Below are positions 1-64,000 of a stretch of 64,000 nucleotides of DNA, in pieces. Position numbers and translations under genes: made by a program. How positions within the stretch are numbered: position 1 is the stretch's first letter; each line of letters opens with the position of its first letter. The DNA lies in contig OMIN01000127.1 in the NCBI GenBank assembly GCA_900299145.1, positions 45,873 through 109,872 of the forward strand, written 5' to 3'. The notes beneath the pieces were generated by a model. That model searched no databases. It was not told where the DNA came from and was given only the letters and a program-made list of their open reading frames with translations. The DNA is from Betaproteobacteria bacterium. GTDB taxonomy: Bacteria; Pseudomonadota; Gammaproteobacteria; Burkholderiales; SG8-41.

Positions 1-206
1 GCCCGGCGGGCATCCCGCGCAGCACGGTAAAAATTCTGAGCGATGGCGTGGCCAGGGCATTGGCTTCAAAAGACGTCGTCGATGCGCTTGTCCATCAGGG
101 CGTGGAGCCGAGCTACGGCTCGCCGGCGGAGCTTGACGCGTTTCTGAAAACTGACACGGCGATGTGGGCACGGCTGGTGAAAGAAGCCGGGATCAAGCCG
201 CAGTAA
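1..206 (+). CDS. Bug/TctC-family periplasmic binding protein, 3' end only
   Basis: The window opens inside this gene. The readable frame begins at base 3 and ends with TAA at 204-206, giving about 67 C-terminal residues. The tail, with GVEPSYGSPAEL followed by a terminal helix ending KEAGIKPQ, is typical of the last domain of tripartite-tricarboxylate receptor proteins, where a P-x-G-S/T-P-x-E-x motif precedes the closing helix. Ligand and signal peptide lie outside the window. It converges on the lipoprotein gene at 394-987. Confidence 0.85.
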   Translation, partial: PAGIPRSTVKILSDGVARALASKDVVDALVHQGVEPSYGSPAELDAFLKTDTAMWARLVKEAGIKPQ

Positions 207-245
207 AAGACCATTAGACTGATTGAGTGCGGGCCAGATGGATTA

Positions 246-259
246 TAACCATTTGTTTT
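246..259 (-). repeat. Dispersed 14-mer word, copy 1 (two mismatches)
   Basis: Plus-strand TAACCATTTGTTTT, the reverse complement of consensus AAAACARATASTTA with two mismatches. It lies in the 187-base convergent gap between the Bug fragment and the lipoprotein gene, and is followed by AATTGA as in several other copies. Confidence 0.6.
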
Positions 260-393
260 AATTGACTATTTTCAAGGTCATCCCGTAATACCATTTTAAG
301 CCGAACCGCCATCGCACTCTCTCTGTCATGGCATACATCGGTGGTACGGATCGCAACCACGCGAACATGTACCACGTGGGGAATCCATATCGA

Positions 394-987
394 TCATTCC
401 CTGATGCGGGCGCTACGCGCGATATTTTCCACTCGGGCACTGTGGCGTGCAAAAAATGTCAGGCGTGGCGCCATGTACAACATGGCGAACAATTGCCCCT
501 TGCTTACTGCACCATATCCTCGCCCCAAGAGACGAACATTGTCGAGCTTTCTTATCAGAACGAATTCAAAACGAAATCCCTTTACGCCCCCAAAGTCCAT
601 GGGCTCCAGCTTTTCCAGTGTGTAGCGGGAACCATCGCGCGTCAGCATGCCCTGAAACAAAGATGCAATCTCGTCGCCGCCCATCGTGGAGCGAAAGCGA
701 AACGTCTTGCGTTCCCCGTCGGGCTGCTGTGCGCCCCCGGTCGCGTGCACGGCTTCATTATCCGGCAAGCCGCTGTAAAGCAATAATTGGTCGACCAACG
801 TCCCTTCCATGGTCCACACTTGAGCGGGCCCCAATCCGGGCGCATTGAGTTGATTCCACGCGCCTTCAAGCGTTACTGTCATACGCTCGCCAAGCGTCTT
901 GCTACCGGACTCAACCTTTTCGACGGACACACAACCCGACAGCGCCAAAACCGCCCATAGCCAAAGTCCCGCCATTGATCTCATCAT
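394..987 (-). CDS. Putative outer-membrane lipoprotein of unknown function
   Basis: A 197-residue protein. The N-terminus has a hydrophobic stretch ending in LSGC, a good lipobox with the lipidated cysteine at residue 19, so export and lipid anchoring are likely. The body is about 175 residues with alternating beta-like stretches, and I recognise no enzymatic motif. The start ATG overlaps the stop of the upstream M48 protease by four bases (984-987), which implies translational coupling and a shared role in the envelope. It is the last gene of a three-gene minus-strand operon. Confidence 0.75.
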   Translation of the reverse strand: MMRSMAGLWLWAVLALSGCVSVEKVESGSKTLGERMTVTLEGAWNQLNAPGLGPAQVWTMEGTLVDQLLLYSGLPDNEAVHATGGAQQPDGERKTFRFRSTMGGDEIASLFQGMLTRDGSRYTLEKLEPMDFGGVKGFRFEFVLIRKLDNVRLLGRGYGAVSKGQLFAMLYMAPRLTFFARHSARVENIARSARIRE

Positions 988-2135
988 GACTTCATCTCCT
1001 CCAGATAACTTTTGATCATGGCCGCATCCGGCGCCTCCGGCATGCGTTCCAGATAGCGCGTGAAGCTGTCACGCGATTCCGCAAATTGCTTGCGCGTGCG
1101 ATAAATGAGACCCAGCCCGCGATGCACTTCGGGCGGCTCATTCCCCAAGGTCGCCGCCGCCGCGTAATCTGTGATGGCCATTTCCAGATCGTTGTCCTTG
1201 CCACGCGTGCGGTAAATTTCCGCGCGGGCAAACAACAGCATGGGCTGCGCCGCATCACGCGCAATCATGCGCGTAAACAGCGCAAGACTTTCATCATGCT
1301 GGCCCAGTTGAATTTCGTCTTTCAGAAATTCCTGAACAAAGGGCTTGAATACCGCCTTCCATTCCGCTTCGCCGCTGATGCCAGCAGCAGCTTCGGCAGC
1401 CATCTTCGCCAGCATTTCCCTGCGCTCTGCGGGTGGCGGATGCGTGGCAAACATCGGGTTACGGGCCGTATCGCCGCCGGGCCGCGCCTTTACTTCAAGC
1501 AGCAGGTTTTCCCAGACCTTTGCAGCTTCCGTCACGTCGTATCCCGCACCACGCATCAGTTCAATGCTGATGCGGTCCGCGTCACGCTCCTGCTCCTGAG
1601 AAAAGCTGAATGCCCCCGCCAGCGTTGCCAACCGACCTATCGCCCCCACCAGACCAAACAGCCCCAAAAACTGCCCGAACGCGGAACGCGCACGCAGGTC
1701 ACGCAACTGTTCTACGGCGTGGCGCTGCATGTAGTGGCCAATTTCATGCCCCAACACTGCCGCCAACTGCGCCTCTGACTCCACACGCAACAACAAACCG
1801 CTCCATACCTGCATCAGACCATTGGGCGCCATGCTGGCGTTGAACAACGGGGTATGCACGATTTGTACCCGGATGTCCGGGCAATGCGCGCCGGCAAGCT
1901 TGCACGCCACACCCTGGATGTAGGTATTCAACCGCGCATCCCGAATCACAAAAGGACTTCGCCGCAAGCGCGTCTCTTCCCGATCCATTAGGGCCCACAA
2001 CCCGCCCTCGTCACTGCCAATGTCCGGACGGCTGAATCGCGCAGGCGGCTTCCACTCCGATTGCGCCCCGGCTGAGCCGAACAGCGTCAATGCGCTCACG
2101 CCGCAGGAAGCACATAAAAAATTCCGACGATTCAC
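984..2135 (-). CDS. M48-family zinc metalloprotease with TPR-like C-terminus (BepA/YfgC-like)
   Basis: A 383-residue protein. HEIGH at residues 130-134 gives two zinc histidines and the catalytic glutamate, and the downstream SQEQERDADRIS supplies the third ligand, all as in peptidase family M48. The N-terminus contains RRNFL before a hydrophobic segment and an SAGAQ cleavage region, which fits a Tat-type signal. The last ~130 residues are helical with TPR-like pairs. Known relatives (BepA) act in outer-membrane protein quality control; that role is inferred here. It overlaps both operon neighbours by four bases. Confidence 0.85.
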   Translation of the reverse strand: MNRRNFLCASCGVSALTLFGSAGAQSEWKPPARFSRPDIGSDEGGLWALMDREETRLRRSPFVIRDARLNTYIQGVACKLAGAHCPDIRVQIVHTPLFNASMAPNGLMQVWSGLLLRVESEAQLAAVLGHEIGHYMQRHAVEQLRDLRARSAFGQFLGLFGLVGAIGRLATLAGAFSFSQEQERDADRISIELMRGAGYDVTEAAKVWENLLLEVKARPGGDTARNPMFATHPPPAERREMLAKMAAEAAAGISGEAEWKAVFKPFVQEFLKDEIQLGQHDESLALFTRMIARDAAQPMLLFARAEIYRTRGKDNDLEMAITDYAAAATLGNEPPEVHRGLGLIYRTRKQFAESRDSFTRYLERMPEAPDAAMIKSYLEEMKS

Positions 2136-2875
2136 TTGAGCGCCGGAAATTGCGCTAATAGCGCCTCAAGAGTTTCCTTGGCTTTATCGGCTTCACGCAA
2201 GTCTCCCATGCCACGCATCAAGTGGTTGAACCACAGGACTTGCCCCGTATTGAGGTCAACCAGCGATGCATAACCTATCTGCGCACCGCCGGGCGCCAAC
2301 CCCACACCCAGCAACGCCAGCAGGACCGTTGCCGCAATGCGCTCGCTACTCGCGTAACTGTCACGCATCCAGGTAAACAGGGCGTAATTGGCACCCGTCT
2401 TATCCTTGATGATCCGGACTGCTTCTCCCATGGACCAATCCAGCTTGTCGTCCTTGGTTGGCAAGCGAAGAAATCCCAGGCCAAAGTGATGCGCAGCGAT
2501 CGAACGCGCGACTGCAGCGTGCAACGCGTTGATTTCGGCCACTTCATCCTGATCGCGTTCAGTTAGCTCCACGGTCGCCGCGCCAAAAGATTTCTTCCTT
2601 TCCACCAGCGCTGCCTTAAAATGTCTGGTTGCCGCCTCAGTCCAGTCTGCCTTCGGTTCCAGCAGGCCGCCGGCGCTGACTTCAAAAAGCTCAATATCCG
2701 TGGGCATGATTGCGATTCGCGCATCGGGCGCTATTGCCTTGAATCCCGGCGCGAGGTTGCGTTCTTGCGCGTTCGCCGGCGCCACGGCAACAAGTGCCAA
2801 TACCAGCCAGAAGGTCAGTACCTCACATGCCCAGTGCACCCGTAGCACAATTACAAACTGCGGCAAATTCGACAT
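2132..2875 (-). CDS. Exported protein of unknown function, first gene of the M48 operon
   Basis: The ATG at 2875 gives 247 residues, beginning MSNLPQFVIV and followed by a hydrophobic segment ending PANAQ, a plausible Sec signal. A longer start at 2977 would run into the cupin gene and would put 34 charged residues before the signal, so I reject it. After the signal comes an alternating hydrophobic/acidic domain (RIAIMPTDIELFEV) and a glycine-rich segment (LLALLGVGLAPGGAQ) that may touch the membrane. The pattern resembles exported domains that compute stress responses, but I cannot name the family. The stop overlaps the protease start by four bases. Confidence 0.75.
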   Translation of the reverse strand: MSNLPQFVIVLRVHWACEVLTFWLVLALVAVAPANAQERNLAPGFKAIAPDARIAIMPTDIELFEVSAGGLLEPKADWTEAATRHFKAALVERKKSFGAATVELTERDQDEVAEINALHAAVARSIAAHHFGLGFLRLPTKDDKLDWSMGEAVRIIKDKTGANYALFTWMRDSYASSERIAATVLLALLGVGLAPGGAQIGYASLVDLNTGQVLWFNHLMRGMGDLREADKAKETLEALLAQFPALK

Positions 2876-2963
2876 GGTATTTCCAGCCTTTCCGGTCTCG
2901 ACATTGATCGCAAACTCAGGACTATCCCCGTTTGCAGCGGCAAACCTCTCTCTTCCAACTCTC

Positions 2964-3365
2964 TTACTTTTTTTCACCTGGCAATGCTATCCCTGCTTCC
3001 GCCGCTATATGCTGGGGCCGTTCGCTGGTGTAGCCCGAGTTGGTGGTATAGATCACCACCATGCGACAGTCTTTCGCCGCAGCGATGCCGTGCGGCAGGC
3101 CGGCAGGCAGGCTAATGATGGTGCCCGGCTCCAGCGGGGAGTCAGGCCGGTCGGCAAAGGTAATCGCACCACGCCCCTCGACGCAGTAAATTACTTCGTC
3201 GTCGTTCGGATGCACATGAAACGGTGTAACCTGCCCCGGCTCGTAGCAATTCATACGCGTGACGAAATCCTTCGACGCCAGCAGCGGCTGGTTGACACGC
3301 GCCTCGGGCGAAAATTTTTTCAGATCGTTGATGTTGAGCGTTTGTACCGTACCTGCTTTAGTCAT
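2964..3365 (-). CDS. Small cupin-domain protein
   Basis: From ATG 3365 this is a 133-residue single-domain cupin. Motif 1 is PFHVHPNDDEVIYCVEGRG, with the metal-binding H-x-H and a downstream glutamate. Motif 2 ends LPAGLPHGI with the last histidine, so the metal site looks complete. A start at 3407 is also open, but the extra 14 residues fall in a degenerate TTCACTG-type repeat, and an AGGGC precedes 3365. The substrate is unknown; such proteins often act on small metabolites or as sensors. It lies 68 bases downstream of a Bug gene on the same strand and is probably co-transcribed. Confidence 0.8.
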   Translation of the reverse strand: MTKAGTVQTLNINDLKKFSPEARVNQPLLASKDFVTRMNCYEPGQVTPFHVHPNDDEVIYCVEGRGAITFADRPDSPLEPGTIISLPAGLPHGIAAAKDCRMVVIYTTNSGYTSERPQHIAAEAGIALPGEKK

Positions 3366-3379
3366 ATCGCCCTGCCCTG

Positions 3380-3430
3380 TTCGCCATTCACTGTTAACGG
3401 CTGCCATTCACTGGTTATTGTTCACTAACC
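3380..3430. repeat. Degenerate TTCACTG-type short repeats
   Basis: Three imperfect copies of an ATTCACTGTTA / ATTCACTGGTTA / GTTCACTAA unit fill the gap between the cupin start and the Bug stop. This looks like a simple-sequence insertion and weakens the case for the longer cupin start. Confidence 0.45.
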
Positions 3431-3433
3431 CTA

Positions 3434-4408
3434 TCAGTTCGCCTTGATGCCGGCAGCCTTCACCACCGGCCCCCACTTATCCAGTTCTGCACGGATGAAG
3501 CGCCCGAATTCCTCCGGCGTGCTGCCCGCAGTGTCGATACTAACCGCCTGCAACTTGTCCTTCACCTCCTGCATGGCCAGCACGCGATTCGATTCGGCGT
3601 TGAGCTTGTCGACGACGGCCTTGGGCGTGCCGGCGGGTGCTAACGTGCCGTACCACACCGTGCCATCGACTTTCGCCAACCCCACTTCTTTCATGGTGGG
3701 CACATCGGGAAATACCGCCACGCGCGCCGGGCTGGTGGTCGCCAACGCGCGAACGCGGCCCGACTTGATAAATGGAATGTGCCCGGCCACGGCATCAAAA
3801 AAAATCGGCACTTCACCCGCTGCCAGCGCTGGCGCACCGCCGCCGCTGCCCTTGTAAGGAATATGCTGACTGGGCAGGCTGGTGACGATTTTGAACAGTT
3901 CACCAACCAGATGCGGCGCACTACCAGTACCGGGCGATCCAAAGCTGATACCGCCGGGCTTGGCTTTTGCCAATGCGATAACCTCGCTCACCGATTTCAC
4001 CGGCACCAGCGCATTGGACATCATGAATACAGGCATCGTCCCCGAAAACACGACTGGCGTGAAATCCTTCACCGGGTCGTAAGGCAGATTGGCATACACA
4101 TGCGGCCCAATACCGTGCGTGGTAATGCCGGCGTGCAATAGCGTGTAGCCGTCTGGCGCAGCCTTGGCGACAACATTCGCACCAATCACGCCGCCCGAAC
4201 CGGGGCGGTTGTCGACGACCACTGTCTGCCCCAGGGCATCACCGAGTTTTTGACTCACCACGCGCGCCAGCAAATCCGCACCGCCACCCGCCGGCACAAA
4301 CACGACCACGCGCAGCGGACGCACAGGGAAGCTTTGCTGGGCGTGAGCGGGTATGGCGCAAATAGATAACGCAGCGGCTATTACAGCAGATTGTTTAATT
4401 CGGTACAT
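3434..4408 (-). CDS. Bug/TctC-family periplasmic solute-binding protein
   Basis: A 324-residue protein with a Sec signal ending AHAQ. It carries the family hallmarks: the early VPAGGGADLLARVV loop and DNRPGSGGVIGANVV, which line the ligand cleft through backbone contacts, and a P-D-G-Y-T segment. The family binds carboxylates (citrate, nicotinate, aspartate, terephthalate and similar) for TctAB permeases. No tctA or tctB gene is nearby, so this is an orphan receptor. It lies 176 bases downstream of a class III CoA-transferase on the same strand, which suggests an acid substrate activated to a CoA thioester. Confidence 0.92.
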   Translation of the reverse strand: MYRIKQSAVIAAALSICAIPAHAQQSFPVRPLRVVVFVPAGGGADLLARVVSQKLGDALGQTVVVDNRPGSGGVIGANVVAKAAPDGYTLLHAGITTHGIGPHVYANLPYDPVKDFTPVVFSGTMPVFMMSNALVPVKSVSEVIALAKAKPGGISFGSPGTGSAPHLVGELFKIVTSLPSQHIPYKGSGGGAPALAAGEVPIFFDAVAGHIPFIKSGRVRALATTSPARVAVFPDVPTMKEVGLAKVDGTVWYGTLAPAGTPKAVVDKLNAESNRVLAMQEVKDKLQAVSIDTAGSTPEEFGRFIRAELDKWGPVVKAAGIKAN

Positions 4409-4584
4409 GGTCTCAAGCCCTCTGCGGAAATCGTGCGGGTATTACTGGCATCCAAGGCTGGCATCCAAGGACGGCAGTTTATTTTACCAGCGTCATACGC
4501 ATACCATGGCACGGGATCAAGTATCAGCATGCCACTATTCCACCATCGGCATTCCAGCTTTCACTGAAATGGCGAGTAGTGCAT

Positions 4585-5838
4585 TTAGCCGAGCGCCCCC
4601 GCCGCGCGCAAAGCCTCAACCTCGACCGCCTCAATCCCCAACCAGTCCTTCAACACGGATTCCGCGTGCTCCCCCAGCCTCGGCGCCGCGCTCTGGTATT
4701 CAACTGGCGTCGCACTCATGCGTATGGGGTTGCGCACGCCCGGCACTTTGGTACCGTCGCCGCGTTCAAGTTCAATCCGCAGCCCGCGTTCACGCGCCTG
4801 CTCCATCTCGAACACCTGTTTGATGTCGTTGATCGGCCCGTTGGGCACGCCACCCGCATCGAGCCGCGACGCCAGATCGGCCACCGTGCGTTCGCTGAAG
4901 GTGCGGCGCAGTTCACTCAATGCCGAGTCGCGGTTGATCTGGCGCGATGATGGCGACGCGAATCGCGGATCAGCGGCCAGATCATCGCGTGCGAGCGCCT
5001 TGCATAGCGCCTGCCACTGTGAGTTGTTGCCGCAGGCCACGATCAAATGTCCGTCGGCGCACTTAAAGGTTTCATAAGGCATCATGATGCCGCCGGAGGA
5101 ATTGCCCTGCCGCGTAGGCACCTTTCCAGTCTGAAAATAGCCTGCCGCCTGATGCATGGTGAGCGCAGCCACGGTGTCAAACAACGCCATATCGATATAT
5201 TGTCCAAAGCCGCTTGCGTCACGCTCGCGCAGCGCAGCCAATATCGCAACACTCGCGTACAAGCCAGTGGATAAATCCACAATCGACGCGCCAATTTTCA
5301 TCGGCCCGCCGCCGGGCTCGCCATCGGGAATGCCGGTGACACTCATCAACCCGCCGACACCCTGAAAAATATAGTCGTAGCCCGGCCGTTCGCGCAGCGG
5401 ACCGGTCTGGCCGAAGCCTGTGATCGAACAATATACGAGGCGCGGATTCAATTTCGATAACGCCGCGTAATCCAGTCCGCGCCGCGCCAGATCCCCCACC
5501 TTGTAGTTTTCAAGCAGTACATCAGCCTTGCACGCGAGCTGCCGCACCAGCGCCGCGCCCGCATCGTTTGCCAGATTAATCGCAATCGAACGCTTGTTGC
5601 GATTCGCGCTACTGAAATACGTTGAATCACGCGTCGGCTCGCCGTTGACATCCGGCAACCAAGGCGGCCCCCATGGTCGCGTGTCGTCGCCGATGCCGGG
5701 ACGTTCGATCTTGATCACATCAGCGCCGAGGTCGGCCAAAGTTTGCGCGCAGGTTGGCCCTGCAAGCACGCGCGCCATGTCAATAACGCGTAGTCCGGCT
5801 AACGCTGGTCGGCGGGTTTGGGGCTTATCGGGAAGCAT
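4585..5838 (-). CDS. CaiB/BaiF-type class III CoA-transferase
   Basis: From ATG 5838 the protein has 417 residues. The N-terminus LAGLRVIDMARVLAGP is the family signature, DVIKIERPGIGDDTR follows, and RPGYDYIFQGVGGLMS contains the conserved aspartate expected to form the acyl-aspartyl intermediate. It transfers CoA between carboxylates in the cytoplasm; donor and acceptor cannot be told from sequence. A start at 5937 would add 33 unconserved residues. It is probably functionally linked to the downstream Bug receptor and cupin. Confidence 0.9.
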   Translation of the reverse strand: MLPDKPQTRRPALAGLRVIDMARVLAGPTCAQTLADLGADVIKIERPGIGDDTRPWGPPWLPDVNGEPTRDSTYFSSANRNKRSIAINLANDAGAALVRQLACKADVLLENYKVGDLARRGLDYAALSKLNPRLVYCSITGFGQTGPLRERPGYDYIFQGVGGLMSVTGIPDGEPGGGPMKIGASIVDLSTGLYASVAILAALRERDASGFGQYIDMALFDTVAALTMHQAAGYFQTGKVPTRQGNSSGGIMMPYETFKCADGHLIVACGNNSQWQALCKALARDDLAADPRFASPSSRQINRDSALSELRRTFSERTVADLASRLDAGGVPNGPINDIKQVFEMEQARERGLRIELERGDGTKVPGVRNPIRMSATPVEYQSAAPRLGEHAESVLKDWLGIEAVEVEALRAAGALG

Positions 5839-6189
5839 GAAATTGTTAATAGGGCAATGCGAAATATTGTAAATCCGGAACTGCCTGCCATGCTGATCAT
5901 ATCGTATCTGAAAGCCTGAACGGCGCAGCCTAGCCACAAACCAGGATTGGCCCCGCCGCGGCCCCCTTACTGACTGCGCAAACGCAAAGCGTCCCTCTTA
6001 ACTTTAGAACGTATCGGCTCTACAGGAACCCATTATTGCATTTGGAATAAAATCGATACACACTTAATCTGCTGCGCCACTGTGCCGCACTGTAATGAAT
6101 GGCCCTTTTGGGAAAGGTGGTGATCCTTGGTAATCCTCGAAGGCTTCAAAGGTATTTCGTTGCATTGGTCCATCGCCCACCGTGCACGC
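5839..6189. other. Divergent intergenic region
   Basis: A 351-base gap between the divergent CoA-transferase and Bug genes. It should hold both promoters, but I cannot assign -35/-10 pairs with confidence. An AT-rich stretch at 6049-6067, AATAAAATCGATACACACT, faintly resembles the dispersed 14-mer but does not pass as a copy. An open frame from TTG 6127 enters the next gene but adds only non-signal sequence. Confidence 0.5.
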
Positions 6190-7185
6190 ATGCAGTACAC
6201 GGCAATACCTCTGGCGCATGCGATCGCTTGCGCAGCCGCGGCCGGCGTGTACGCAACCTTTCTTGCTGTTACCCCACCTGCCAACGCCGCCTATCCAGAC
6301 CGCCCCATACGCTTTGTTCTGCCGTTCGGGCCGGGCGGCGGACCCGACGTGACCGCACGCCTGTTGGCACAAGACCTGAGCCAGCAGATGGGCCAGCAAG
6401 TTGTCGTCGACAACCGGCCCGGTGCGGGCGGCAGCATCGGCACGGAAGTCATTGTCCGGGCGGCGCCCGACGGCTACACCATAGGCTATGGCACGGTCTC
6501 GTCACTGGCCATCAATCGCAGCCTGATTACCAGGCTGCCTTACGATCCCGACAAAGGCCTGCAGAAAATCCGCCAAACCTATAGTGCGCCAAACATGCTT
6601 GCCACCACGCTTTCGCTGCCGGTGAAGTCGGTGCCGGAGCTGATCGACCATGCAAAAAAGAATCCCAATAAGCTCGCCTTCTCTTCAGGCGGCAGCGCCA
6701 CCAGCCCCCACTTGAGCGGCGAATTGTTCAAGCACATGACCGGCACGCAAATGCTGCACGTGCCGTTCAAAACCACCGCGCAAGCTGTCACCGACATGAT
6801 CGGCGGTCAGGTGCACCTCACGTTCAATAACGTGGGCCTGGTACTGCCGCACGTTAAAGCCGGTCGCATACGCGGGCTTGGCGTGACGAGTCTCAAGCGT
6901 TCGCCCGCCATGCCGGACCTGCCCGCAGTGGCAGAATCAGTGCCCGGCTATGAAGTGCTGGCATGGGCCGGCATTGTGTTGCCGGTCGGCGTACCGGCGC
7001 CCATCATCGCGCGGCTCAGCACGGAGATTGACAAGGCCATGGCCCTGCCCGCACTGAAAGAGAAATACGCGGTGCTCGGCTATGACGTCGCAGGCGGTAC
7101 AGCCGCGCAATTCGACAACCTGGTAAAAGCCGAAATCGTCAAATGGGCGGAAGTGATCAAACGCTCAGGTGCAAAGATGGAGTAA
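6190..7185 (+). CDS. Bug/TctC-family periplasmic solute-binding protein
   Basis: From ATG 6190 the protein has 331 residues and starts MQYTAIPLAH, leading into a hydrophobic signal that ends PANA before AYPDRP. Cleft motifs are PFGPGGGPDVTARLLAQ and DNRPGAGGSIGTEVIV. The upstream in-frame TTG at 6127 is unlikely because it would bury the signal peptide. It is monocistronic, divergent from the CoA-transferase and convergent with the NHL-repeat gene. No permease gene is adjacent, so its ligand is unknown. Confidence 0.9.
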   Translation: MQYTAIPLAHAIACAAAAGVYATFLAVTPPANAAYPDRPIRFVLPFGPGGGPDVTARLLAQDLSQQMGQQVVVDNRPGAGGSIGTEVIVRAAPDGYTIGYGTVSSLAINRSLITRLPYDPDKGLQKIRQTYSAPNMLATTLSLPVKSVPELIDHAKKNPNKLAFSSGGSATSPHLSGELFKHMTGTQMLHVPFKTTAQAVTDMIGGQVHLTFNNVGLVLPHVKAGRIRGLGVTSLKRSPAMPDLPAVAESVPGYEVLAWAGIVLPVGVPAPIIARLSTEIDKAMALPALKEKYAVLGYDVAGGTAAQFDNLVKAEIVKWAEVIKRSGAKME

Positions 7186-7214
7186 CCGCAGGAAATCCAT
7201 CACACATATCGACC

Positions 7215-7228
7215 TAACTATTTGTTTT
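7215..7228 (-). repeat. Dispersed 14-mer word, copy 2 (exact)
   Basis: Plus-strand TAACTATTTGTTTT, followed by TATTAATTTTTT. It sits in the convergent gap between a Bug gene and the NHL gene, where the T-rich flank could also help termination. Confidence 0.8.
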
Positions 7229-7252
7229 TATTAATTTTTTAACCTCGCGCGC

Positions 7253-8377
7253 TCACGGCTTCCGCACGTGCTTCACCAATTGCCGCGGCCCAACTTCCGC
7301 GCCGTAGATACTGCCTTGCGCATCGACCGCGATGCCTTCCGCCGCGCTGGTGCCTTTGAGCTCCACTGGATCGGGAATCCAGTGCGTGATTTTGCCGTCA
7401 CTCACATCGCCAATGCGTATGCCGCGCCGCCAGCCGGGGTTGCGTCCCGGATTATTCGATTCCGAATCGGCGACGTAAATTCTGCCGTCACGAATCACTA
7501 CGCCGCTTGGCCTGCCAAAGTGCCGCCACTCGGCGATGAAGCGGCCGTCCTGATCGACAATCTGCACGCGATTGTTGCCGCGATCGGCAACGAATAACCG
7601 TCCTCTCGCGTCCATCGCGATGTCGTGCGGCGTGCTGTATTCGCCGCGTCCGCTGCCATACTTGCCAAACGATTTGACGAACTTGCCGTCCCTGGTAAAG
7701 CGCGAAATGCGCGCAACCGTATCCGGCGGCGCACCCGCGTTTTGTCCCGAATGGCCTTCGGTGATGAAGATGTCGCCATTCGGCGCCACCACGATGCTGG
7801 TCGGCTCGTTCAATGCCTCTGGCGGATCGCCCGCGACACCGGCTTTGCCGAGGGTCATCAGCACTTTGCCTTCGGGACTGAACTTCACTACCACGTGGCC
7901 CTTGCCCGCCGCTCGCGGGTTCTTCTTGAGTTCGCTGGCGTTGGCCGTGCGCAAATCGACCACCCAGATGTTGCCCTCGTGATCGGCGTAAATCTTGTGC
8001 GGAAAGATGAACATGTCCGCACCGAAACTCTTCAGCAAGTTGCCCGCCACGTCAAACTTCAACACCGGCGGCACGGACGAATACGCGCAACTGTCAAAGC
8101 GAAACGGCGATTCGCCCGCCGGCGCATCCGGATTAGCGCCGCAACGATCCGCCACCCACAACGACGTGCCGTCTCTATCAATAGCGATACCGCTCAACGC
8201 GCCCCACTTGCGGCCTTTCGGCAGCTTGCCCCACGGCGCGATGGTCTGATACGGGTTGGGCAAATCGGAGGGCGGAGCGCTGCCTTGATTGGCAGCGTCG
8301 GCACCGCAAAGCAGGGCAGCGGCGGCGATCAGCAACGCGCCAGACTTTACTTTGGAGCGATTTGAAGAGGCTGTCAT
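7253..8377 (-). CDS. Exported NHL-repeat (six-bladed beta-propeller) protein
   Basis: A 374-residue protein with a signal peptide (ALLIAAAALLCGADAA). Repeated units such as PHDIAMDARGRLFVADRGNN and similar D-x-x-G-x-I/L-Y/F-V-A-D blocks recur about every 45-50 residues, as in NHL propellers and the peptidyl-alpha-hydroxyglycine lyase-like group. I see no evidence that it is a lyase; it may bind a periplasmic ligand or act on one. It lies upstream of an esterase gene on the same strand, 62 bases away across a copy of the dispersed 14-mer. Confidence 0.82.
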   Translation of the reverse strand: MTASSNRSKVKSGALLIAAAALLCGADAANQGSAPPSDLPNPYQTIAPWGKLPKGRKWGALSGIAIDRDGTSLWVADRCGANPDAPAGESPFRFDSCAYSSVPPVLKFDVAGNLLKSFGADMFIFPHKIYADHEGNIWVVDLRTANASELKKNPRAAGKGHVVVKFSPEGKVLMTLGKAGVAGDPPEALNEPTSIVVAPNGDIFITEGHSGQNAGAPPDTVARISRFTRDGKFVKSFGKYGSGRGEYSTPHDIAMDARGRLFVADRGNNRVQIVDQDGRFIAEWRHFGRPSGVVIRDGRIYVADSESNNPGRNPGWRRGIRIGDVSDGKITHWIPDPVELKGTSAAEGIAVDAQGSIYGAEVGPRQLVKHVRKP

Positions 8378-8406
8378 GAAAATCTCATGGTGAAAATTTA
8401 TTTAAC

Positions 8407-8421
8407 AAAATCAGATAGTTA
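8407..8421 (+). repeat. Dispersed word, copy 3 (one-base insertion variant)
   Basis: AAAATCAGATAGTTA, the consensus with one extra T after AAAA. The identical 15-mer recurs at 30856-30870. It lies between the NHL gene and the esterase gene. Confidence 0.7.
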
Positions 8422-8438
8422 CGAACCAACCCATCCGC

Positions 8439-9551
8439 TTACGCCTTCAACGCCTTGTACAGAAACGGCAAACTCACGTCCATGCGGTAATCAATGTCGG
8501 AGTGATTGTCGTCGAATTCCTCATACGTGTGGCGCACGCCCGCCGCCGCCAGCCGCCGCGACAGAATGCGCGTGCCGAAATGAATGTGATACTGATCGCG
8601 CCAGCCGCAATCGATAAAAATGCCGCGCAGCGTTTTGAGATTGGCGCGATATTTCGCCACAAGGTTGACCGGATCGTGCGCGCGCCAGTTTTGCCAGCGG
8701 CGCTCGATCACCTCGCCCGATTCCAGATTGAACGGCACGCGAAATCCCAGCGGCGCGCGCGGGTCGGGATCGTAAGTCGCCGCCATGCAAACGTTCATCA
8801 AACAATGCCCCTCGCTGCCGGAGAGCTTTTCTTTTTTCCACACCGCGTCGAGAAAGCGTTTGATGCGGCCATCGTCCATACCCTGCGCAATGTTCTTACG
8901 GCTCGCCTCGCGCAGCACGTTCACCGCACCCGCCGTACGTTTGGGTGAACGATATTTCGTCAGTTCATTAATCGTATTCGGCCAATCGTGCCAATACACG
9001 AAATCAAAATACGCATCGCCCGAATGATTGGCAATCGCGCCCCAATACTTCGAATACTTCATGCCATGAATTATCGCGCCGTACCCCCCAGAGGATTTGC
9101 CGAAACAGCCGCGATGTTCGCGACTTGCCAGCGTGCGAAATTCCTTATCGACAAACGGAATCACCTCCCGCGTGAGGTAATCCGCATAGTTGCCGATGGC
9201 CGATGAATTGATGTACTGATTGCCGCCCAGCGCGGTAAAACAATCCGGGAACACAATAATCGCCGGCCCCATTTTTTTCTCGTGAATCAGCCGCGCGGCG
9301 CGCTCCGGCACGTTGTCGCCAAACGGCTTCCAGTTGGCGTGCGACAGGCCCGTGCCAGTAAACCCGGCCAGATCGTAGAGCACCGGAAAGCGCTGCTTGC
9401 GACCATTCGCACCTTGATCATATTGTGGCGGCAGCCACACGCCCAGCCTGCGCACGTTTGGGTCGCCAAGCGGGTTTCCCTTCAGAATGTGAGATGCGTG
9501 TTCCAGCACCACCAGCGTGCCGGACGGGCCTAGCGGTCGTTTGAGTGCCAT
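8439..9551 (-). CDS. Putative esterase, alpha/beta-hydrolase fold (esterase D/FrmB-like)
   Basis: From ATG 9551 the protein has 370 residues and begins MALKRPLGPSGTLVV. FGKSSGGYGAI holds the nucleophile elbow with its serine, and the late EFDDNHSDIDYR provides the probable catalytic histidine, as in the PF00756 esterases. No signal peptide is visible from this start. A start at 9692 would overlap the divergent oxidoreductase start, so I reject it. Substrate unknown; acyl or aryl esters are the usual guess for the family. Confidence 0.82.
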   Translation of the reverse strand: MALKRPLGPSGTLVVLEHASHILKGNPLGDPNVRRLGVWLPPQYDQGANGRKQRFPVLYDLAGFTGTGLSHANWKPFGDNVPERAARLIHEKKMGPAIIVFPDCFTALGGNQYINSSAIGNYADYLTREVIPFVDKEFRTLASREHRGCFGKSSGGYGAIIHGMKYSKYWGAIANHSGDAYFDFVYWHDWPNTINELTKYRSPKRTAGAVNVLREASRKNIAQGMDDGRIKRFLDAVWKKEKLSGSEGHCLMNVCMAATYDPDPRAPLGFRVPFNLESGEVIERRWQNWRAHDPVNLVAKYRANLKTLRGIFIDCGWRDQYHIHFGTRILSRRLAAAGVRHTYEEFDDNHSDIDYRMDVSLPFLYKALKA

Positions 9552-9691
9552 GTGCGATCTATCCGCCGTCAGTGAGGTTAGCTGGGTGGCTAGTTTACCC
9601 GCGCGAGAAACGATAGAAGCAGGCGCGCAACTTCGGTAGAATCCCTGCCTCAGTCCCTCAGCACAGCCCCGTACCCCAAAAAACGAAAACA

Positions 9692-12586
9692 ATGTCCACG
9701 ACGCAGACCGTCGCTCCGGATTCCCCTTCGTCCGCAGTCAAAACCACCACCTGCTACATGTGCGCGTGCCGCTGCGGCATCAAAGTAACGCTGCGCGGCG
9801 GCGAAGTGCGCTATATCGAAGGCAACCCGGAGCACCCACTGAATCAGGGCGTGATTTGCGCCAAGGGCGCGTCGGGCATTATGAAGCAGTATTCGCCCGC
9901 GCGACTCACGCAACCGCTGCGGCGCAAGGCTGGTGCGAATCGCGGCGACGCGGAGTTTGAAGTTATCTCTTGGGATGAAGCGCTGCGCACCATCGAAGAG
10001 CGGCTCGCGCATTTGCGCGCGACTGATCCCAAAAAATTTGCGCTATTCACCGGGCGCGATCAGATGCAGGCGCTGACCGGTTTGTTCGCCGGGCAGTTCG
10101 GCACCCCCAATTACGCAGCACACGGCGGCTTTTGTTCGGTGAACATGGCCGCCGGAATGATTTACACCATTGGCGGTTCGTTCTGGGAATTCGGCGGACC
10201 CGATCTGGATCGCGCGAAGCTCTTCGTAATGATCGGCACGGCGGAAGACCATCATTCCAATCCGCTGAAAATCGCGATTTCCAAATTCAAACGCAGCGGC
10301 GGAAAATTTATTTCGATCAATCCGGTGCGAACGGGTTATTCGGCGATAGCCGATGAGTGGATACCGATCCGGCCCGGCACCGATGGCGCACTGCTGCTGG
10401 CGCTCAACGCCGAAATCGTGCGCGAGAAATTGTACGACGAAGCCTTTCTCGCCGAATACACCAACGGCGGCTATCTGGTGAACGACGATCCGAATTCGCC
10501 GCAGTATGGCCTGGTCGTCGCCAATGGCGTAACCCCCGCCGACAATCCGCACCGCAATCACAGCCAGTTGTGGTGGGATGCGGGCATTGAGGCGGCGGTG
10601 TCAAACCACGCGCCGGGTTGCAAGCCCGCACTGTTTGGCCATTACACCTTGCCCGACGGCACGCCGGTGCGGCCGGCGTTTGCGCTGCTCGCCGAACGGT
10701 TGGAACCCTACACGCCCGAATGGGCTGCGGAAATTACCGGCATTCCCGCCGCGCGTATCCGCGCGCTGGCGCGCGAGATGGGCGAGATCGCGCGCGATCA
10801 CAAAATCACGCTCCCGCTGGCGTGGACGGATAGCTGGGGCCGCAAGCACGACAGCGTCACCGGCAACCCGGTGGCGTTCCACGCCATGCGCGGGCTGGCG
10901 GCACATTCCAACGGTTTTCAGACCATACGCGCGCTGTCGATTTTGATGTCGTTGCTCGGTACCATTGACCGCCCCGGCGGATTTCGTCACAAGGCGCCGT
11001 ATCCGCGCGGCACGCCGCCGGTGTTCGCGCGCAACCCGGTAACACCGGACGCGGTCAAGCCCAATACGCCGCTGGCTGGCGCGCCGCTTGGCTTCCCAGC
11101 CAGCCCGGATGAACTGTTTGTCGACGACGCCGGCAACCCGATGCGTATCGACAAGGCGTTTTCGTGGGAGTACCCGCTGGCGGTGCACGGCATGATGCAC
11201 AACGTCATCGCCAACGCGTGGCGCGGCGATCCGTACAAAATCGACACGCTGTTTATTTTCATGGCCAATATGGCATGGAATTCGTCGATGAACACCAGCG
11301 AAACGCGGCGCATGCTGAATGACAAGGATCCGGATAACGAAGGGGGCGAATACAAAATTCCCTTCATTATTGTGTGCGACGCGTTTGAATCGGAAATGAC
11401 GGCATTCGCCGATCTGATTCTGCCTGACACCACGTACCTTGAACGCCACGACGTGATGTCGATGCTCGACCGGCCGATCTCGGAATTCGATGGGCCTGTA
11501 GACGCGGTGCGCGTGCCGATACTGCCGCCCAAGGGCGAGTGCCGGCCATTTCAGGAAGTCATCGTGGAACTGGCAAGCCGTCTCAAGCTGCCCGCGTTCA
11601 CCAATCCCGACGGCACGCGCAAGTTCCGCGACTATCCGGATTTCGTGGTGAATTTTCAGACTGCGCCGAATTCGGGCCAAGGTTATCTGACCGGCTGGCG
11701 TGGCGAAAATGGTGACAGCCCGATGATTGGCATTCCCAATCCGAAGCAATGGGACATGTACGCCAAGAACAACTGCGTGCATCAGCACCATCTGCCGCCC
11801 GAAATCACCTACATGCGCAACTGGAATCAGGGCTATCACGATTGGGCGACCAACGTGAAGCTGCGGCGCTACGGTGATCCGATCATGATTCAGTTGTATG
11901 CCGAAGTGCTGCAACGCTTTCGCCTCGCAGCGCGCGGCCACGGCAAGCGCCAACCGCCCGCGCATCTGAAAGATCGCATCGAGAAATTTTTTGATCCACT
12001 GCCTTTCTATTACGAGCCGCTGGAAGTCAGCGCCACCGACAAAGAGAAATATCCACTTGCCGCCATCACCCAGCGGCCGATGGCGATGTACCACTCGTGG
12101 GATTCGCAGAATGCCTGGCTGCGCCAGATACACACCCATAACTATCTGTTTTTAAACACAAAAACAGCGCAGGCTGCAGGCATCGCCGATGGCGGCTGGC
12201 TGTGGGTGGAATCGATGCACGGCAGGGTGCGGTGCATGGCTCGTTATAGCGAGGCCGTCGAACCGGGCACCGTGTGGACGTGGAACGCCATCGGTAAATC
12301 GCGTGGCGCATGGCATCTGGCGGAAGACGCCAACGAATCGAGGCGCGGCTTCTTGTTGAACCACTTGATCTCGGACGAGCTGCCGGCGGGCGAGGGACGA
12401 CGTATGTCCAATGCCGATCCGTTGACCGGGCAGGCCGGCTGGTACGACGTGCGCGTGCGCGTCTATCCCGCTGGTGCGGAAGAACCAGAAGAAAGCTTCC
12501 CGCAGTTTGAAGCCATGAAGCCGCTGCCGGGCACCACCAAACTGCAACGTCTGTGGCAGGCGTTTGCCGCGGGAGAACACAAGTGA
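9692..12586 (+). CDS. Molybdopterin oxidoreductase catalytic subunit (SoeA/PadB-like)
   Basis: A 964-residue member of the DMSO-reductase superfamily. C21, C24, C28 and C56 (in CYMCACRCG and VICAKG) bind an N-terminal [4Fe-4S] cluster. GRDQ, HGGFCSVNMA with C148 as the possible Mo ligand, and the C-terminal dinucleotide-binding domain follow. No Tat signal is present, so the enzyme should face the cytoplasm, as SoeA (sulfite dehydrogenase) and PadB (phenylacetyl-CoA:acceptor oxidoreductase) do. The sequence seems closest to SoeA from memory. It is the first gene of a three-subunit operon, and GTGA couples it to the next. Confidence 0.88.
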   Translation: MSTTQTVAPDSPSSAVKTTTCYMCACRCGIKVTLRGGEVRYIEGNPEHPLNQGVICAKGASGIMKQYSPARLTQPLRRKAGANRGDAEFEVISWDEALRTIEERLAHLRATDPKKFALFTGRDQMQALTGLFAGQFGTPNYAAHGGFCSVNMAAGMIYTIGGSFWEFGGPDLDRAKLFVMIGTAEDHHSNPLKIAISKFKRSGGKFISINPVRTGYSAIADEWIPIRPGTDGALLLALNAEIVREKLYDEAFLAEYTNGGYLVNDDPNSPQYGLVVANGVTPADNPHRNHSQLWWDAGIEAAVSNHAPGCKPALFGHYTLPDGTPVRPAFALLAERLEPYTPEWAAEITGIPAARIRALAREMGEIARDHKITLPLAWTDSWGRKHDSVTGNPVAFHAMRGLAAHSNGFQTIRALSILMSLLGTIDRPGGFRHKAPYPRGTPPVFARNPVTPDAVKPNTPLAGAPLGFPASPDELFVDDAGNPMRIDKAFSWEYPLAVHGMMHNVIANAWRGDPYKIDTLFIFMANMAWNSSMNTSETRRMLNDKDPDNEGGEYKIPFIIVCDAFESEMTAFADLILPDTTYLERHDVMSMLDRPISEFDGPVDAVRVPILPPKGECRPFQEVIVELASRLKLPAFTNPDGTRKFRDYPDFVVNFQTAPNSGQGYLTGWRGENGDSPMIGIPNPKQWDMYAKNNCVHQHHLPPEITYMRNWNQGYHDWATNVKLRRYGDPIMIQLYAEVLQRFRLAARGHGKRQPPAHLKDRIEKFFDPLPFYYEPLEVSATDKEKYPLAAITQRPMAMYHSWDSQNAWLRQIHTHNYLFLNTKTAQAAGIADGGWLWVESMHGRVRCMARYSEAVEPGTVWTWNAIGKSRGAWHLAEDANESRRGFLLNHLISDELPAGEGRRMSNADPLTGQAGWYDVRVRVYPAGAEEPEESFPQFEAMKPLPGTTKLQRLWQAFAAGEHK
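12139..12152 (-). repeat. Dispersed 14-mer word, copy 4 (exact, intragenic)
   Basis: Plus-strand TAACTATCTGTTTT, followed by TAAACA, inside the molybdopterin subunit gene. It encodes the stretch HNYLFLNTK with AT-rich codons unlike the GC-rich surroundings. Confidence 0.8.
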
Positions 12587-13284
12587 CGCAACTGGCGCTG
12601 GTCATCGATTTGAACGTGTGCGTGGGTTGCCATGCCTGCGTAACAAGCTGCAAGGAATGGAACACCTCCGGCGTCGCCGGTTCGCTGTCGGACGCAAACC
12701 CCTACGGCAAAGACCCCAGTGGCACGTTTTTTAATCGCGTTCAGACCTTTGAGGTCGGCGAATTTCCGAATACGCAAACCGTGCATTTCCCGAAGTCATG
12801 CCTGCACTGCGAAGACCCGCCCTGCGTGCCGGTATGCCCAACAGGCGCAAGCTACAAGCGTGAAGCCGACGGGCTGGTGCTGGTGGATTACGACAAATGT
12901 ATCGGCTGCAAGTATTGCGCGTGGGCATGCCCGTACGGCGCGCGCGAGCTCGACGAAAACCAGAAGGTGATGAAGAAATGCACGCTATGTGTCGACCGTA
13001 TCAACGACACGAGCCTCGCCGACGAACAGCGCAAACCCGCCTGCGTGCTCGCCTGCCCCACCAACGCGCGGCTCTATGGCGACATAAACGATCCGGAATC
13101 CATCGTCTCCAAGGCCATCCGCGAAAACGGCGGCTATCAACTGATGCCGGAGTGGGAAACCAAACCCGCGAATCACTATTTGCCGCGCCGCAGTGCCTCG
13201 GCCATCGACAACGAGTTAAGCCGCAAGGTTGAGCAGCAACGGACGAATCCCCTGAAGCCCACCGGCGCGCCAGCCAAACCCTGA
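12583..13284 (+). CDS. Four-cluster ferredoxin subunit of the molybdopterin oxidoreductase (SoeB/DmsB-like)
   Basis: A 233-residue protein from GTG 12583, which overlaps the previous stop and has GGGAG seven bases upstream. It has four cysteine groups: CVGCHACVTSC, CLHCEDPPCVPVCPTG, CIGCKYCAWACPYG and a final CTLC with a late CVLACPT. This is the usual 4x[4Fe-4S] electron-transfer subunit between the Mo subunit and the membrane anchor. The upstream ATG-type alternatives fall inside the catalytic gene. Confidence 0.92.
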   Translation: MTQLALVIDLNVCVGCHACVTSCKEWNTSGVAGSLSDANPYGKDPSGTFFNRVQTFEVGEFPNTQTVHFPKSCLHCEDPPCVPVCPTGASYKREADGLVLVDYDKCIGCKYCAWACPYGARELDENQKVMKKCTLCVDRINDTSLADEQRKPACVLACPTNARLYGDINDPESIVSKAIRENGGYQLMPEWETKPANHYLPRRSASAIDNELSRKVEQQRTNPLKPTGAPAKP

Positions 13285-13292
13285 TCTGATTC

Positions 13293-14222
13293 ATGAATCC
13301 CGCGTTCTCCGTCATTTTTCTCACGACCCTGATAGGCGCCGGTCAGGGGTTGTTTCTGGCGCTGTTCGCTGCTGAATCCAGCTGGTTGGGTACTGCGCCC
13401 GCCACTGGGGCAGCACTTTACGTGCGCGGCGATGCGATCGCTCTGACATTATTAATCGCCGGCCTCATTGCATCCTTTTTTCACCTCGGCCACCCCGAAC
13501 GCGCATGGCGCGCGGTAGCCATGTGGCGCACCTCGTGGCTGTCGCGCGAAGTGATCGTGCTGCCGGTATTTATGGCCATGGTTGCATTGCACGGCGTGTG
13601 TCATTTCAGTGGAAATGTGAGTTGCGTGGCCATCACGGGCTTGGCTGCCGCGATCCTGTGCCTCGCACTGTTCTACATCACCGCAATGAACTATGTGTGC
13701 ATCAAGTTTTTGCAGGAATGGGCAACACCGCTCACCATCGTAAATTACACGCTACTGGGCTGCGCGAGCGGGTTCACCCTCGCCACCGCGCTGGCAGCGG
13801 CACTCGAACCCGCGCTGGCCCCGGCGCTTGCGCGATGGGCGTTAAACCTGACGCTCGCTGCAGCGGCCACGCGCATTGCTTCACTCTTACGCAACGCGCG
13901 GCTGAAGCCGAAATCGTCGCTGCAAAGCGCCATCGGCATGCAGAATCCACGCATCGTACAAAAGTCGCAAGGCTTCATGGGTGGCTCGTTCAACACACGC
14001 GAATACTTCCACGGCAAGACCCGGCAACTGGTGCAAAGCGTGAAATGGGGCTTTCTGTTGCTGGCATTCGCAATACCGGCTTGGTTGCTGGCCACGGGCG
14101 CCAGCGGCCAATACGCCGCCCTCGCCTTCGTCATCCAGTACATCGGCCTCGTCGCCGAACGCTGGTTCTTTTTTGCGCAGGCACGGCATCCGCAGAATTT
14201 GTATTACCAGGCGGCCTCCTGA
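13293..14222 (+). CDS. Membrane anchor subunit, DmsC/SoeC-like
   Basis: A 309-residue integral membrane protein with about eight hydrophobic helices and no signal peptide. It is of the DmsC type: FFHLGHPERAWRAV near residue 65 and NTREYFHGKTR in the C-terminal half resemble conserved anchor segments. It should pass electrons between the iron-sulfur subunit and the quinone pool. It starts eight bases after the ferredoxin gene, completing a three-subunit complex that, lacking a Tat signal, faces the cytoplasm. Confidence 0.88.
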   Translation: MNPAFSVIFLTTLIGAGQGLFLALFAAESSWLGTAPATGAALYVRGDAIALTLLIAGLIASFFHLGHPERAWRAVAMWRTSWLSREVIVLPVFMAMVALHGVCHFSGNVSCVAITGLAAAILCLALFYITAMNYVCIKFLQEWATPLTIVNYTLLGCASGFTLATALAAALEPALAPALARWALNLTLAAAATRIASLLRNARLKPKSSLQSAIGMQNPRIVQKSQGFMGGSFNTREYFHGKTRQLVQSVKWGFLLLAFAIPAWLLATGASGQYAALAFVIQYIGLVAERWFFFAQARHPQNLYYQAAS

Positions 14223-14250
14223 TACTCACCGTCTACAGCGGTGCCGGCTA

Positions 14251-15462
14251 TTATTTCTTGAACGGATCGCTGAATTTGGGATCCGCCGTCAACACCGTAT
14301 CCGTCAACGTCTGCATGAAAGCCACCAGGGCCGCTTTATCGGCAGCGGGAAGATTCAGTCGCTGCGGTGCGCCACCGGGTGCGCGCAAACGATTATCCAG
14401 CGCTGGCCCCGCCTGCACCCCGCTGTTGTAATGTTCCACCACGGCGTCCAGTGACGCAAAGCGTCCATCATGCATGAACGCACGCGAAAGCCCCACGTTT
14501 TTCAACGAGGGCGATTTGAAAATCACAGTCTCCCCTGCATCCAGACCGTTGCTCTGTGAGTTTGCCGTCAACGCAAAGGTGGGGGGCACATGGCACGCGG
14601 CACAACCAGCGCCGCCCGCCGCCACGGGCGCAACAAACAACTGCCGGCCGCGATCTTCCTGCGCCGAAAAGCCTGGCAGAGGCACGCCCAGCGCCCGATT
14701 GGGCAGCGCAGGGCTGAACACCTGGGCATAGGCCGTATCCCAACGGCTGTTCGATGAAATCATGGCGCGCTGAAATTGCGCCAGCGCCTGCTGGATGCGC
14801 GTCTCGGTAATCGCCGCGTCGCCAAAGGCAAACGTAAAAAGATCCGGATAATACGTGGACGACTGCATCTTGGTGATCAGCGCTGTGACGCCGCCAATCG
14901 CCGGCACAAAGCCCATCTCGATATCGTTGATGATAGGCTGGCTGGCCTGAAGCTCAAGCGTGGCGGCGCGCTTGTTCCAGAACATCGAACCGGGCTGGTA
15001 GTAGCGCACATTGCCCAGACGCATGGCATGCGCCGTGGTGAACGCCGCCCCCGAAAAGCCGGTGCTGAAGCGGCGTGGATCGTCAAAGCCACTCGCTTGC
15101 TGGTGGCAGGAAGCACAGGCAATCCCGTCATTAACGCTCAGGCGCTTGTCGTAGAACAATACGCGGCCCAACGTGGCAACACGGTCGTTGATCGAGTTAT
15201 TCGCCGGCGTATTGTCGAGCGCGGCAACGGTCGCGTCGTAATACGCGGGCAATGCCGGGTTGGCGTAATTGGCGACGGCATTGAAGTCCAGCGTGGTGAA
15301 GTCGGCAACCCCCGCGGGCGTTGTCAGTGCCGCCGTAGTTGGTGTCGTCGCGGTTGCCGCGCCTGTTGATCCACCGCCACCACACCCTTCCAGCAAAAAC
15401 GTGCCCGCCATTAGAGTGCACGCGCAAGCGCGCATGAAACCTCGCGAAAAACTTTTCAACAC
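14251..15462 (-). CDS. Dihaem cytochrome c peroxidase/MauG-like lipoprotein
   Basis: A 403-residue protein. A signal ending LLEGC gives a lipobox, followed by a glycine-rich linker. Two haem c motifs are visible, CASCH near residue 125 and CAACH near residue 285, as in bacterial cytochrome c peroxidase and MauG. Conserved spans include GRVLFYDKRLSVNDGI before the first haem and FMHDGRFASLDAVVEHYNSG near the end. The role is peroxide reduction or protein-radical chemistry in the periplasm. It converges on the oxidoreductase operon. The exact donor is unknown. Confidence 0.88.
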   Translation of the reverse strand: MLKSFSRGFMRACACTLMAGTFLLEGCGGGGSTGAATATTPTTAALTTPAGVADFTTLDFNAVANYANPALPAYYDATVAALDNTPANNSINDRVATLGRVLFYDKRLSVNDGIACASCHQQASGFDDPRRFSTGFSGAAFTTAHAMRLGNVRYYQPGSMFWNKRAATLELQASQPIINDIEMGFVPAIGGVTALITKMQSSTYYPDLFTFAFGDAAITETRIQQALAQFQRAMISSNSRWDTAYAQVFSPALPNRALGVPLPGFSAQEDRGRQLFVAPVAAGGAGCAACHVPPTFALTANSQSNGLDAGETVIFKSPSLKNVGLSRAFMHDGRFASLDAVVEHYNSGVQAGPALDNRLRAPGGAPQRLNLPAADKAALVAFMQTLTDTVLTADPKFSDPFKK

Positions 15463-15663
15463 AACCCCCTGTTATTGTGATCCGGACGGGCGCCATTATT
15501 CTGTGGCGTCCATTGGTTGTGTATAGACGGCAACGAATTGTTACAACTTCGCGCCTGCCGCAACGTTTCGTTACAAATACACGCGGTACGCAGCATGCCC
15601 ATGGCAGGGTTTTGTCGCGATTGCCGTGATCGCCCTGTTGGGCCATCTTAAAATTATCTCAAT

Positions 15664-15677
15664 AAAACAGATACTTA
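15664..15677 (+). repeat. Dispersed 14-mer word, copy 5 (exact)
   Basis: AAAACAGATACTTA, preceded by AAT, in the divergent gap upstream of the aldolase-like gene. Confidence 0.8.
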
Positions 15678-15804
15678 TAGATCACCTTCAGCAGCCCCTT
15701 TGCAGCGCCGCGCACCTGATGGAATTTCCGAAATAGCCTCCGCACCAATTCCCGCATGGCATGCAACGATCCGGTTCCCAAGACAACGGCGATTGTTCAA
15801 TAAT

Positions 15805-15828
15805 CACAATTCGTTTGGCACAATTCGT
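15805..15828 (+). promoter_or_regulatory. 10-base direct repeat upstream of the aldolase-like gene
   Basis: CACAATTCGT occurs twice (15805-15814 and 15819-15828) with a 14-base period, directly upstream of the AGGGAG ribosome site. It may be an operator or part of a promoter. No regulator gene is adjacent. Confidence 0.4.
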
Positions 15829-15843
15829 AACAGGGAGATCACC

Positions 15844-16848
15844 ATGCGTTTCTGGACCCGCACGCTTTACACCCTCGCCTTGCTCGCCGCGAGCCTCGCC
15901 CCCGCGCTGGCACAAAACAAATTTCCGCTCGCCGCACCCGCTGGCGTCGACAGCAAGGCGCGGGAGAACGCGCCGCCCGGCGCAGTCAATCAGGGCCCCT
16001 ACGATATGTCGACATGGAAGTACGGCGCCGCATTCGCGCCTGCGCCGGGCACAAAAATCTGGAACCCGGTGAAATTAAAACTCATGCAGGGCGGCAAGGT
16101 CGTAGGCGGTACGGTTCGCGGCGTGCGCGACCCGAGCACGTATTGCGCGATGGCCAATGCGGGCTACGATTTCATCTGGACGGAGATGCAGCACGAGCCG
16201 TCAAACTGGCGCGACGTGGTCAACGCCTGGCGCACCTGCCCACGCGCCAAGGCCGTACCTGGCGTGCGCGTGGCCTACGCGGATGAACGCGAAATCGCAC
16301 ACGCGCTCGACGGTGGCGCGCTGGTGCTGGTGGTGCCGACCATCGACACCGTGGAAGAAGCGAAGGAAGCCATCAAATGGGCGTACTTTCCGCCACTTGG
16401 CAGCCGCAGTCTCGGCGGCGGGCCAGCCTTCGACCCGGACATGTGGGGCAGCGTACCCGGCGGCTATCTCAACACCATCAACGACAATCTGGTGCTGATT
16501 CTGATGATTGAAACACTGGAGGGTCTGAAAAACGCCGACGAAATCGCCAAGCTGCCCGGCGTACATGCGGTGTTCGCTGCAAGCAGCGACCTATCCAACT
16601 TCTCCGGCTACAAGCAGGGTGAGCCGGATTACGAACGCGCCATCAACATCGTACACGATGCCGCGATCAAGGCCGGCAAAAAATTGTGTGGCCCGTTGGC
16701 GTGGAAAGATCGCCCCGATTTCACCTGCTTTCAGGCGGGGCATGAAATGGCCGCCATTGCGCGCGGCGCGCGGGCTGAGTTAGGGGAACTGGCCAACACG
16801 CAGGGCAAGCCCGAGGTGGGGCCGTTTGCGGCGCCGGCGGCGAAATAG
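15844..16848 (+). CDS. HpcH/HpaI-type aldolase-fold protein with a signal peptide
   Basis: From ATG 15844 (AGGGAG about eight bases upstream) the protein has 334 residues. The start MRFWTRTLYTLALLAAS ends in APALAQ, a good Sec signal, which is odd because HpaI-family aldolases are cytoplasmic. The body has the family's TIM-barrel order: DFIWTEMQHEP, PGVRVAYADEREIAHALDGG and LVVPTIDTVEEAKEAIKWA, then a segment near residue 180 ending in a GPAF-type turn. It may be an exported lyase or a binding protein; the signal prediction is by eye. Confidence 0.78.
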   Translation: MRFWTRTLYTLALLAASLAPALAQNKFPLAAPAGVDSKARENAPPGAVNQGPYDMSTWKYGAAFAPAPGTKIWNPVKLKLMQGGKVVGGTVRGVRDPSTYCAMANAGYDFIWTEMQHEPSNWRDVVNAWRTCPRAKAVPGVRVAYADEREIAHALDGGALVLVVPTIDTVEEAKEAIKWAYFPPLGSRSLGGGPAFDPDMWGSVPGGYLNTINDNLVLILMIETLEGLKNADEIAKLPGVHAVFAASSDLSNFSGYKQGEPDYERAINIVHDAAIKAGKKLCGPLAWKDRPDFTCFQAGHEMAAIARGARAELGELANTQGKPEVGPFAAPAAK

Positions 16849-17123
16849 CACGCATGCATTTCGAATGGGGTTATGGGGTCGCCTGCTTCAATCAGGTAAT
16901 CCGTACCTGACAGGAGGCTTACAAAGGGGTTGGGCTGATCCGTAGAAACACGCATTTATTGGCGTGAAGGCCACTATTCCCGCGTTGACAGCCGACACGG
17001 AAAACATTTCATTTGGCATGAGCGAATATTCAGGTAGACTTCGCCCTCGACTGGCCGCCCGATAAAAATTAACCTCAAATGGGCGGCCCACCTCCCGGAT
17101 TTTCAAGTGGACGTAGTGGTGTC

Positions 17124-17375
17124 ATGGATAACGTACTCGCAACCGTGCAGGAATTGCTGCAACGACATTTTCAGTTGCAACCTCAGCAGGTCACGCCCGA
17201 GAGCAATCTCGCGGATCTGGGTGTTGATTCCCTAGCGACCATCGAATTCATGTTTCATCTCGAAGAAGCCTTCGATGTCTCGCTGACGGAATTTCGCGAT
17301 CCGGTGCAAACCGTCGGTGATATCGCCGCCTTCGTGCGCAAGGCGCAACTCGCACAGGCCGCCGTTTCCGCGTGA
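17124..17375 (+). CDS. Acyl carrier protein
   Basis: An 83-residue protein from ATG 17124. LGVDSLATIEF carries the phosphopantetheine attachment serine at residue 36 (DSL). Length, acidic helices and the FDVSL loop are typical of a discrete acyl carrier protein. A start at 17079 would add 15 unconserved residues. Its stop overlaps the GTG of the ketosynthase by four bases, so the two are translationally coupled. The 275-base gap upstream (16849-17123) shows no other gene. Confidence 0.9.
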   Translation: MDNVLATVQELLQRHFQLQPQQVTPESNLADLGVDSLATIEFMFHLEEAFDVSLTEFRDPVQTVGDIAAFVRKAQLAQAAVSA

Positions 17376-18631
17376 AGCGCACCGTCGTGACCGGCATGGG
17401 TGTCGCATCACCCGCCGGCAGTGGAACGGACAATTTTTTTAACAATCTGTTGAACTGCGTATCGGGCATTCGGCCTATCGCAGCACCGCTGGGCGACCGT
17501 CTCAAACTGCGCCTTGGCGCACAAGTATCTGATTGTATTGAAAATTCTTTCGGTGTTCGCAGCGCGTCCGTAGATCGCTTCAGTGCCTTGGCCCTGTCAG
17601 CCGTGCAGGAAGCATGGTGCCAGTCCGGCGCGGCAAACCAGTGCCCCCCTGAACAAACCGGCGTTTATTTCGGCACCGGTTTTGGCGGCGCGGCGACGGT
17701 TGAAACCGGCTACACCGATCTCTTTGTGAAAAACACCAACCGAATGCATCCGTTGTCCGTGCTGTCCGCCATGCCGAATGCCGCAGCGGCCAATATCGCC
17801 CTTGCGCTCGGCTGCAAGGGGCCATGCCTCACGTACGCGGTGGCCTGCGCGTCAGGCGCGGTCGCCATCGGCGAAGCCAGCCGCGCGATTCAATCGGGCG
17901 CGGTGACCATGGCCGTTGCTGGCGGCACCGAAGCGCCGTTGAGTCTGGTGATTCTGAAAGCATGGGAAGGCCTGATGGCGCTGGCGCTTGAAGACCGTGA
18001 GCGGCCAGAGACCTCCTGCCGGCCGTTCGCCAAAGACCGCACGGGTCTGGTGCTGGGCGAAGGCGCCGGCGCGTTGGTGCTGGAGGAATACGAACATGCA
18101 CGAGCACGCGGCGCGCCCATACTTGCCGAGATCGCGGGCTATGGCCTGTCGAATGACGCGACGCACTTGAGCAAGCCCGACGCCGAGGGACAAGCCGCCG
18201 CCATGCGCGCCGCATTACGCGAAGCCGCTCTGACCGGTATCGGCGCGAACGACATCGCGTATCTTAACGCCCACGGCACGGCCACCAAGGCTGGCGACCA
18301 GACCGAGACGGAATCCATCAAGCGCGCGTTTGGCGAACACGCGCGCACGCTGCCGGTAAGTTCAACCAAGGCGCTGCACGGCCATCTGCTGGGTGCGGCG
18401 GGCGCGGTGGAATTCATTGCCGCGTTGCTTGCGCTCACCCGCAGTGTCGCGCCGCCTACCGCGCATTTGTGGCAGGCCGACCCGGCGTGCGATCTCGATT
18501 ACATTCCGCTTGAGCCACGCGAGCTGAAAAGCCCCGCCGCGGTCATGTCCAACTCTTTTGCATTCGGCGGCTGCAACGCTGTGCTGATTGCAAAATCCGT
18601 AGCGCCTTCTTCTGCACTTCGCGCCACGTAA
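17372..18631 (+). CDS. Beta-ketoacyl-ACP synthase (FabF-like)
   Basis: A 419-residue protein from GTG 17372. The three catalytic residues are visible: cysteine in AVACASGAVAIG, histidine in NAHGTATKAGDQTE, and histidine in TKALHGHLLGAAG. NSFAFGGCNAVLI near the end is the usual closing motif. It condenses malonyl-ACP with an acyl-ACP in the cytoplasm. Its partner carrier protein overlaps it, and a reductase-like SDR follows 14 bases after the stop, so this is a dedicated small pathway and not the housekeeping fab locus. Confidence 0.9.
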   Translation: MKRTVVTGMGVASPAGSGTDNFFNNLLNCVSGIRPIAAPLGDRLKLRLGAQVSDCIENSFGVRSASVDRFSALALSAVQEAWCQSGAANQCPPEQTGVYFGTGFGGAATVETGYTDLFVKNTNRMHPLSVLSAMPNAAAANIALALGCKGPCLTYAVACASGAVAIGEASRAIQSGAVTMAVAGGTEAPLSLVILKAWEGLMALALEDRERPETSCRPFAKDRTGLVLGEGAGALVLEEYEHARARGAPILAEIAGYGLSNDATHLSKPDAEGQAAAMRAALREAALTGIGANDIAYLNAHGTATKAGDQTETESIKRAFGEHARTLPVSSTKALHGHLLGAAGAVEFIAALLALTRSVAPPTAHLWQADPACDLDYIPLEPRELKSPAAVMSNSFAFGGCNAVLIAKSVAPSSALRAT

Positions 18632-18645
18632 CACCCACCTTCACC

Positions 18646-19767
18646 ATGCCAGTTACACCAGCGGCAAGCCGCAATTTACTCGTCACCGGCGCGACCGGTT
18701 TCCTCGGCAGCGCCGTCGCCGCCGAATTGCTGGAAAACCATCCCGGCGTGACACCGCTTTTTCTGGTGCGCGCGGCCGACGCGGCACAGGGGCTGGCCCG
18801 CTTGCGCGATGCGCTGGCGAAGCTCGGCGTACCACAGGCGCGGCAAAATGCCCTGACGCCCGATCACGTTCTACTCGGCGATCTCAAGGGCTTTGCCAGA
18901 AATGCAGATGACCCGCGTGTCGCCGCGCTGCACGGCATCATCAATTGCGCGGCATTCGCCTCGTTCGCCTGGAAGCCGGACATCTGGGAAATCAACGTCG
19001 AACACACCTCCGTCTTCGCGCGCGCCGCAGCCGCGCTGCCGCAACTCACGCGGTTTGTTCACGTCGGCACAGCGATGATCTCCGGCAGTGCGGCAGATTG
19101 CGTGGTGCAGGAAGACGAAGTGCTTGACCGGCGGCGGCAGCTCGTGCCCTACACGCGCAGCAAAGCGGAAATCGAATACCGCCTTCCGCAATGGCTCGAC
19201 GGCGACAGGCTCGTCATCGCGCGGCCCTCCATCGTGGTCGGCCATACGCGCGCGGGCTGCACGCCCTCGCCCAGTATTTTCTGGTTTTTCCGGCTGATAC
19301 AGGCCGCGGGCCGTGTGCCGTTTTCACCCGATATCCGCGTTGACATTGTTCCCGTCGATTACTGTGCGCGGGCGTTGGTGCATCTTGCGTTGATGTCAGC
19401 GCCTCGTGCCGCGCGCTATCACATCTCGGCGGGGGATCAGCGCGCGTGCAGCTTCGAGGCCATCAACCATGCCTACAGCGCCATCAAGAACGTTCCGGCT
19501 ACACCGCTTAAGGCCATTGATCCGGATGACCTCGATCAGGTCAAGGACACGCTGGCCCAAAGCTTCGGCCGCGAAGGCATCGAGCGCATCATGGGCGCCA
19601 TCCGCATCTACCTCGAATTCGCCAGCCTCGACGTGCGCTTTGAAAACCGCCGGCTGCTGGCCGAAGGCATGCCGCCACCGCCTGCGTTCACCGACTATTT
19701 GGCAGAGTGCATTCGCACTGGAGAGAACGACACAATCACCGAGCAGATGAAATTTGATTTTCGCTGA
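18646..19767 (+). CDS. Extended SDR, thioester-reductase-like (NAD-binding 4 / male-sterility type)
   Basis: A 373-residue protein. LVTGATGFLGSAVAAELL is the Rossmann G-x-x-G-x-x-G, and YTRSKAEIEYR gives the catalytic Y-x-x-x-K. Family relatives reduce an acyl thioester, or a carrier-bound chain, to an aldehyde. Its coupling to an ACP and a ketosynthase points to reductive release of a short acyl chain, but the chain is unknown. It lies 14 bases after the ketosynthase stop. A lipid-type aldehyde or alcohol is the simplest guess. Confidence 0.82.
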   Translation: MPVTPAASRNLLVTGATGFLGSAVAAELLENHPGVTPLFLVRAADAAQGLARLRDALAKLGVPQARQNALTPDHVLLGDLKGFARNADDPRVAALHGIINCAAFASFAWKPDIWEINVEHTSVFARAAAALPQLTRFVHVGTAMISGSAADCVVQEDEVLDRRRQLVPYTRSKAEIEYRLPQWLDGDRLVIARPSIVVGHTRAGCTPSPSIFWFFRLIQAAGRVPFSPDIRVDIVPVDYCARALVHLALMSAPRAARYHISAGDQRACSFEAINHAYSAIKNVPATPLKAIDPDDLDQVKDTLAQSFGREGIERIMGAIRIYLEFASLDVRFENRRLLAEGMPPPPAFTDYLAECIRTGENDTITEQMKFDFR

Positions 19768-19786
19768 AGCGGATGCGAAAAATTCA

Positions 19787-19800
19787 TAAGTATTTGTTTT
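19787..19800 (-). repeat. Dispersed 14-mer word, copy 6 (exact)
   Basis: Plus-strand TAAGTATTTGTTTT, followed by TATTGAATAA, between the reductase-like and EamA genes. Confidence 0.8.
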
Positions 19801-19833
19801 TATTGAATAAATTTATAGAACACAAAGCGGGCA

Positions 19834-20799
19834 ATGGCTGTTAATACCCCCGCTCCGGTTCCTGTCCCTGTGCCCGTGCCTGCCGCCGACCGCGCCCGAG
19901 GCATCGCGCTCATGCTCGGCGCAGGCGTTTGCTGGAGTCTCGGCGGCATCATTGTAAAGAGTCTCACGGTGGCCGATGTGTGGGCCATCGTGTTCTGGCG
20001 TGCGTTTTTCATGGCGGCGTTTATCGGCGTGTTGCTCGCCGCGCTACGCGGGCGCGCGGCGTTGGCGGCCGTGCGCGCGGTGGGCGTGCCAGGGTTGATC
20101 GCCGCCGCGTGCCTGGCATTGCAGATTTATTGCTTCATCCTCGCGCTGCGCAACACCACCGCCGCCAACACCTTTGTTCTGATGAGCGTGTCGCCGCTAT
20201 TCGCCGCCTTGATGGGCTTGCTGTTCCTGCGCGAGCGCGTGGCGTGGCCTACGTGGATCGCGATCACAGTGGCGCTCGCGGGCATTGTCATCATGTTTGG
20301 CGAGGGCGTAAATGGCGGGCGCTGGATCGGCAATGCTTTCGCACTGTGCATTCCGCTCGCGTACGCCTGCCAGATTCTGTTCATCCGCAAAGTGCGCGGC
20401 ACGGCGCCAGACTTGATGCCGACGGTTTTCCTCGGTGGTTTGATCGCGCTGACGCCGGCGCTGTTTCTCGGCGGCCCGCTCGCCGTCGGCCCGCGCGATC
20501 TCGCCCTGCTCGCGCTGATGGGCTGCGTGCAACTGGGGCTGGGCTGCTGGCTGATGACGCTGGCGGTGCGTCATCTCACGGCGGCGGAAATGGGATTGCT
20601 GGCGTTGACCGAAACCGTACTCGCGCCGTTTTGGGTGTGGCTGGGTGTGGGCGAAGCGCCCGGCGCTGCCGCACTGACGGGCGGCATCCTGATCATCGCG
20701 GCGTTGGTGCTGAACGCGGGGCTGGCGATGTACGCAGAGCCTGCAGAAGCTGCCGATCCCGCCACTCGCGCTGAACGCGCTCGGCGTGCGAATTCCTGA
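19834..20799 (+). CDS. EamA/DMT-family transporter
   Basis: A 321-residue integral membrane protein with ten hydrophobic helices in two EamA halves, as in RhaT/YdcZ-type drug/metabolite transporters. The N-terminus (MAVNTPAPVPVPVPV) is a proline-rich cytoplasmic tail. The first half has GAGVCWSLGGIIVKSLT and the second GNAFALCIPLAYACQIL. It could export the product of the preceding lipid-type cluster, but a 66-base gap and the repeat separate them, so the link is only a suggestion. Substrate unknown. Confidence 0.88.
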   Translation: MAVNTPAPVPVPVPVPAADRARGIALMLGAGVCWSLGGIIVKSLTVADVWAIVFWRAFFMAAFIGVLLAALRGRAALAAVRAVGVPGLIAAACLALQIYCFILALRNTTAANTFVLMSVSPLFAALMGLLFLRERVAWPTWIAITVALAGIVIMFGEGVNGGRWIGNAFALCIPLAYACQILFIRKVRGTAPDLMPTVFLGGLIALTPALFLGGPLAVGPRDLALLALMGCVQLGLGCWLMTLAVRHLTAAEMGLLALTETVLAPFWVWLGVGEAPGAAALTGGILIIAALVLNAGLAMYAEPAEAADPATRAERARRANS

Positions 20800-20812
20800 T
20801 CCGGCAAAGGCT

Positions 20813-21826
20813 TTAGTTCATCTTGATCCCCGCGTCCTTGACCACTTTGGTCCAGGTTCTCACATCATTGATGATCTGCTTCGCGAGTTCTTCGGGTGTG
20901 CTGCCGGCGGGTTCGGCGCCCATGTCGGCAAGCCGCGCGCCGACGTCGGGGCGCTTGTAGATTCTCACCATCTCGGCATTAAGTTTCGCGATGATGGGGT
21001 TGGGCACCTTCAGAGGCGCGACCACGCCGTACCATTCGCGCATTTCCAATCCCGCCGGCAGCGGCAAGCCCGCTTCCGCGATGGTTGGTACATCGGGCAA
21101 CGTGGTGGAACGTTTGGCGCTGGTGACAACGATGGCCTTCAGCCGTTTGGATTGAATCAGCGGCATCACCGAAGGCACCGATGAAAAGGCGAACGTGACT
21201 TCGCTTGCCGCCAACGCCACCATCACCGGGCCGCCGCCCTTGAATGGCACATGCGTGATTTGCGTGCCGGTGAGTTTCTTGAACACCTCACCAGCAAGGT
21301 GATGCAGCGAGCCGTTACCCGACGAACCGTTGGTGACCTGACCGGGTTTCTCTTTGGCCAGACGAATCAAATCGTTCAGGTTGTTAATGGGTGACGTGGC
21401 TGGCACCACCAGCGCATTGGTCACCCAAGCCAGCAGCGCGACGGAGGCAAAGCCGGTTGCCGTGTCATACGGCAGATTTTCATACAGGGCTGCACTGCCG
21501 GTGAACGGACCGCTAGGCACCATCATCAGCGTATAGCCATCGGGCGCCGTTTTCGACACCAAGTCGGCAGCAATGGTACCCGTAGCGCCGCCGCGGTTGT
21601 CGATCACCACCGGCTGCCCCCATGACGCCGTGAGATGCGGGCCGAGAATGCGCGCGAGGATGTCAGTAGCGCCACCCGGCGGGAAGCCAACGACGATGCG
21701 GATCGGCTTGTTGGGATAGCCGGCAGCAGGCGCTTGCGCGTGTGCAGGAGGAACCGGCGCCAGCCACATCGCTACTGCTGTCGCGGCCAATGCCGGTGCC
21801 GCCTTCAGGGCCGCGTGTGTTCGCAT
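20813..21826 (-). CDS. Bug/TctC-family periplasmic solute-binding protein
   Basis: A 337-residue protein; the signal ends PPAHAQ. Cleft motifs: GFPPGGATDILARIL and DNRGGATGTIAADLV, and the late GAEPAGSTPEEL closes the second lobe. AGAGGAATC lies upstream of the ATG. It is convergent with the EamA gene (13-base gap) and follows the large hydrolase on the same strand, 47 bases apart. Nothing in the sequence fixes the ligand. Confidence 0.92.
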   Translation of the reverse strand: MRTHAALKAAPALAATAVAMWLAPVPPAHAQAPAAGYPNKPIRIVVGFPPGGATDILARILGPHLTASWGQPVVIDNRGGATGTIAADLVSKTAPDGYTLMMVPSGPFTGSAALYENLPYDTATGFASVALLAWVTNALVVPATSPINNLNDLIRLAKEKPGQVTNGSSGNGSLHHLAGEVFKKLTGTQITHVPFKGGGPVMVALAASEVTFAFSSVPSVMPLIQSKRLKAIVVTSAKRSTTLPDVPTIAEAGLPLPAGLEMREWYGVVAPLKVPNPIIAKLNAEMVRIYKRPDVGARLADMGAEPAGSTPEELAKQIINDVRTWTKVVKDAGIKMN

Positions 21827-21873
21827 TCGCTGATTCCTCTTTCTCCTCTGTTGCCTGCCGCTGGCCGGATTTT

Positions 21874-23208
21874 TTATTTTTTGGCCGCTTTTTTCGCGGC
21901 TTTCGTTGTGGCTTTTTTCACCGCCTTTTTCGCCACATTCTTGACGGCTTTCTTCGCTGCCGCCTTACGTTTGCTGGCGCTTTTGGCTGCCGCGGCTGCC
22001 GGCCTCTTGCCTTCGTTCAGTACACCGGCGAGCCATTTCCACGCAGCCGGGCCCCACTCGCGTTCGTTGCGCGCGGCAATGTGGCCATCATCCGGGTAGA
22101 CACGCGCGACACGTCCGGTGGGCGGGCCGCTTTCCAGCGCCATGTAAAGATTGCCGATGGGCGTCAGGTGATCCACTTTGCCATTGACCAGAAACATCGG
22201 CATGGTGAGTTTATCGAGCAGGCCATTGTCCTTCAGCGACCACTTGAGAAACTCTTCGCGCTGCTCGGCTTCGGTCGGCGCTTTCGGCACGGGCTTGGTA
22301 CCGCGCGGGCCGAACCAGTTTGTTTTGTAGCGCTCCAGCGTCGCTTTGCGCGCTTCGGCACGTTCTTCGTCGGTGCCCCAATAACCCACGCCGCCGGGGG
22401 CGCACGAGATCAGTCCTTTGATGCGTTCATCGAGAGCGCCCAGGCGCATCACCCATAATCCGCCACGCGACACGCCAAACGCACCCAGCCGGCTGCCATC
22501 GATTTCCGGCCGCGCCTGCAACGCATCCAGCGCGGCTTTCCACCCGACAATGGCTTCGGGCGAATGCGCAAAAGAGGTTTGCCCCGTTCCCGGCGCGTCA
22601 ACCACCAGCGCCGCCATGCCTTCATTGTTGGCACCCTCGGCGTATTTTTCGCGGTCTTCCTTGTACATGTCGCCGCCGCACATCACCAACACAGCCGGCA
22701 CTTTGTTTTTGGCGGACGCGCCTTTGGGTAAACGCAGATAACCCACTGCCTCTTTACCGTCGCGCCGGATGCGCAGTTCGATCTGCGGCTCGGCGCGCAG
22801 CGCGGTGGCCTTCTTGAAACAGTCGAGGTATCGCTGATACGACTGCGCCTTCAACGGGCTCATGTCCGGCGGGCAGATCGCCGAGCCGCTGTGATACGGC
22901 GCGGGAAAACGCGCCAGCGAGTAAAACGTTTTGGCTTCAAGATAATTCTTGCGCGCTGCCGCGCGGTCGCCCCGTGCGAGCGCTGCATCGGCTTGCTTTT
23001 CGAAGCGCTCGCCAACGGCGCACCACGCGGGTACCCAGTCTTCGTCTTCCGTGCTTTTGATCGTGGCAACCGTGTCAATCAATGCCTGCAAGTCATCGAC
23101 AAGATTGAACCATCGGCGGTAAAAGCCGCCGATGGTGACGGCAAACGGGTCTTCGCCGGGGCGCACCGGCAATGCGGCCAGCATCGCGGCCTTGTCTACT
23201 GCTGCCAT
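21874..23208 (-). CDS. Alpha/beta hydrolase with lysine/alanine-rich histone-like tail
   Basis: From ATG 23208, with AAGGAG and a six-base spacer, this is a 444-residue protein. Residues 1-400 form a FrsA/DUF1100-type alpha/beta hydrolase: VDAPGTGQTSF, FGVSRGGLWVMRLG with the nucleophile serine, NGKVDHLTP with the acid, and DDGHIAARNE with the histidine. The last ~45 residues consist of KAAAKK- and KKATTKAAKK-type blocks like the tails of bacterial histone H1-like proteins. An open frame reaching 24048 overlaps the sirtuin and is an artefact. Substrate unknown. Confidence 0.85.
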   Translation of the reverse strand: MAAVDKAAMLAALPVRPGEDPFAVTIGGFYRRWFNLVDDLQALIDTVATIKSTEDEDWVPAWCAVGERFEKQADAALARGDRAAARKNYLEAKTFYSLARFPAPYHSGSAICPPDMSPLKAQSYQRYLDCFKKATALRAEPQIELRIRRDGKEAVGYLRLPKGASAKNKVPAVLVMCGGDMYKEDREKYAEGANNEGMAALVVDAPGTGQTSFAHSPEAIVGWKAALDALQARPEIDGSRLGAFGVSRGGLWVMRLGALDERIKGLISCAPGGVGYWGTDEERAEARKATLERYKTNWFGPRGTKPVPKAPTEAEQREEFLKWSLKDNGLLDKLTMPMFLVNGKVDHLTPIGNLYMALESGPPTGRVARVYPDDGHIAARNEREWGPAAWKWLAGVLNEGKRPAAAAAKSASKRKAAAKKAVKNVAKKAVKKATTKAAKKAAKK

Positions 23209-23376
23209 GGTTTTCTCCTTGAGACGGGTGCTGATATATTCTTGGCGCCACCCCTCGCGCGGGACGGCATTCGGTGGACCGCACTCTAAGACGGCAGCCG
23301 ATGAATGTAAAGCCGGGCCGTTGCGGCTTGCTTGCAACGCTTCACGCCGAAACAAAGAAAAGGTAGGGTAGCAGTC

Positions 23377-24129
23377 ATGACGACTCCCATAGACCAGGTA
23401 CGCGGCTGGCTTGCCGGCGCCCAGCGCGTGGTTGCACTCACCGGCGCGGGCATTTCCACCGATTCGGGCATCCCCGATTATCGCGGGCCGCAGGGCGTGT
23501 GGACGAAAAATCCGCTGGCCGAGCGCATGTCGGACATCCGCTACTACATGAACGACCCGGAAGTGCGCAAACTCTCGTGGCAAAGCCGCTTGAACAACCC
23601 GGCGTATCAGGCAAAGCCCAACAATGGTCACCGCGCGCTGGCAGATCTTGAGAAGCGCGGCAAGCTGCATGCATTGATTACACAAAATGTCGATGGCCTG
23701 CATCAAAAAGCCGGTGTGCCCGCTGAGAAAGTGATTGAGGTTCACGGCAATCTGCATCGCGCGATGTGCATGTCGTGCGGCTGGCGCGACGACATGCAGG
23801 TGGTGTTCGAGCGCCTGCACGCGGGCGAGGAAGACCCGGCGTGCACCGAATGCGGCGGCATCCTCAAAAGCGACACCATTTCTTTCGGCCAGGCGCTGAT
23901 CCCCGAAGTCATCGACCGCGCGCTGCAGGTGGCGCGCGAAGCGGACGTACTGATCGCGGTGGGCAGCACGTTGCAGGTGTATCCGGTCGCGGGCGCGGTG
24001 CCGCTCGCCAAACGCGCGGGGGCGAAGCTGGTGATTCTGAATGCGCAAGCCACGCAGTTCGACGATATTGCCGACGCAGTGCTCAACACTTCAATTGGCG
24101 AAGCGTTGCCGTTCTTGTGCGGCGCATGA
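23377..24129 (+). CDS. Sir2-family NAD-dependent protein deacylase
   Basis: A 250-residue protein from ATG 23377. GAGISTDSGIPDYRGP is the NAD loop, ITQNVDGLH the conserved core, and VIEVHGNLH carries the catalytic histidine. Zinc cysteines sit in CMSCGW and CTECGG, so the site is complete. GSTLQVYPVAG is typical of class U/II bacterial sirtuins. It removes acyl groups from lysines using NAD. The start at 23332 adds residues not in the family. It is divergent from the hydrolase (168-base gap). Confidence 0.92.
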   Translation: MTTPIDQVRGWLAGAQRVVALTGAGISTDSGIPDYRGPQGVWTKNPLAERMSDIRYYMNDPEVRKLSWQSRLNNPAYQAKPNNGHRALADLEKRGKLHALITQNVDGLHQKAGVPAEKVIEVHGNLHRAMCMSCGWRDDMQVVFERLHAGEEDPACTECGGILKSDTISFGQALIPEVIDRALQVAREADVLIAVGSTLQVYPVAGAVPLAKRAGAKLVILNAQATQFDDIADAVLNTSIGEALPFLCGA

Positions 24130-24141
24130 AATTATTCAATT

Positions 24142-24155
24142 AAAACAAATACTTA
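24142..24155 (+). repeat. Dispersed 14-mer word, copy 7 (exact, at GST start)
   Basis: AAAACAAATACTTA, preceded by TTCAATT. Its last base is the A of ATGGAG, which serves as the ribosome site of the glutathione S-transferase gene. Confidence 0.8.
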
Positions 24156-24166
24156 TGGAGATTCAA

Positions 24167-24757
24167 ATGAAAGTCTACCTAGGCACGATTTCGGGCAATT
24201 CCTACAAGCTGCGCATTTTGCTGGGGCTCTTAAAAGTGCCGCACGAAGTCGTCATCATTGATTTGAAAAACAAGCAGCACAAAAGCGCGGAGTTTCTGAA
24301 AATCAATCCGCGCGGCGAAGTACCTGCGCTTGAAGATGGCGGCAAGGTATTTTGGGATTCGGCTGCGTGTCTGGTTTACATTGCGCGCAAGCATGGCGGT
24401 GAGCAGTGGCTGCCCACGGATGCAGCAGGTTTGGCTGAAGTCATGCAGTGGATGGCGCTCGCCGCCACCGAGATTCAATGCGGCTTTCAGTATGCGCGGC
24501 GTGGCGTGCTGCAAGGCCGCTGGACGCTGGGCCCGCTCGAAGACGGGCAGGCCTTCGGCCGGGTCGCGCTTGATGTGATGGAAAAGCATTTGCAGAAAAA
24601 CGACTGGCTGGCGATGGGCCGGCCGACCATCGCCGAGCCGGCGTGTTTTCCGTACATCGAAACGGCGCCCGAAGCGAAAGTCGCGCTGGAGCCTTACCCG
24701 GCGGTGATCAAGTGGATGGAGCGCTGCAAGAAATTGCCGGGATGGGTGGAGCGGTAA
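24167..24757 (+). CDS. Glutathione S-transferase
   Basis: A 196-residue protein from ATG 24167. GGAG lies six bases upstream; an ATG at 24155 is in frame but would place its own ribosome site inside the repeat. The N-terminal thioredoxin fold starts MKVYLGTISGNSYKLRILL, with S/N near residue 11 as a likely GSH residue, and NPRGEVPALEDGG is the conserved cis-proline region. The C-terminal all-helical domain follows. It probably conjugates glutathione to an electrophile or isomerises one. It is preceded by the sirtuin on the same strand. Confidence 0.85.
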   Translation: MKVYLGTISGNSYKLRILLGLLKVPHEVVIIDLKNKQHKSAEFLKINPRGEVPALEDGGKVFWDSAACLVYIARKHGGEQWLPTDAAGLAEVMQWMALAATEIQCGFQYARRGVLQGRWTLGPLEDGQAFGRVALDVMEKHLQKNDWLAMGRPTIAEPACFPYIETAPEAKVALEPYPAVIKWMERCKKLPGWVER

Positions 24758-24832
24758 AAACCCGATTTCACGTGAACGGTGATTGCGTTGACTGAAGAGT
24801 TTGCTTTGACCGAAAAATTTGGAACACCAAGC

Positions 24833-24912
24833 CGTCATTCCCGCGCAGGCGGGAATCCATACGATGACTGCGATACACGTGTGTTATGGGTTCCCGCCTG
24901 CGCGGGAACGAC
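24833..24912. repeat. Paired inverted repeat, dRS3-like
   Basis: Two arms (24833-24861 and 24885-24912) are reverse complements with two mismatches. Each contains a palindrome of the form ATTCCC-8N-GGGAAT, the dRS3 pattern known from Neisseria. The element ends seven bases before the next ATG, so it supplies the leader of that Bug gene. The short loop, 24862-24884, is not conserved with the second element at 33981. Confidence 0.75.
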
Positions 24913-24919
24913 AGGGGTA

Positions 24920-25879
24920 ATGAAGTGGGCAACGTTAGTGTTGCTGATATCGTGTATGGGGCTTGCCCAAGCCCAAACCTACCCCACCCGCCCCATCCGC
25001 ATGGTCGTCCCGCAACCCGCGGGCGGCACCATGGACACGGTGATGCGAGCGCTGGGCGAACAATTGTCGCGGCAGATGGGCCAGCAGTTTGTGATCGACA
25101 ACCGGGGCGGTGCGAACGGATTGATCGCCGGTGAGCTGGTGGCGAAAAGCGCCCCCGATGGCTACACCATGATCTACACCTCGAACTCGCTCGCCAACAA
25201 CCAGCTGGTGATGGAAAAGCCGCCGTTCGACATGCTGCGCGATTACGCACCGGTGACGCTGGTGGTGCGCTCCGGCGGTTACAACGTGGTCATCCACCCA
25301 CAGGTGCCGGCACAGACATTCAAGGAGCTGCTTGAGTTGTCTCGCAGCGGCCGCGCGCAAATTCACTATGGCTCCGGCGGCGTGGGTAACAGCCAGCATT
25401 TGCTGGGTGAGCTCATCAACAAGCGTGCCGGCGCGAAGTTCGTGCATGTACCTTACAAGGGGCTGGCGCCGGTGATCACCGCAGTGATTAGCAACGAAAT
25501 ACAACTCGCGTTCGCCTCCGCGTTAACCGTGGTGCAACACATCAAGGGCGGTCGCCTGCGCGCGCTCGCCACCAGTGGCGCGAAGCGCTGGCAAGGCCTG
25601 CCCGACGTGCCAACATTGTCTGAAGCCGGCATGCCGGGCTTTGTCTATGACCCGGCGTGGCACGCGATGTTCGCGCCCGCCGCCCCGCCGCGCGTGATCG
25701 TCGAGCGAATGCACGCCGAAGTGGTAAAGGCGCTAACCAGCCCCAGAATGCGCGAGACCATGGAGCTTGGCGGCCACACGCCCATTGGCAGTACGCCGTC
25801 GGAGTTCCGCCAATTTCTTGAAGGCTATCTCAAGGAGATGGCGCTGCTGGCAAAGGAAACTGGCGTTAAGCCGTTATAA
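24920..25879 (+). CDS. Bug/TctC-family periplasmic solute-binding protein
   Basis: From ATG 24920 the protein has 319 residues. The signal MKWATLVLLISCMGLAQAQ leads to TYPTRPIRM, the usual start of the mature protein. Cleft motifs: PQPAGGTMDTVMRALG (a shortened loop) and DNRGGANGLIAGELV. A start at 24779 would translate through the palindromic element, so I reject it. It is followed 27 bases later by a second Bug gene and then a D-aminoacylase, so the three form one plus-strand group. Confidence 0.9.
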   Translation: MKWATLVLLISCMGLAQAQTYPTRPIRMVVPQPAGGTMDTVMRALGEQLSRQMGQQFVIDNRGGANGLIAGELVAKSAPDGYTMIYTSNSLANNQLVMEKPPFDMLRDYAPVTLVVRSGGYNVVIHPQVPAQTFKELLELSRSGRAQIHYGSGGVGNSQHLLGELINKRAGAKFVHVPYKGLAPVITAVISNEIQLAFASALTVVQHIKGGRLRALATSGAKRWQGLPDVPTLSEAGMPGFVYDPAWHAMFAPAAPPRVIVERMHAEVVKALTSPRMRETMELGGHTPIGSTPSEFRQFLEGYLKEMALLAKETGVKPL

Positions 25880-25906
25880 AAATCAACACGACACGAGGAC
25901 AACCCA

Positions 25907-26869
25907 ATGAACCCGCGACTGACTGTAATGGCGACGCTACTGCTCACGCCCACCGCGCACTTGCACGCCCAGCAGTACCCCAGTAAACCCATACGCATGA
26001 TCGTACCCTTCGTGCCCGGCGGCGCGACCGATTTGCTGGCGCGGCTGGTGGGCGCACGCTACAACGCGGCCTGGGGCCAGCCGGTGCTGGTGGAAAACCG
26101 CGCCGGCGCAGGCGGCAACATCGGCGCTGAAATTGTCGCCAAGGCCGCGCCCGACGGCTACACGCTGCTGATGAACAGCGCCTCGGCCACGGTCAACGTC
26201 ACGCTGTATCCGAAAATGGCCTATGACCTCAAGCGCGATCTCGCGCCCATCACCATTGTCGCTTCCTCACCAATTGTGCTGGTGGTGCATCCATCGGTGC
26301 CCGCGCGCAACGTGACGGAATTGCTGAAGCTCGCCAAGTCACGCAAGGACACGCTGATCTATGGCTCCAACGGCACCGGCACCACCAGCCATCTGACGGG
26401 GGAGCTCCTGGCGCAAATGTCTGGCGTGAAATTCACGCACGTCGCCTACAAGGGCGCGGGCGCTTCCACGCTGGCGCTGATCAGCGGCGAAACCGAGATC
26501 GGCTTTCCGGCGGTAACCAGCGCGCGGCCGCACGTGGCCACCGGCAAAATGCGCGCGCTCGCCATCACCACCAAGCGCAAGTCTTCCGTGTTCCCGGAAC
26601 TGCCGACACTCGATTCGATGTATGCGGGCTTTGACATCGACAACTGGTTTGCGCTGTGGGCGCCCACAGGCACACCACAGACTATTCTCAGCCAGTTGCA
26701 CGCCGAAGCATTGAAGAGCCTGCAATCCCAGGACATGAAAAATTTCATGCAGCGCGAAGGCGCAGAGCCGGTAGGTAACAGTCAGGCCGACTTCGCAGCG
26801 CACATCAATCGCGAAATCGAGAAGTACGCGCGCATTATCAAGCTGTCCGGCGCGAAGGTAGACGGTTAA
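25907..26869 (+). CDS. Bug/TctC-family periplasmic solute-binding protein
   Basis: A 320-residue protein with GAGGA upstream. The signal ends LHAQ. Cleft motifs: PFVPGGATDLLARLVG and ENRAGAGGNIGAEIV. It sits between another Bug gene and a D-aminoacylase-type amidohydrolase 18 bases downstream. The ligand could be an N-acylated amino acid or its degradation product, though the amidohydrolase context is the only evidence. Same-strand spacing suggests co-transcription. Confidence 0.92.
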   Translation: MNPRLTVMATLLLTPTAHLHAQQYPSKPIRMIVPFVPGGATDLLARLVGARYNAAWGQPVLVENRAGAGGNIGAEIVAKAAPDGYTLLMNSASATVNVTLYPKMAYDLKRDLAPITIVASSPIVLVVHPSVPARNVTELLKLAKSRKDTLIYGSNGTGTTSHLTGELLAQMSGVKFTHVAYKGAGASTLALISGETEIGFPAVTSARPHVATGKMRALAITTKRKSSVFPELPTLDSMYAGFDIDNWFALWAPTGTPQTILSQLHAEALKSLQSQDMKNFMQREGAEPVGNSQADFAAHINREIEKYARIIKLSGAKVDG

Positions 26870-26887
26870 AAAATTACCTTACGAAAA

Positions 26888-28513
26888 GTGAAGAAAAACA
26901 AATACTTACGTTATATTGCCGCGCTGGCACTTTCGATTGCTGCGTCCGCCACCGTGGCGCAGCAAGGCTCACAATACGACCTGCTGCTGCGTAACGCACG
27001 CATTGTCGACGGCACCGGCGCGCCGTGGTTTCGCGGTGACGTCGCCATAAAGGGTGACGGTATTGCGCGCATCGCATCATCCATCAACGAACCCGCCGTG
27101 CGCGTGATCGATGTCAAGGGTGCGGTGGTGGCGCCGGGATTCGTCGACATTCACACGCACGCGATACGCGGCATTTTTCAGGCGCCGACGGCAGACAACT
27201 ACATTCGTCAAGGCGTGACCACGCTGCTGGAAGGCCCCGATGGCGGCTCGCCGGTGCCGTTAAAACCGTTTCTCGACAAACTCGACGCCACGCCAAAGTC
27301 GATCAACATCGGCACCTTCATCGGACAGGGTTCCGTGCGCCAGCGCGTGTTGGGTCTGGCGAATCGCGAAGCGACGGCGGATGAACTGAATCAAATGCGC
27401 GCGCTGGTGCGGCAAGGCATGCTGGATGGCGCATTCGGCTTGAGCACCGGTTTGTTTTACGTGCCCGGCCGTTTTACGCCGCTGGCGGAAGTGGCCGAGT
27501 TGCAAAAAGTGGTGGCTCAAATGGGCGGTGGCGTGCACACCTCGCACATGCGTGACGAAGCGCGCGGCGTTGCTGACAGCGTGCGCGAAACCATCGCCAT
27601 CGGCGAGCAGGGCCGCGTGCCCACGCATGTGTCGCATCACAAAATGATCGGCAAGGCCAACTGGGGCCGCAGCACCGAGACCCTGAAGTTGATCGACGAA
27701 GCCCGTGCGCGCGGCGTCGATGTCACGGCGGATTTGTATCCCTACACCGCTTCGGCTACCTCGATACAGGGCGCGCTGATGCCGGCATGGTCGCTCGAAG
27801 GCGGCCGCGCGGAAATGTTAAAGCGCCTCGCCAATACGGCGACGCGCGCAAAAGTGAAAACGGAAATCGCTGATCTCATCCGCAACGAACGCGGCGGCGG
27901 TGATCCGCGCAACGTGGTGACTTCCACCTGCCCGTTCGACATGTCGCTTGCGGGCAAAAACCTTGCAGAGATCGCCCAACTGCGCGGCATGGAATCCACG
28001 CCGGAAAACGCCGCCGAAGTGGTGATGTGGCTGGAAGAACAGGGCGGCTGCCGCGGCGTGTTTCACGCGGCCAGCGAGGAAGACGTGGTGCGCGTGATGC
28101 GCCATCCGGCGGTGATGATCGCCTCCGACGGCGAAGTGCCGGTGTTCGGCCTCGCCGTGCCACACCCCAGAAGTTACGGCACCTTCGCGCGCGTTCTGGG
28201 CGTATACGTGCGCGAAAAAAGCGTTCTGTCACTGGAAGAAGCCGTGCGTAAAATGTCCGCCATGCCCGCCGCGCGCGTGGGCTTGAGCGACCGCGGGCTG
28301 CTGCGGCCCGGCATGAAAGCCGACATTGTGGTATTCGACCCCGCCACCGTGCGCGACGCCGCAACCTTTGAAAAGCCGCACCAATATGCGGAAGGCTTTG
28401 CACAGGTCATCGTCAACGGCCAGGTGGTGTTTGAAAACGGCGCGATGACGGCGGCGCGGCCGGGGCGCACGCTGTATGGGCCGGCACGTTGGATGTCTAG
28501 TTCCGGCCGCTGA
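26888..28513 (+). CDS. Exported D-aminoacylase-type amidohydrolase
   Basis: A 541-residue protein from GTG 26888. A signal (MKKNKYLRYIAALALSIAAS) is encoded in part by a copy of the dispersed word. GFVDIHTHAIRG gives the metal HxH, HTSHMRDEARGV and THVSHHKMIG give further ligands, and IASDGEVP the catalytic aspartate. The usual GNCG cysteine segment of D-aminoacylases is replaced by GPDGGS, so the metal site may differ. It should hydrolyse N-acyl or amide bonds in the periplasm; the start codon and signal are inferred. Confidence 0.85.
   Translation: MKKNKYLRYIAALALSIAASATVAQQGSQYDLLLRNARIVDGTGAPWFRGDVAIKGDGIARIASSINEPAVRVIDVKGAVVAPGFVDIHTHAIRGIFQAPTADNYIRQGVTTLLEGPDGGSPVPLKPFLDKLDATPKSINIGTFIGQGSVRQRVLGLANREATADELNQMRALVRQGMLDGAFGLSTGLFYVPGRFTPLAEVAELQKVVAQMGGGVHTSHMRDEARGVADSVRETIAIGEQGRVPTHVSHHKMIGKANWGRSTETLKLIDEARARGVDVTADLYPYTASATSIQGALMPAWSLEGGRAEMLKRLANTATRAKVKTEIADLIRNERGGGDPRNVVTSTCPFDMSLAGKNLAEIAQLRGMESTPENAAEVVMWLEEQGGCRGVFHAASEEDVVRVMRHPAVMIASDGEVPVFGLAVPHPRSYGTFARVLGVYVREKSVLSLEEAVRKMSAMPAARVGLSDRGLLRPGMKADIVVFDPATVRDAATFEKPHQYAEGFAQVIVNGQVVFENGAMTAARPGRTLYGPARWMSSSGR
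26895..26908 (+). repeat. Dispersed 14-mer word, copy 8 (exact, in first codons)
   Basis: AAAACAAATACTTA lies at codons 3-7 of the D-aminoacylase-type gene and encodes part of its signal peptide (NKYL). Confidence 0.8.
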
Positions 28514-28602
28514 ACGCGCAACCGTGGCGCTGTAAGTTACGCCGTTTAGCCACGACTGAACCTTGATGCCGCACTGGAAGGCATAACCGACAAGGAGCAA
28601 AC

Positions 28603-29823
28603 ATGACCACGACCGGCGCCAGCGATCCATCCGCACCAGCTTCCGGACACGCGTCACGCCCCTTCGATTACGCTGGCCAGGTGGTGCTGGTGCTGCAGGG
28701 CGGCGGCGCGCTCGGCGCCTATCAAGCCGGTGTATACGAGGCCCTGCACGAAGCAGGCATCGAGCCGGACTGGGTGATCGGCACCTCGATCGGCGCGATC
28801 AACGGCGCCATTATCGCCGGCAATGCGCCCGGTGAGCGGCTCGCGCGGCTGAAACAGTTTTGGGAAATGGTGCAGGGCACACACGGCAGCTTTGCTTTCG
28901 GTGTACCCGGCGGCTTGGGCGTGGGCGGCGTCTTTAAAGGTTGGAGCACCGCCGCCATACCAGCCGCCACGGCGCTGGCAAACCTGAACACCTTTACACG
29001 CGGCGTCTCCGGCTTTTTTAAACCCAACCCGTGGGCGGCATGGGGCATGCATGCGGCGCTGGGCGTGGATCAAGCGGGTTTTTACAGCACGGCGCCGCTG
29101 CGCAAAACGCTGGGGGAGCTGGTCGATTTCGACGCCATCAACGCCAAGCGCATGCGCCTCACGCTGGGCGCGGTCAATGTCAGCAGCGGCGACATGCGTT
29201 ACTTCGACAGCCGCGACGAAACGCTTGGCCCCGAACATGTGATGGCCTCCGGTGCGCTGCCGCCGGCGTTTCCGGCGGTGCGCATTGGCGGCGCGTCCTA
29301 TTGGGATGGCGGCATTTATTCCAACACGCCCATCGAAGCCGTGCTCGACGACAAACCACGCCGAGACTCGCTGATTTTCTCGGCGAACATGTGGCAACCG
29401 ACAGATGCGGAGCCGGAAACACTGGCCAATGTGCTGGCCCGCCAGAAAGACATTCAATACGCGAGCCGCGCCAACAGCCATATCGCACGCCAGCAGCAGA
29501 TACACCGGCTGCGCCACATCATTCGCGGTTTGGCGGCACACATCACACCAGAGGAGCGCGGCAATCCGGCCGTACGCGAGCTGCTGGCCTACGGCTGTGC
29601 CACGGTGATGCATGTGGTGCCGCTGCTTGCGCCCAAAATCAAAGGCGAAGACCAAAGCAAGGACATCGATTTCACGCCAGCGGGCGTTCGTACGCGCTGG
29701 CGTGCGGGCTACGAGGACATGCAGCGCCGGCTTGACGAAGCCTGCTGGCAAAATGCGTTTGACGCCATCGACGGCGTGATCGTGCACGACGCGCCGGCAC
29801 GGACGGGCGGCGCAACAGATTGA
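28603..29823 (+). CDS. Patatin-like phospholipase
   Basis: A 406-residue protein; CAAGGAGCAAAC supplies an AAGGAG ribosome site. The oxyanion loop LQGGGALGAYQAG, the nucleophile GTSIGAING (GxSxG) and the catalytic aspartate in YWDGGIYSNTP are all present, so the Ser-Asp dyad is intact. No signal peptide is seen; it should be cytoplasmic or membrane-associated. The C-terminal ~130 residues (DUF3734-like) are common in this proteobacterial subgroup. It is an acyl hydrolase acting on membrane lipids or polyhydroxyalkanoate-like esters. The following Bug frame overlaps its stop only if a long start is used. Confidence 0.88.
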   Translation: MTTTGASDPSAPASGHASRPFDYAGQVVLVLQGGGALGAYQAGVYEALHEAGIEPDWVIGTSIGAINGAIIAGNAPGERLARLKQFWEMVQGTHGSFAFGVPGGLGVGGVFKGWSTAAIPAATALANLNTFTRGVSGFFKPNPWAAWGMHAALGVDQAGFYSTAPLRKTLGELVDFDAINAKRMRLTLGAVNVSSGDMRYFDSRDETLGPEHVMASGALPPAFPAVRIGGASYWDGGIYSNTPIEAVLDDKPRRDSLIFSANMWQPTDAEPETLANVLARQKDIQYASRANSHIARQQQIHRLRHIIRGLAAHITPEERGNPAVRELLAYGCATVMHVVPLLAPKIKGEDQSKDIDFTPAGVRTRWRAGYEDMQRRLDEACWQNAFDAIDGVIVHDAPARTGGATD

Positions 29824-29882
29824 CGCCGCGCGTTACCCGCGCGTTACACTACCGCCACCAAAACTCTCGTGAGGTGACGGCC

Positions 29883-30857
29883 ATGCCGCCAGCGCTGTTC
29901 GCAATTCCGTTCTTACTCGCCCTGTTGCCTTCGGGGGCGCAAGCAGCAGAGCAAACCCCTGCTGCCTATCCCGTGCGCCCGCTGCGCATCGTCACCGGCT
30001 TTGCCGCTGGCGGCAACACCGACATCATTGCGCGTTCCATCGCGCAGAAGCTCACCGACCGCATGGGCCAGCAGGTAATTGTGGAGAATCGCCCTGGTGC
30101 AGGCAGCATGCTCGGCACGGAATACGTGGCGCGTGCGACACCCGACGGCTACACGATCCTGCTGGTCACCGGCGCGATGACGTCGCAAGCGGCGGTCATG
30201 AAAAAGCTGCCGTTCGACGCCGCGCGCGATTTCGCTTACATCAGCAACGCGGTGACCTACCCCTTCGTGGTCGTGGTGAAGCCCGACGCGACCATGCAGA
30301 ATGTCAGCGACCTCATCGCCATCGCAAAAAAATCACCGGGCAAACTGAATTACGCCTCGGTGGGCATCGGCTCGGTGTTTCATCTGGGCACGGAACTGTT
30401 CAATGCCATGGCGGGCGTGGACATGACGCATGTGCCGTTCAAGGGCGGCACGGAACACATGGTCGCGCTGATGGGCGGACGCATCGACGTGGTATTCGAC
30501 ACCTTGACCGGCGTGTTCCAGCATATACAGGCGGGGCGCATGCGCGCGCTGGCGGGGACTTCTGTTGAGCGTGCACCGTTGCTGCCCAACCTCCCCACCG
30601 TAGCGCAGACGCTGCCAGGCTATGATGTCACCTCGTTCTCAGGCTTTGGCGCACCGCGCGGCACGCCGCCGGAACGCATCACGCGGCTAAACCGCGAAAT
30701 GCGCGCGGCGCTGAATGAGGCGGATATCCGCAAGCGTTTCGTCGAACTGGGCGGTGGCGTGCAATCGTCCACGCCGGAAGAATTCACGCGGCACGTGATG
30801 AATGAAATCGCCAAGTGGCGGAAGGTTGCGACCGAGAAGAAGATAGAAATTCAATAA
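29883..30857 (+). CDS. Bug/TctC-family periplasmic solute-binding protein
   Basis: From ATG 29883 the protein has 324 residues; GAGGTGA lies upstream. A start at 29820 overlaps the patatin stop and gives a long N-terminus before the signal, so I reject it. Cleft motifs: GFAAGGNTDIIARSIAQ and ENRPGAGSMLGTEYVA. The stop overlaps a copy of the dispersed word at 30856-30870. It converges on an MmgE/PrpD gene on the other strand. No ligand can be assigned. Confidence 0.9.
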   Translation: MPPALFAIPFLLALLPSGAQAAEQTPAAYPVRPLRIVTGFAAGGNTDIIARSIAQKLTDRMGQQVIVENRPGAGSMLGTEYVARATPDGYTILLVTGAMTSQAAVMKKLPFDAARDFAYISNAVTYPFVVVVKPDATMQNVSDLIAIAKKSPGKLNYASVGIGSVFHLGTELFNAMAGVDMTHVPFKGGTEHMVALMGGRIDVVFDTLTGVFQHIQAGRMRALAGTSVERAPLLPNLPTVAQTLPGYDVTSFSGFGAPRGTPPERITRLNREMRAALNEADIRKRFVELGGGVQSSTPEEFTRHVMNEIAKWRKVATEKKIEIQ

Positions 30858-30870
30858 AATCAGATAGTTA
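30856..30870 (+). repeat. Dispersed word, copy 9 (one-base insertion variant)
   Basis: AAAATCAGATAGTTA, identical to the copy at 8407-8421. It begins in the TAA stop of the Bug gene and lies in the convergent gap before the MmgE/PrpD gene. Confidence 0.7.
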
Positions 30871-30945
30871 GGAATATCTGCGATTGGGCCAAATCAGTCT
30901 TCGCTGATACCTGGCTGCATTGTCACGCTTTCATTGCATTTCTTC

Positions 30946-32343
30946 TTAATGCAACCGCCCCACAATCGTATTGATATCCGCCACCGCCTGAAGATTTTTG
31001 ATATCGGCGAAAGCCGCTTCTGCAGCGGCGGTTGAAATGCGCGGCGCCTGTTTGGCGCAATCGAGAAATTTGTCGTGCAGTTCGTCCCACGTCAGCGCGC
31101 GCGATGGGTGGCCTGGCGGCACGTCGATGCGGATTTGATCGCGGCGGCCATCCTTGAGTTTCACTTCGACTTCAACGAAGCCGCGGCTGCCGGAGCTTTT
31201 CTTGTCGAAATTCGGGTCATCCCCACGGCACGCGGGCGTTTCGTGCGTATCCACCTTGTCGTAGAGTGCGGCGATTTCGGGCCGGCGCACGGCTTCGTCG
31301 CTGAAGCTCCAAAGCGAAAATTTACCATCCAACACGGCTGCAGCCACGGCGTAGGGCATGCTGAATTTGCCTTCGAGGCCAGTCACCGGGCGCGGGTAAA
31401 TCAGCACGTGCATTCCGCCGGGCGGCATGCGGCAGATCACCTTCTCGACGCTGTCGGCGTCAAAGCCCAGCCGTTCACGCAGCGTAAGCACGCCGTCCAT
31501 ACCGCGATGCGTGGCGTAGCAGCAGGGGAACTTCTTGATGGCGATGCCGGGGTCGCTGATGACGAAGGGTTTACCCAAACCGCTGGCGGTGATGTCCGGG
31601 TTGGAATCCGCCGTGCCATAGGTCGAAAAGAAGCCCGCCTTCGCTTCCATGATGTCGGGTGCGGCGGTGAAACCTGCTTGCGCGAGGCGAAATGCGGTGA
31701 GCGCACTACGCGCCGCCAGTCCCGTGTGCAACGGCTTGGTCATGGTGCCGAAGTTGCGCCGCAGGCCGCTCGCCATCGAACCGGCGATGCCCATGGCCTG
31801 CTGAATGGTGGCGGCATCCAGTTTGTAAAGTTTGCACAGCGAAGCCAGCCCCGAAAACAACGCCAGCGTACCGGTCGCGTGATAGCCGCGCTGATAGTGA
31901 TCATTGGTCATGCCCACGCCGAGCTTGCCGCCGACTTCGACGCCGGTAATATAGGCTTCGATGAAATCCCTGCCACTTACTTTTGCCCCACTCGGGGAAC
32001 CGTCGCTCGCCGCTATCAGCGCGGACAGAATCACCGCACTTGGGTGCGCGGGCATCATCGACAACACGTCGTCGTAATCCAGCGAGTGGCCGTAAGTGCC
32101 GTTGATCAGCGCGGCAGTTTCAGGCGACGCCGTGCGCCCGGTGCCTAGGATGGGCGATGCGCCTGATTCGCGCAGGCTTTCCAGATATTTTTGCAGTGGC
32201 TCGGCGACTTCGGAACTGACGCCAGCCAATATGACAGCGAACGTATCGGCGATCACCTTGGTGGCCTTCTCGCTGCTGCCCGCCGGGAAATCCGTTGCCC
32301 GCGTGTTGACGATAAAATCCGCGATGGTTGCCGTGGCGCCCAT
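30946..32343 (-). CDS. MmgE/PrpD-family protein
   Basis: From ATG 32343, which has AAGGAG upstream, this is a 465-residue protein of the 2-methylcitrate dehydratase fold. INGTYGHSLDYDDVLSMMPA is the family's first motif and HPSAVILSALIAA the next. The family dehydrates or isomerises hydroxy-acids. It is not the closest match to PrpD itself, which is on the other strand at 32483. The two are divergent and separated by 139 bases, an arrangement that suggests a shared regulated promoter region, although no operator was seen. Confidence 0.86.
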   Translation of the reverse strand: MGATATIADFIVNTRATDFPAGSSEKATKVIADTFAVILAGVSSEVAEPLQKYLESLRESGASPILGTGRTASPETAALINGTYGHSLDYDDVLSMMPAHPSAVILSALIAASDGSPSGAKVSGRDFIEAYITGVEVGGKLGVGMTNDHYQRGYHATGTLALFSGLASLCKLYKLDAATIQQAMGIAGSMASGLRRNFGTMTKPLHTGLAARSALTAFRLAQAGFTAAPDIMEAKAGFFSTYGTADSNPDITASGLGKPFVISDPGIAIKKFPCCYATHRGMDGVLTLRERLGFDADSVEKVICRMPPGGMHVLIYPRPVTGLEGKFSMPYAVAAAVLDGKFSLWSFSDEAVRRPEIAALYDKVDTHETPACRGDDPNFDKKSSGSRGFVEVEVKLKDGRRDQIRIDVPPGHPSRALTWDELHDKFLDCAKQAPRISTAAAEAAFADIKNLQAVADINTIVGRLH

Positions 32344-32482
32344 GATGCTCCTTCCATATTGTGTTGACGCACTCAGCAACGAGCTGCTGAATGACAATGA
32401 GAACGCCCATTTATTTTACCCGCGCGCACGATAGCCGCGAATAAATCACCAAAGAACCAGTAACAAGAAAACCCCAGGCGCC

Positions 32483-33916
32483 ATGACACACACACCCGAA
32501 GCCCTGCCCTACGACCCGCTGCTGATCAATATTGCCGACTACGTCGACAGCTATGTCATTCAAAACGAGCGCGCCTTCGAAATCGCGCGCTACTGCCTCA
32601 TCGACAGCATGGCGTGCGCGCTGGATGCGCTGGAACACGCCGTGTGCATGCGGCTGGTGGGGCCGCCGGCGCCGGGCGCGGAGATGAAAAACGGCGCGCG
32701 CGTGCCTGGCACGGGGTATCAGCTGGATCCGGTCACCGCCACGTTCAGCATCGGTGCCATGGTGCGCTGGACGGATTTCAGCGACACCTGGGTGGCGCCG
32801 CAAACCACGCATCCGTCCGACGACGTGGGTGCGATACTCGCGGTAGCAGATTACGTCAGCCGCGCCCGCGTGGCCGAAGGTAAGCCTCCGCTGACGCTGC
32901 GCACGGCGCTCGAAGCCATGATCAAGGCGCACGAAATTCAGGGGGTGCTGGGTTTGGGGCAAGGCTTGAACCCTTACGGCATCGATCATGTGCTGCTGGT
33001 AAAAATCGCTTGCGCGGCGGTGGCCGCTAAGTTGCTGGGCGGCACACGCGAGCAGATCATGGCGGCAACCTCGCTCGCATTTTTCGATCCGCCGCTGTGC
33101 GTGCATCGCTTCGGCTCCAACACCGGGCCACGCAAGAGCTGGGCGGCGGCCGAATGCGCGAGCAACGCCGTACGTCTGGCGCTGATGGCGGTAAAGGGCG
33201 AACCCGGTTATCCGCAGGTGCTGAGCCACCCGAAGTGGGGCTTTAACAAAACGCGCATGAATGGCGCGGAATTCAAACGCGGCGGCGAGTTCGGCGCGTT
33301 GGTGATGGAAAACGTGATTTTTAAAATCATGGGGCCGGTGGTAATCCATGCGCAGTCGTCGATTGAATGCGCGCTGGCGGTATCGCCGCAGGTGCGCGAG
33401 CGGTTGGATCAAATCGCGGCAATTAAATTGTTCACGCATCAGCGCACACTGGAAACCATCGACAAAAAAGGCCCGCTGCGCAACCCGGCCGATCGCGATC
33501 ATTGTTTGCAATACGCCATCGCGGTATCGCTGCTGCGTGGCCGGCTCACCGCTGCTGATTACGAAGATGATGTCGCCGCCGATCCGCGTATCGACCAACT
33601 GCGTGCGCTGATGACCGTTGAAGAAACCCCCGCCTATACCGCGCGGTACAACGACAAGACAATCCGCGCCAACCCGAACGGCATCGAAGTCGTGTTCAAG
33701 GATGGCAGCGGAACCGGACTGGTGGAGCGTGAAAATCCGGCCGGGCACCCGTTGCGGCGCACAGAAGGAATACCTTTATTAATCAATAAGTTAACGCATA
33801 GACTCGAACGCTATTATTCGCCCGAACAACGGCAGCGCATACTGGATCTGTGTCTGGATCACGCGAAGTTTCAGCAAGCAAGCGTGCCGGAATTCACGGA
33901 TCGTTTTGCGCGCTGA
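32483..33916 (+). CDS. prpD: 2-methylcitrate dehydratase, PrpD-like
   Basis: A 477-residue protein that aligns by eye with E. coli PrpD from the start: ADYVDSYVIQNERAFEIARY, then FSIGAMVRWTDFSDTW and HPSDDVGAILAVADYVSR. It should dehydrate 2-methylcitrate in propionate catabolism, but no prpB, prpC or acnD is present, so the substrate may be a related tricarboxylic acid. A stretch of rare AT-rich codons at 33774-33798 (LLINKLTH) stands out from the GC-rich gene. It is divergent from another MmgE/PrpD gene. Confidence 0.86.
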   Translation: MTHTPEALPYDPLLINIADYVDSYVIQNERAFEIARYCLIDSMACALDALEHAVCMRLVGPPAPGAEMKNGARVPGTGYQLDPVTATFSIGAMVRWTDFSDTWVAPQTTHPSDDVGAILAVADYVSRARVAEGKPPLTLRTALEAMIKAHEIQGVLGLGQGLNPYGIDHVLLVKIACAAVAAKLLGGTREQIMAATSLAFFDPPLCVHRFGSNTGPRKSWAAAECASNAVRLALMAVKGEPGYPQVLSHPKWGFNKTRMNGAEFKRGGEFGALVMENVIFKIMGPVVIHAQSSIECALAVSPQVRERLDQIAAIKLFTHQRTLETIDKKGPLRNPADRDHCLQYAIAVSLLRGRLTAADYEDDVAADPRIDQLRALMTVEETPAYTARYNDKTIRANPNGIEVVFKDGSGTGLVERENPAGHPLRRTEGIPLLINKLTHRLERYYSPEQRQRILDLCLDHAKFQQASVPEFTDRFAR

Positions 33917-33980
33917 CGGGTTTGTTCAAGACAAGCGAGACATTGGAAGTATGGCAATCGGAAAACAGTACACCTCCCAC

Positions 33981-34090
33981 CGTCATTCCAGCGAAAGCTG
34001 GAATCCAGGTCGTAACCCTATCCGCAGGATCAAATTTCAGACGCTTCGCGTATCAACACACACTGGATTCCAGCTTTAGCTGGAATGACG
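33981..34090. repeat. Paired inverted repeat, second dRS3-like element
   Basis: Arms at 33981-34008 and 34063-34090 are reverse complements with one mismatch. Each begins with CGTCATTCC (or its complement) as in the element at 24833. The inner palindrome is ATTCCA-8N-TGGAAT in this copy. The element separates prpD from the Gfo/Idh/MocA gene and could form a long transcript hairpin. Confidence 0.75.
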
Positions 34091-34176
34091 AGTAGTATGG
34101 AAAGTTCAGTATCAATCTCGAATTTTTCCGCCACCAAAATGAATTTCAACAACAACGACAACGGTACATTTCGACC

Positions 34177-35184
34177 ATGACCAAAGTAAACGGATGGGGA
34201 CTCATCGGCACCGGCAGAATCGCGGACGACCGCGTGCTGCCGGCCATCAACGCGTATGAAGGCAATCGCCTCATCGGCGTGGTCAGCCGCTCGCAGGAGC
34301 GCGCCAACACCTTCGCCAAAAAATTCAACGCGAAACATGCTTACACCAGCTACGACGATCTGCTGAAAAACCCCGAAGTCACCGTCATAGCCATCCACAC
34401 GCCGAATTCACAACACGCCGAGCAGGCCATCGCCGCCGCACGTGCCGGCAAGCATGTGTTTTGCGACAAGCCCATGGCCACCAGCGCGGTGGACGCCGAG
34501 CGCATCGTACGCGAATGCGAAAAAGCCGGCGTCACACTCGGTGTGAATTTTCATAACCGGCAGATGCCGTGTTTCATTGAGACGCGGCGTGTCGTGCAAA
34601 GCGGCGAAATCGGCAAGGTGCTGATGGTGCAACTGGAAGCCAGCGCGGGCGTGGGCGCGGCGAGCGTGGCCGCCACCTGGCGGCAGGATCCAGCGCAGGC
34701 GGGCCTCGGCACCAGCATGAATGTCGGCACGCACGTTTACGACATCCTGCGTTTTATCCTCGGCTCGGAAATCGTGCAGGTGTCGGCCATGTTCGACACC
34801 GCGCCGCACGTGATGGAAACTACTTCACTCACCACCTTCCGCTTTGCCAATGGCGCACTGGCGCAGGTAAACGTCAATCAGTCCACGCCCAACCCGCACA
34901 ACGATTTTGTGATCTACGGCAGCAAGGGCCGTATCACTGGCCGGGGCCTGACACGCAGCCGCGAGGGCGGCGAAATGCACGTGCATTTGAATGACGGAAC
35001 GACGCGCTCACAAAAATACCCCGCGATCAACGCGCATGAAGCGTGTGTGGTCGATTTCAGCAAAGCACTGCTTGAAGGCCAGGTGCCGGCGGCGACTGGC
35101 TTTGACGGGTTACGCAGCGTGCAACTTACCGATGCGATGGGTAAGTCGGCTTGGGAAGGGGTGCATGTGCGGTTAGCGGGATAG
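34177..35184 (+). CDS. Gfo/Idh/MocA-family oxidoreductase
   Basis: A 335-residue protein. GLIGTGRIADDRVLPAIN is the NAD(P) Rossmann motif, HTPNSQHAEQAIAAARAGKH the conserved turn, and VFCDKPMATS the family's E/D-K-P segment. The C-terminal alpha/beta domain and the DxxxxH-like stretch (GTHVYDILRF) complete the fold. It should oxidise or reduce a sugar or other hydroxy compound with NAD(P). It lies between the palindromic element and a low-GC unknown gene; no pathway partner is adjacent. Confidence 0.88.
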   Translation: MTKVNGWGLIGTGRIADDRVLPAINAYEGNRLIGVVSRSQERANTFAKKFNAKHAYTSYDDLLKNPEVTVIAIHTPNSQHAEQAIAAARAGKHVFCDKPMATSAVDAERIVRECEKAGVTLGVNFHNRQMPCFIETRRVVQSGEIGKVLMVQLEASAGVGAASVAATWRQDPAQAGLGTSMNVGTHVYDILRFILGSEIVQVSAMFDTAPHVMETTSLTTFRFANGALAQVNVNQSTPNPHNDFVIYGSKGRITGRGLTRSREGGEMHVHLNDGTTRSQKYPAINAHEACVVDFSKALLEGQVPAATGFDGLRSVQLTDAMGKSAWEGVHVRLAG

Positions 35185-35209
35185 GTCAGCACGCATTCGA
35201 GCTACGCAG

Positions 35210-35797
35210 ATGCCTTCACCACAGTTCATTTTAAACAGTTATTTTCGCCCGCTAAGGAGCCTTCCTTGTTGGCTAGTAACGGCTGAGTATGGTTCGTGGA
35301 TTAGTCTTCACTTTGGCGAACCTCGCCTGCGCATTCGCGAGGGCACTCCCAATGCACCGTTGCGCTCGATGCGACAACGAGCAGTTTTTGTTGAGGGCGA
35401 TTTCCTGATTTGGATAGAGATGGGAGAGTGGGAACTATTCCAAGACAAGAAACTAGCCTTTCATTCGGAACAACGACGTGCATACTTGCGGCGCGCTGCC
35501 ACAAATCTTGATGGGCAGCAGATCAAACAAGTTGAGGTAGTAGCGAAAAAGCGTGAAACGCACTTCACTTTTGACTTTGGCTCGGAGCTAATCGTAAGAC
35601 CTACGGCGGAAGCAAAACCGGAAGAACCTTTATGGCATGTGTACGGTAAGCACAGATGTCTCTCGATGCTTGCCAACGGAAATCTTGAATACGGGCCATC
35701 GCGGAATAAAATATTGAAGCGTATTCGAGCGGGTAATTATTCGTTTACAGCGAAACTGAATAACGCGGTTGACCCGCACTCCGTAGGGCGCCAATAA
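35210..35797 (+). CDS. Hypothetical protein, AT-richer than neighbours
   Basis: A 195-residue open frame of unknown family. It begins MPSPQFILNSYFRPLRSL; SWISLHFGEPRLRIREG and EGDFLIWIEMGEWELFQD give beta-rich stretches with many aromatics. No signal, no membrane helix, and no ribosome site I trust. Base composition and codon use are AT-richer than the flanks. The stop lies inside a palindromic repeat (35783-35872), so the C-terminus DPHSVGRQ is repeat-derived. This suggests recent insertion or shuffling. It could be an acquired small accessory gene. Confidence 0.6.
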   Translation: MPSPQFILNSYFRPLRSLPCWLVTAEYGSWISLHFGEPRLRIREGTPNAPLRSMRQRAVFVEGDFLIWIEMGEWELFQDKKLAFHSEQRRAYLRRAATNLDGQQIKQVEVVAKKRETHFTFDFGSELIVRPTAEAKPEEPLWHVYGKHRCLSMLANGNLEYGPSRNKILKRIRAGNYSFTAKLNNAVDPHSVGRQ

Positions 35798-35872
35798 GCG
35801 AAGCCCATTGCGCCGCATGTCTTACCTGGTGGTCCTCATACGGCGCATTGCCCTTCGGTTAATGCGCCCTAC
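35783..35872. repeat. GTAGGGCG-type palindromic element
   Basis: Imperfect inverted arms: the left starts GTAGGGCGCCAATAAGCG and the right ends with its counterpart, TTAATGCGCCCTAC. The element lies between the convergent hypothetical gene and the flavin monooxygenase, so it may act as a bidirectional terminator. A similar element is at 59388-59473. Confidence 0.7.
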
Positions 35873-35894
35873 AAAACCTCATGCAAACATCATG

Positions 35895-35908
35895 TAAGTA
35901 TTTGTTTT
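35895..35908 (-). repeat. Dispersed 14-mer word, copy 10 (exact)
   Basis: Plus-strand TAAGTATTTGTTTT, followed by TATTAAGTAATT, beside the palindromic element in the same convergent gap. Confidence 0.8.
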
Positions 35909-35983
35909 TATTAAGTAATTTATACCACCTCAAAGCACATTTGACCCTGCTGCTTGCTTCGCCGCTCTACGCTGATCGCACAC

Positions 35984-37225
35984 TCACCGCGCCCGCAACC
36001 GCTCCCTGTCATACCCCGCCACCCGCTTATATCGCTCCGACAGCGCCGCGATTTCCTCGCGGCTGATTACGTCATCAATGTTCTTGAACGGCTTGTCGCC
36101 GGTGCGCTTGTACACTTCGTGCAGGATGGCGTCGGGCGGGGCGCTGCGGTTGGCGAGCACCACGTCACGCGTGGCGGGCAGGCGTTTGGCTTCATAGGCG
36201 GCGAGTGCGGCCAGCGGATCGCGATTCTGTTGTAAGGCTACCGCCAGTGTCGTGGCATCCAGTATGGATTGCGCCGCGCCATTGGCGCCGCGCGGATACA
36301 TCGGGTGAGCGGCATCGCCCAAGAGCGTCACACGCCCGTGGTTCCAGCGCGGCAGCGGGTCCTGATCGACCATCGGGTATTCGAGGATGGCGTCGGCGCT
36401 GCGGATGAAATGCGGCACGTCGAGCCAGTCAAAGTGCCAGTCGGCCACCGTGTGAATGAAATCGTCAAGGTTGCCGGGGCGGTTCCAGTCGTTCTTGGCG
36501 TATTCAGGTGTTTCGATATCGATCACCCAGTTGACGAGCTGGCGGCCTTCGGCGTCGATGGCATTGCGGATCGGATACAGCAGCAGCTTTGCCGGCTGGT
36601 GCCAGCCGATGCGCACCATGCTGGCGCCTGAAAGCATGGGCTTCCAGCGCGTCACGCCGCGCCACATGTTGATGCCGGAATATTTGGGCGGGCCTTCGTT
36701 CGGGTAAAACTGTTTGCGCACGGTGGAGTGAATGCCCTCGGCGCTGACCACGATGTCGCCGGTTTGTGGCGGCAGCGCTTCGCCGGTCGTCGATGACACA
36801 AAGTGCGCGATGCCCTTGCCCGCTCGGTCAGTCTCCACGCCGGTGCAGCGCGCGTCGGTCGTCAGGCAGTGGCTGCCCGCGCGCTCGATAAACGCGTGTA
36901 GCAGCGCCATCTGTAAATCGCCGCGGTGGATGGAAAACTGCGGCACGTCGTAGCCGGCATGCAAACCCGCAGGTTCACTGTAAATGTATTGCCCGTAACG
37001 GTTGTAGAAGCAGTACTCGCGCGTGATGACCGCGACCCTGCGCAGCGCGTCTTCGAGGCCCAGCGCGATCAATTCGCGCGAGGCGTGCGGCAATATGTTG
37101 ATGCCCACGCCCAAGGGTTTGAGTTCCCGCGCGGATTCGAAGATCTTGCAGGCGATGCCCGCGCGGTGCAGCGCAAGCCCCAGGGTGAGGCCGCCGATGC
37201 CGGCGCCGATAATCAAGACTTCCAA
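35984..37225 (-). CDS. FAD-dependent aromatic monooxygenase (PhzS/salicylate-hydroxylase-like)
   Basis: A 413-residue protein. MEVLIIGAGIGGLTLGLALH is the FAD-binding GxGxxG, and GDAAHPMYPRGANGA the second FAD motif (GD). Between them lies SAEGIHSTVRKQ with the usual DG-like segment. It should hydroxylate an aromatic ring or open a carbonyl with NAD(P)H and oxygen. It lies upstream of a Bug gene and an alpha-hydroxy-acid oxidase on the same strand, in the direction of an aromatic or hydroxy-acid catabolic group. Confidence 0.87.
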   Translation of the reverse strand: MEVLIIGAGIGGLTLGLALHRAGIACKIFESARELKPLGVGINILPHASRELIALGLEDALRRVAVITREYCFYNRYGQYIYSEPAGLHAGYDVPQFSIHRGDLQMALLHAFIERAGSHCLTTDARCTGVETDRAGKGIAHFVSSTTGEALPPQTGDIVVSAEGIHSTVRKQFYPNEGPPKYSGINMWRGVTRWKPMLSGASMVRIGWHQPAKLLLYPIRNAIDAEGRQLVNWVIDIETPEYAKNDWNRPGNLDDFIHTVADWHFDWLDVPHFIRSADAILEYPMVDQDPLPRWNHGRVTLLGDAAHPMYPRGANGAAQSILDATTLAVALQQNRDPLAALAAYEAKRLPATRDVVLANRSAPPDAILHEVYKRTGDKPFKNIDDVISREEIAALSERYKRVAGYDRERLRAR

Positions 37226-37256
37226 GGTTGCTCCCCGTCGATAAAACTATCGAAAA

Positions 37257-38249
37257 CTAATCCGATCTGATTTTTGCCGCCGCCACCACGCGCGCCCAGA
37301 GCGTGAGTTCACTCTTGACCATCGCGCCAAATCGTTCCGGCGTGCCGCCCACTGCGTTCATGCCCTGCCGGGCAAGCGCTTCTCGCACGTCGGATTGTTG
37401 CAGCAGTGCGTTGAATTCGGCGTTGAGCCAGGCCACCACCCCCTGCGGCGTGGCTGCCGGGGCGAACAACCCGTACCATGTTTCTACCACCAGATTCGGC
37501 AACTTTTCCTCGATCATCGTCGGCACATCAGGGAACGCCGCCGCGCGCTTTTCACCCATCACCGCCAGCAGACGCACCTTGCCGGCACGGGCCTGCGGCA
37601 GGAGGGTTTGCATGCCCGCGACGGTCGCCTGCACATGCCCACCGATAAGATCCACCAGCGCGCCCGACGAGCCTTTGTACGGCACATGAACGATGCTGAT
37701 GCCGGTTTCCAGCTTGATAAGTTCCACCGCCAGATGCTGCGGGCCGCCATTGCCGGGCGAGGAATACAGCAGTTGCCCCGCCCGCTGACGGGCAAGCTGT
37801 ATAAAGCCTTGCATCGATTGCACCGGCAATTGCGGATGCACGGCAAAGGTCATTTCGCTGGCGGCAATCTGGATCACCGGCGCGAAGCTCGTTACCGGAT
37901 CAAACGGCAGCTTGCCGGACAGCGCGGGCGTGGTACCGAATGAGGTGGCCGTCATCAGCAGCACATGGCCATCGGGTGCCGCCTTGGCGACGAAGTCGGC
38001 GCCGATGTTGCCGGTGGCGCCGGGCCGGTTGTCGGTGATCACGCCAACCTTCCAGCGATCTGCCAGACGCGGGCCGAACGCACGCGCAATCAAATCCGCG
38101 CCGGTACCGCTGGTATAGGGGACAACGATTTGCACATTGCGCTGCGGGTAGGTCTGAGCCTGCGCCGCGCCCACGGCGAACAAAATCAGCGTCGCGGCGA
38201 ACCCTGTTAGCGTGGATTCACGCGCGGCGCTTAACCAGCGACTTTTCAC
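37257..38249 (-). CDS. Bug/TctC-family periplasmic solute-binding protein
   Basis: A 330-residue protein with a long hydrophobic N-terminus ending AQAQTYPQRNV. Cleft motifs: PYTSGTGADLIARAFG, where the usual PGG is replaced by SGTG, and DNRPGATGNIGADFVA. It is the middle gene of a minus-strand set: oxidase (start 39446), Bug (31 bases after the oxidase region ends at 38268 minus 19), monooxygenase. Its ligand may be the substrate of those enzymes. Confidence 0.9.
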   Translation of the reverse strand: MKSRWLSAARESTLTGFAATLILFAVGAAQAQTYPQRNVQIVVPYTSGTGADLIARAFGPRLADRWKVGVITDNRPGATGNIGADFVAKAAPDGHVLLMTATSFGTTPALSGKLPFDPVTSFAPVIQIAASEMTFAVHPQLPVQSMQGFIQLARQRAGQLLYSSPGNGGPQHLAVELIKLETGISIVHVPYKGSSGALVDLIGGHVQATVAGMQTLLPQARAGKVRLLAVMGEKRAAAFPDVPTMIEEKLPNLVVETWYGLFAPAATPQGVVAWLNAEFNALLQQSDVREALARQGMNAVGGTPERFGAMVKSELTLWARVVAAAKIRSD

Positions 38250-38267
38250 AACCCGGCAGCTTCGAGA

Positions 38268-39446
38268 TCAAGCCGCCTGCGCGTGCCCATAGGCAATATG
38301 CTGCGGGCCAATTTCGGCAATCGTGTTGCAGGAAATATTGGCAATGCCGCGGCTGATTTCGCCGCGATAAAGATCCAGAGCGCGTTTGGCACCGTCGTAG
38401 CCCGCCGCCGCCGTGCCGTAGAGCGTGCTTCTGCCGATCAGCACGAATTTGGCGCCGAGCGCGATGGCCTTCACCACGTCGCTGCCGCGCCGCACGCCGC
38501 TGTCAAACACAATGGTCGTCTTGTGGCCCACGGCCTTGGCGATTTCCGGCAGCACTTCTATCGGCGAAGGCGCGGCGTCGCAGTTGCGCCCGCCGTGGTT
38601 GGAAACAATAACGCCGTCAGCGCCATGTTCCACCGATTTCTCGCAATCATCCGGGTGCAGCAGGCCCTTCACCAGCAGCTTGCCGGGCCAGATGTCGCGC
38701 AGCGCTTTCAGATCATCCCAGTTGAGCGAATCACTGCGGGTTTCCTTGTTGCCGCCATAGGCCGTGGTGATCTTGCCCTTCAATTCGTCGGGGAAATTCA
38801 CGCGTTCAGGCATGCCGCCATTGGCGATGTAACGCGCCAGCACGCCAAGCATCCAGCGCGGGTGCGAAATCACATCGAGCGTGTTCTTGCTGTTGTATTT
38901 GAACGGCACCGAGAAACCGTTGCGGCGATTGTATTCGCGGTTACCCGCCACTGCGCCGTCCACGGTCACCAGCAGCGCCTCAAAGCCCGCCGCCGACGCG
39001 CGCCGCACCAGTTGGTGCGACAGCTTGCGGTCGGCCCACATGTAAAGCTGCATCCACAGCGTGCCGCCGACATCACCGGCGATTTCTTCCATGCTGGTGA
39101 TGGAGCCGGTAGCGAGCGAAAACGGCACGCCCGCGTCCCGTGCCGCGCGCGCGAGCTCCAGCTCGCCCTTGTACCACATCATGCCGGCAGCACCCGTGGG
39201 CGCGATGCCGATGGGCATCTTGTGCGTCTTGCCGAAGAGCGTGGTGTCGAGCTTGCGGTTGGAAACATCCACCAGCATGCGCGGCCGGAACTGTATCCGC
39301 TCGAACGCCTCGCGGTTGTTGCGCAGCGCGACTTCTTCTTCAGTGCCGCGGTCGACGAATTCAAATAGCCACTTGGGCAGGCGCGCCTTGGCCATGTCGC
39401 GCAGGTCGAAAATATTCTGTGCGTCTTCTACGTCTGGAAAAATCAT
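38268..39446 (-). CDS. FMN-dependent alpha-hydroxy acid oxidase/dehydrogenase
   Basis: From ATG 39446, with AGGGAG upstream, this is a 392-residue protein of the lactate/glycolate/mandelate oxidase fold. VSNHGGRNCDAAPS carries the catalytic histidine and arginine (HGGR), and FDSGVRRGSDVVKAIALGA the FMN phosphate site. It oxidises a 2-hydroxy acid to a keto acid; it could be membrane-linked, as L-lactate dehydrogenase is, but no anchor is visible. It heads the minus-strand group with a Bug receptor, consistent with uptake and oxidation of a hydroxy acid. Confidence 0.92.
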   Translation of the reverse strand: MIFPDVEDAQNIFDLRDMAKARLPKWLFEFVDRGTEEEVALRNNREAFERIQFRPRMLVDVSNRKLDTTLFGKTHKMPIGIAPTGAAGMMWYKGELELARAARDAGVPFSLATGSITSMEEIAGDVGGTLWMQLYMWADRKLSHQLVRRASAAGFEALLVTVDGAVAGNREYNRRNGFSVPFKYNSKNTLDVISHPRWMLGVLARYIANGGMPERVNFPDELKGKITTAYGGNKETRSDSLNWDDLKALRDIWPGKLLVKGLLHPDDCEKSVEHGADGVIVSNHGGRNCDAAPSPIEVLPEIAKAVGHKTTIVFDSGVRRGSDVVKAIALGAKFVLIGRSTLYGTAAAGYDGAKRALDLYRGEISRGIANISCNTIAEIGPQHIAYGHAQAA

Positions 39447-39596
39447 GAATTGCTCCCTGAATTGCGTTTGGTCGATGTTTCTTGTCGCGGTTTTTAATGG
39501 CAATTTACGCCGGCAGACTACGCCGTGGGCGGATGACGCCCGATTGTGCCATACCTCAAGACCGCTCCGCTCCAACCGGCTGAGTCGTCATGATTG

Positions 39597-40097
39597 TCAT
39601 AACAGCTCGATCAGCGCTTTCGCCAGCGCCAGCGCCAGCAGCGTGTAACCCGCCGCCAGCAGATCGTCGAACATTACGCCGAATCCGTTTTTCAGCGTGC
39701 GGTCAAAATGCCGGATCGGCGGTGGCTTCACAATATCAAACAACCGAAACAGCGCGAACGCCGCAACCTGCCACAGCCAGCCGGCGGGCGTAAACATCAA
39801 CACCAGCATGAACGCCACGGTCTCGTCCCACACCATGCCGCCGTGGTCGGCCACGCCCAGCGCCGCACCGGTGCGCTGGCACGCCCAGGCGCCCAACAAA
39901 AAAATCCCAATTAAAACAGATAGTTGCGTAACACCATCCGAAGTGGCGTTGAGCACCCAGTACAGCGGAAACGCCAGCAGCGTGCCAAACGTCCCCGGCG
40001 CAAAAGGTGCAAGGCCGGTGCCGCCGGCGAAAGCCACGAAGTGCGCCGGGTGCGCGTAAACGAATTGCCGGGTGGGCCTCCTTGCAGACCGCGGCAC
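39597..40097 (-). CDS. pgpA: Phosphatidylglycerophosphatase A
   Basis: From GTG 40097 the protein has 166 residues. AHFVAFAGGTGLAPFAPGTFG is close to the family's opening motif; WDETVAFMLVLM and FDIVKPPPIRHFDR hold the conserved acidic and basic residues. It dephosphorylates PGP to phosphatidylglycerol at the membrane and has three to four hydrophobic helices. A long open frame upstream is antisense-like noise inside thiL. The start lies five bases past the thiL stop; a TTG at 40109 is possible. A copy of the dispersed word lies inside. Confidence 0.86.
   Translation of the reverse strand: MPRSARRPTRQFVYAHPAHFVAFAGGTGLAPFAPGTFGTLLAFPLYWVLNATSDGVTQLSVLIGIFLLGAWACQRTGAALGVADHGGMVWDETVAFMLVLMFTPAGWLWQVAAFALFRLFDIVKPPPIRHFDRTLKNGFGVMFDDLLAAGYTLLALALAKALIELL
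39913..39926 (+). repeat. Dispersed 14-mer word, copy 11 (one mismatch, intragenic)
   Basis: AAAACAGATAGTTG inside pgpA, preceded by AATT. It encodes part of a hydrophobic helix (QLSVLIG) with AT-rich codons. Confidence 0.7.
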
Positions 40098-40101
40098 GGC
40101 A

Positions 40102-41082
40102 TCAGCCAAAGTGATCAAACCCGCGATGCGTGATGTTAAGCGGCATGCCTTGTGCATCCACAACCGCGACGGTGGTTGCACCGGCGGGCGTGTGCACGAT
40201 GCGCCCGATGCGTGTAACGCGTGTTCGCGAACGCTGACCCGCGAGCGCCACCGCTGCGCGCCGTGACGGTGGTGCAGTGAAACACAGTTCGTAGTCATCG
40301 CCGCCCGCAAGCAATGCCCCCTGCACGGCACGATGCGCGGCGCGATCGGCCACCAACGCGCGCATGAGTGGTGATCGTGGCAGCGCGTCGAATTGAACCA
40401 CTGCCGCCACATGGGAGCGCTCGCAAATGTGGCCAAGATCGGCGAGCAAGCCATCAGAAACATCAAGGGCGCTGTGCGCGACACCGCGCAATGCTGTACC
40501 GAGGGTAACGCGCGGCGTGGGTGTATCAAGCCGCCGCGACATCCCCGTAAGCATTTGTTTTTTAAGAATAATTTTTGCATTGCGCGCGGCAACGGCCAGC
40601 GCCGCATCGCCCAGCGTCCCCGACACCCAGATGTCGTCGCCCGCGCGTGCGCCATCGCGCCGCAGCGCCTTCGCGGCCGGCACTTCGCCCATGATCTGCA
40701 CGCACAAGTTAAGCGGCCCGCGCGTGGTGTCACCACCGATGAGATCGACACCGTGGGCACGCGCCAGGCGCATGAAGCCGCGCGAAAATGCGGCGAGCCA
40801 TGCGTCGTCCAGTTTGGGCAAAGCCAGCGCCAGCGTGGCCCAGCGTGGCGTGGCGCCCATCGCCGCAAGGTCGGAAAGATTCACCGCCAGCGTTTTATGG
40901 CCGAGCGCTTGCGGATCGGCGCCTTTGAAAAAATGCCGGCCTTCGACCAGCATGTCCGCCGAAATCGCCAGCACGTGCCCGCGCCGGGGCTGGATCAACG
41001 CCGCGTCGTCACCCACGCCCAGCAGCGTGTGCCGGGTGCGATGCGTGAAGTGGCGGGCGATCAGGCTGAATTCGGGGGTCAT
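40102..41082 (-). CDS. thiL: Thiamine-monophosphate kinase
   Basis: A 326-residue protein. The N-terminal GVGDDAALIQP is the Mg/ATP motif, SADMLVEGRHF and NLSDLAAMGATP follow, and DVSDGLLADLGHI is the second acidic motif. It phosphorylates thiamine monophosphate to thiamine diphosphate. It lies between nusB and pgpA, a very common proteobacterial order. A dispersed-word copy at 40548-40561 lies inside and encodes an AT-rich lysine-rich stretch (KIILKKQML). Confidence 0.94.
   Translation of the reverse strand: MTPEFSLIARHFTHRTRHTLLGVGDDAALIQPRRGHVLAISADMLVEGRHFFKGADPQALGHKTLAVNLSDLAAMGATPRWATLALALPKLDDAWLAAFSRGFMRLARAHGVDLIGGDTTRGPLNLCVQIMGEVPAAKALRRDGARAGDDIWVSGTLGDAALAVAARNAKIILKKQMLTGMSRRLDTPTPRVTLGTALRGVAHSALDVSDGLLADLGHICERSHVAAVVQFDALPRSPLMRALVADRAAHRAVQGALLAGGDDYELCFTAPPSRRAAVALAGQRSRTRVTRIGRIVHTPAGATTVAVVDAQGMPLNITHRGFDHFG
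40548..40561 (-). repeat. Dispersed 14-mer word, copy 12 (one mismatch, intragenic)
   Basis: Plus-strand TAAGCATTTGTTTT, followed by TTAAGAATAA, inside thiL. The local codons are AT-rich in a GC-rich gene. Confidence 0.7.
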
Positions 41083-41106
41083 CGCGCCTGACGCAAGTTG
41101 CGCTTG

Positions 41107-41358
41107 TTATTTTTGCTGCGCGGCCAGCGCCTTGCGCTGTTCTTCGAGCTTGGCCTGATCGGCCGCCCATTTCTTTTTGATCAACACCGGCATCCAGAAA
41201 TCCAGCGCGGCGAAACCCAGAAAAAACAGCACAATCATCTGGAATTTGTCGTCCGGGATGAAACCGCGGGCAAAAAACAGCACGTAGCAGCCGATCAGCA
41301 GATTCACCACGCCGGCCGCGTAAAAAAGATAAATACGTTTCTTGATTCGGTCATCCAT
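41107..41358 (-). CDS. Small membrane protein between nusB and thiL
   Basis: From ATG 41358, with GGAG six bases upstream, this is an 83-residue protein with two hydrophobic helices (IYLFYAAGVVNLLIGCYVLFF and a second near residue 45) and a basic/coiled tail (KWAADQAKLEEQRKAL). Function unknown; it may be an accessory of the housekeeping operon. An ATG at 41370 is also in frame, but the SD favours 41358. Confidence 0.72.
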   Translation of the reverse strand: MDDRIKKRIYLFYAAGVVNLLIGCYVLFFARGFIPDDKFQMIVLFFLGFAALDFWMPVLIKKKWAADQAKLEEQRKALAAQQK

Positions 41359-41405
41359 GTCTTGCTCCATCGCGCCCCGCCGTGGTCAGGCGCCCATGCC
41401 GTATT

Positions 41406-41870
41406 TTATCGAACGGCGCTGGCTGCATTCGCCTCGCGTGCCGCGCGTGCCGCCGCGACTTCGGGCGCGCGCAACGCCGCCGCCAGTTTGTCGAGCACGC
41501 CGTTGACGTACTTGTGGCCATCGGCGCCGCCGAAGGCTTTGGCCAGTTCGACCGCCTCATTGATAACCACACGGTACGGCACCTCCGGGTGCCGCGAAAA
41601 TTCGCAGCCGGCAATCATCAGCACGGCGCGCTCCACCGGAGACACCTGATCCAGCGGCCGGTCCAGGCACGGCACGAGCGCGCTTTCAATCGTGCCGGCG
41701 TCGTGAATAGCACCTTCGAGCAGATCGCGAAAATACAGCGCGTCGCATTTGTCGAAGCCGCGAAACAGTACGATGTCCTGCGCAATTTCGGCCGGCGTAT
41801 GACGCGCCAGCAGCCAGCGATACAACCCTTGCAGTGCAAATTCGCGCGCTCGATAACGGGACGTCTTCAC
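41406..41870 (-). CDS. nusB: Transcription antitermination protein NusB
   Basis: A 154-residue protein. KTSRYRAREFALQGLYRWLL opens as NusB does, and the C-terminal FGGADGHKYVNGVLDKLAAAL is the family's closing motif. With NusE/S10 it binds boxA RNA in rRNA antitermination. It follows ribH on the same strand, 46 bases apart with a variant dispersed word in the gap; the small membrane gene and thiL follow. Confidence 0.95.
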   Translation of the reverse strand: MKTSRYRAREFALQGLYRWLLARHTPAEIAQDIVLFRGFDKCDALYFRDLLEGAIHDAGTIESALVPCLDRPLDQVSPVERAVLMIAGCEFSRHPEVPYRVVINEAVELAKAFGGADGHKYVNGVLDKLAAALRAPEVAAARAAREANAASAVR

Positions 41871-41899
41871 GCGCCATGCCTCACAGAACAGAATACACG

Positions 41900-41914
41900 T
41901 AAATATTTGATTTT
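41900..41914 (-). repeat. Dispersed word, copy 13 (insertion variant)
   Basis: Plus-strand TAAATATTTGATTTT, the insertion form with one further mismatch, followed by GTTCACTTAA. It fills the nusB-ribH gap. Confidence 0.6.
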
Positions 41915-41916
41915 GT

Positions 41917-42369
41917 TCACTTAATTTTACGAAGCAAATTCACCATTTCCACTGCGGCCAGCGCGCAATCCGCCCCTTTTTGCGCCATGCGCGCGAGCGC
42001 CTGATCGTCGTCTTCGGTGGTGAGGATGCCGTTGGCGATGGGTATGCCGGTGTCGAGCTGCACGCGCGTGATGCCTGCGCAGGATTCGTTCGACACGATT
42101 TCAAAGTGATATGTCTCGCCGCGAATTACGGCGCCCAGCGCGATCAGCGCGTCGTAGTCCTCCGACAGTGCCATGCTTTGCAGCACCAGTGGAATTTCCA
42201 GTGCACCCGGCACCGTGACCACCGTGATGTCCCCGGCGTCGACGCCGTAGCCCAACAGCGCCTTGTTGCAACTGGCGAGCAAACCGTCGCCGATATTCTG
42301 GTTAAAACGGCCCACCACGATGCCGATGTGCAGACCGGCCCCCTGGTGATTGGGTTCAATTTTGGTCAT
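41917..42369 (-). CDS. ribH: 6,7-dimethyl-8-ribityllumazine synthase
   Basis: From ATG 42369 the protein has 150 residues. [29 protein letters not shown] and [20 protein letters not shown] are the conserved substrate-binding loops, and H in TYHFE is the catalytic histidine. It condenses the ribitylaminouracil and butanone phosphate. The upstream TTG at 42387 is unnecessary, although it stays in frame. It follows ribBA by 41 bases. Confidence 0.95.
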
Positions 42370-42410
42370 ATTCTCTAGATTCTTCAAAGGCGTTAACGCA
42401 TGTTCTCCGG

Positions 42411-43532
42411 CTACCCCTGCTGAGGCGGCTGCTCATAACCCGTCACCTCCAGATCAAAACCCGCCATGCTGGGCATACGGCGCGGCAGCGCCATCAGGCG
42501 CATTTTTTTCACGCCCAGATCGCGCAGGATTTGTGCGCCGATGCCGTAGTTACGCAAGGTGATTTTTTGCGGGGCGCGATCTGCGCTGGGCGGACGGGCA
42601 CGCGCGAGCAATTCTTCCGCCGTTTCCTGACGGTGCAGCAGCAACAGCACGCCACAGCCAGCTTTGGCAATAGCCGCCAGCGCGTCATTGCAGTTCCACG
42701 AGTGCGTGGTGCTGCGGGCATCCAGCAGATCGATCACTGACACCGGCTCGTGCACACGTACCAGCGCTTCCCTGGTGGCTTCGATCTTGCCGCGCACCAG
42801 CGCGAGATGTGTTTCGCGGCCGATGCGGTCGCTGTAGGCGTACAGCTGAAATTCGCCATGGACGGTTTCAATGCTGCGCTCGGCCGCGCGCACCACCAGC
42901 GACTCGGTGCGCCCGCGATGCTGAATGAGATCCGTGATGGTGCCGATTTTCAGGCCATGCTTCGCGGCAAACGGAATCAGATCGGGCAGCCGTGCCATCT
43001 CGCCGTCATCCTTCAGAATTTCGCAAATCCCCGCCGCCGGCTGCAAGCCCGCGAGCCGCGCCAGGTCGCAACCGGCTTCGGTATGGCCCGCGCGCACCAA
43101 TACACCGCCTTCCTGCGCCATCAACGGGAAAATATGTCCGGGCTGAACGAGATCCCTTGAACTGGCATCGGGCCGTATCGCCGCACGCACGGTGGTGGCG
43201 CGGTCTGCCGCTGAAATGCCGGTGGTAACGCCCTCGGCCGCCTCGATCGACACTGTAAAGTTGGTACCCATTGGCGAACGATTGTTCGACACCATCAATG
43301 GCAGATTCAACTGGCGGCAACGGTCTTCGGTGAGCGTCAGGCAAATCAGCCCGCGCCCGTAACGCGCCATGAAATTGATGGCTTCAGCAGTGGCGTGCTC
43401 GGCGGCGATCAGCAGATCGCCTTCGTTCTCCCGGTCTTCTTCATCGACCAGCACCACCATGCGCCCGGCGCGAATATCGGCGATTATTTCAGCGGGAGAA
43501 CTGATTGACACGGCTGCCGCGGGTGAATTCAT
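42411..43532 (-). CDS. ribBA: DHBP synthase fused to a degenerate GTP cyclohydrolase II domain (RibBA/RibBX-type)
   Basis: A 373-residue protein. The first ~200 residues are 3,4-dihydroxy-2-butanone-4-phosphate synthase: [38 protein letters not shown] and [15 protein letters not shown] are intact. The C-terminal cyclohydrolase-like part lacks the zinc motif: HSEC..TGD..F..RCDC is replaced by HEPVSVIDL and THSWNCNDA. The protein should therefore make only the butanone phosphate, with GTP cyclohydrolase II supplied elsewhere. This is known for RibBX. It overlaps ribE by four bases. Confidence 0.9.
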
Positions 43533-44125
43533 GACTGTGCTCCGAATGTATTGAGCCGCTCGACGTAGCGCGCCACGGTGTCGGCCTCAAGATTGACGCG
43601 CGCGCCCGCCGCCAGCACACCCAGGTTGGTGGCCGTCAGCGTGTGCGGGATGATGTTCACTGAAAACTGATTCTGTTTGACTTCGTTCACGGTAAGACTC
43701 ACGCCGTTGATGGCGATCGATCCTTTAACGGCAATATAACGCGCCACTTCAGGCGGCGCTTCAAACATCAGCACACGGTTGTCGCCGGCGGGCCGCGCGC
43801 TCACCAATGCGCCGACTCCATCCACATGCCCGCTCACCAGATGCCCGCCGAGGCGGTCACCCAGGCACAGCGCGCGCTCCAGATTCCCCCGCGCCCCGAC
43901 GGTGAAACCTGCCGTGCAGCGCAGGGTCTCCGCCGACACGTCCGCCGAAAACCCCACACGGGAAATCTCCACCGCGGTCAGGCAAACACCGTCAACCGCG
44001 ATGCTTTCGCCGATTTGGCCATCGCTCAGATTCAAATCCCCGGCAGCCACGGCAATGCGCACGCCACCAGCCGTCGGCGTAACCGATGCAATGTTGCCCA
44101 CTGCCGTCACAATTCCCGTGAACAT
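43529..44125 (-). CDS. ribE: Riboflavin synthase alpha chain
   Basis: From ATG 44125 the protein has 198 residues. MFTGIVTAVGNIAS begins the first lumazine-binding half (A-E-x-L and TAVE), and VKGSIAINGVSLTVNEV begins the second: two internally repeated beta-barrels, as in the trimeric enzyme. It dismutates two lumazines to riboflavin. The start overlaps the ribD stop by one base (TAATG); a longer frame to 44194 is inside ribD. It overlaps ribBA by four bases. Confidence 0.95.
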   Translation of the reverse strand: MFTGIVTAVGNIASVTPTAGGVRIAVAAGDLNLSDGQIGESIAVDGVCLTAVEISRVGFSADVSAETLRCTAGFTVGARGNLERALCLGDRLGGHLVSGHVDGVGALVSARPAGDNRVLMFEAPPEVARYIAVKGSIAINGVSLTVNEVKQNQFSVNIIPHTLTATNLGVLAAGARVNLEADTVARYVERLNTFGAQS

Positions 44126-45243
44126 TATACCTGCCCCGCGCCAACCGCATTCACCACCCGCGCCAGCACGCGAATGTCCGTACCGACGCGACACACGTCG
44201 GTGAAGTCGAGCTTGCGTTGTTCACAGAGCGATTTCAGTTCCGGCAGATTGAACATGCCATGTGCAGCCTCACCCATCAAACTGGGCGCGAGATAAATCA
44301 GCAATTCGTCCACCAACCCTTCATTCAGCAATGAGCCATTCAATTTGTAACCGGCTTCGGCGTGCACTTCATTCATGCCACGCCGCCCCAGCTCTCTCAA
44401 CAAATCCGCCAATTCCACCTTGCCCGACGCGTTGGGCAGCACCACCACTTCGGCGCCACGAGCCTCCAGCGCCCTTCGCGGTGCGCCGGCGTCCACTGCC
44501 GCCGCAATCAACGTGACCGGGCCCAGCACTTTCGCGTCGAGCGGCGTTTCAAGCCGGCTGTCGACCACCACCCGCACGGGCTGGCGCGGTGTTTCCACGT
44601 CGCGCACGGTCAGTTGCGGATTATCGTCTTTTACGGTACCGATGCCCGTCAAAATCGCGCAAGCCCGCGCACGCCACGCGTGGCCGTCGCGGCGCGCATC
44701 CGGGCCGGTGATCCACTGGCTCTGGCCATTCAACAGAGCGGTTTTTCCATCGAGGCTTGCCGCCACCTTCATACGCAACCACGGCCGGCCGCGCGTCATG
44801 CGCGAAACGAAACCGATGTTAAGTTCATGTGCTTCGTTTTCCATCAAGCCGCAATCTACCGCGACGCCCGCCGCGCGCAACCGTGCCAGCCCCTGCCCCG
44901 CCACCAGCGGATTGGGATCCTCCATCGCCACGACGACTCGCGCCACACCAGCCTTGATCAGCGATTCGCAACACGGCGGCGTGCGACCGAAGTGCGCACA
45001 CGGTTCGAGCGTGACATATGCAGTCGTGCCTCGCGCATCCATGCCCCGCTCGCTGGCCGCGCGTAATGCATGCACCTCCGCATGCGGCTCACCGGCGCGT
45101 TCGTGCCAACCTTCGCCTATCACCACGCCATCACGCGTTAGCACGCAACCTACGCGCGGATTGGGCGTCGTCGTATAAAGCCCGCGGCGCGCCAGCTCGA
45201 GCGCGTGCGCCATATGGGTAGAGTCTTCCGGCAGAAAATTCAT
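44125..45243 (-). CDS. ribD: Bifunctional pyrimidine deaminase/reductase
   Basis: A 372-residue protein. The N-terminal deaminase has HAEVHAL and PCAHFGRTPPCCESL, giving the zinc residues and catalytic glutamate. The C-terminal reductase holds KVAASLDGKTA and SQWITGPDARRDGHAWRAR. It deaminates and then reduces the ribosylaminopyrimidine in riboflavin synthesis. It starts the rib group, 54 bases below nrdR. I see no FMN riboswitch in the leader, 45244-45297. Confidence 0.95.
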   Translation of the reverse strand: MNFLPEDSTHMAHALELARRGLYTTTPNPRVGCVLTRDGVVIGEGWHERAGEPHAEVHALRAASERGMDARGTTAYVTLEPCAHFGRTPPCCESLIKAGVARVVVAMEDPNPLVAGQGLARLRAAGVAVDCGLMENEAHELNIGFVSRMTRGRPWLRMKVAASLDGKTALLNGQSQWITGPDARRDGHAWRARACAILTGIGTVKDDNPQLTVRDVETPRQPVRVVVDSRLETPLDAKVLGPVTLIAAAVDAGAPRRALEARGAEVVVLPNASGKVELADLLRELGRRGMNEVHAEAGYKLNGSLLNEGLVDELLIYLAPSLMGEAAHGMFNLPELKSLCEQRKLDFTDVCRVGTDIRVLARVVNAVGAGQV

Positions 45244-45297
45244 GACGTCATGGCTGGATAGAGCGCGACTTGCTTGGCAAAAGCGCTCGCCGGCGGG

Positions 45298-45765
45298 TTA
45301 CTTCTTTCCGACGCCGGGCTTTTGCACTTCCTTGATGGCATCCTGAAAATCGTCAATGCCCTGAAAGCTGCGATACACCGAGGCAAAGCGGATGTACGCC
45401 ACCTGGTCCAGCCGGTGCAGCTCTCGCATCACCATTTCGCCGATGCGCCGCGCCGGCACTTCACGCTCGCCCAGCGCGAGAATGTTCTGCGTGATGGTGG
45501 CAATAGCCTCGTCCACCAGCGGTGTGGGCACCGGGCGCTTGTGCAGCGCGCGCATGAAGCCGGTACGCAGCTTTTCGAGATCAAATTCGGTGCGGCTGCC
45601 GTCCTGCTTTGCTACTTGCGGCATACGCAACTCCACCGTTTCATAGGTGGTAAACCGCTTATTGCACGACTCGCAGCGGCGGCGGCGGCGAATACTGTCA
45701 CCCGCGTCGCTCAAGCGCGAATCAATCACCTGCGTCGATTCATGTTTGCAGAAGGGGCACTTCAT
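45298..45765 (-). CDS. nrdR: Transcriptional repressor NrdR
   Basis: A 155-residue protein. The N-terminal zinc finger is [17 protein letters not shown] with [12 protein letters not shown] later, and the ATP-cone follows ([17 protein letters not shown]). It represses ribonucleotide reductase genes and senses ATP/dATP. It lies between glyA and ribD, the usual betaproteobacterial order. Four CGTGAGG heptamers abut its start codon upstream, 45771-45798. Confidence 0.96.
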
Positions 45766-45770
45766 TTGAT

Positions 45771-45798
45771 CGTGAGGCGTGAGGGGTGAGGCGTGAGG
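45771..45798. repeat. Tandem CGTGAGG heptamers upstream of nrdR
   Basis: Four 7-base units: CGTGAGG, CGTGAGG, GGTGAGG, CGTGAGG. They sit six bases before the nrdR start and may move its ribosome site. The same unit recurs beside the esterase at 51016. Confidence 0.8.
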
Positions 45799-45825
45799 CG
45801 TTTACCCGCGTCGTCGAATACCAAG

Positions 45826-47079
45826 TCACGCACCATAGACCGGGAACGCATCGCACAGCTTCTTGACTTCGCCCGCAACGCGCTGCAAATTCCGGTCATC
45901 GTTGGGCGCGTCGAGCACGTCGGCAATGAGATGCGCGACCTTCTCCGCTTCGAGTTCGCGAAATCCGCGCGTGGTCATCGCTGGTGAACCAACGCGGATA
46001 CCACTGGTGACCGTGGGACGCTGCGGATCTTTCGGAATGGCATTCTTGTTGATGGTCATGCACGCCTTGCCGAGCGCGGTTTCGGCCTCCACGCCGGTGA
46101 CGTGCTTGCTGCGCAAATCCACCAGGAACATGTGGCACTCGGTGCGGCCCGACACAATGCGAAGCCCGCGCTCGTGCAGCACCTTGGCCATCACGCGCGC
46201 GTTGTCGAGCACCTGATGCTGGTAGGTGCGAAACTCCGTGGTCAGCGCTTCCTGAAACGCCACCGCCTTGGCGGCAATTACGTGCATCAGCGGACCACCT
46301 TGGGTGCCGGGGAATACTGCGCTGTTCAGAATTTTTTCGTGCTTGGCATCGGCCAGTATCAGGCCACCACGCGGGCCGCGCAACGTTTTGTGCGTGGTAC
46401 TGGTAACAAAATCGGCGATGCCCACCGGGCTGGGGTAGACTCCTGCTGCGATGAGCCCGGCGTAATGCGCTACATCCGCCATCAGCAACGCGCCGCATTT
46501 GTCGGCAATGGCGCGAAAACGCTTCCAGTCAAACTGCAATGAATACGCTGAAGCGCCGGTGACAATCATTTTGGGCTTGCGCACCATGGCAAGTTCTTCG
46601 ACTTCGTCGTAATCGACTTCCTCGGTGTCCGGATTCAGGCCGTAAGTGGCAGCATCGAAATAACGCCCGCTGACGTTCACCGGTGAACCGTGTGTGAGAT
46701 GTCCGCCGCTGTCAAGCGCCATGCCAAGGATCACGTCGCCCGGATGCAACACCGCCTTGAACACCGCAAAGTTCGCCTGCGCGCCGGAATGCGGCTGCAC
46801 GTTGGCGTAGCCCGCGTGAAACAGCTTCTTCGCGCGGTCGATCGCCAGTTGCTCGGCAACGTCGACGAACTCACACCCACCGTAGTAACGCTTGCCCGGA
46901 TATCCTTCCGCGTACTTGTTGGTCAGCACCGACCCCTGCGCCGCCAGCACACGCGGGCTGGCGTAGTTTTCCGAGGCGATCAGCTCAATGTGATCGTGCT
47001 GGCGCTGGCGTTCACTTTCTAGCGCCTGCCACAGTTGCGGATCAAGCGTGGCAATGGTGTCTTTGGAGGATGAGAACAT
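45826..47079 (-). CDS. glyA: Serine hydroxymethyltransferase
   Basis: A 417-residue protein. [16 protein letters not shown] is the N-terminal signature, [11 protein letters not shown] the PLP phosphate region, and [14 protein letters not shown] carries the PLP lysine. It interconverts serine and glycine with tetrahydrofolate, feeding one-carbon units. It lies upstream of nrdR with a 60-base gap. The 109-base upstream gap to skp shows no other gene. Confidence 0.97.
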
Positions 47080-47188
47080 AAGGAAATCACGCCATCTATG
47101 AGGGGACTAGTGCGTGGAGCCAGTGGGAAACCATGAGCACGCCGCACGCTTTAAAATTTCTCAGGGAAACCCGCGCCGCGCCGACGCC

Positions 47189-47707
47189 CTACTTGCCCGC
47201 CGGTTTGGGCGCGGGGCCACCGAGCGCCTTGATGACCTGCTCGGTAATGTCCACCGACTTGCCAGCAAATACCGCTTCCTGCACCACCAGATCAAGCTTT
47301 TGCGCCTCGGCAATTTTGTTGACGATGGCGGTGACATCCACGGAATACTTGCGCCGCTCCTCGGCCTTACGCCGCTCCAGATCATCCACGAATGCACGGC
47401 CCATTTGATCCAGCCGCTGCATCTGCGTCTGAAACTCGCGTTCTTTTAATTCGCGTTCGCGCCCCGCGGGCACACCGGGCAACTGCGCCTGTAAACCCTT
47501 GACCTTTGCCTCCATGCCGCGCACTTCGGCTTCGCGGCTGCTGAACTCTTTGCGCAAGGTTTCGGCAATGTCGTAGGCCCGCCGCGTGTCATTTTCCAAC
47601 CGCCGGCCGTCGACGTAACCAATTTGCGCCGATTGCGCCAGCGCGGGCCACTGTACCTGCACCAACAGCACCAGCAAAAACACCAACCCCGTAACCTGCT
47701 GTTTCAT
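47189..47707 (-). CDS. OmpH/Skp-family periplasmic chaperone-like protein
   Basis: From ATG 47707 the protein has 172 residues. The signal (KQQVTGLVFLLVLLVQVQ) ends PALAQ, and SAQIGYVDGRRLENDTR starts the mature form, followed by a long charged coiled-coil as in Skp. Skp binds unfolded outer-membrane proteins. It is not in the usual bamA-lpxD locus but is clustered with a HELTH-motif protein that ends three bases upstream of its start, so the two are probably co-transcribed. Confidence 0.85.
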   Translation of the reverse strand: MKQQVTGLVFLLVLLVQVQWPALAQSAQIGYVDGRRLENDTRRAYDIAETLRKEFSSREAEVRGMEAKVKGLQAQLPGVPAGRERELKEREFQTQMQRLDQMGRAFVDDLERRKAEERRKYSVDVTAIVNKIAEAQKLDLVVQEAVFAGKSVDITEQVIKALGGPAPKPAGK

Positions 47708-47709
47708 TG

Positions 47710-48273
47710 TTAAACCTGACTGTCGAACCGCGTTTTTGCGGATGGAATAGGCATGTACGGTATCACATCCTGCCCTCCCATAGAATCCCGATTTTCGGCT
47801 GCTTTTGCTTCGATTTCCAGCGAACCGCGCGGATAACCCGGCCACACGCCCTCACGCAAGTACTGCCGCAAAAAACGCGTGACACCAAGGCGTTCATACT
47901 GCGCGACATGGGTCAGCTCATGCGCCAGCAAACGGCGATCATCCGCACAATCAGCGCGTAGCACAATGCCGTGACCCAGCGTCATGCCCGCAATGGCAGG
48001 CCGCATCCATCCCGCACGGCGCGCGAGACGGGCGGCAAACGCTGGCAGCGGCACGGGCACTTGCGGCGTCACCACAACACGCACACGACCGATATCCCGC
48101 ACCCCCACGGATTGCGCCAATTTGCATTGGTCAGGTAACAACGCAACGCCGTTTGCCAGAATGGCGCGCTGCCGCCAGCAAACCCACGCCACCGCGCAAC
48201 ACCACGGCAGCAGCAGCGCCACGTCCAGCAGACCATTCAAAACACGCGTGAACGAGGCATTAAGCGAAACCAA
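47710..48273 (-). CDS. Membrane-anchored HELTH-motif putative metalloprotein (DUF4157-like)
   Basis: A 187-residue protein. An N-terminal hydrophobic helix (LLDVALLLPWCCAVAWVCW) anchors it. LLAHELTHVAQYERLG is an HExxH-like zinc motif with an adjacent histidine, as in DUF4157 and related gluzincins, though here it is H-E-L-T-H. The C-terminus is short and has no recognised domain. It ends three bases before the start of the Skp-like gene. It could be a small protease in envelope care; activity is not shown. Confidence 0.72.
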   Translation of the reverse strand: MVSLNASFTRVLNGLLDVALLLPWCCAVAWVCWRQRAILANGVALLPDQCKLAQSVGVRDIGRVRVVVTPQVPVPLPAFAARLARRAGWMRPAIAGMTLGHGIVLRADCADDRRLLAHELTHVAQYERLGVTRFLRQYLREGVWPGYPRGSLEIEAKAAENRDSMGGQDVIPYMPIPSAKTRFDSQV

Positions 48274-48286
48274 AAAAAAACCAATA

Positions 48287-48300
48287 AAAACAGATACTTA
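48287..48300 (+). repeat. Dispersed 14-mer word, copy 14 (exact)
   Basis: AAAACAGATACTTA, preceded by CCAATA, in the 54-base gap between pmbA and the HELTH-motif gene. Confidence 0.8.
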
Positions 48301-48327
48301 CGATACACCCCTGCGTCAGAACCGTCA

Positions 48328-49680
48328 TCAATCGCCGGCGATGGTCATGCGGTCGATCAATATCGAGCCGCATTGGCGCGAGCCGTGCCGCAACACATCG
48401 TTGCCGATGGCTGCGATGCCGCGGTACATGTCCTTCAAGTTGCCAGCGATGGTGATTTCCTGCACGGGGTAAGCGATCTCGCCGTTCTCGACCCAGTAGC
48501 CTGCGGCACCTCGCGAATAATCGCCGGTAACCGGATTGACGCCCTGCCCCATGAGTTCGGTAACCAGCAGCCCGCGATGCAACTTTTTGAGCAGCGCGGC
48601 AAAGTCTTCACCGGTGTCATGCAGAATCAGATTGTGATTGCCGCCCGCGTTGCCGGTGGAGCGCATGCCCAGCTTGCGCGCCGAGTAGCTGCCGAGAAAA
48701 TAGCCCTGCACCACGCCGTCTTGCACCACGTCACGCTTGCACGTGGCAACCCCCTCGGCATCGAACGCACCGCTGCCCAACCCCTTCAGCACGTGCGGCA
48801 GGTCGCTCATGCGCACGAGCGGCGCGAACACCGGCTTGCCCAGCGAATCCAGCAGGAAGGAAGATTTGCGATACAGGCTGCCACCGCTCACCGCCGATAC
48901 AAAATGGCTCATCAGGCTGGACGCGACCGTCGCATCAAACAGCACCGGCGCCTGCGTGGTGGCAATTTTGCGCGCATCGAGCCGGCGCAATGCACGTTCC
49001 GCCGCGCGTTTGCCCACCGATTGCGGCGTCGCCAGATCAGCGGCATCGCGCGCGACGTCATACCAGTCGTCGCGCTGCATGCCATCGCGATCATCTTCTC
49101 CGTGGCCTGCAATCACCGCGCAGCTGTAGCTGTGGCGCGACGAGGGATAGCCGGCAAGAAATCCGTGCGTGTTGCCATAAGCGAAGTGCGATTCCTGCGT
49201 GGACACCGTGGCGCCTTCGGAATTTGTAATTTTCTTGTCCACCGCGAACGCCGCCTCTTCGCAGGCAGTGGCGAGTTCTATCGCGCGCTCCACCGGCAGC
49301 CCCCACGAATGCCACAGTTGCAGTTCGGGAAATTCCTTCGCCAGCAGATCCGCATCGGCGAGTCCCGCGCAATCGTCGGCGGCGGTAAAGCGCGCAATGG
49401 AAAGCGCCGCGTCGACCGTATCGCGCAGCGCCTTCGTTGAAAAATCCGACGTGCTGGCATGCCCGCGCTGACGCCCCAGATAGACGGATACGCCGATACC
49501 CTTGTCGCGGTTGTATTCGATGGTTTCCACTTCACCCAGCCGCACGGTGACGGTTTGACCATAGCCCTCGCTTACTTCGGCGTCGGCGGCAGTGGCGCCG
49601 CGTTCGCGGGCATAGGCGAGCACATCGCGCGTCAGCGACATCAGCGTGGCGCTGTCGTGGGTAAAGCCGGTTTTGGACAT
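48328..49680 (-). CDS. pmbA: Metalloprotease PmbA/TldE
   Basis: From ATG 49680 the protein has 450 residues. The frame is typical of PmbA/TldE: EVSEGYGQTVTVRLGEVETI near the start, DKGIGVSVYLGRQRG, and GMRSTGNAGGNHNLILHDTG in the C-terminal part. With TldD it processes or degrades small peptides such as microcin B17 and CcdA. tldD is not in the window. A start at 49752 would run into the DarP promoter region and is not conserved. It is divergent from darP (130-base gap). Confidence 0.93.
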   Translation of the reverse strand: MSKTGFTHDSATLMSLTRDVLAYARERGATAADAEVSEGYGQTVTVRLGEVETIEYNRDKGIGVSVYLGRQRGHASTSDFSTKALRDTVDAALSIARFTAADDCAGLADADLLAKEFPELQLWHSWGLPVERAIELATACEEAAFAVDKKITNSEGATVSTQESHFAYGNTHGFLAGYPSSRHSYSCAVIAGHGEDDRDGMQRDDWYDVARDAADLATPQSVGKRAAERALRRLDARKIATTQAPVLFDATVASSLMSHFVSAVSGGSLYRKSSFLLDSLGKPVFAPLVRMSDLPHVLKGLGSGAFDAEGVATCKRDVVQDGVVQGYFLGSYSARKLGMRSTGNAGGNHNLILHDTGEDFAALLKKLHRGLLVTELMGQGVNPVTGDYSRGAAGYWVENGEIAYPVQEITIAGNLKDMYRGIAAIGNDVLRHGSRQCGSILIDRMTIAGD

Positions 49681-49810
49681 GGGCAAAAAACTTTCCTGGA
49701 AGACTTTTTGAATCGGTAATCCACTGCCGACGCAAGACATTGGCCGGAACAACGAAAAAGGGCGCTATCATAGCAGGTTGAATCCCTGTTGAATCCCTCC
49801 GCGAACCGCC

Positions 49811-50335
49811 ATGGGTATTGTCGAAAACGCCGCGCCGGAAGAGCCTTCCTACAACGCCGCCGATGGCCCCAGCAAATCGCGCCGCAAGGCTGACGCGCAC
49901 GCACTGCAGGCGCTGGGCGCCGAACTGGTGGCGCTCAATCGCAGCCAATTGGCGCAGATTGATTTGCCCGAAACGCTGCGCGAGGCGGTTGAGGCCGCGC
50001 AACGCATCACGGCGCATGGTGGCCGCCGCCGCCAACTGCAATACATCGGCAAACTCATGCGCAATGTCGACGCTGCGCCGATACGCGCAAAAATCGAGGG
50101 CTGGAAGTCGGTGTCGGTCGAGGAGACCGCGCGTCTGCATCTCATCGAGCGCTGGCGCGACCGGTTGATCGATGACGCGGAAGCCCTGCAAGACTTTGCC
50201 GCCGAATATCCGCGAGCGGATCTCCAGCAACTGCGCGCGCTGATTCGCAATGTGTCGCGCGAACGCGCGCAGAACCAGCCCCCCAAAAGCTATCGGGCGA
50301 TATTCCAGCGGCTGCGCGATATAATTTCCCCGTAA
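49811..50335 (+). CDS. darP: Ribosome-associated protein DarP (YjgA)
   Basis: A 174-residue protein. KSRRKADAHALQALGAELV and LPETLREAVEAAQRI start the DUF615 domain, and RRRQLQYIGKLMRN is the conserved centre. DarP assists late 50S subunit assembly and is often next to pmbA, here divergently. It ends 19 bases before mog and is likely co-transcribed with it. Confidence 0.93.
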   Translation: MGIVENAAPEEPSYNAADGPSKSRRKADAHALQALGAELVALNRSQLAQIDLPETLREAVEAAQRITAHGGRRRQLQYIGKLMRNVDAAPIRAKIEGWKSVSVEETARLHLIERWRDRLIDDAEALQDFAAEYPRADLQQLRALIRNVSRERAQNQPPKSYRAIFQRLRDIISP

Positions 50336-50354
50336 ACTTTACGAATGACGCACC

Positions 50355-50939
50355 ATGAATGACGAACTATTGATCGGCCTGGTTTCCATCAGCGACCGCG
50401 CGTCGCAAGGGGTCTATGAAGATCAGGGCATCCCCGCGCTCAAAGACTGGTTCACGCAGGCGCTCACCTCGAAGTGGCGCATGGTGACACGGCTGATTCC
50501 CGACGAGCGCCCGCAAATTGAGGCCACGTTGAAGGAACTCGTCGACGGTGAAAAATGCCACCTTGTGCTTACCACCGGCGGCACCGGCCCTGCAATGCGC
50601 GACGTCACGCCGGAAGCCACGCTGGCTGTCGCCGACAAGGAAATGCCGGGCTTTGGCGAGCAAATGCGGCAGGTGAGCTTGAAGTTCGTGCCTACCGCGA
50701 TACTGTCCCGGCAGGTCGCTGTGATACGCAAGCAAGCACTGATAATCAATCTGCCGGGCCAGCCCAAGGCCATCAAGGAAACGCTGGAAGGCCTGAAAGA
50801 CGACACAGGCAAATCCGTGGTCAACGGCATCTTCGCCGCCGTACCGTATTGCATTGATCTCATCGGCGGACCGTACATCGAAACCAATGATGCCGTGGTC
50901 AAGGCGTTTCGGCCAAAGTCGGCGATTCGAAAATCGTGA
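50355..50939 (+). CDS. mog: Molybdopterin adenylyltransferase
   Basis: A 194-residue protein. LVSISDRASQGVYEDQGIP opens the fold, and TTGGTGPAMRDVTPEATL is the MogA GGTGxxxRD motif. PGQPKAIKE is the later conserved loop. It adenylylates molybdopterin before Mo insertion. The adenylated cofactor is needed by the Mo enzyme encoded at 9692-14222, but the two are 36 kb apart. Its stop codon lies in a CGTGAAG-type heptamer run. Confidence 0.94.
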   Translation: MNDELLIGLVSISDRASQGVYEDQGIPALKDWFTQALTSKWRMVTRLIPDERPQIEATLKELVDGEKCHLVLTTGGTGPAMRDVTPEATLAVADKEMPGFGEQMRQVSLKFVPTAILSRQVAVIRKQALIINLPGQPKAIKETLEGLKDDTGKSVVNGIFAAVPYCIDLIGGPYIETNDAVVKAFRPKSAIRKS

Positions 50940-51013
50940 AGCGTGAGAAGTGAGGCGTAGAGGCGCCTTACCTTCACCTGTCCACCTCACTCCTTACCCC
51001 TCACGCCTCACGC
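50935..51013. repeat. Inverted heptamer arrays between mog and the esterase
   Basis: A direct run (CGTGAAG, CGTGAGA, AGTGAGG, CGTAGAG; 50935-50962) faces an inverted run (CCTCAC TCCTTAC CCCTCAC GCCTCAC; about 50985-51011). The arms can pair. The same unit sits before nrdR. The right array reaches within five bases of the esterase ATG, so it may affect translation. Confidence 0.75.
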
Positions 51014-51015
51014 TC

Positions 51016-51690
51016 ATGTTAGAAACCATCGAACTCGAAACCGGCCCCAATCCCTCGGCGGCTGTCATCTGGATGCACGGCCTGGGCGCGGATGGCAACG
51101 ACTTCGTGCCCATCGTCAATGAACTGGATCTGTCGGGCGCACCGGCAATACGCTTTGTGTTTCCACATGCGCCGAAAATTCCGGTGACCATCAACAACGG
51201 CTACGTGATGCGCGCGTGGTACGACGTTTCTTTTGGTGATCTTGAAGGCAATACCAAACGCGCTGATGAAATGGGCGTGCGCCAATCGCAGGCTCAAATC
51301 GGCGAACTCATTGCCCGTGAACACGCAAGAAATATCCCCTTTAAAAACATAGTATTAGCGGGGTTCTCACAAGGCGGCGCCATTTCACTGCAAACCGGTT
51401 TGCGTTATCCGGAAACGCTTGCCGGTGTAATGGCGCTGTCAAGCTATCTGCCGTGTGCCGACAGTTTTGCCGCCGAAGCCGCGCCCGCCAATTCCCAAAC
51501 GCCCGTGCTGATTGCGCATGGCACGCAAGACCCGGTGATACCGTATGCCATGGGTAAAGCGTCATACGATCGGCTGCTGGCCGCGGGCTACAAAGTCGAG
51601 TGGCGCGAATACCCGATGCCCCATTCAGTATGCCTTGAAGAAGTGCGCGACATCGGCGCGTGGCTGACCGCCGTACTAAAAAACTGCTAG
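51016..51690 (+). CDS. Carboxylesterase/phospholipase-type alpha/beta hydrolase
   Basis: From ATG 51016 the protein has 224 residues. AVIWMHGLGADGNDFVP is the oxyanion region, LAGFSQGGAISLQ the nucleophile elbow (GFSQGG), HGTQDPVIPY the aspartate and MPHSVCLEEV the histidine: the YpfH/carboxylesterase 2 family. It hydrolyses short-chain esters or lysophospholipids. A start at 50950 would begin in the heptamer array. It is convergent with the PilZ-like gene. Confidence 0.9.
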   Translation: MLETIELETGPNPSAAVIWMHGLGADGNDFVPIVNELDLSGAPAIRFVFPHAPKIPVTINNGYVMRAWYDVSFGDLEGNTKRADEMGVRQSQAQIGELIAREHARNIPFKNIVLAGFSQGGAISLQTGLRYPETLAGVMALSSYLPCADSFAAEAAPANSQTPVLIAHGTQDPVIPYAMGKASYDRLLAAGYKVEWREYPMPHSVCLEEVRDIGAWLTAVLKNC

Positions 51691-51721
51691 CCGCGTGGCC
51701 TCATGCTGTTTTAGCGCCGCC

Positions 51722-53272
51722 TCAAACGATTTCCGTGACCTCGGACTTGAAGCGCACGCGGTCAAAGTCCGGGCCCGATTCAACCAGCCCCGACGGCATT
51801 ACCATAAAGGTCTGCGCATCCACGGTGCGCGTCACTTCCAACGCATCGCGCAGGGTGAATGATTCCGGCCGCAGTAATATCTGCATGTAACCGCTGCGCG
51901 ACGGCTTCGGATCCAGCATCACCACGTTATGCGGCGCGCCACGTTCGCCGGCCGGACCACAGGTACACATGGTGCCCGGCAAAATCGCGCGGCTGATGAC
52001 CTGAATGCCGACCCGCCGCTGCCCGTGCACATCGGTCTCCACGCGGCGAACAATGCCCGCGCCCCATTGCGGATTTTCACTCTCCGGCAACAGCCCCAGC
52101 ACAACGCCCACCTGCAACCATTCACCGCGGCGTTCCGGCACGATCATGCCGTAGCCTTCGGCGCTTGCGTTTTCGACCACCCAGGTTTCCTGGAGTCCCG
52201 TCCCGGGAGCACTGGCCGTCGCATCGACACCACCCGCGGTCAGCACGCCATCAAAACCATGCAGTACTTGCAGCGTGGACGCCACCTTGCGCCGCTCGGA
52301 GTCGCGCGCCGGCAGGTCTTTGTCCCAATTAAACGCGAGATGCAGCAACGTGTCGGTCACTTCGTCATTGCGCGTGCCTGCATTCAGATTCAATTGAGAA
52401 GGCAGCACGCCGGTTTCTTCAATCGTTTCCAGCGCTTTTTGCACTTCATCCAGCGCCGGCCCGGCGCCGAAATGAAAAAGCCGCGCATCACGTGGCGGCT
52501 GCGCCAGCATGCGTGCCGGCGACATGCCGCCGTTCAGATCAAAAAAGAAATTACAGCCCGGCTGCGGCTCGGATGACGACACAAACGAACGCGAATAATG
52601 GGCAATCGCCCGCTCCGCGATATTCTGGCGCACCGGTGACAAACCGCCGGTGGAAGACACGCCGAGCATCAGCGTACGCAAAAACTCCTGCCGCACCGTG
52701 CCCTTGCCATAGGCTCCGCCATAGATATCCACCACCTCATCCGCATAGCCGCCGGACTGCGCCTTGTCGTAAAGTTGCGCGACGGTTGTCCAGTAACTGT
52801 CTCCCACGTAGCCGTATCGCATCAGGATCCACTTGATTTGCATCACCTGCGCGCGCATCGCTCGTGCCACCCATTGCGGCATGTGCTTTGCCAACGCCGC
52901 GCTTTTGGTCTGCTTGGGATCAGTTGTCCGCTCGATGCAGGCAAGATACGCGTTGCCCAGCGCCGTCCAGTAACTCATGGCCGCCCGTGACAGGAGCCCT
53001 TCCTGGAATTTCGCCTGTGGCTTGAGCGCCAGATACTGGTCGATCAGGCGCAAGCTGTGACGCTTCAATCCGGCGTCGATCTGATCGACAACATCGTAAC
53101 AATGCGCAACCGTGAATTCGGTTTCAGCCACCGCCGAGTCAAGCCACAGCACGGCGTCCTGCGTTGCGCGCACGGCATCTTCCGCCGGCAACGTGGCGAG
53201 CATTTCCTTGACGCTTGCGAGGTGCGCAGCCGCGTCGGCGTCCTTCGCCGCGCCTCCCAGCCATTTCAGCAT
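51722..53272 (-). CDS. Large hypothetical protein, paralogue 1, with PilZ-like C-terminal region
   Basis: A 516-residue protein without a signal or membrane helix. The first ~280 residues are helical with conserved blocks (MQIKWILMRYGYV and EFLRTLMLGVSSTGGLSP). The last 180 hold a beta-barrel-like stretch: VVENASAEGYGMIVPERRGEW and GAGIVRRVETDVHGQRRVGI, which resembles the D/N-x-S-x-x-G and RR of PilZ domains. A role in c-di-GMP sensing is a guess. The next gene is a clear paralogue (WVLMRYGVV, AASPSGLSPV), so the pair arose by duplication. Confidence 0.72.
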   Translation of the reverse strand: MLKWLGGAAKDADAAAHLASVKEMLATLPAEDAVRATQDAVLWLDSAVAETEFTVAHCYDVVDQIDAGLKRHSLRLIDQYLALKPQAKFQEGLLSRAAMSYWTALGNAYLACIERTTDPKQTKSAALAKHMPQWVARAMRAQVMQIKWILMRYGYVGDSYWTTVAQLYDKAQSGGYADEVVDIYGGAYGKGTVRQEFLRTLMLGVSSTGGLSPVRQNIAERAIAHYSRSFVSSSEPQPGCNFFFDLNGGMSPARMLAQPPRDARLFHFGAGPALDEVQKALETIEETGVLPSQLNLNAGTRNDEVTDTLLHLAFNWDKDLPARDSERRKVASTLQVLHGFDGVLTAGGVDATASAPGTGLQETWVVENASAEGYGMIVPERRGEWLQVGVVLGLLPESENPQWGAGIVRRVETDVHGQRRVGIQVISRAILPGTMCTCGPAGERGAPHNVVMLDPKPSRSGYMQILLRPESFTLRDALEVTRTVDAQTFMVMPSGLVESGPDFDRVRFKSEVTEIV

Positions 53273-53335
53273 ACTGTCTCCCTGTCACCCACTCCGCGGC
53301 TGTAACCGCCGTTCATTTGGGGCCGAATCTGATTG

Positions 53336-54877
53336 TCACACCAGCGGTTCCACCAGCTTGTAGCGCAGCCAGTCAAAGTCGTATCCACTTTCGATCACGC
53401 CGCCCGGCTCCAGCACATGCGTGACCGCCGGCTTGCCGTACATGGCCTCGATCGGCTCCCGCCCCCCCAAGAGATCGTGGCGCGCCACGACATGCAGACT
53501 GCCGCTGGGCGAGGCGCGTGGACTGAGCAAAATGGCATGCTGGCGCTTGCTCCCCTGCTCCAGCCCCGAAATTGACCGTACATGCACCGATAGCGGCGAT
53601 TTTGATATCAGCTGAATGCCAATGCGGTGCTGGCGGTGTTCGTCACCCTTGACGCGGCGGATAATGCCAAGGCTCCACGCCGCATCCATCTCGCCGCGCA
53701 GCGCAAGTATCACGCCCACGCGCAGCCATTCTCCCTTGCCCGCCGGCACGATGACGCCATAGCCGCCAGCACTCACGTCCTCGGCCACCCACGAGTCGTA
53801 AGACAACGTATCGGAAAAATCCAGCCCTTCGCCGATGCCGGGCTCAATCGCCCCCAGCACATTCTGATAACCGTGCACCACGTGCAGCCGCATCGCCGTG
53901 CGCCGCCGCTCATGCGCGCGCGCGGGCATTTCCTTTGCCCAGTTAAACCCCAAGTGCTTCAGCACGCGCACTACCATCACGCCATCGGCGGCAGGCCCGC
54001 CAACACCCGGCGGCAATCGTCCCGTGGTACCTACCATCGCTGCCAGGGCCTGCACCGCGGGCCGCGCTTCATTGACGTCGAAGTAGCGCGTCATTTCCGT
54101 CACCGGGGTCGAGCGCATCAGCCTCAATGGCGGCCGCCCCCCCGCAAGGTCAAAGCAATAGTCACACCCTTCCCAGGGCTTACTGTCATAGCGGAACTTC
54201 GATGTGAATTGCGCAACCAGCCGCTCGGCGACATCCTGCTCTACGGGCGACAGTCCGCTGGGCGAGGCCGCCCACAGCATCATCGCACGCAAAAATTCGT
54301 AGCTTTGTGAACTGGTATCGGCGCTGTCCGGATAGAGCGCGATCTGCTTGTCGACCACGCCGGCCGCTTCGGCGAGCAAAGCACAGCGCGCGAACTCCTC
54401 CCACAACGCCGGACGCACCACGCCATAGCGCATCAGCACCCATTTCATCTGGTGACGCAGCGCACGCGTGGTGCGCGCCGCGATCACCGGCAGATGCGGC
54501 TTTACACTGCCCGGGACGTTCTTGATGTCTTTGGCCTGATCGACACATCCCAGATAGGCGCAGCCCAGATGCGTCCAGAAATCCGTCACCACCTTCCAGG
54601 TACGCTTTTCCTGAATGCGGTCTGTATCAGGCAACGTCACGTAGGTTTCAAGCAAACGCTCCTGCGCCTTGCGCGTCGCAATGTCGAGCATGCCCACGAG
54701 CTCGAACCGGCGGTCAAGCTTGAACCCTTCGGTTTCAGCAATGGAACCCAGCCAATAGCCCGATTCCTCCAGCATCTTCCACGGATCCTTGGGAAGCCCA
54801 TCGACGAACTTTTTCGAATCCTTGGGATCCGCCAGGGGGTGATCGACTTTCTCCCCCCCTTTCAGCCAGCTCAGCAT
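53336..54877 (-). CDS. Large hypothetical protein, paralogue 2, with PilZ-like C-terminal region
   Basis: A 513-residue protein and the duplicate of the gene at 51722, 63 bases away. Shared blocks include HQMKWVLMRYGVV, EFLRAMMLWAASPSGLSPV and GCDYCFDLAGG. The C-terminal SWVAEDVSAGGYGVIVPAGKG and LGIIRRVKGDEHRQHRIGI match the PilZ-like pattern (D-V-S-x-G-G and RR), better preserved than in paralogue 1. Start MLSWLKGG; the upstream stretch has a 7-bp hairpin at 54921-54940. Function unknown. Confidence 0.72.
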   Translation of the reverse strand: MLSWLKGGEKVDHPLADPKDSKKFVDGLPKDPWKMLEESGYWLGSIAETEGFKLDRRFELVGMLDIATRKAQERLLETYVTLPDTDRIQEKRTWKVVTDFWTHLGCAYLGCVDQAKDIKNVPGSVKPHLPVIAARTTRALRHQMKWVLMRYGVVRPALWEEFARCALLAEAAGVVDKQIALYPDSADTSSQSYEFLRAMMLWAASPSGLSPVEQDVAERLVAQFTSKFRYDSKPWEGCDYCFDLAGGRPPLRLMRSTPVTEMTRYFDVNEARPAVQALAAMVGTTGRLPPGVGGPAADGVMVVRVLKHLGFNWAKEMPARAHERRRTAMRLHVVHGYQNVLGAIEPGIGEGLDFSDTLSYDSWVAEDVSAGGYGVIVPAGKGEWLRVGVILALRGEMDAAWSLGIIRRVKGDEHRQHRIGIQLISKSPLSVHVRSISGLEQGSKRQHAILLSPRASPSGSLHVVARHDLLGGREPIEAMYGKPAVTHVLEPGGVIESGYDFDWLRYKLVEPLV

Positions 54878-55060
54878 GGATACACCGGCAAGCTAAAAGC
54901 CCGGGATGCGCGCGTGCGCTGGCCAGCGCTATTGCTGGCCACGGAGCACGCTTCTTTAGTCATCCCAAGGTTAACGGAGATCAACAGAAACTAACCGTAA
55001 ACTGTTGTAATCATGAGGATTTTAACCCGAACCTGCGGCAACTTCCTACCGCCGTGACGC

Positions 55061-55516
55061 TTATCGGGGCGCCTCCTGCTCCGGCCAATTCTTGATGTAG
55101 CGTTTTAGCAACCGGTTTTCAAAACTGGCTTCCTTGATCGCCGCCTTGGCAATGTCGTGAAACGAGATTACGCCCAGCAATCGCCCGCCTTCCACAACCG
55201 GCACGTAGCGAACATGCTGTTGCGTCATGCGATCGCGTACCGATTCGGAGGTGTCTTCCGGCGCGCATACCAGCGGATCATGCACCATCACCGCGCTCAC
55301 CGGCAGATCGCCCAGATTCCCATGCTGCGCATTCAGGCCGCGCAGCACCTCTCGAAACGTCAGCATGCCGGCCATGCTGGCGCTACCGGCGTTCATCACC
55401 ACCAGGGAGCCGATGTCGTTTTCCACCATGGTGGCCACCGCGTCTGCCAGCCGCCCCTGTGGCGCAATGCTGTAGATCGTGCCGCCCTTCAGATTCAAAA
55501 TATCTTTAATTATCAT
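55061..55516 (-). CDS. Two-CBS-domain protein
   Basis: From ATG 55516 the protein has 151 residues with two tandem CBS domains: TIYSIAPQGRLADAVATMVE with NDIGSLVVMN, and HDPLVCAPEDTSESVRDRM with RYVPVVEGGRLLGVISFHDI. It probably binds an adenosine nucleotide and regulates a partner protein. The start at 55567 is not conserved. It is divergent from the AhpD-like gene; the gap 55517-55717 holds no clear gene. Confidence 0.88.
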   Translation of the reverse strand: MIIKDILNLKGGTIYSIAPQGRLADAVATMVENDIGSLVVMNAGSASMAGMLTFREVLRGLNAQHGNLGDLPVSAVMVHDPLVCAPEDTSESVRDRMTQQHVRYVPVVEGGRLLGVISFHDIAKAAIKEASFENRLLKRYIKNWPEQEAPR

Positions 55517-55717
55517 GATCTTACAACTCCAGCGGCGTTGTGGTTGCAACCATATTAGCGCACCCATCCGGGCATGGAAAGGGCAGATACCACAAATGCC
55601 ACGAAAGCTATAATGGCCCGGCCACTCGCGCTAACGCGTGCTATTCCGCACTGGCTTGCGCTAGGCTGCAGTTCCCCGCACTTCTCCATACACACCCACG
55701 CAACCCGGACCCCCAAA

Positions 55718-56362
55718 ATGAGCCAACGCCTGCCTGGCATCACCGACGAAGCCGCCACCGGCCCCACCAAAGACCTTTTCGAAGCCAGCAATATCCTGCT
55801 CGGCCGCACCGCCAATCTGCAACGCATCCTGTCACACAGCCCGCTGGTGGCGCGCTGGTTCCTGCCGCTGGTGGCCGCCGTGCGCCAGCCTACCGCCGGC
55901 GCGGTGTCCGATGTTCGGCTGCGCAATCTGGCGTGCCTGAAGACATCGACCATCAACAACTGCAACTATTGAACGCAGCACAACAAAGTGCTTGGTCAAG
56001 CACTGGGACTCACCGACGCGGAATTCGAGGCGCTACAGGCGGACGACTATCTTGCCAGCCCGCTTTTCACCGCCAAGGAAAAAGCCGTGATGGCATGGTC
56101 GGCGGCCATGACACTGAACACCGCCAAGCATGACGACGCCGTGTGGGATGAGCTGCGCAAGCATTGCAACGAGGCCGAGATCGTCGAGGTGTCAATGATG
56201 TGCGGCTTGTTCAACATGATCAACCGGCTCAACGATTCTTTCCGCACCGAACTCGAGCCGGAGGAATACAACCGGCGTCAGCACAAGGCCGTCGGGGTCA
56301 CCGCGAAAGCGCTGGAAGACTATGCGTGCAAGATTTGTGAACGCGCGCGCAATGCGCCGTGA
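55718..56362 (+). CDS. AhpD/carboxymuconolactone-decarboxylase-like protein, candidate selenoprotein (in-frame TGA at a CxxC cysteine)
   Basis: The frame from ATG 55718 reads 84 codons, hits TGA at 55970-55972, and continues in the same frame for 129 codons to TGA 56360. The codon falls where the CxxC motif needs cysteine: NNCNY(TGA)TQHNKVLG, as in AhpD CxxC-xxxH. The downstream part (LTDAEFEALQ, AKEKAVMAWSAAM) keeps the CMD-fold pattern. A perfect hairpin with a GGTC loop follows the TGA. If read as selenocysteine the product has 214 residues with U85. If not, this would be a nonsense-mutated gene. Confidence 0.82.
55987..56004 (+). promoter_or_regulatory. Putative bacterial SECIS hairpin
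   Basis: AGTGCTT-GGTC-AAGCACT, a perfect 7-bp stem with a GGTC tetraloop. It begins 14 bases after the in-frame TGA at 55970-55972, and 21 bases separate the TGA from the loop. In E. coli fdhF the SelB-binding loop also reads GGUC and lies at a similar distance. The fdhF bulged U has no obvious counterpart here. Confidence 0.75.
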
Positions 56363-56426
56363 TCCGCAATGATGCCGTGGCCACCGGCAGACCTGTAGGG
56401 CAGAAAAAATGTCTGGGAATAATTGA

Positions 56427-57443
56427 ATGAAAACAAATACTTACCGACAAGCCGTTTGGGTGGCCTTTCGGGTGGCCTTTCGGGCGGCCTTTTGTGTGGC
56501 CTTTACCGTCGCCAGCGCCGTCTGCGCCACAAATGCCGGCGCGGCCTATCCCGACCGCCCGATACGGCTGGTCATTTCCAGCGCGGTGGGCGGCTCGCCC
56601 GACATCGTCACGCGGGTGCTGGCGCTGGAGCTGGTCAAGCAAATGGGCCAGCAGATCGTCATCGACAACCGGCCCGGCGCCGCGCAAACCATCGGCACGG
56701 AAATGGTGGTGCGCGCCAACCCTGACGGCTACACCATCGGCTACGCCAACGTGGTGACGCTCGCCATTAACAAAACGCTGCTGCCCAAACAGCCTTATGA
56801 CCCGGACAAGGACTTGGCGCTCATCGGCCAGTTTCTGTCCACGCACAACCTGCTGGCCGTGCACCCGTCGCTGCCGGTGAAAAACGTGCGTGACCTCATC
56901 GACCACGCCAAGAGAAACCCCGGCAAGCTGCTGAATGCCTCTGGCGGCAACGGCACCACCGGCCATCTCGGCGGTGAATTGTTCAAGATCATGACCGGTA
57001 CGCAAATGGTGCATGTGCCTTACAAGGGCAGCCCGCAGGGCATTCAGGATTTGATTGCCGGGCAGGTGCAGGTGATGTTCGACAACCTGACGTCGATTTC
57101 GCCCAGTGTGAAATCCGGCAAGCTGCGCGGGCTGGGTGTCAGCGGGCCGAAACGCTCGCCGGTGTTCCCCGATCTGCCGACCATCGCTGAGGCGGGCGTG
57201 GCGGGTTACGTGACCACCGCGTGGGGTGGGCTCGTCGCGCCGCTCAACACGCCGCGCGACATCATCAACAAGTTGAATGCCGAGACCAACCGCGCGTTGC
57301 AGTCACCGCAGTTGAAAGAGCGCTATGCCGCCATTGACGCCGAGCCGGTGGGGGGCAGCGTGGCCGAGTTTGCGGCGTTCGTGAAGGCAGAGGCGGTGAA
57401 GTGGGGTGAGGTGGTGAAGAAGTCGGGCGCAAAACTGGATTGA
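56427..57443 (+). CDS. Bug/TctC-family periplasmic solute-binding protein
   Basis: A 338-residue protein. The start codon is followed by a copy of the dispersed word (MKTNTYRQ) and then by a 12-base tandem repeat in the signal sequence (VAFRVAFRAAFCVAF). The signal ends NAGAAYPDRPI. Cleft motifs: SSAVGGSPDIVTRVLAL and DNRPGAAQTIGTEMVV. It lies three bases before a D-aminoacylase, so the receptor and enzyme should be co-expressed; an N-acyl-amino-acid or related acid ligand is a fair guess. Confidence 0.92.
   Translation: MKTNTYRQAVWVAFRVAFRAAFCVAFTVASAVCATNAGAAYPDRPIRLVISSAVGGSPDIVTRVLALELVKQMGQQIVIDNRPGAAQTIGTEMVVRANPDGYTIGYANVVTLAINKTLLPKQPYDPDKDLALIGQFLSTHNLLAVHPSLPVKNVRDLIDHAKRNPGKLLNASGGNGTTGHLGGELFKIMTGTQMVHVPYKGSPQGIQDLIAGQVQVMFDNLTSISPSVKSGKLRGLGVSGPKRSPVFPDLPTIAEAGVAGYVTTAWGGLVAPLNTPRDIINKLNAETNRALQSPQLKERYAAIDAEPVGGSVAEFAAFVKAEAVKWGEVVKKSGAKLD
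56430..56443 (+). repeat. Dispersed 14-mer word, copy 15 (exact, in first codons)
   Basis: AAAACAAATACTTA directly after the ATG of the Bug gene, encoding KTNTY. Confidence 0.8.
56460..56507 (+). repeat. Four-copy 12-base tandem repeat in a signal peptide
   Basis: GTGGCCTTTCGG, GTGGCCTTTCGG, GCGGCCTTTTGT, GTGGCCTTTACC, coding for VAFR, VAFR, AAFC, VAFT. Twelve bases preserve the frame, so copy-number change would lengthen or shorten only the hydrophobic core of the signal. Confidence 0.85.
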
Positions 57444-57446
57444 ACC

Positions 57447-58889
57447 ATGAACAATAACTACGACCTGCTGATCCGCAACGCCACCGTTATCGACGGTACA
57501 CGCGCGCCGCGTTTCGAAGCCGACATCGCCGTGCGCGACGGCAAGATCGCTGACATTGGCAGTTTAAAAAATGCAGGCGCGGCGCAAGTCATCGACGCCG
57601 GTGGCTTGATCGCAGCCCCCGGTTTCATCGACGTGCACACGCACGACGACAGGCTGTTGTTTTCCGACCCGGCGATGACACCTAAGGCCAGCCAGGGTGT
57701 GACCACGGTAATTGCCGGCAACTGCGGCATCAGCCTCGCGCATTCGCCCAAGGATGGCCAAAAAACACCGCCGCTGGATTTGCTGGATGGCGACGGCGCA
57801 TGGTTTCGCTTTCCGTCGTTCGGCGCGTATCGCGAGGAGCTGGCTGCCAAACCGGCAGCGCTGAATGCCGCGTGCCTGGTGGGCCACACTACGTTTCGCG
57901 TGGCGACCATGGATCGTCTCGACCGTGCCGCCACGCCGGGCGAAATCGCCAAAATGCGTGAAATGGCGCGCGAATCGATGGCCTCCGGCGCGATTGGCGT
58001 GTCCACCGGCACGGCGTATCCGCCCGCCGCATCCGCGCCCACGGACGAGATTATCGAAGTGTGCCGCCCGGTGGGCGAATTCGGCGGGCTGTACGTCACG
58101 CACATGCGCAACGAAGACGACGCCGTACTCGATTCGATTGAGGAAACCTGCGCCATCGGCAAGGCGCTGAACGTGCCCGTGGTGATTTCGCATCACAAAA
58201 CCGTGGGCGTCAAAAACCACGGCCGCTCGACGGAAACGCTGGCGCTGATTGAAAAGAAAATGCGCGCGCAGCAGGTGTGCCTCGATTGCTACCCGTACAT
58301 CGCCTCCAGCACCGTGCTGCGTGACGACCGGCTCGCGCAATCCACGCGCATCATCGTCACGTGGTCAAAACCCCACCCGGAATTCTCCGGCGTTGATCTG
58401 GACGAAGTCGCACGGCGCCTCGGTGTGAGCCAGAAAGAAGCTGTGGAGAAAATCCGCCCGGCAGGCGCGATCTACTTCATGCTCGACGAAAAAGACGTGC
58501 AACGCATTTTGAGTTTCGACGAAACCATGATCGGCTCCGACGGCCTGCCGCACGACGCCAAACCGCATCCACGACTGTGGGGCACCTTCCCGCGCGTGCT
58601 CGGCCACTACGCGCGCGACCTGAAACTGTTTTCGCTGGAAACGGCGGTTTACAAAATGACGGGCTTCCCCGCGAAGCGCTTTGGTTTGTCAGGCCGTGGC
58701 GTGCTGCAGGCGGGCGCACATGCGGACATCACGTTGTTTGACCCGAACACGATTATCGATGCTGCTGATTTTAAAAACGGCAGCGCGCCTGCGAAGGGCG
58801 TTCACACGGTTATCGTCAATGGTGCGCCGGTGTGGGCTGGGGGCAAATCTACGGGGATACTGTCCGGGAGGTTGTTGACTCGAGGCTAA
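57447..58889 (+). CDS. N-acyl-D-amino-acid deacylase
   Basis: A 480-residue protein, without a signal. GFIDVHTHDDRLL is the metal HxH; VTTVIAGNCGIS carries the bridging cysteine, THMRNEDDAVLD and VVISHHKTVGVKN further ligands, and IGSDGLPHD the catalytic aspartate. These match D-aminoacylase from Alcaligenes. It releases D-amino acids from N-acylated forms in the cytoplasm. It follows a Bug gene by three bases. A second copy at 26888 lacks the cysteine and is exported. Confidence 0.92.
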   Translation: MNNNYDLLIRNATVIDGTRAPRFEADIAVRDGKIADIGSLKNAGAAQVIDAGGLIAAPGFIDVHTHDDRLLFSDPAMTPKASQGVTTVIAGNCGISLAHSPKDGQKTPPLDLLDGDGAWFRFPSFGAYREELAAKPAALNAACLVGHTTFRVATMDRLDRAATPGEIAKMREMARESMASGAIGVSTGTAYPPAASAPTDEIIEVCRPVGEFGGLYVTHMRNEDDAVLDSIEETCAIGKALNVPVVISHHKTVGVKNHGRSTETLALIEKKMRAQQVCLDCYPYIASSTVLRDDRLAQSTRIIVTWSKPHPEFSGVDLDEVARRLGVSQKEAVEKIRPAGAIYFMLDEKDVQRILSFDETMIGSDGLPHDAKPHPRLWGTFPRVLGHYARDLKLFSLETAVYKMTGFPAKRFGLSGRGVLQAGAHADITLFDPNTIIDAADFKNGSAPAKGVHTVIVNGAPVWAGGKSTGILSGRLLTRG

Positions 58890-58967
58890 CTGGCCAACGG
58901 TTGTGCAAGTAGAAGCTGTAGCATTTCGTCCAAATTTTATTCGAGTCGAATCTGTGGAAATATTTCG

Positions 58968-58981
58968 TATCTATTTGTTTT
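58968..58981 (-). repeat. Dispersed 14-mer word, copy 16 (one mismatch)
   Basis: Plus-strand TATCTATTTGTTTT, followed by TATTAAAAT, in the gap after the D-aminoacylase. Confidence 0.7.
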
Positions 58982-59057
58982 TATTAAAATAACTACGACA
59001 TCGGATCGGAATATTGTGCTGCGTTTTGGATATACAGGTCTAGTTGGGTGACTATCG

Positions 59058-59339
59058 ATGAAAATTGGTACACCCCATAAACTCTTACTGCTTTCAATTG
59101 TTCTTTCACCGGTAGTCTCTTACTGTGGTCTCATCGTAACATCCATATTCGCCCACTCCAGCGACACAATGAAGTTCATCGGGATGTGCATGGCTCCAGG
59201 CACCTTTCTTTACGTCTGGTGGCCAGGATTTCTCGAGTCTCCACACTTTCTTAAAATCGTAATCGGTGTCGAATTTGTTATTTTTCTGACGCTTGGATTT
59301 TTATACCTAAAGGTACGCGCATGGCTTCGCAACTCATAA
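59058..59339 (+). CDS. Small membrane protein of unknown function
   Basis: A 93-residue protein with about three hydrophobic helices (LLLLSIVLSPVVSYCGLIV; MAPGTFLYVWWPGFL; IVIGVEFVIFLTLGFLYL). The frame is AT-richer than its neighbours. No recognised family or ribosome site. It is followed by a palindromic element and a convergent Bug gene. It may be an acquired small accessory gene like that at 35210. Confidence 0.6.
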   Translation: MKIGTPHKLLLLSIVLSPVVSYCGLIVTSIFAHSSDTMKFIGMCMAPGTFLYVWWPGFLESPHFLKIVIGVEFVIFLTLGFLYLKVRAWLRNS

Positions 59340-59387
59340 GCAAAAGTGGGGGAAGCGAAGCACGCGGTCAGGAGAAGCCCAGCACGC

Positions 59388-59473
59388 GTAGGGCGGGAGG
59401 AGCGCAGCGTATCCCGCCTGCCATGTAGCAAACCACCACGGCGGCGGGATACGCTCCGCTTCTCCCGCCCTAC
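59388..59473. repeat. GTAGGGCG-type palindromic element, second copy
   Basis: Left arm from GTAGGGCGGGAGGAGCG, right arm ending TTCTCCCGCCCTAC, with the two arms largely complementary (59388-59418 with 59442-59473). Like the element at 35783 it lies in a convergent gap, here between the small membrane gene and a Bug gene. Confidence 0.72.
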
Positions 59474-59493
59474 AAGTTGTTCCGCTCCAGGAA

Positions 59494-60468
59494 CTACTCC
59501 GGTTTTGCTCCCGAAGCCTTGACCACCGGCGCCCAGCGCTCGATTTCCGCTTGCAAGAATTTTGCAAAAAAATCCGGTGATTCTGCCACGGGATCTGCAC
59601 CGAGTTGTGCGAGGCGCTTGCTGAAATCCGGGTTTTTCACGATGGTGTTCACCGCGCCATTGAGTTTCATTACGATGTCGCGCGGGGTGGCTGCAGGCGC
59701 GAGCAGGCCGTACCAGGTGGAGGTTTCAAATTTCGGCACGCCGGCTTCAGCCATCGTCGGCAGGTTGGGCAGCAGCGCCGAGCGTTTGGCGCTGGTGATG
59801 GCAAGCGCGCGCAGACGGTTGCTTTGCACGTAAGTCAGCGCAGCAGGAATGTTGGAGATGGAAAATTCCACTTCGCCTGACAGCAATGCGGTGATGGACG
59901 GCGCAGTGCCGCGGTACGGCACGTGGGTGATGCCGATGCCAGCCATCACCTTGAGCATTTCACCGGACAGATGTTGCGTGCTGCCGCTGCCTGACGAGGA
60001 GTAGTTCATTTTGCCGGGGTTTTGTTTGGCGAAGGCGATGAATTCCTTTACCGTTTTCGGTGGCAGCGACGGGTGCGTGAGCAGCAGGTTGGGGCTGATG
60101 GCGAACAGCCCCGCAGGCGCGAAATCCCTCACCGGGTGATAGTTGAGCTTGGGATACAGGCTGATATTCACACCCAGCGCAGCCGAGCTCATGAATAGCG
60201 TGTAGCCGTCGGCGGGGGAGCGCGCGATGAGTTCCGCCGCGACGTTCTGCGCCGCGCCTGCACGGTTTTCCACGATCATCTGCTGGCCCAGTGACTTGGT
60301 GAGCTCCTGCGCCATGATGCGGCCCATAATGTCGCTGCCACCGCCGGGTGCGTAGCCGACGATGGCGCGTACGGGCTTGGAGGGGTAGCTTGCAGCGGAC
60401 TCAGCCGCATTCGCCATCGAACTGGCGAAACACGCGCCGCATGAAAGTATCATAACTATTTGTTTCAT
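59494..60468 (-). CDS. Bug/TctC-family periplasmic solute-binding protein
   Basis: A 324-residue protein. The first codons, MKQIVMILSCG, include a dispersed-word copy on the minus strand. The signal ends SSMANAAESAA. Cleft motifs: GYAPGGGSDIMGRIMAQ and ENRAGAAQNVAAELIA. It follows the ABC transporter on the same strand, 192 bases downstream of the ATPase stop with two hairpins between, so it probably has its own promoter. Ligand unknown. Confidence 0.92.
   Translation of the reverse strand: MKQIVMILSCGACFASSMANAAESAASYPSKPVRAIVGYAPGGGSDIMGRIMAQELTKSLGQQMIVENRAGAAQNVAAELIARSPADGYTLFMSSAALGVNISLYPKLNYHPVRDFAPAGLFAISPNLLLTHPSLPPKTVKEFIAFAKQNPGKMNYSSSGSGSTQHLSGEMLKVMAGIGITHVPYRGTAPSITALLSGEVEFSISNIPAALTYVQSNRLRALAITSAKRSALLPNLPTMAEAGVPKFETSTWYGLLAPAATPRDIVMKLNGAVNTIVKNPDFSKRLAQLGADPVAESPDFFAKFLQAEIERWAPVVKASGAKPE
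60453..60466 (-). repeat. Dispersed 14-mer word, copy 17 (one mismatch, in first codons)
   Basis: Plus-strand TAACTATTTGTTTC; on the coding strand GAAACAAATAGTTA starts in the ATG of the Bug gene and encodes KQIV. Confidence 0.7.
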
Positions 60469-60568
60469 ATGGGTATTTTATTTCGTTTGGCGCAGGGTGC
60501 GCCGAAAAAGCGGCGAGTGTACGTCAACTCGCACGCCCTGTTCTGCTTAATTTTTGGATAGCCGGTAA

Positions 60569-60642
60569 GTCGGAACACGACGCGGTTCCGACGCAAACTT
60601 GGCCTATTGGCAATTGCTGCCGGAACCGCTTCGCGTTCCGGC
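60569..60642. repeat. Pair of similar 8-bp hairpins (REP-like)
   Basis: GTCGGAAC-8N-GTTCCGAC at 60569-60592 and GCCGGAAC-8N-GTTCCGGC at 60619-60642. They lie 19 bases below the ATPase stop on its coding strand, so they may stabilise or end the transporter transcript. They resemble paired REP units. Confidence 0.65.
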
Positions 60643-60660
60643 CTGCGATTCGGCCTGCAT

Positions 60661-61389
60661 TTAGTGGTGCAGGATTTTCGAGAGAAAATGTTGCGCCCGC
60701 TCCGAGCGCGGCTTGCCGAAGAAATCTTCTTTCTTCGCGTCTTCAACGATTTCGCCGGCGTCCATGAACACCACGCGGTGCGCGACGCGGCTGGCAAAAC
60801 CCATTTCGTGCGTGACCACCATCATGGTCATGCCTTCCCTGGCGAGCTCGGTCATTACGTCGAGCACTTCGTTGATCATTTCCGGATCGAGCGCGGAAGT
60901 CGGTTCGTCGAACAGCATGGCAATTGGGTCCATCGCCAGCGCGCGCGCGATGGCGACGCGCTGCTGCTGCCCGCCGGAAAGTTGCCCCGGATGTTTTTGC
61001 GCATGCGCATCAAGGCCCACGCGTTTTAACAACGCCATCGATTTGGCGGTCGCGGCATCGGCCGTGCGGCCCAGCACCTTGATCTGCGCCAGATTGATGT
61101 TGTCGACGATTTTCATGTGCGGGAACAGCTCGAAATTCTGGAACACCATGCCGATGCGTGAACGCAGTTTCGGCAAATCGGTGCCCGGCGCGCCGACGGA
61201 AATACCTTCCACGGTGATTTCGCCCTGCTGAAACGGCTCCAGCGCGTTGACGGTTTTGATCAGCGTGGATTTCCCCGACCCCGACGGCCCGCACACAACC
61301 ACGACCTCGCCCTTGTCGACGCGCGTGGTGCAGTTTTTCAGCACCTGGAACGTGCCGTACCATTTGCTGACGTTTTTCATTTCGATCAT
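60661..61389 (-). CDS. gltL: Polar amino-acid ABC transporter ATPase
   Basis: A 242-residue protein. Walker [14 protein letters not shown]-loop QNFELFPHM, signature [15 protein letters not shown], Walker [14 protein letters not shown] and H-loop TH in VVTHEMGFA are complete. It powers glutamate/aspartate-type uptake (GltIJKL). It follows the two permease genes by 49 bases. The binding protein gene gltI is not in this group, because a receiver-MBL gene lies upstream. Confidence 0.92.
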
Positions 61390-61438
61390 GAAAGCTACCT
61401 TGCTTTTGGACTTGCTTGAGTGATCGTTTCGGTTTCCG

Positions 61439-62128
61439 TTACCGTCCCACGTTGTAACGCGCCTGCAGCCGCCGCACGAAAGTCGAGCCGGAGTAGCAAA
61501 TCAGGAAGTACACCAGCGCGGCAAACAGATACATTTCCACCAGCCGCCCGTCGCGGCGCGCGATCTTGCCGGCGGCGCCCATGAAATCGGTGAGGCCCAC
61601 CACGTACACCAGCGAAGTATCCTGAAACAGAATAATGCTGGTGGTCAGCAGGATCGGGATCATGTTGCGAAACGCCTGCGGCAGTATCACCAGCGTGGTT
61701 GCCTGCCGGTAATTCAAGCCCAGTGCGTAGGCGGCACTGACTTGCCCGCGCGGCACGCTCTGGATGCCGGCGCGGATGATTTCGCAGTAATACGCGGCCT
61801 CGAACATGGTGAAGGCAATCAGCGCGGAGTAGAACGGCCCGATGCCGGAGGCGTACGGATTGCCGGTGATTTTTTTCATCGCCAGCGGAATCAGAAAATA
61901 AAACCAGAAAATCACCAGAATCAGCGGAATCGAGCGCACCAGATTCACATAGGCGCCCGCCGGATAGCTCAGCATTTTGAACGACGACAGGCGCATCAGC
62001 GCCAGCAGCGTGCCGAGAAAAATGCCGCCCAGCATCGCCAGCAGAGTCAGCCCCAGTGAAAATTGCATGCCCTCCCACAGGTAGGGCAATGATTTCTGGA
62101 TAACTTCGAAGTCAAAGCCCGTGAACAT
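61439..62128 (-). CDS. gltK: Polar amino-acid ABC transporter permease
   Basis: A 229-residue integral membrane protein with five or six helices. The HisMQ-type EAA loop is visible in [23 protein letters not shown]. It forms the transmembrane channel with the companion permease, which ends two bases upstream, and docks the ATPase 49 bases downstream. The frame at 61395 in another register is a shadow. Confidence 0.9.
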
Positions 62129-62130
62129 GG

Positions 62131-62859
62131 CTATTTCCCGGCGCCGCCGATATAACCTGGCACGCGCGTTTTGTTCTCCAGCCAGCGCATTGAAAACGTC
62201 ACGGTCAGCGTGATTAGCGCGTAAATCACGGTGGCAATAATGAAGATTTCAAACGTGCGGAAAGTGTATTCGGAAATCTGCCGTGCCTGCGCGGTGAGTT
62301 CCAGCACGCCGATGGTGAGCGCCACGGAAGAATTCTTGAATATGGTCAGAAACTCGGTGGTCATCGGCGGGATGATGATGCGGTAGCTCATCGGCAACAG
62401 CACGTGGCGATAGGCTTGAGGCAACGTCAGCCCCATCGCCAGCGCGGCGTTGGTCTGCCCCTTGGGAATGGATTGAATGCCGGAACGCACCTGCTCGGCC
62501 ACGCGCGAGGCGGTATAAAAGCCCAGGCACAGCACGGCATTCCAGAATTCCGGCATCGGCATTTTGGTTTTCAGCCAGTCGCCCAAGGCCTGCGGCACGA
62601 TTTCCGGCACCACGAAATACCAGATGAACATCTGCACGAGCAGTGGCACGTTGCGAAAGAGTTCGACGTACATTGTCGCCGGCACGCGCAGCCACGCCAC
62701 CGGTACGGTGCGCAATACCCCCAGCACGGAGCCCACGCTAAATGCGATGATCCAGCCGAGAATGGACACCAGTAGCGTCCACTTTATGCCGGAAATCACC
62801 CAATCGAGATAAACGCCGCCGCCGGAAAACGCGGGCTGGTTGAGGAAACTGAAATCCAT
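62131..62859 (-). CDS. gltJ: Polar amino-acid ABC transporter permease
   Basis: A 242-residue permease. EQVRSGIQSIPKGQTNAALA is the conserved ATPase-docking loop, and ELFRNVPLLVQMFIWY the start of the HisMQ domain. It pairs with the permease whose gene begins two bases downstream (62128). It is the first gene of the transporter group; its upstream neighbour on the same strand is the receiver-MBL gene, 60 bases away, not a gltI. Confidence 0.9.
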   Translation of the reverse strand: MDFSFLNQPAFSGGGVYLDWVISGIKWTLLVSILGWIIAFSVGSVLGVLRTVPVAWLRVPATMYVELFRNVPLLVQMFIWYFVVPEIVPQALGDWLKTKMPMPEFWNAVLCLGFYTASRVAEQVRSGIQSIPKGQTNAALAMGLTLPQAYRHVLLPMSYRIIIPPMTTEFLTIFKNSSVALTIGVLELTAQARQISEYTFRTFEIFIIATVIYALITLTVTFSMRWLENKTRVPGYIGGAGK

Positions 62860-62919
62860 GACAAAGCGACTTTACCGTACTTGCGTTTGATGTGCCGTAC
62901 GTTCGCCGGAGCCCCGGCG

Positions 62920-64000
62920 CTATAGCACCAGATCAGTGCCCTCGGCGGGCGCCTCACAAATCACTTTCGATCCCAGCTTGACCAGCGCCTCGCGAGCCTC
63001 GTCGAGCTTGGCGTCAATGGCATCGTCGTTTTGATCCGGATCGTGATGGAACAGATGCAAGCGCTTCACTTCCGCGCGCGCGGCGAGGTCGGCCACCTGG
63101 CTCACACAGGAATGCCCCCAGTCCACCTTGGAGGGATACTCTTTATCGCGATAGGTGGCATCGGTAATCAGCACATCCGCGCCGCGCACAAAGTTGGCAA
63201 GGTTCTGTACATAACGTGCGTCGTGCTGCGGGTGGTTGGGCAGATACAACTCGTTGTCGGTGATGTAGCAAACAGTACGATTGCGGCAGGTGAGCTTGTA
63301 GCCCAGACAATAGCCAGGGTGACGCAACAACATGGTGTCCACGCGCACCGGGCCGAATTCCAGCGATTCCTCGCGCAGGTCACGGAACATCAGCCGAGCA
63401 CCGAATTCGCGCACGGTTACCGGGAAATAGACGCTTTCCATCTGCGCGCTGATGGCCCGCTCGATGGTGAGATCACCCTGATACGGCCCAAAAACTTCGA
63501 TCTGGTTGCCGCGCAAGTACAGTGGCGTGAAAAACGGCACCGTGTTGATGTGATCCCAGTGCGTGTGCGAAATGAAAATACGCCCGGAAAAGCGCTGCGC
63601 GGGCGTTTTCATAATGTGATCGGATAAGCCTTTAACGCCCGAGCCGCAGTCGAACACATAAAGCGGCTCGCCGCCCACATCGACACTGACACACGAAGTA
63701 TTGCCGCCGTAACGCGAATAGTTTTCGCCCGGCACCGGCAGCGTGCCGTGAACGCCCCAGAAATGCACCGCGACACGGTCCGAGACAATCTCGTTGATCG
63801 ACTTGAGAAAGGTCTCGCGATTGATCGGTTTGGTGAGATAACCATCCGCGCCCATTTCCTTGGCGCGGCGGCGGTCGAAATCATAACTCTTGGCCGACAA
63901 AATCATGATTTTTGTGGAAGCCAGCTCGGCACGTCCGCGCAGGCTGCGCGTCAACTCGAAGCCGTCCATCCCCGGCATCATCAGATCGGTGATGACGCAA
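62920..64000 (-). CDS. Response-regulator receiver fused to a metallo-beta-lactamase-fold hydrolase (5' end missing)
   Basis: The gene continues past base 64000. The visible part reads CVITDLMMPGMDGFEL, whose aspartate (ITD) is the likely phospho-acceptor, and YLTKPI with the conserved lysine. A metallo-beta-lactamase domain of ~270 residues follows: SHTHWDHINTVPFF is HxHxDH, LLRHPGYCLGYKL supplies a metal histidine, ITDATYRDKEY the aspartate, and LFHHDP the last histidine. The domain resembles PhnP/RNase-Z-like phosphodiesterases. A phosphorylation-controlled hydrolase is likely; its histidine kinase is not seen. Confidence 0.86.
   Translation of the reverse strand, partial: CVITDLMMPGMDGFELTRSLRGRAELASTKIMILSAKSYDFDRRRAKEMGADGYLTKPINRETFLKSINEIVSDRVAVHFWGVHGTLPVPGENYSRYGGNTSCVSVDVGGEPLYVFDCGSGVKGLSDHIMKTPAQRFSGRIFISHTHWDHINTVPFFTPLYLRGNQIEVFGPYQGDLTIERAISAQMESVYFPVTVREFGARLMFRDLREESLEFGPVRVDTMLLRHPGYCLGYKLTCRNRTVCYITDNELYLPNHPQHDARYVQNLANFVRGADVLITDATYRDKEYPSKVDWGHSCVSQVADLAARAEVKRLHLFHHDPDQNDDAIDAKLDEAREALVKLGSKVICEAPAEGTDLVL

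What the first reader, a model, noticed from the sequence alone, without database searches (positions are those of the whole stretch)
55718..56362. Candidate selenoprotein: AhpD-like CxxU
An in-frame TGA at 55970 lies exactly at the second cysteine of the AhpD-type CxxC-xxxH motif (NNCNY-TGA-TQHN). The frame stays open for 129 codons after it, with conserved CMD-fold patterns. AhpD-like CxxU selenoproteins are a known class in sequenced bacteria (from memory). A random nonsense mutation would rarely strike this one residue and also have the hairpin described next. The sel genes and tRNA-Sec are not in this window.
Basis: partly seen in the sequence, partly recalled or inferred. Interest (0 to 1): 0.93.

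Follow-up and report, generated by a model that had tools for sequence, protein, structure and literature searches.

The report
Selenium enzyme with conserved recoding hairpin
In this bacterial gene an in-frame stop codon, kept in every close relative examined together with an RNA hairpin, is very likely read as the rare amino acid selenocysteine, giving a predicted redox enzyme of a known type with an extra cysteine pair in its tail; the same genome holds at least 22 other candidate genes of this sort, far more than surveys report for this group of bacteria.

Summary
TGA 55970-55972 is codon 85 of a 214-codon frame (55718-56362, +), at the second Cys of a CxxC motif. The genome has SelA, SelB, SelD and tRNA-Sec. 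All 44 named close orthologues (64-93% identity) have TGA there, and selection is as purifying after the UGA as before it. Listed full-length database homologues (55-65%) have Cys. A 6-bp hairpin with a GGUC loop (55988-56003) fits the published bacterial SECIS model, is nearly frozen at synonymous sites and shows compensatory changes; none of 12 distant Cys loci keeps all six pairs. It is almost certainly a selenoprotein; mass spectrometry would prove it.
AhpD-like CxxU selenoproteins are known, but this clade is a distinct variant: below every curated cut-off, Asn at two AhpD relay positions, the CxY[U/C]xxH spacing of debrominase Bmp8, and a C-terminal CxxC (44/44 Sec forms; 1 of 176 listed Cys forms). 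Predicted role: selenol peroxide or disulfide reductase recharged through the tail dithiol. In 9 of 44 loci it follows a flavin monooxygenase and flavin reductase. The genome also has 19 UGSC selenoprotein candidates; its family has 2-44 UGSC matches per genome.

The parts
55718..56362 (+). Selenoprotein gene, AhpD-like/CMD fold, 214 residues with Sec85, stop TGA 56360-56362
   Evidence: Frame and translation; orthologues start and end at matching positions; median dN/dS 0.166 before and 0.142 after the UGA; predicted fold pLDDT 95
55961..55963 (+). Cys82 codon (TGC), first residue of the CxxU redox motif
   Evidence: Cys in 44/44 Sec orthologues and 17/17 sub-family B Sec proteins and in 119/120 listed database homologues, the other a fragment
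55970..55972 (+). UGA codon 85, inferred Sec
   Evidence: TGA in 44/44 named orthologues and in 21/21 orthologues of other family genomes (the two sets overlap); Cys in 119/120 listed database homologues
55979..55981 (+). His88, three residues after Sec (CxYUxxH)
   Evidence: His in 44/44 and 17/17 Sec proteins and 119/120 listed homologues; the debrominase Bmp8 has the same CxYCxxH spacing
55988..56003 (+). Bacterial SECIS hairpin GTGCTT-GGTC-AAGCAC (A55987-T56004 can add a seventh pair)
   Evidence: Synonymous codon homozygosity 0.957 vs 0.507; compensatory changes; fits the bSECIS constraints quoted; MFE -8.1 kcal/mol for 55986-56007
56327..56338 (+). C-terminal CxxC (Cys204-K-I-Cys207), inferred resolving or relay dithiol
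   Evidence: Y[AG]CxxC in 44/44 Sec orthologues; CxxC in 1 of 176 listed full-length Cys homologues

Best explanation
The UGA at 55970 is very likely decoded as selenocysteine, directed by the conserved hairpin right after it and by the genome's own SelA/SelB/SelD/tRNA-Sec, and the product is predicted to be a thiol-selenol redox enzyme of the AhpD-like (CMD) fold. Shown: conserved frame and UGA, Sec/Cys pairing, hairpin conservation with compensatory changes, the decoding genes, the conserved C-terminal CxxC. Inferred: Sec85 is the attacking group, Cys82 closes a selenenylsulfide with it, and the tail dithiol Cys204/Cys207 (or thioredoxin directly) reopens it, drawing electrons from the thioredoxin system. 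Most likely substrate class: peroxides or reactive by-products of flavin-dependent oxygenation and catabolism (about 0.45 for peroxide or disulfide reduction specifically).
Against: No selenium or mass-spectrometry evidence. In longer stretches the minimum-energy fold prefers another stem (of four Sec stretches of 51 nt folded only L045 shows the SECIS stem), although that other stem shows no covariation. No Rfam SECIS family hits. In one search two of the five measures (pairs with a two-sided change 298/500, further pair types 168/500) do not exceed the shuffles. In sub-family B only 5 of 17 keep all six pairs in register. Two of 12 Cys loci keep five of six pairs, and one has a 6-bp rule-conforming stem elsewhere. 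No curated family cut-off is reached. The substrate is untested. One Cys form, P0122, keeps the tail CxxC, so the tail does not strictly need Sec. No distance between tail and active site could be measured, and the model used Cys for Sec.
Confidence: 0.9

Rival explanations
1. A Cys codon has mutated or been misread to TGA and the gene is a pseudogene or an assembly error.
For: The named relatives are mostly metagenome bins, and one orthologue (L019/L051) has an additional in-frame TAG.
Against: The same TGA is in 44/44 named orthologues from many separate assemblies, with purifying selection downstream and a nearly frozen hairpin.
Confidence: 0.01
2. The UGA ends translation and the downstream part is made separately from an internal start, so two proteins are produced.
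For: The protein database holds such fragments of relatives (P0065, P0124 and P0152 begin at MLGQ, a few codons after the UGA).
Against: Cys homologues are single chains through this point; the CxxC/U helix would be cut inside the active site; the GTG read as that start is part of the hairpin stem, whose conservation and compensatory changes a start codon would not demand.
Confidence: 0.02
3. It is a selenoprotein, but its chemistry is reductive dehalogenation (or another halogen/quinone reduction) like the debrominase Bmp8, rather than peroxide or disulfide reduction.
Against: Only 17% identity to Bmp8; none of the neighbour families that I identified is halogen-specific; neighbours differ between lineages.
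Confidence: 0.15
4. It is a selenoprotein acting only as a general disulfide adaptor, as M. tuberculosis AhpD does for AhpC, and the tail CxxC is unrelated to catalysis (for instance metal binding).
For: The AhpD-like fold and adaptor role are known (abstract and passages of PMC3141380); CxxC pairs often bind metals (general knowledge).
Against: The relay residues are not conserved, and the tail is absent from sub-family B and from nearly all listed Cys forms.
Confidence: 0.25

Closest known systems
AhpD-like CxxU selenoproteins (COG2128/TIGR01926; 'AhpD-like 1'; passages of PMC1088965, PMC2398784, PMC13188914)
   Same: AhpD-like protein with CxxU, Sec at the second Cys, SECIS directly downstream, predicted there by Sec/Cys pairing.
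   Different: Scores 51.7 against the TIGR01926 cut-off of 81.8; CxYUTxHN with His at +3; conserved C-terminal CxxC. COG2128 itself was not searched.
NCBIfam NF053654 'YciW-related (seleno)protein' and NF041238 'AhpD_rel_CFYUT'
   Same: Curated (seleno)protein models that it hits; the matches span the CxxU helix.
   Different: 59.6 vs cut-off 310 and 36.8 vs cut-off 175: not members.
Bmp8 debrominase (PDB 6ohi, 6ohj)
   Different: Cys instead of Sec; 17% identity; the alignment stops at model residue 186, before the tail; substrate of the window protein unknown.
PA0269 / M. tuberculosis AhpD
   Different: Proton relay Glu and +4 His replaced by Asn in all 44 Sec orthologues.

Membership tests
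Bacterial selenoprotein gene | In-frame UGA with homologous, selected coding sequence on both sides | tested here: met
   dN/dS
Bacterial selenoprotein gene | UGA aligns with Cys in homologues (Sec/Cys pair) | tested here: met
   119 of 120 listed homologues Cys, 1 a fragment
Bacterial selenoprotein gene | bSECIS: 3-9 nt loop, 4-16 bp stem, G in the first two loop positions, 16-37 nt from UGA, MFE <= -7.5 kcal/mol (passages of PMC13188914) | tested here: met
   GGUC loop, 6-7 bp, 21 nt, -8.1 kcal/mol for the isolated hairpin; conservation. In longer stretches another stem is the minimum-energy fold
Bacterial selenoprotein gene | SelA, SelB, SelD, tRNA-Sec in the genome | tested here: met
Bacterial selenoprotein gene | Selenium in the protein | not testable with these tools
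   Needs 75Se labelling or mass spectrometry
AhpD-like / CMD superfamily | Fold and CxxC (CxxU) helix | tested here: met
AhpD-like / CMD superfamily | Curated thresholds: Pfam CMD 23 bits, TIGR01926 81.8 bits | tested here: not met
   21.2 and 51.7 bits
AhpD sensu stricto | Relay Glu and His at +4 of the second Cys (passages of PMC3141380) | tested here: not met
   Asn70 and Asn89 in 44/44; sub-family B keeps Glu in 11 of 17 but has Asn at +4 in 17/17
NF053654 YciW-related (seleno)protein | Score over 310 bits | tested here: not met
   59.6 bits
NF041238 AhpD_rel_CFYUT | Score over 175 bits | tested here: not met
   36.8 bits
Bmp8-type reductive debrominase | CxYCxxH motif on this fold (as seen in Bmp8; its catalytic role is recalled) | tested here: met
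   CxYUxxH here, CMYCKSH in Bmp8
Bmp8-type reductive debrominase | Reductive dehalogenation | not testable with these tools
   Needs an assay

The most novel reading that the evidence does not exclude
A selenocysteine version of the Bmp8-type reductive dehalogenase: an AhpD-fold enzyme that does deiodinase-like selenol chemistry on halogenated or quinone products of flavin monooxygenases, and carries its own reductant as a C-terminal CxxC dithiol, in a betaproteobacterial family whose selenoprotein count rivals or exceeds the published bacterial record.
Probability: 0.12. Interest if true: 0.87.

Novelty: new variant of a known kind. Interest (0 to 1): 0.62.

Why it matters
It shows a strongly constrained SECIS in a gene whose closest relatives turned up in the protein database only as fragments starting after the UGA, and a lineage in which Sec has been kept by a whole clade while Cys versions branch from within it. 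The tail CxxC, present in all 44 Sec forms and nearly absent from the listed Cys forms, makes a testable case of a second redox pair serving a selenol in a non-thioredoxin fold. The genome context matters more: 24 candidate selenoproteins in one genome, and 2-44 UGSC-family matches in all 36 genomes of its family searched, against one Sec family (FdhA) in the 2006 survey of Betaproteobacteria and a record of 39 genes in the 2022 review. That makes the unknown role of UGSC proteins approachable through comparative genomics.

Tried and rejected
Energy-based folding alone does not single out the hairpin; the alternative stem that it prefers was counted on the alignment and shows no covariation. 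Rfam gave no SECIS hit at gathering or relaxed threshold. Gene neighbourhood did not give one function: contexts differ by lineage. A search for Cys-form DNA in 398 genomes drawn from the phylum (E <= 1e-40) found only the window's own gene, and one with the window protein in 369 genomes drawn from the class (E <= 1e-60) likewise, so the hairpin control in Cys forms rests on 12 more distant Cys loci. L012, first listed as a TGA paralogue, was dropped: its TGA is its normal stop and it has no CxxC. A claim that tail and Sec are lost together in independent events was weakened: one search places P0002 apart from the main Cys clade, one search places it and P0122 at that clade's base (P0122 with weak support, 99/33, and a long branch), and P0122 keeps the tail. 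No paper on selenoprotein-rich Betaproteobacteria or on this C-terminal CxxC stood out in the listings (open-licence library only). The Bmp8 paper was not found; its mechanism is recalled.

Rows left out. One search used 33 sequences; one search repeats the count with all 54 distinct named Sec sequences plus the window (L045, is not in it). Of 77 loci, 4 gave no motif in my pattern (L114 is a Cys form; L116 and L124 are fragments without the region; L118 is partly N); the 73 others are 44 close Sec, 17 sub-family B Sec and 12 Cys. Ten distant Cys loci were left out of the tree; one search used 7 of the sub-family B rows. The trees used 26 and 28 of the database homologues. The 176 Cys homologues are all listed hits of two searches (capped at 120 each) that carry C-x-Y-C-x-x-H; the 3 left out are fragments that start after the UGA. 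The 21 family orthologues and the 44 named ones overlap: many are the same contigs.

Full report
WHAT IS THERE. The frame 55718-56362 (+) codes for 214 residues if TGA 55970-55972 is read as an amino acid; the stop is TGA 56360-56362. The motif is C82-N-Y-U85-T-Q-H88-N. Pfam CMD is hit at 21.2 bits (cut-off 23), TIGR01926 at 51.7 (81.8), NF053654 '(seleno)protein' at 59.6 (310) and NF041238 at 36.8 (175). It is therefore related to these families but below every curated threshold that it was held against.

DECODING MACHINERY. The window's own genome (99.69% complete, 5.5 Mb, 158 contigs) has SelA, SelB and tRNA-Sec on contig C110, in the order selA, selB, a thioredoxin-reductase-like gene with CADC (303 aa; 231 bits, below the TrxR cut-off of 343), tRNA-Sec. 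SelD is on C129 and itself has an in-frame TGA at GGG-U-GC. Over 60 genomes (the own one and 59 relatives), 25 hold a relative of the protein at E <= 1e-20; 23 of these have SelB over its cut-off and two have it in pieces or partial; among the other 35 genomes 16 have SelB over its cut-off (Fisher p 2.5e-4).

CONSERVATION OF THE UGA. One search gave the window gene itself (L011) and 21 orthologues in other genomes of its family (67-92% identity); in all 21 codon 85 is TGA. One further orthologue, in G016, lies in two pieces, the first with one TGA. The scan of named genome contigs gave 77 loci, many of them the same contigs. Of these, 44 are close orthologues (L049-L091 and L109, 64-93% identical), all with TGA; 17 are a more distant Sec sub-family B (C-x-Y-U-x-x-H-N); 12 have Cys; and 4 could not be read by my pattern. 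The titles of the close ones are mostly Betaproteobacteria or Burkholderiales metagenome bins; two are labelled Rokubacteria. Some bear labels such as Bordetella parapertussis or Chitinophaga pinensis that look wrong (inference). In the protein database, 119 of 120 listed homologues have Cys at both motif positions, and the last, P0065 (96% identical), is a fragment beginning just after the UGA. Median dN/dS is 0.166 for codons 3-84 and 0.142 for codons 86-186 (957 and 975 unsaturated of 990 pairs). A nonsense mutation or sequencing error is excluded.

THE SECIS HAIRPIN. GTGCTTGGTCAAGCAC (55988-56003) is identical in the window and the 21 family loci and in 42 of the 44 named orthologues (the other two are L086 and L087). 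Among well-conserved columns with 4- or 6-fold degenerate residues, codon homozygosity is 0.957 in the five hairpin columns and 0.507 in 51 others (permutation p 5e-6). L086 has a compensatory change (CTC-GGTC-GAG). On all 54 distinct named Sec sequences plus the window, 93.6% of the cells of the six pairs pair and 21 cells are changed on both sides (0 of 500 shuffles reach either value or the covariation score); the counts of pairs with a two-sided change (3) and of further pair types (8) do not exceed the shuffles; slid registers pair 20-54% (33-row version). Relatedness can inflate shuffle tests. By fixed register, all six pairs are kept in 43 of 44 close Sec loci, 5 of 17 sub-family B loci and 0 of 12 Cys loci, of which two keep five. 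Against: part of sub-family B has weaker or shifted hairpins, and one Cys locus (L113) has a 6-bp rule-conforming stem elsewhere; free energy of longer stretches is ordinary and prefers another stem, which however shows 72.7% pairing and no compensatory cell. The constraints of the published bSECIS model (passages of PMC13188914) are met: loop 4 nt, stem 6-7 bp, G in the first two loop positions, spacing 21 nt, -8.1 kcal/mol for 55986-56007. About 1.1% (21 of 1916) of TGA trinucleotides in the window have a rule-conforming stem of at least 7 bp.

THE TAIL. All 44 Sec orthologues end in Y-[AG]-C-x-x-C, Cys204/Cys207 in the window, inside the last predicted helix. Among 176 listed full-length Cys homologues from two searches, one (P0122) has CxxC there and two (P0002, P0020) have a single Cys. 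Sub-family B Sec proteins show no tail pair. In the trees the Cys forms nest within the Sec group, as if Sec came first and was replaced; the trees differ on where P0002 branches, many forks are weak, and the root is a midpoint. The series P0122 (Cys, tail kept), P0002 (Cys, half tail), remaining Cys forms (no tail pair) suggests that the tail decays after Sec is lost. A relay from tail to selenenylsulfide is my inference. A Cys homologue fused to a thioredoxin domain (P0159) points to thioredoxin as electron source.

NEIGHBOURS. In the window a CBS-domain gene (55061-55567, -) is divergent and a TctC receptor gene (56427-57443, +) and an amidohydrolase gene (57447-58889, +) follow. Elsewhere contexts vary. 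In 10 of 44 loci an HsaA/p-hydroxyphenylacetate-hydroxylase-like flavin monooxygenase lies upstream, in 9 with a flavin reductase directly before the Sec gene (25 nt gap in L062), and in 7 of these 9 a GFO/IDH/MocA gene follows directly; 8 of 44 have a PPDK/PEP-synthase-like gene upstream. This favours a role beside catabolic oxygenation, where peroxide or reactive products arise; it does not prove a substrate.

THE GENOME IS SELENOPROTEIN-RICH. A scan for NF041046 (UGSC family) finds 19 matches in this genome, each with one TGA; 4 of them are over the curated cut-off of 125 bits, the lowest scores 35 bits. All 19 TGAs lie at the U of UGxC (18) or UGSS (1), and 10 of 19 are followed by a 7-8 bp rule-type hairpin. 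Added to these are SelD (hairpin only 4 bp), the window gene, two AhpD-like paralogues (L013 CHYU, L016 CTGU, both with 7-bp hairpins) and a formate dehydrogenase match over its cut-off with one TGA whose exact position I did not inspect: 24 candidates. All 36 genomes of the family in the set have UGSC matches, 2-44 each (median 15, sum 531 at E <= 1e-10), and every row printed (the list is cut) has one TGA. A 2006 survey gives Betaproteobacteria one selenoprotein family, FdhA (passages of PMC1794560); the 2022 review gives 39 genes as the largest prokaryotic selenoproteome (passage of PMC9312934). Larger reports that I have not seen are possible. That the window's organism is a betaproteobacterium is inferred from its nearest named relatives.

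VERDICT. Genuine selenoprotein (Sec decoding about 0.97), of a known kind, AhpD-like CxxU, in print since PMC1088965 (passages); the clade is a distinct variant with a conserved C-terminal dithiol and a Bmp8-like motif. Its exact reaction is open.

Noticed in passing
own genome G000 (L129-L136, L145-L155); family genomes G000-G035: Large expansion of UGSC-family selenoprotein candidates: 19 in this genome, all with TGA at the motif U, and 2-44 matches in each of 36 family genomes.
   Followed up: partly
L002:13450-14361 (+): A thioredoxin-reductase-like flavoprotein (CADC motif) sits between selB and tRNA-Sec; possibly a reductant for selenoproteins.
   Followed up: partly
L013 (G000:C58:2741-3184) and L016 (G000:C7:10342-10869): Two further AhpD-like genes with TGA at the second motif Cys and a 7-bp SECIS-like hairpin each.
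   Followed up: partly
window 53336-54877 (-) and 51722-53272 (-): Two paralogous proteins of 513 and 516 aa without Pfam or NCBIfam hit, related to genes upstream of the orthologue in 11 other loci.
   Followed up: no
L019 / L051: One orthologue has an extra in-frame TAG besides the conserved TGA: pseudogene or assembly error.
   Followed up: no
L041, L045, L039: Sub-family B Sec genes whose frame runs on into what looks like a second AhpD-like domain (open frames of 469-753 aa).
   Followed up: no
L051, L055, L057, L059, L074, L084, L089, L090, L101 and others: Public metagenome bins holding orthologues or relatives are titled Bordetella parapertussis or Chitinophaga pinensis, which is probably mislabelling.
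   Followed up: no
P0159: A Cys homologue (Pseudorhodoplanes sp.) carries a C-terminal PF00085 thioredoxin domain.
   Followed up: no
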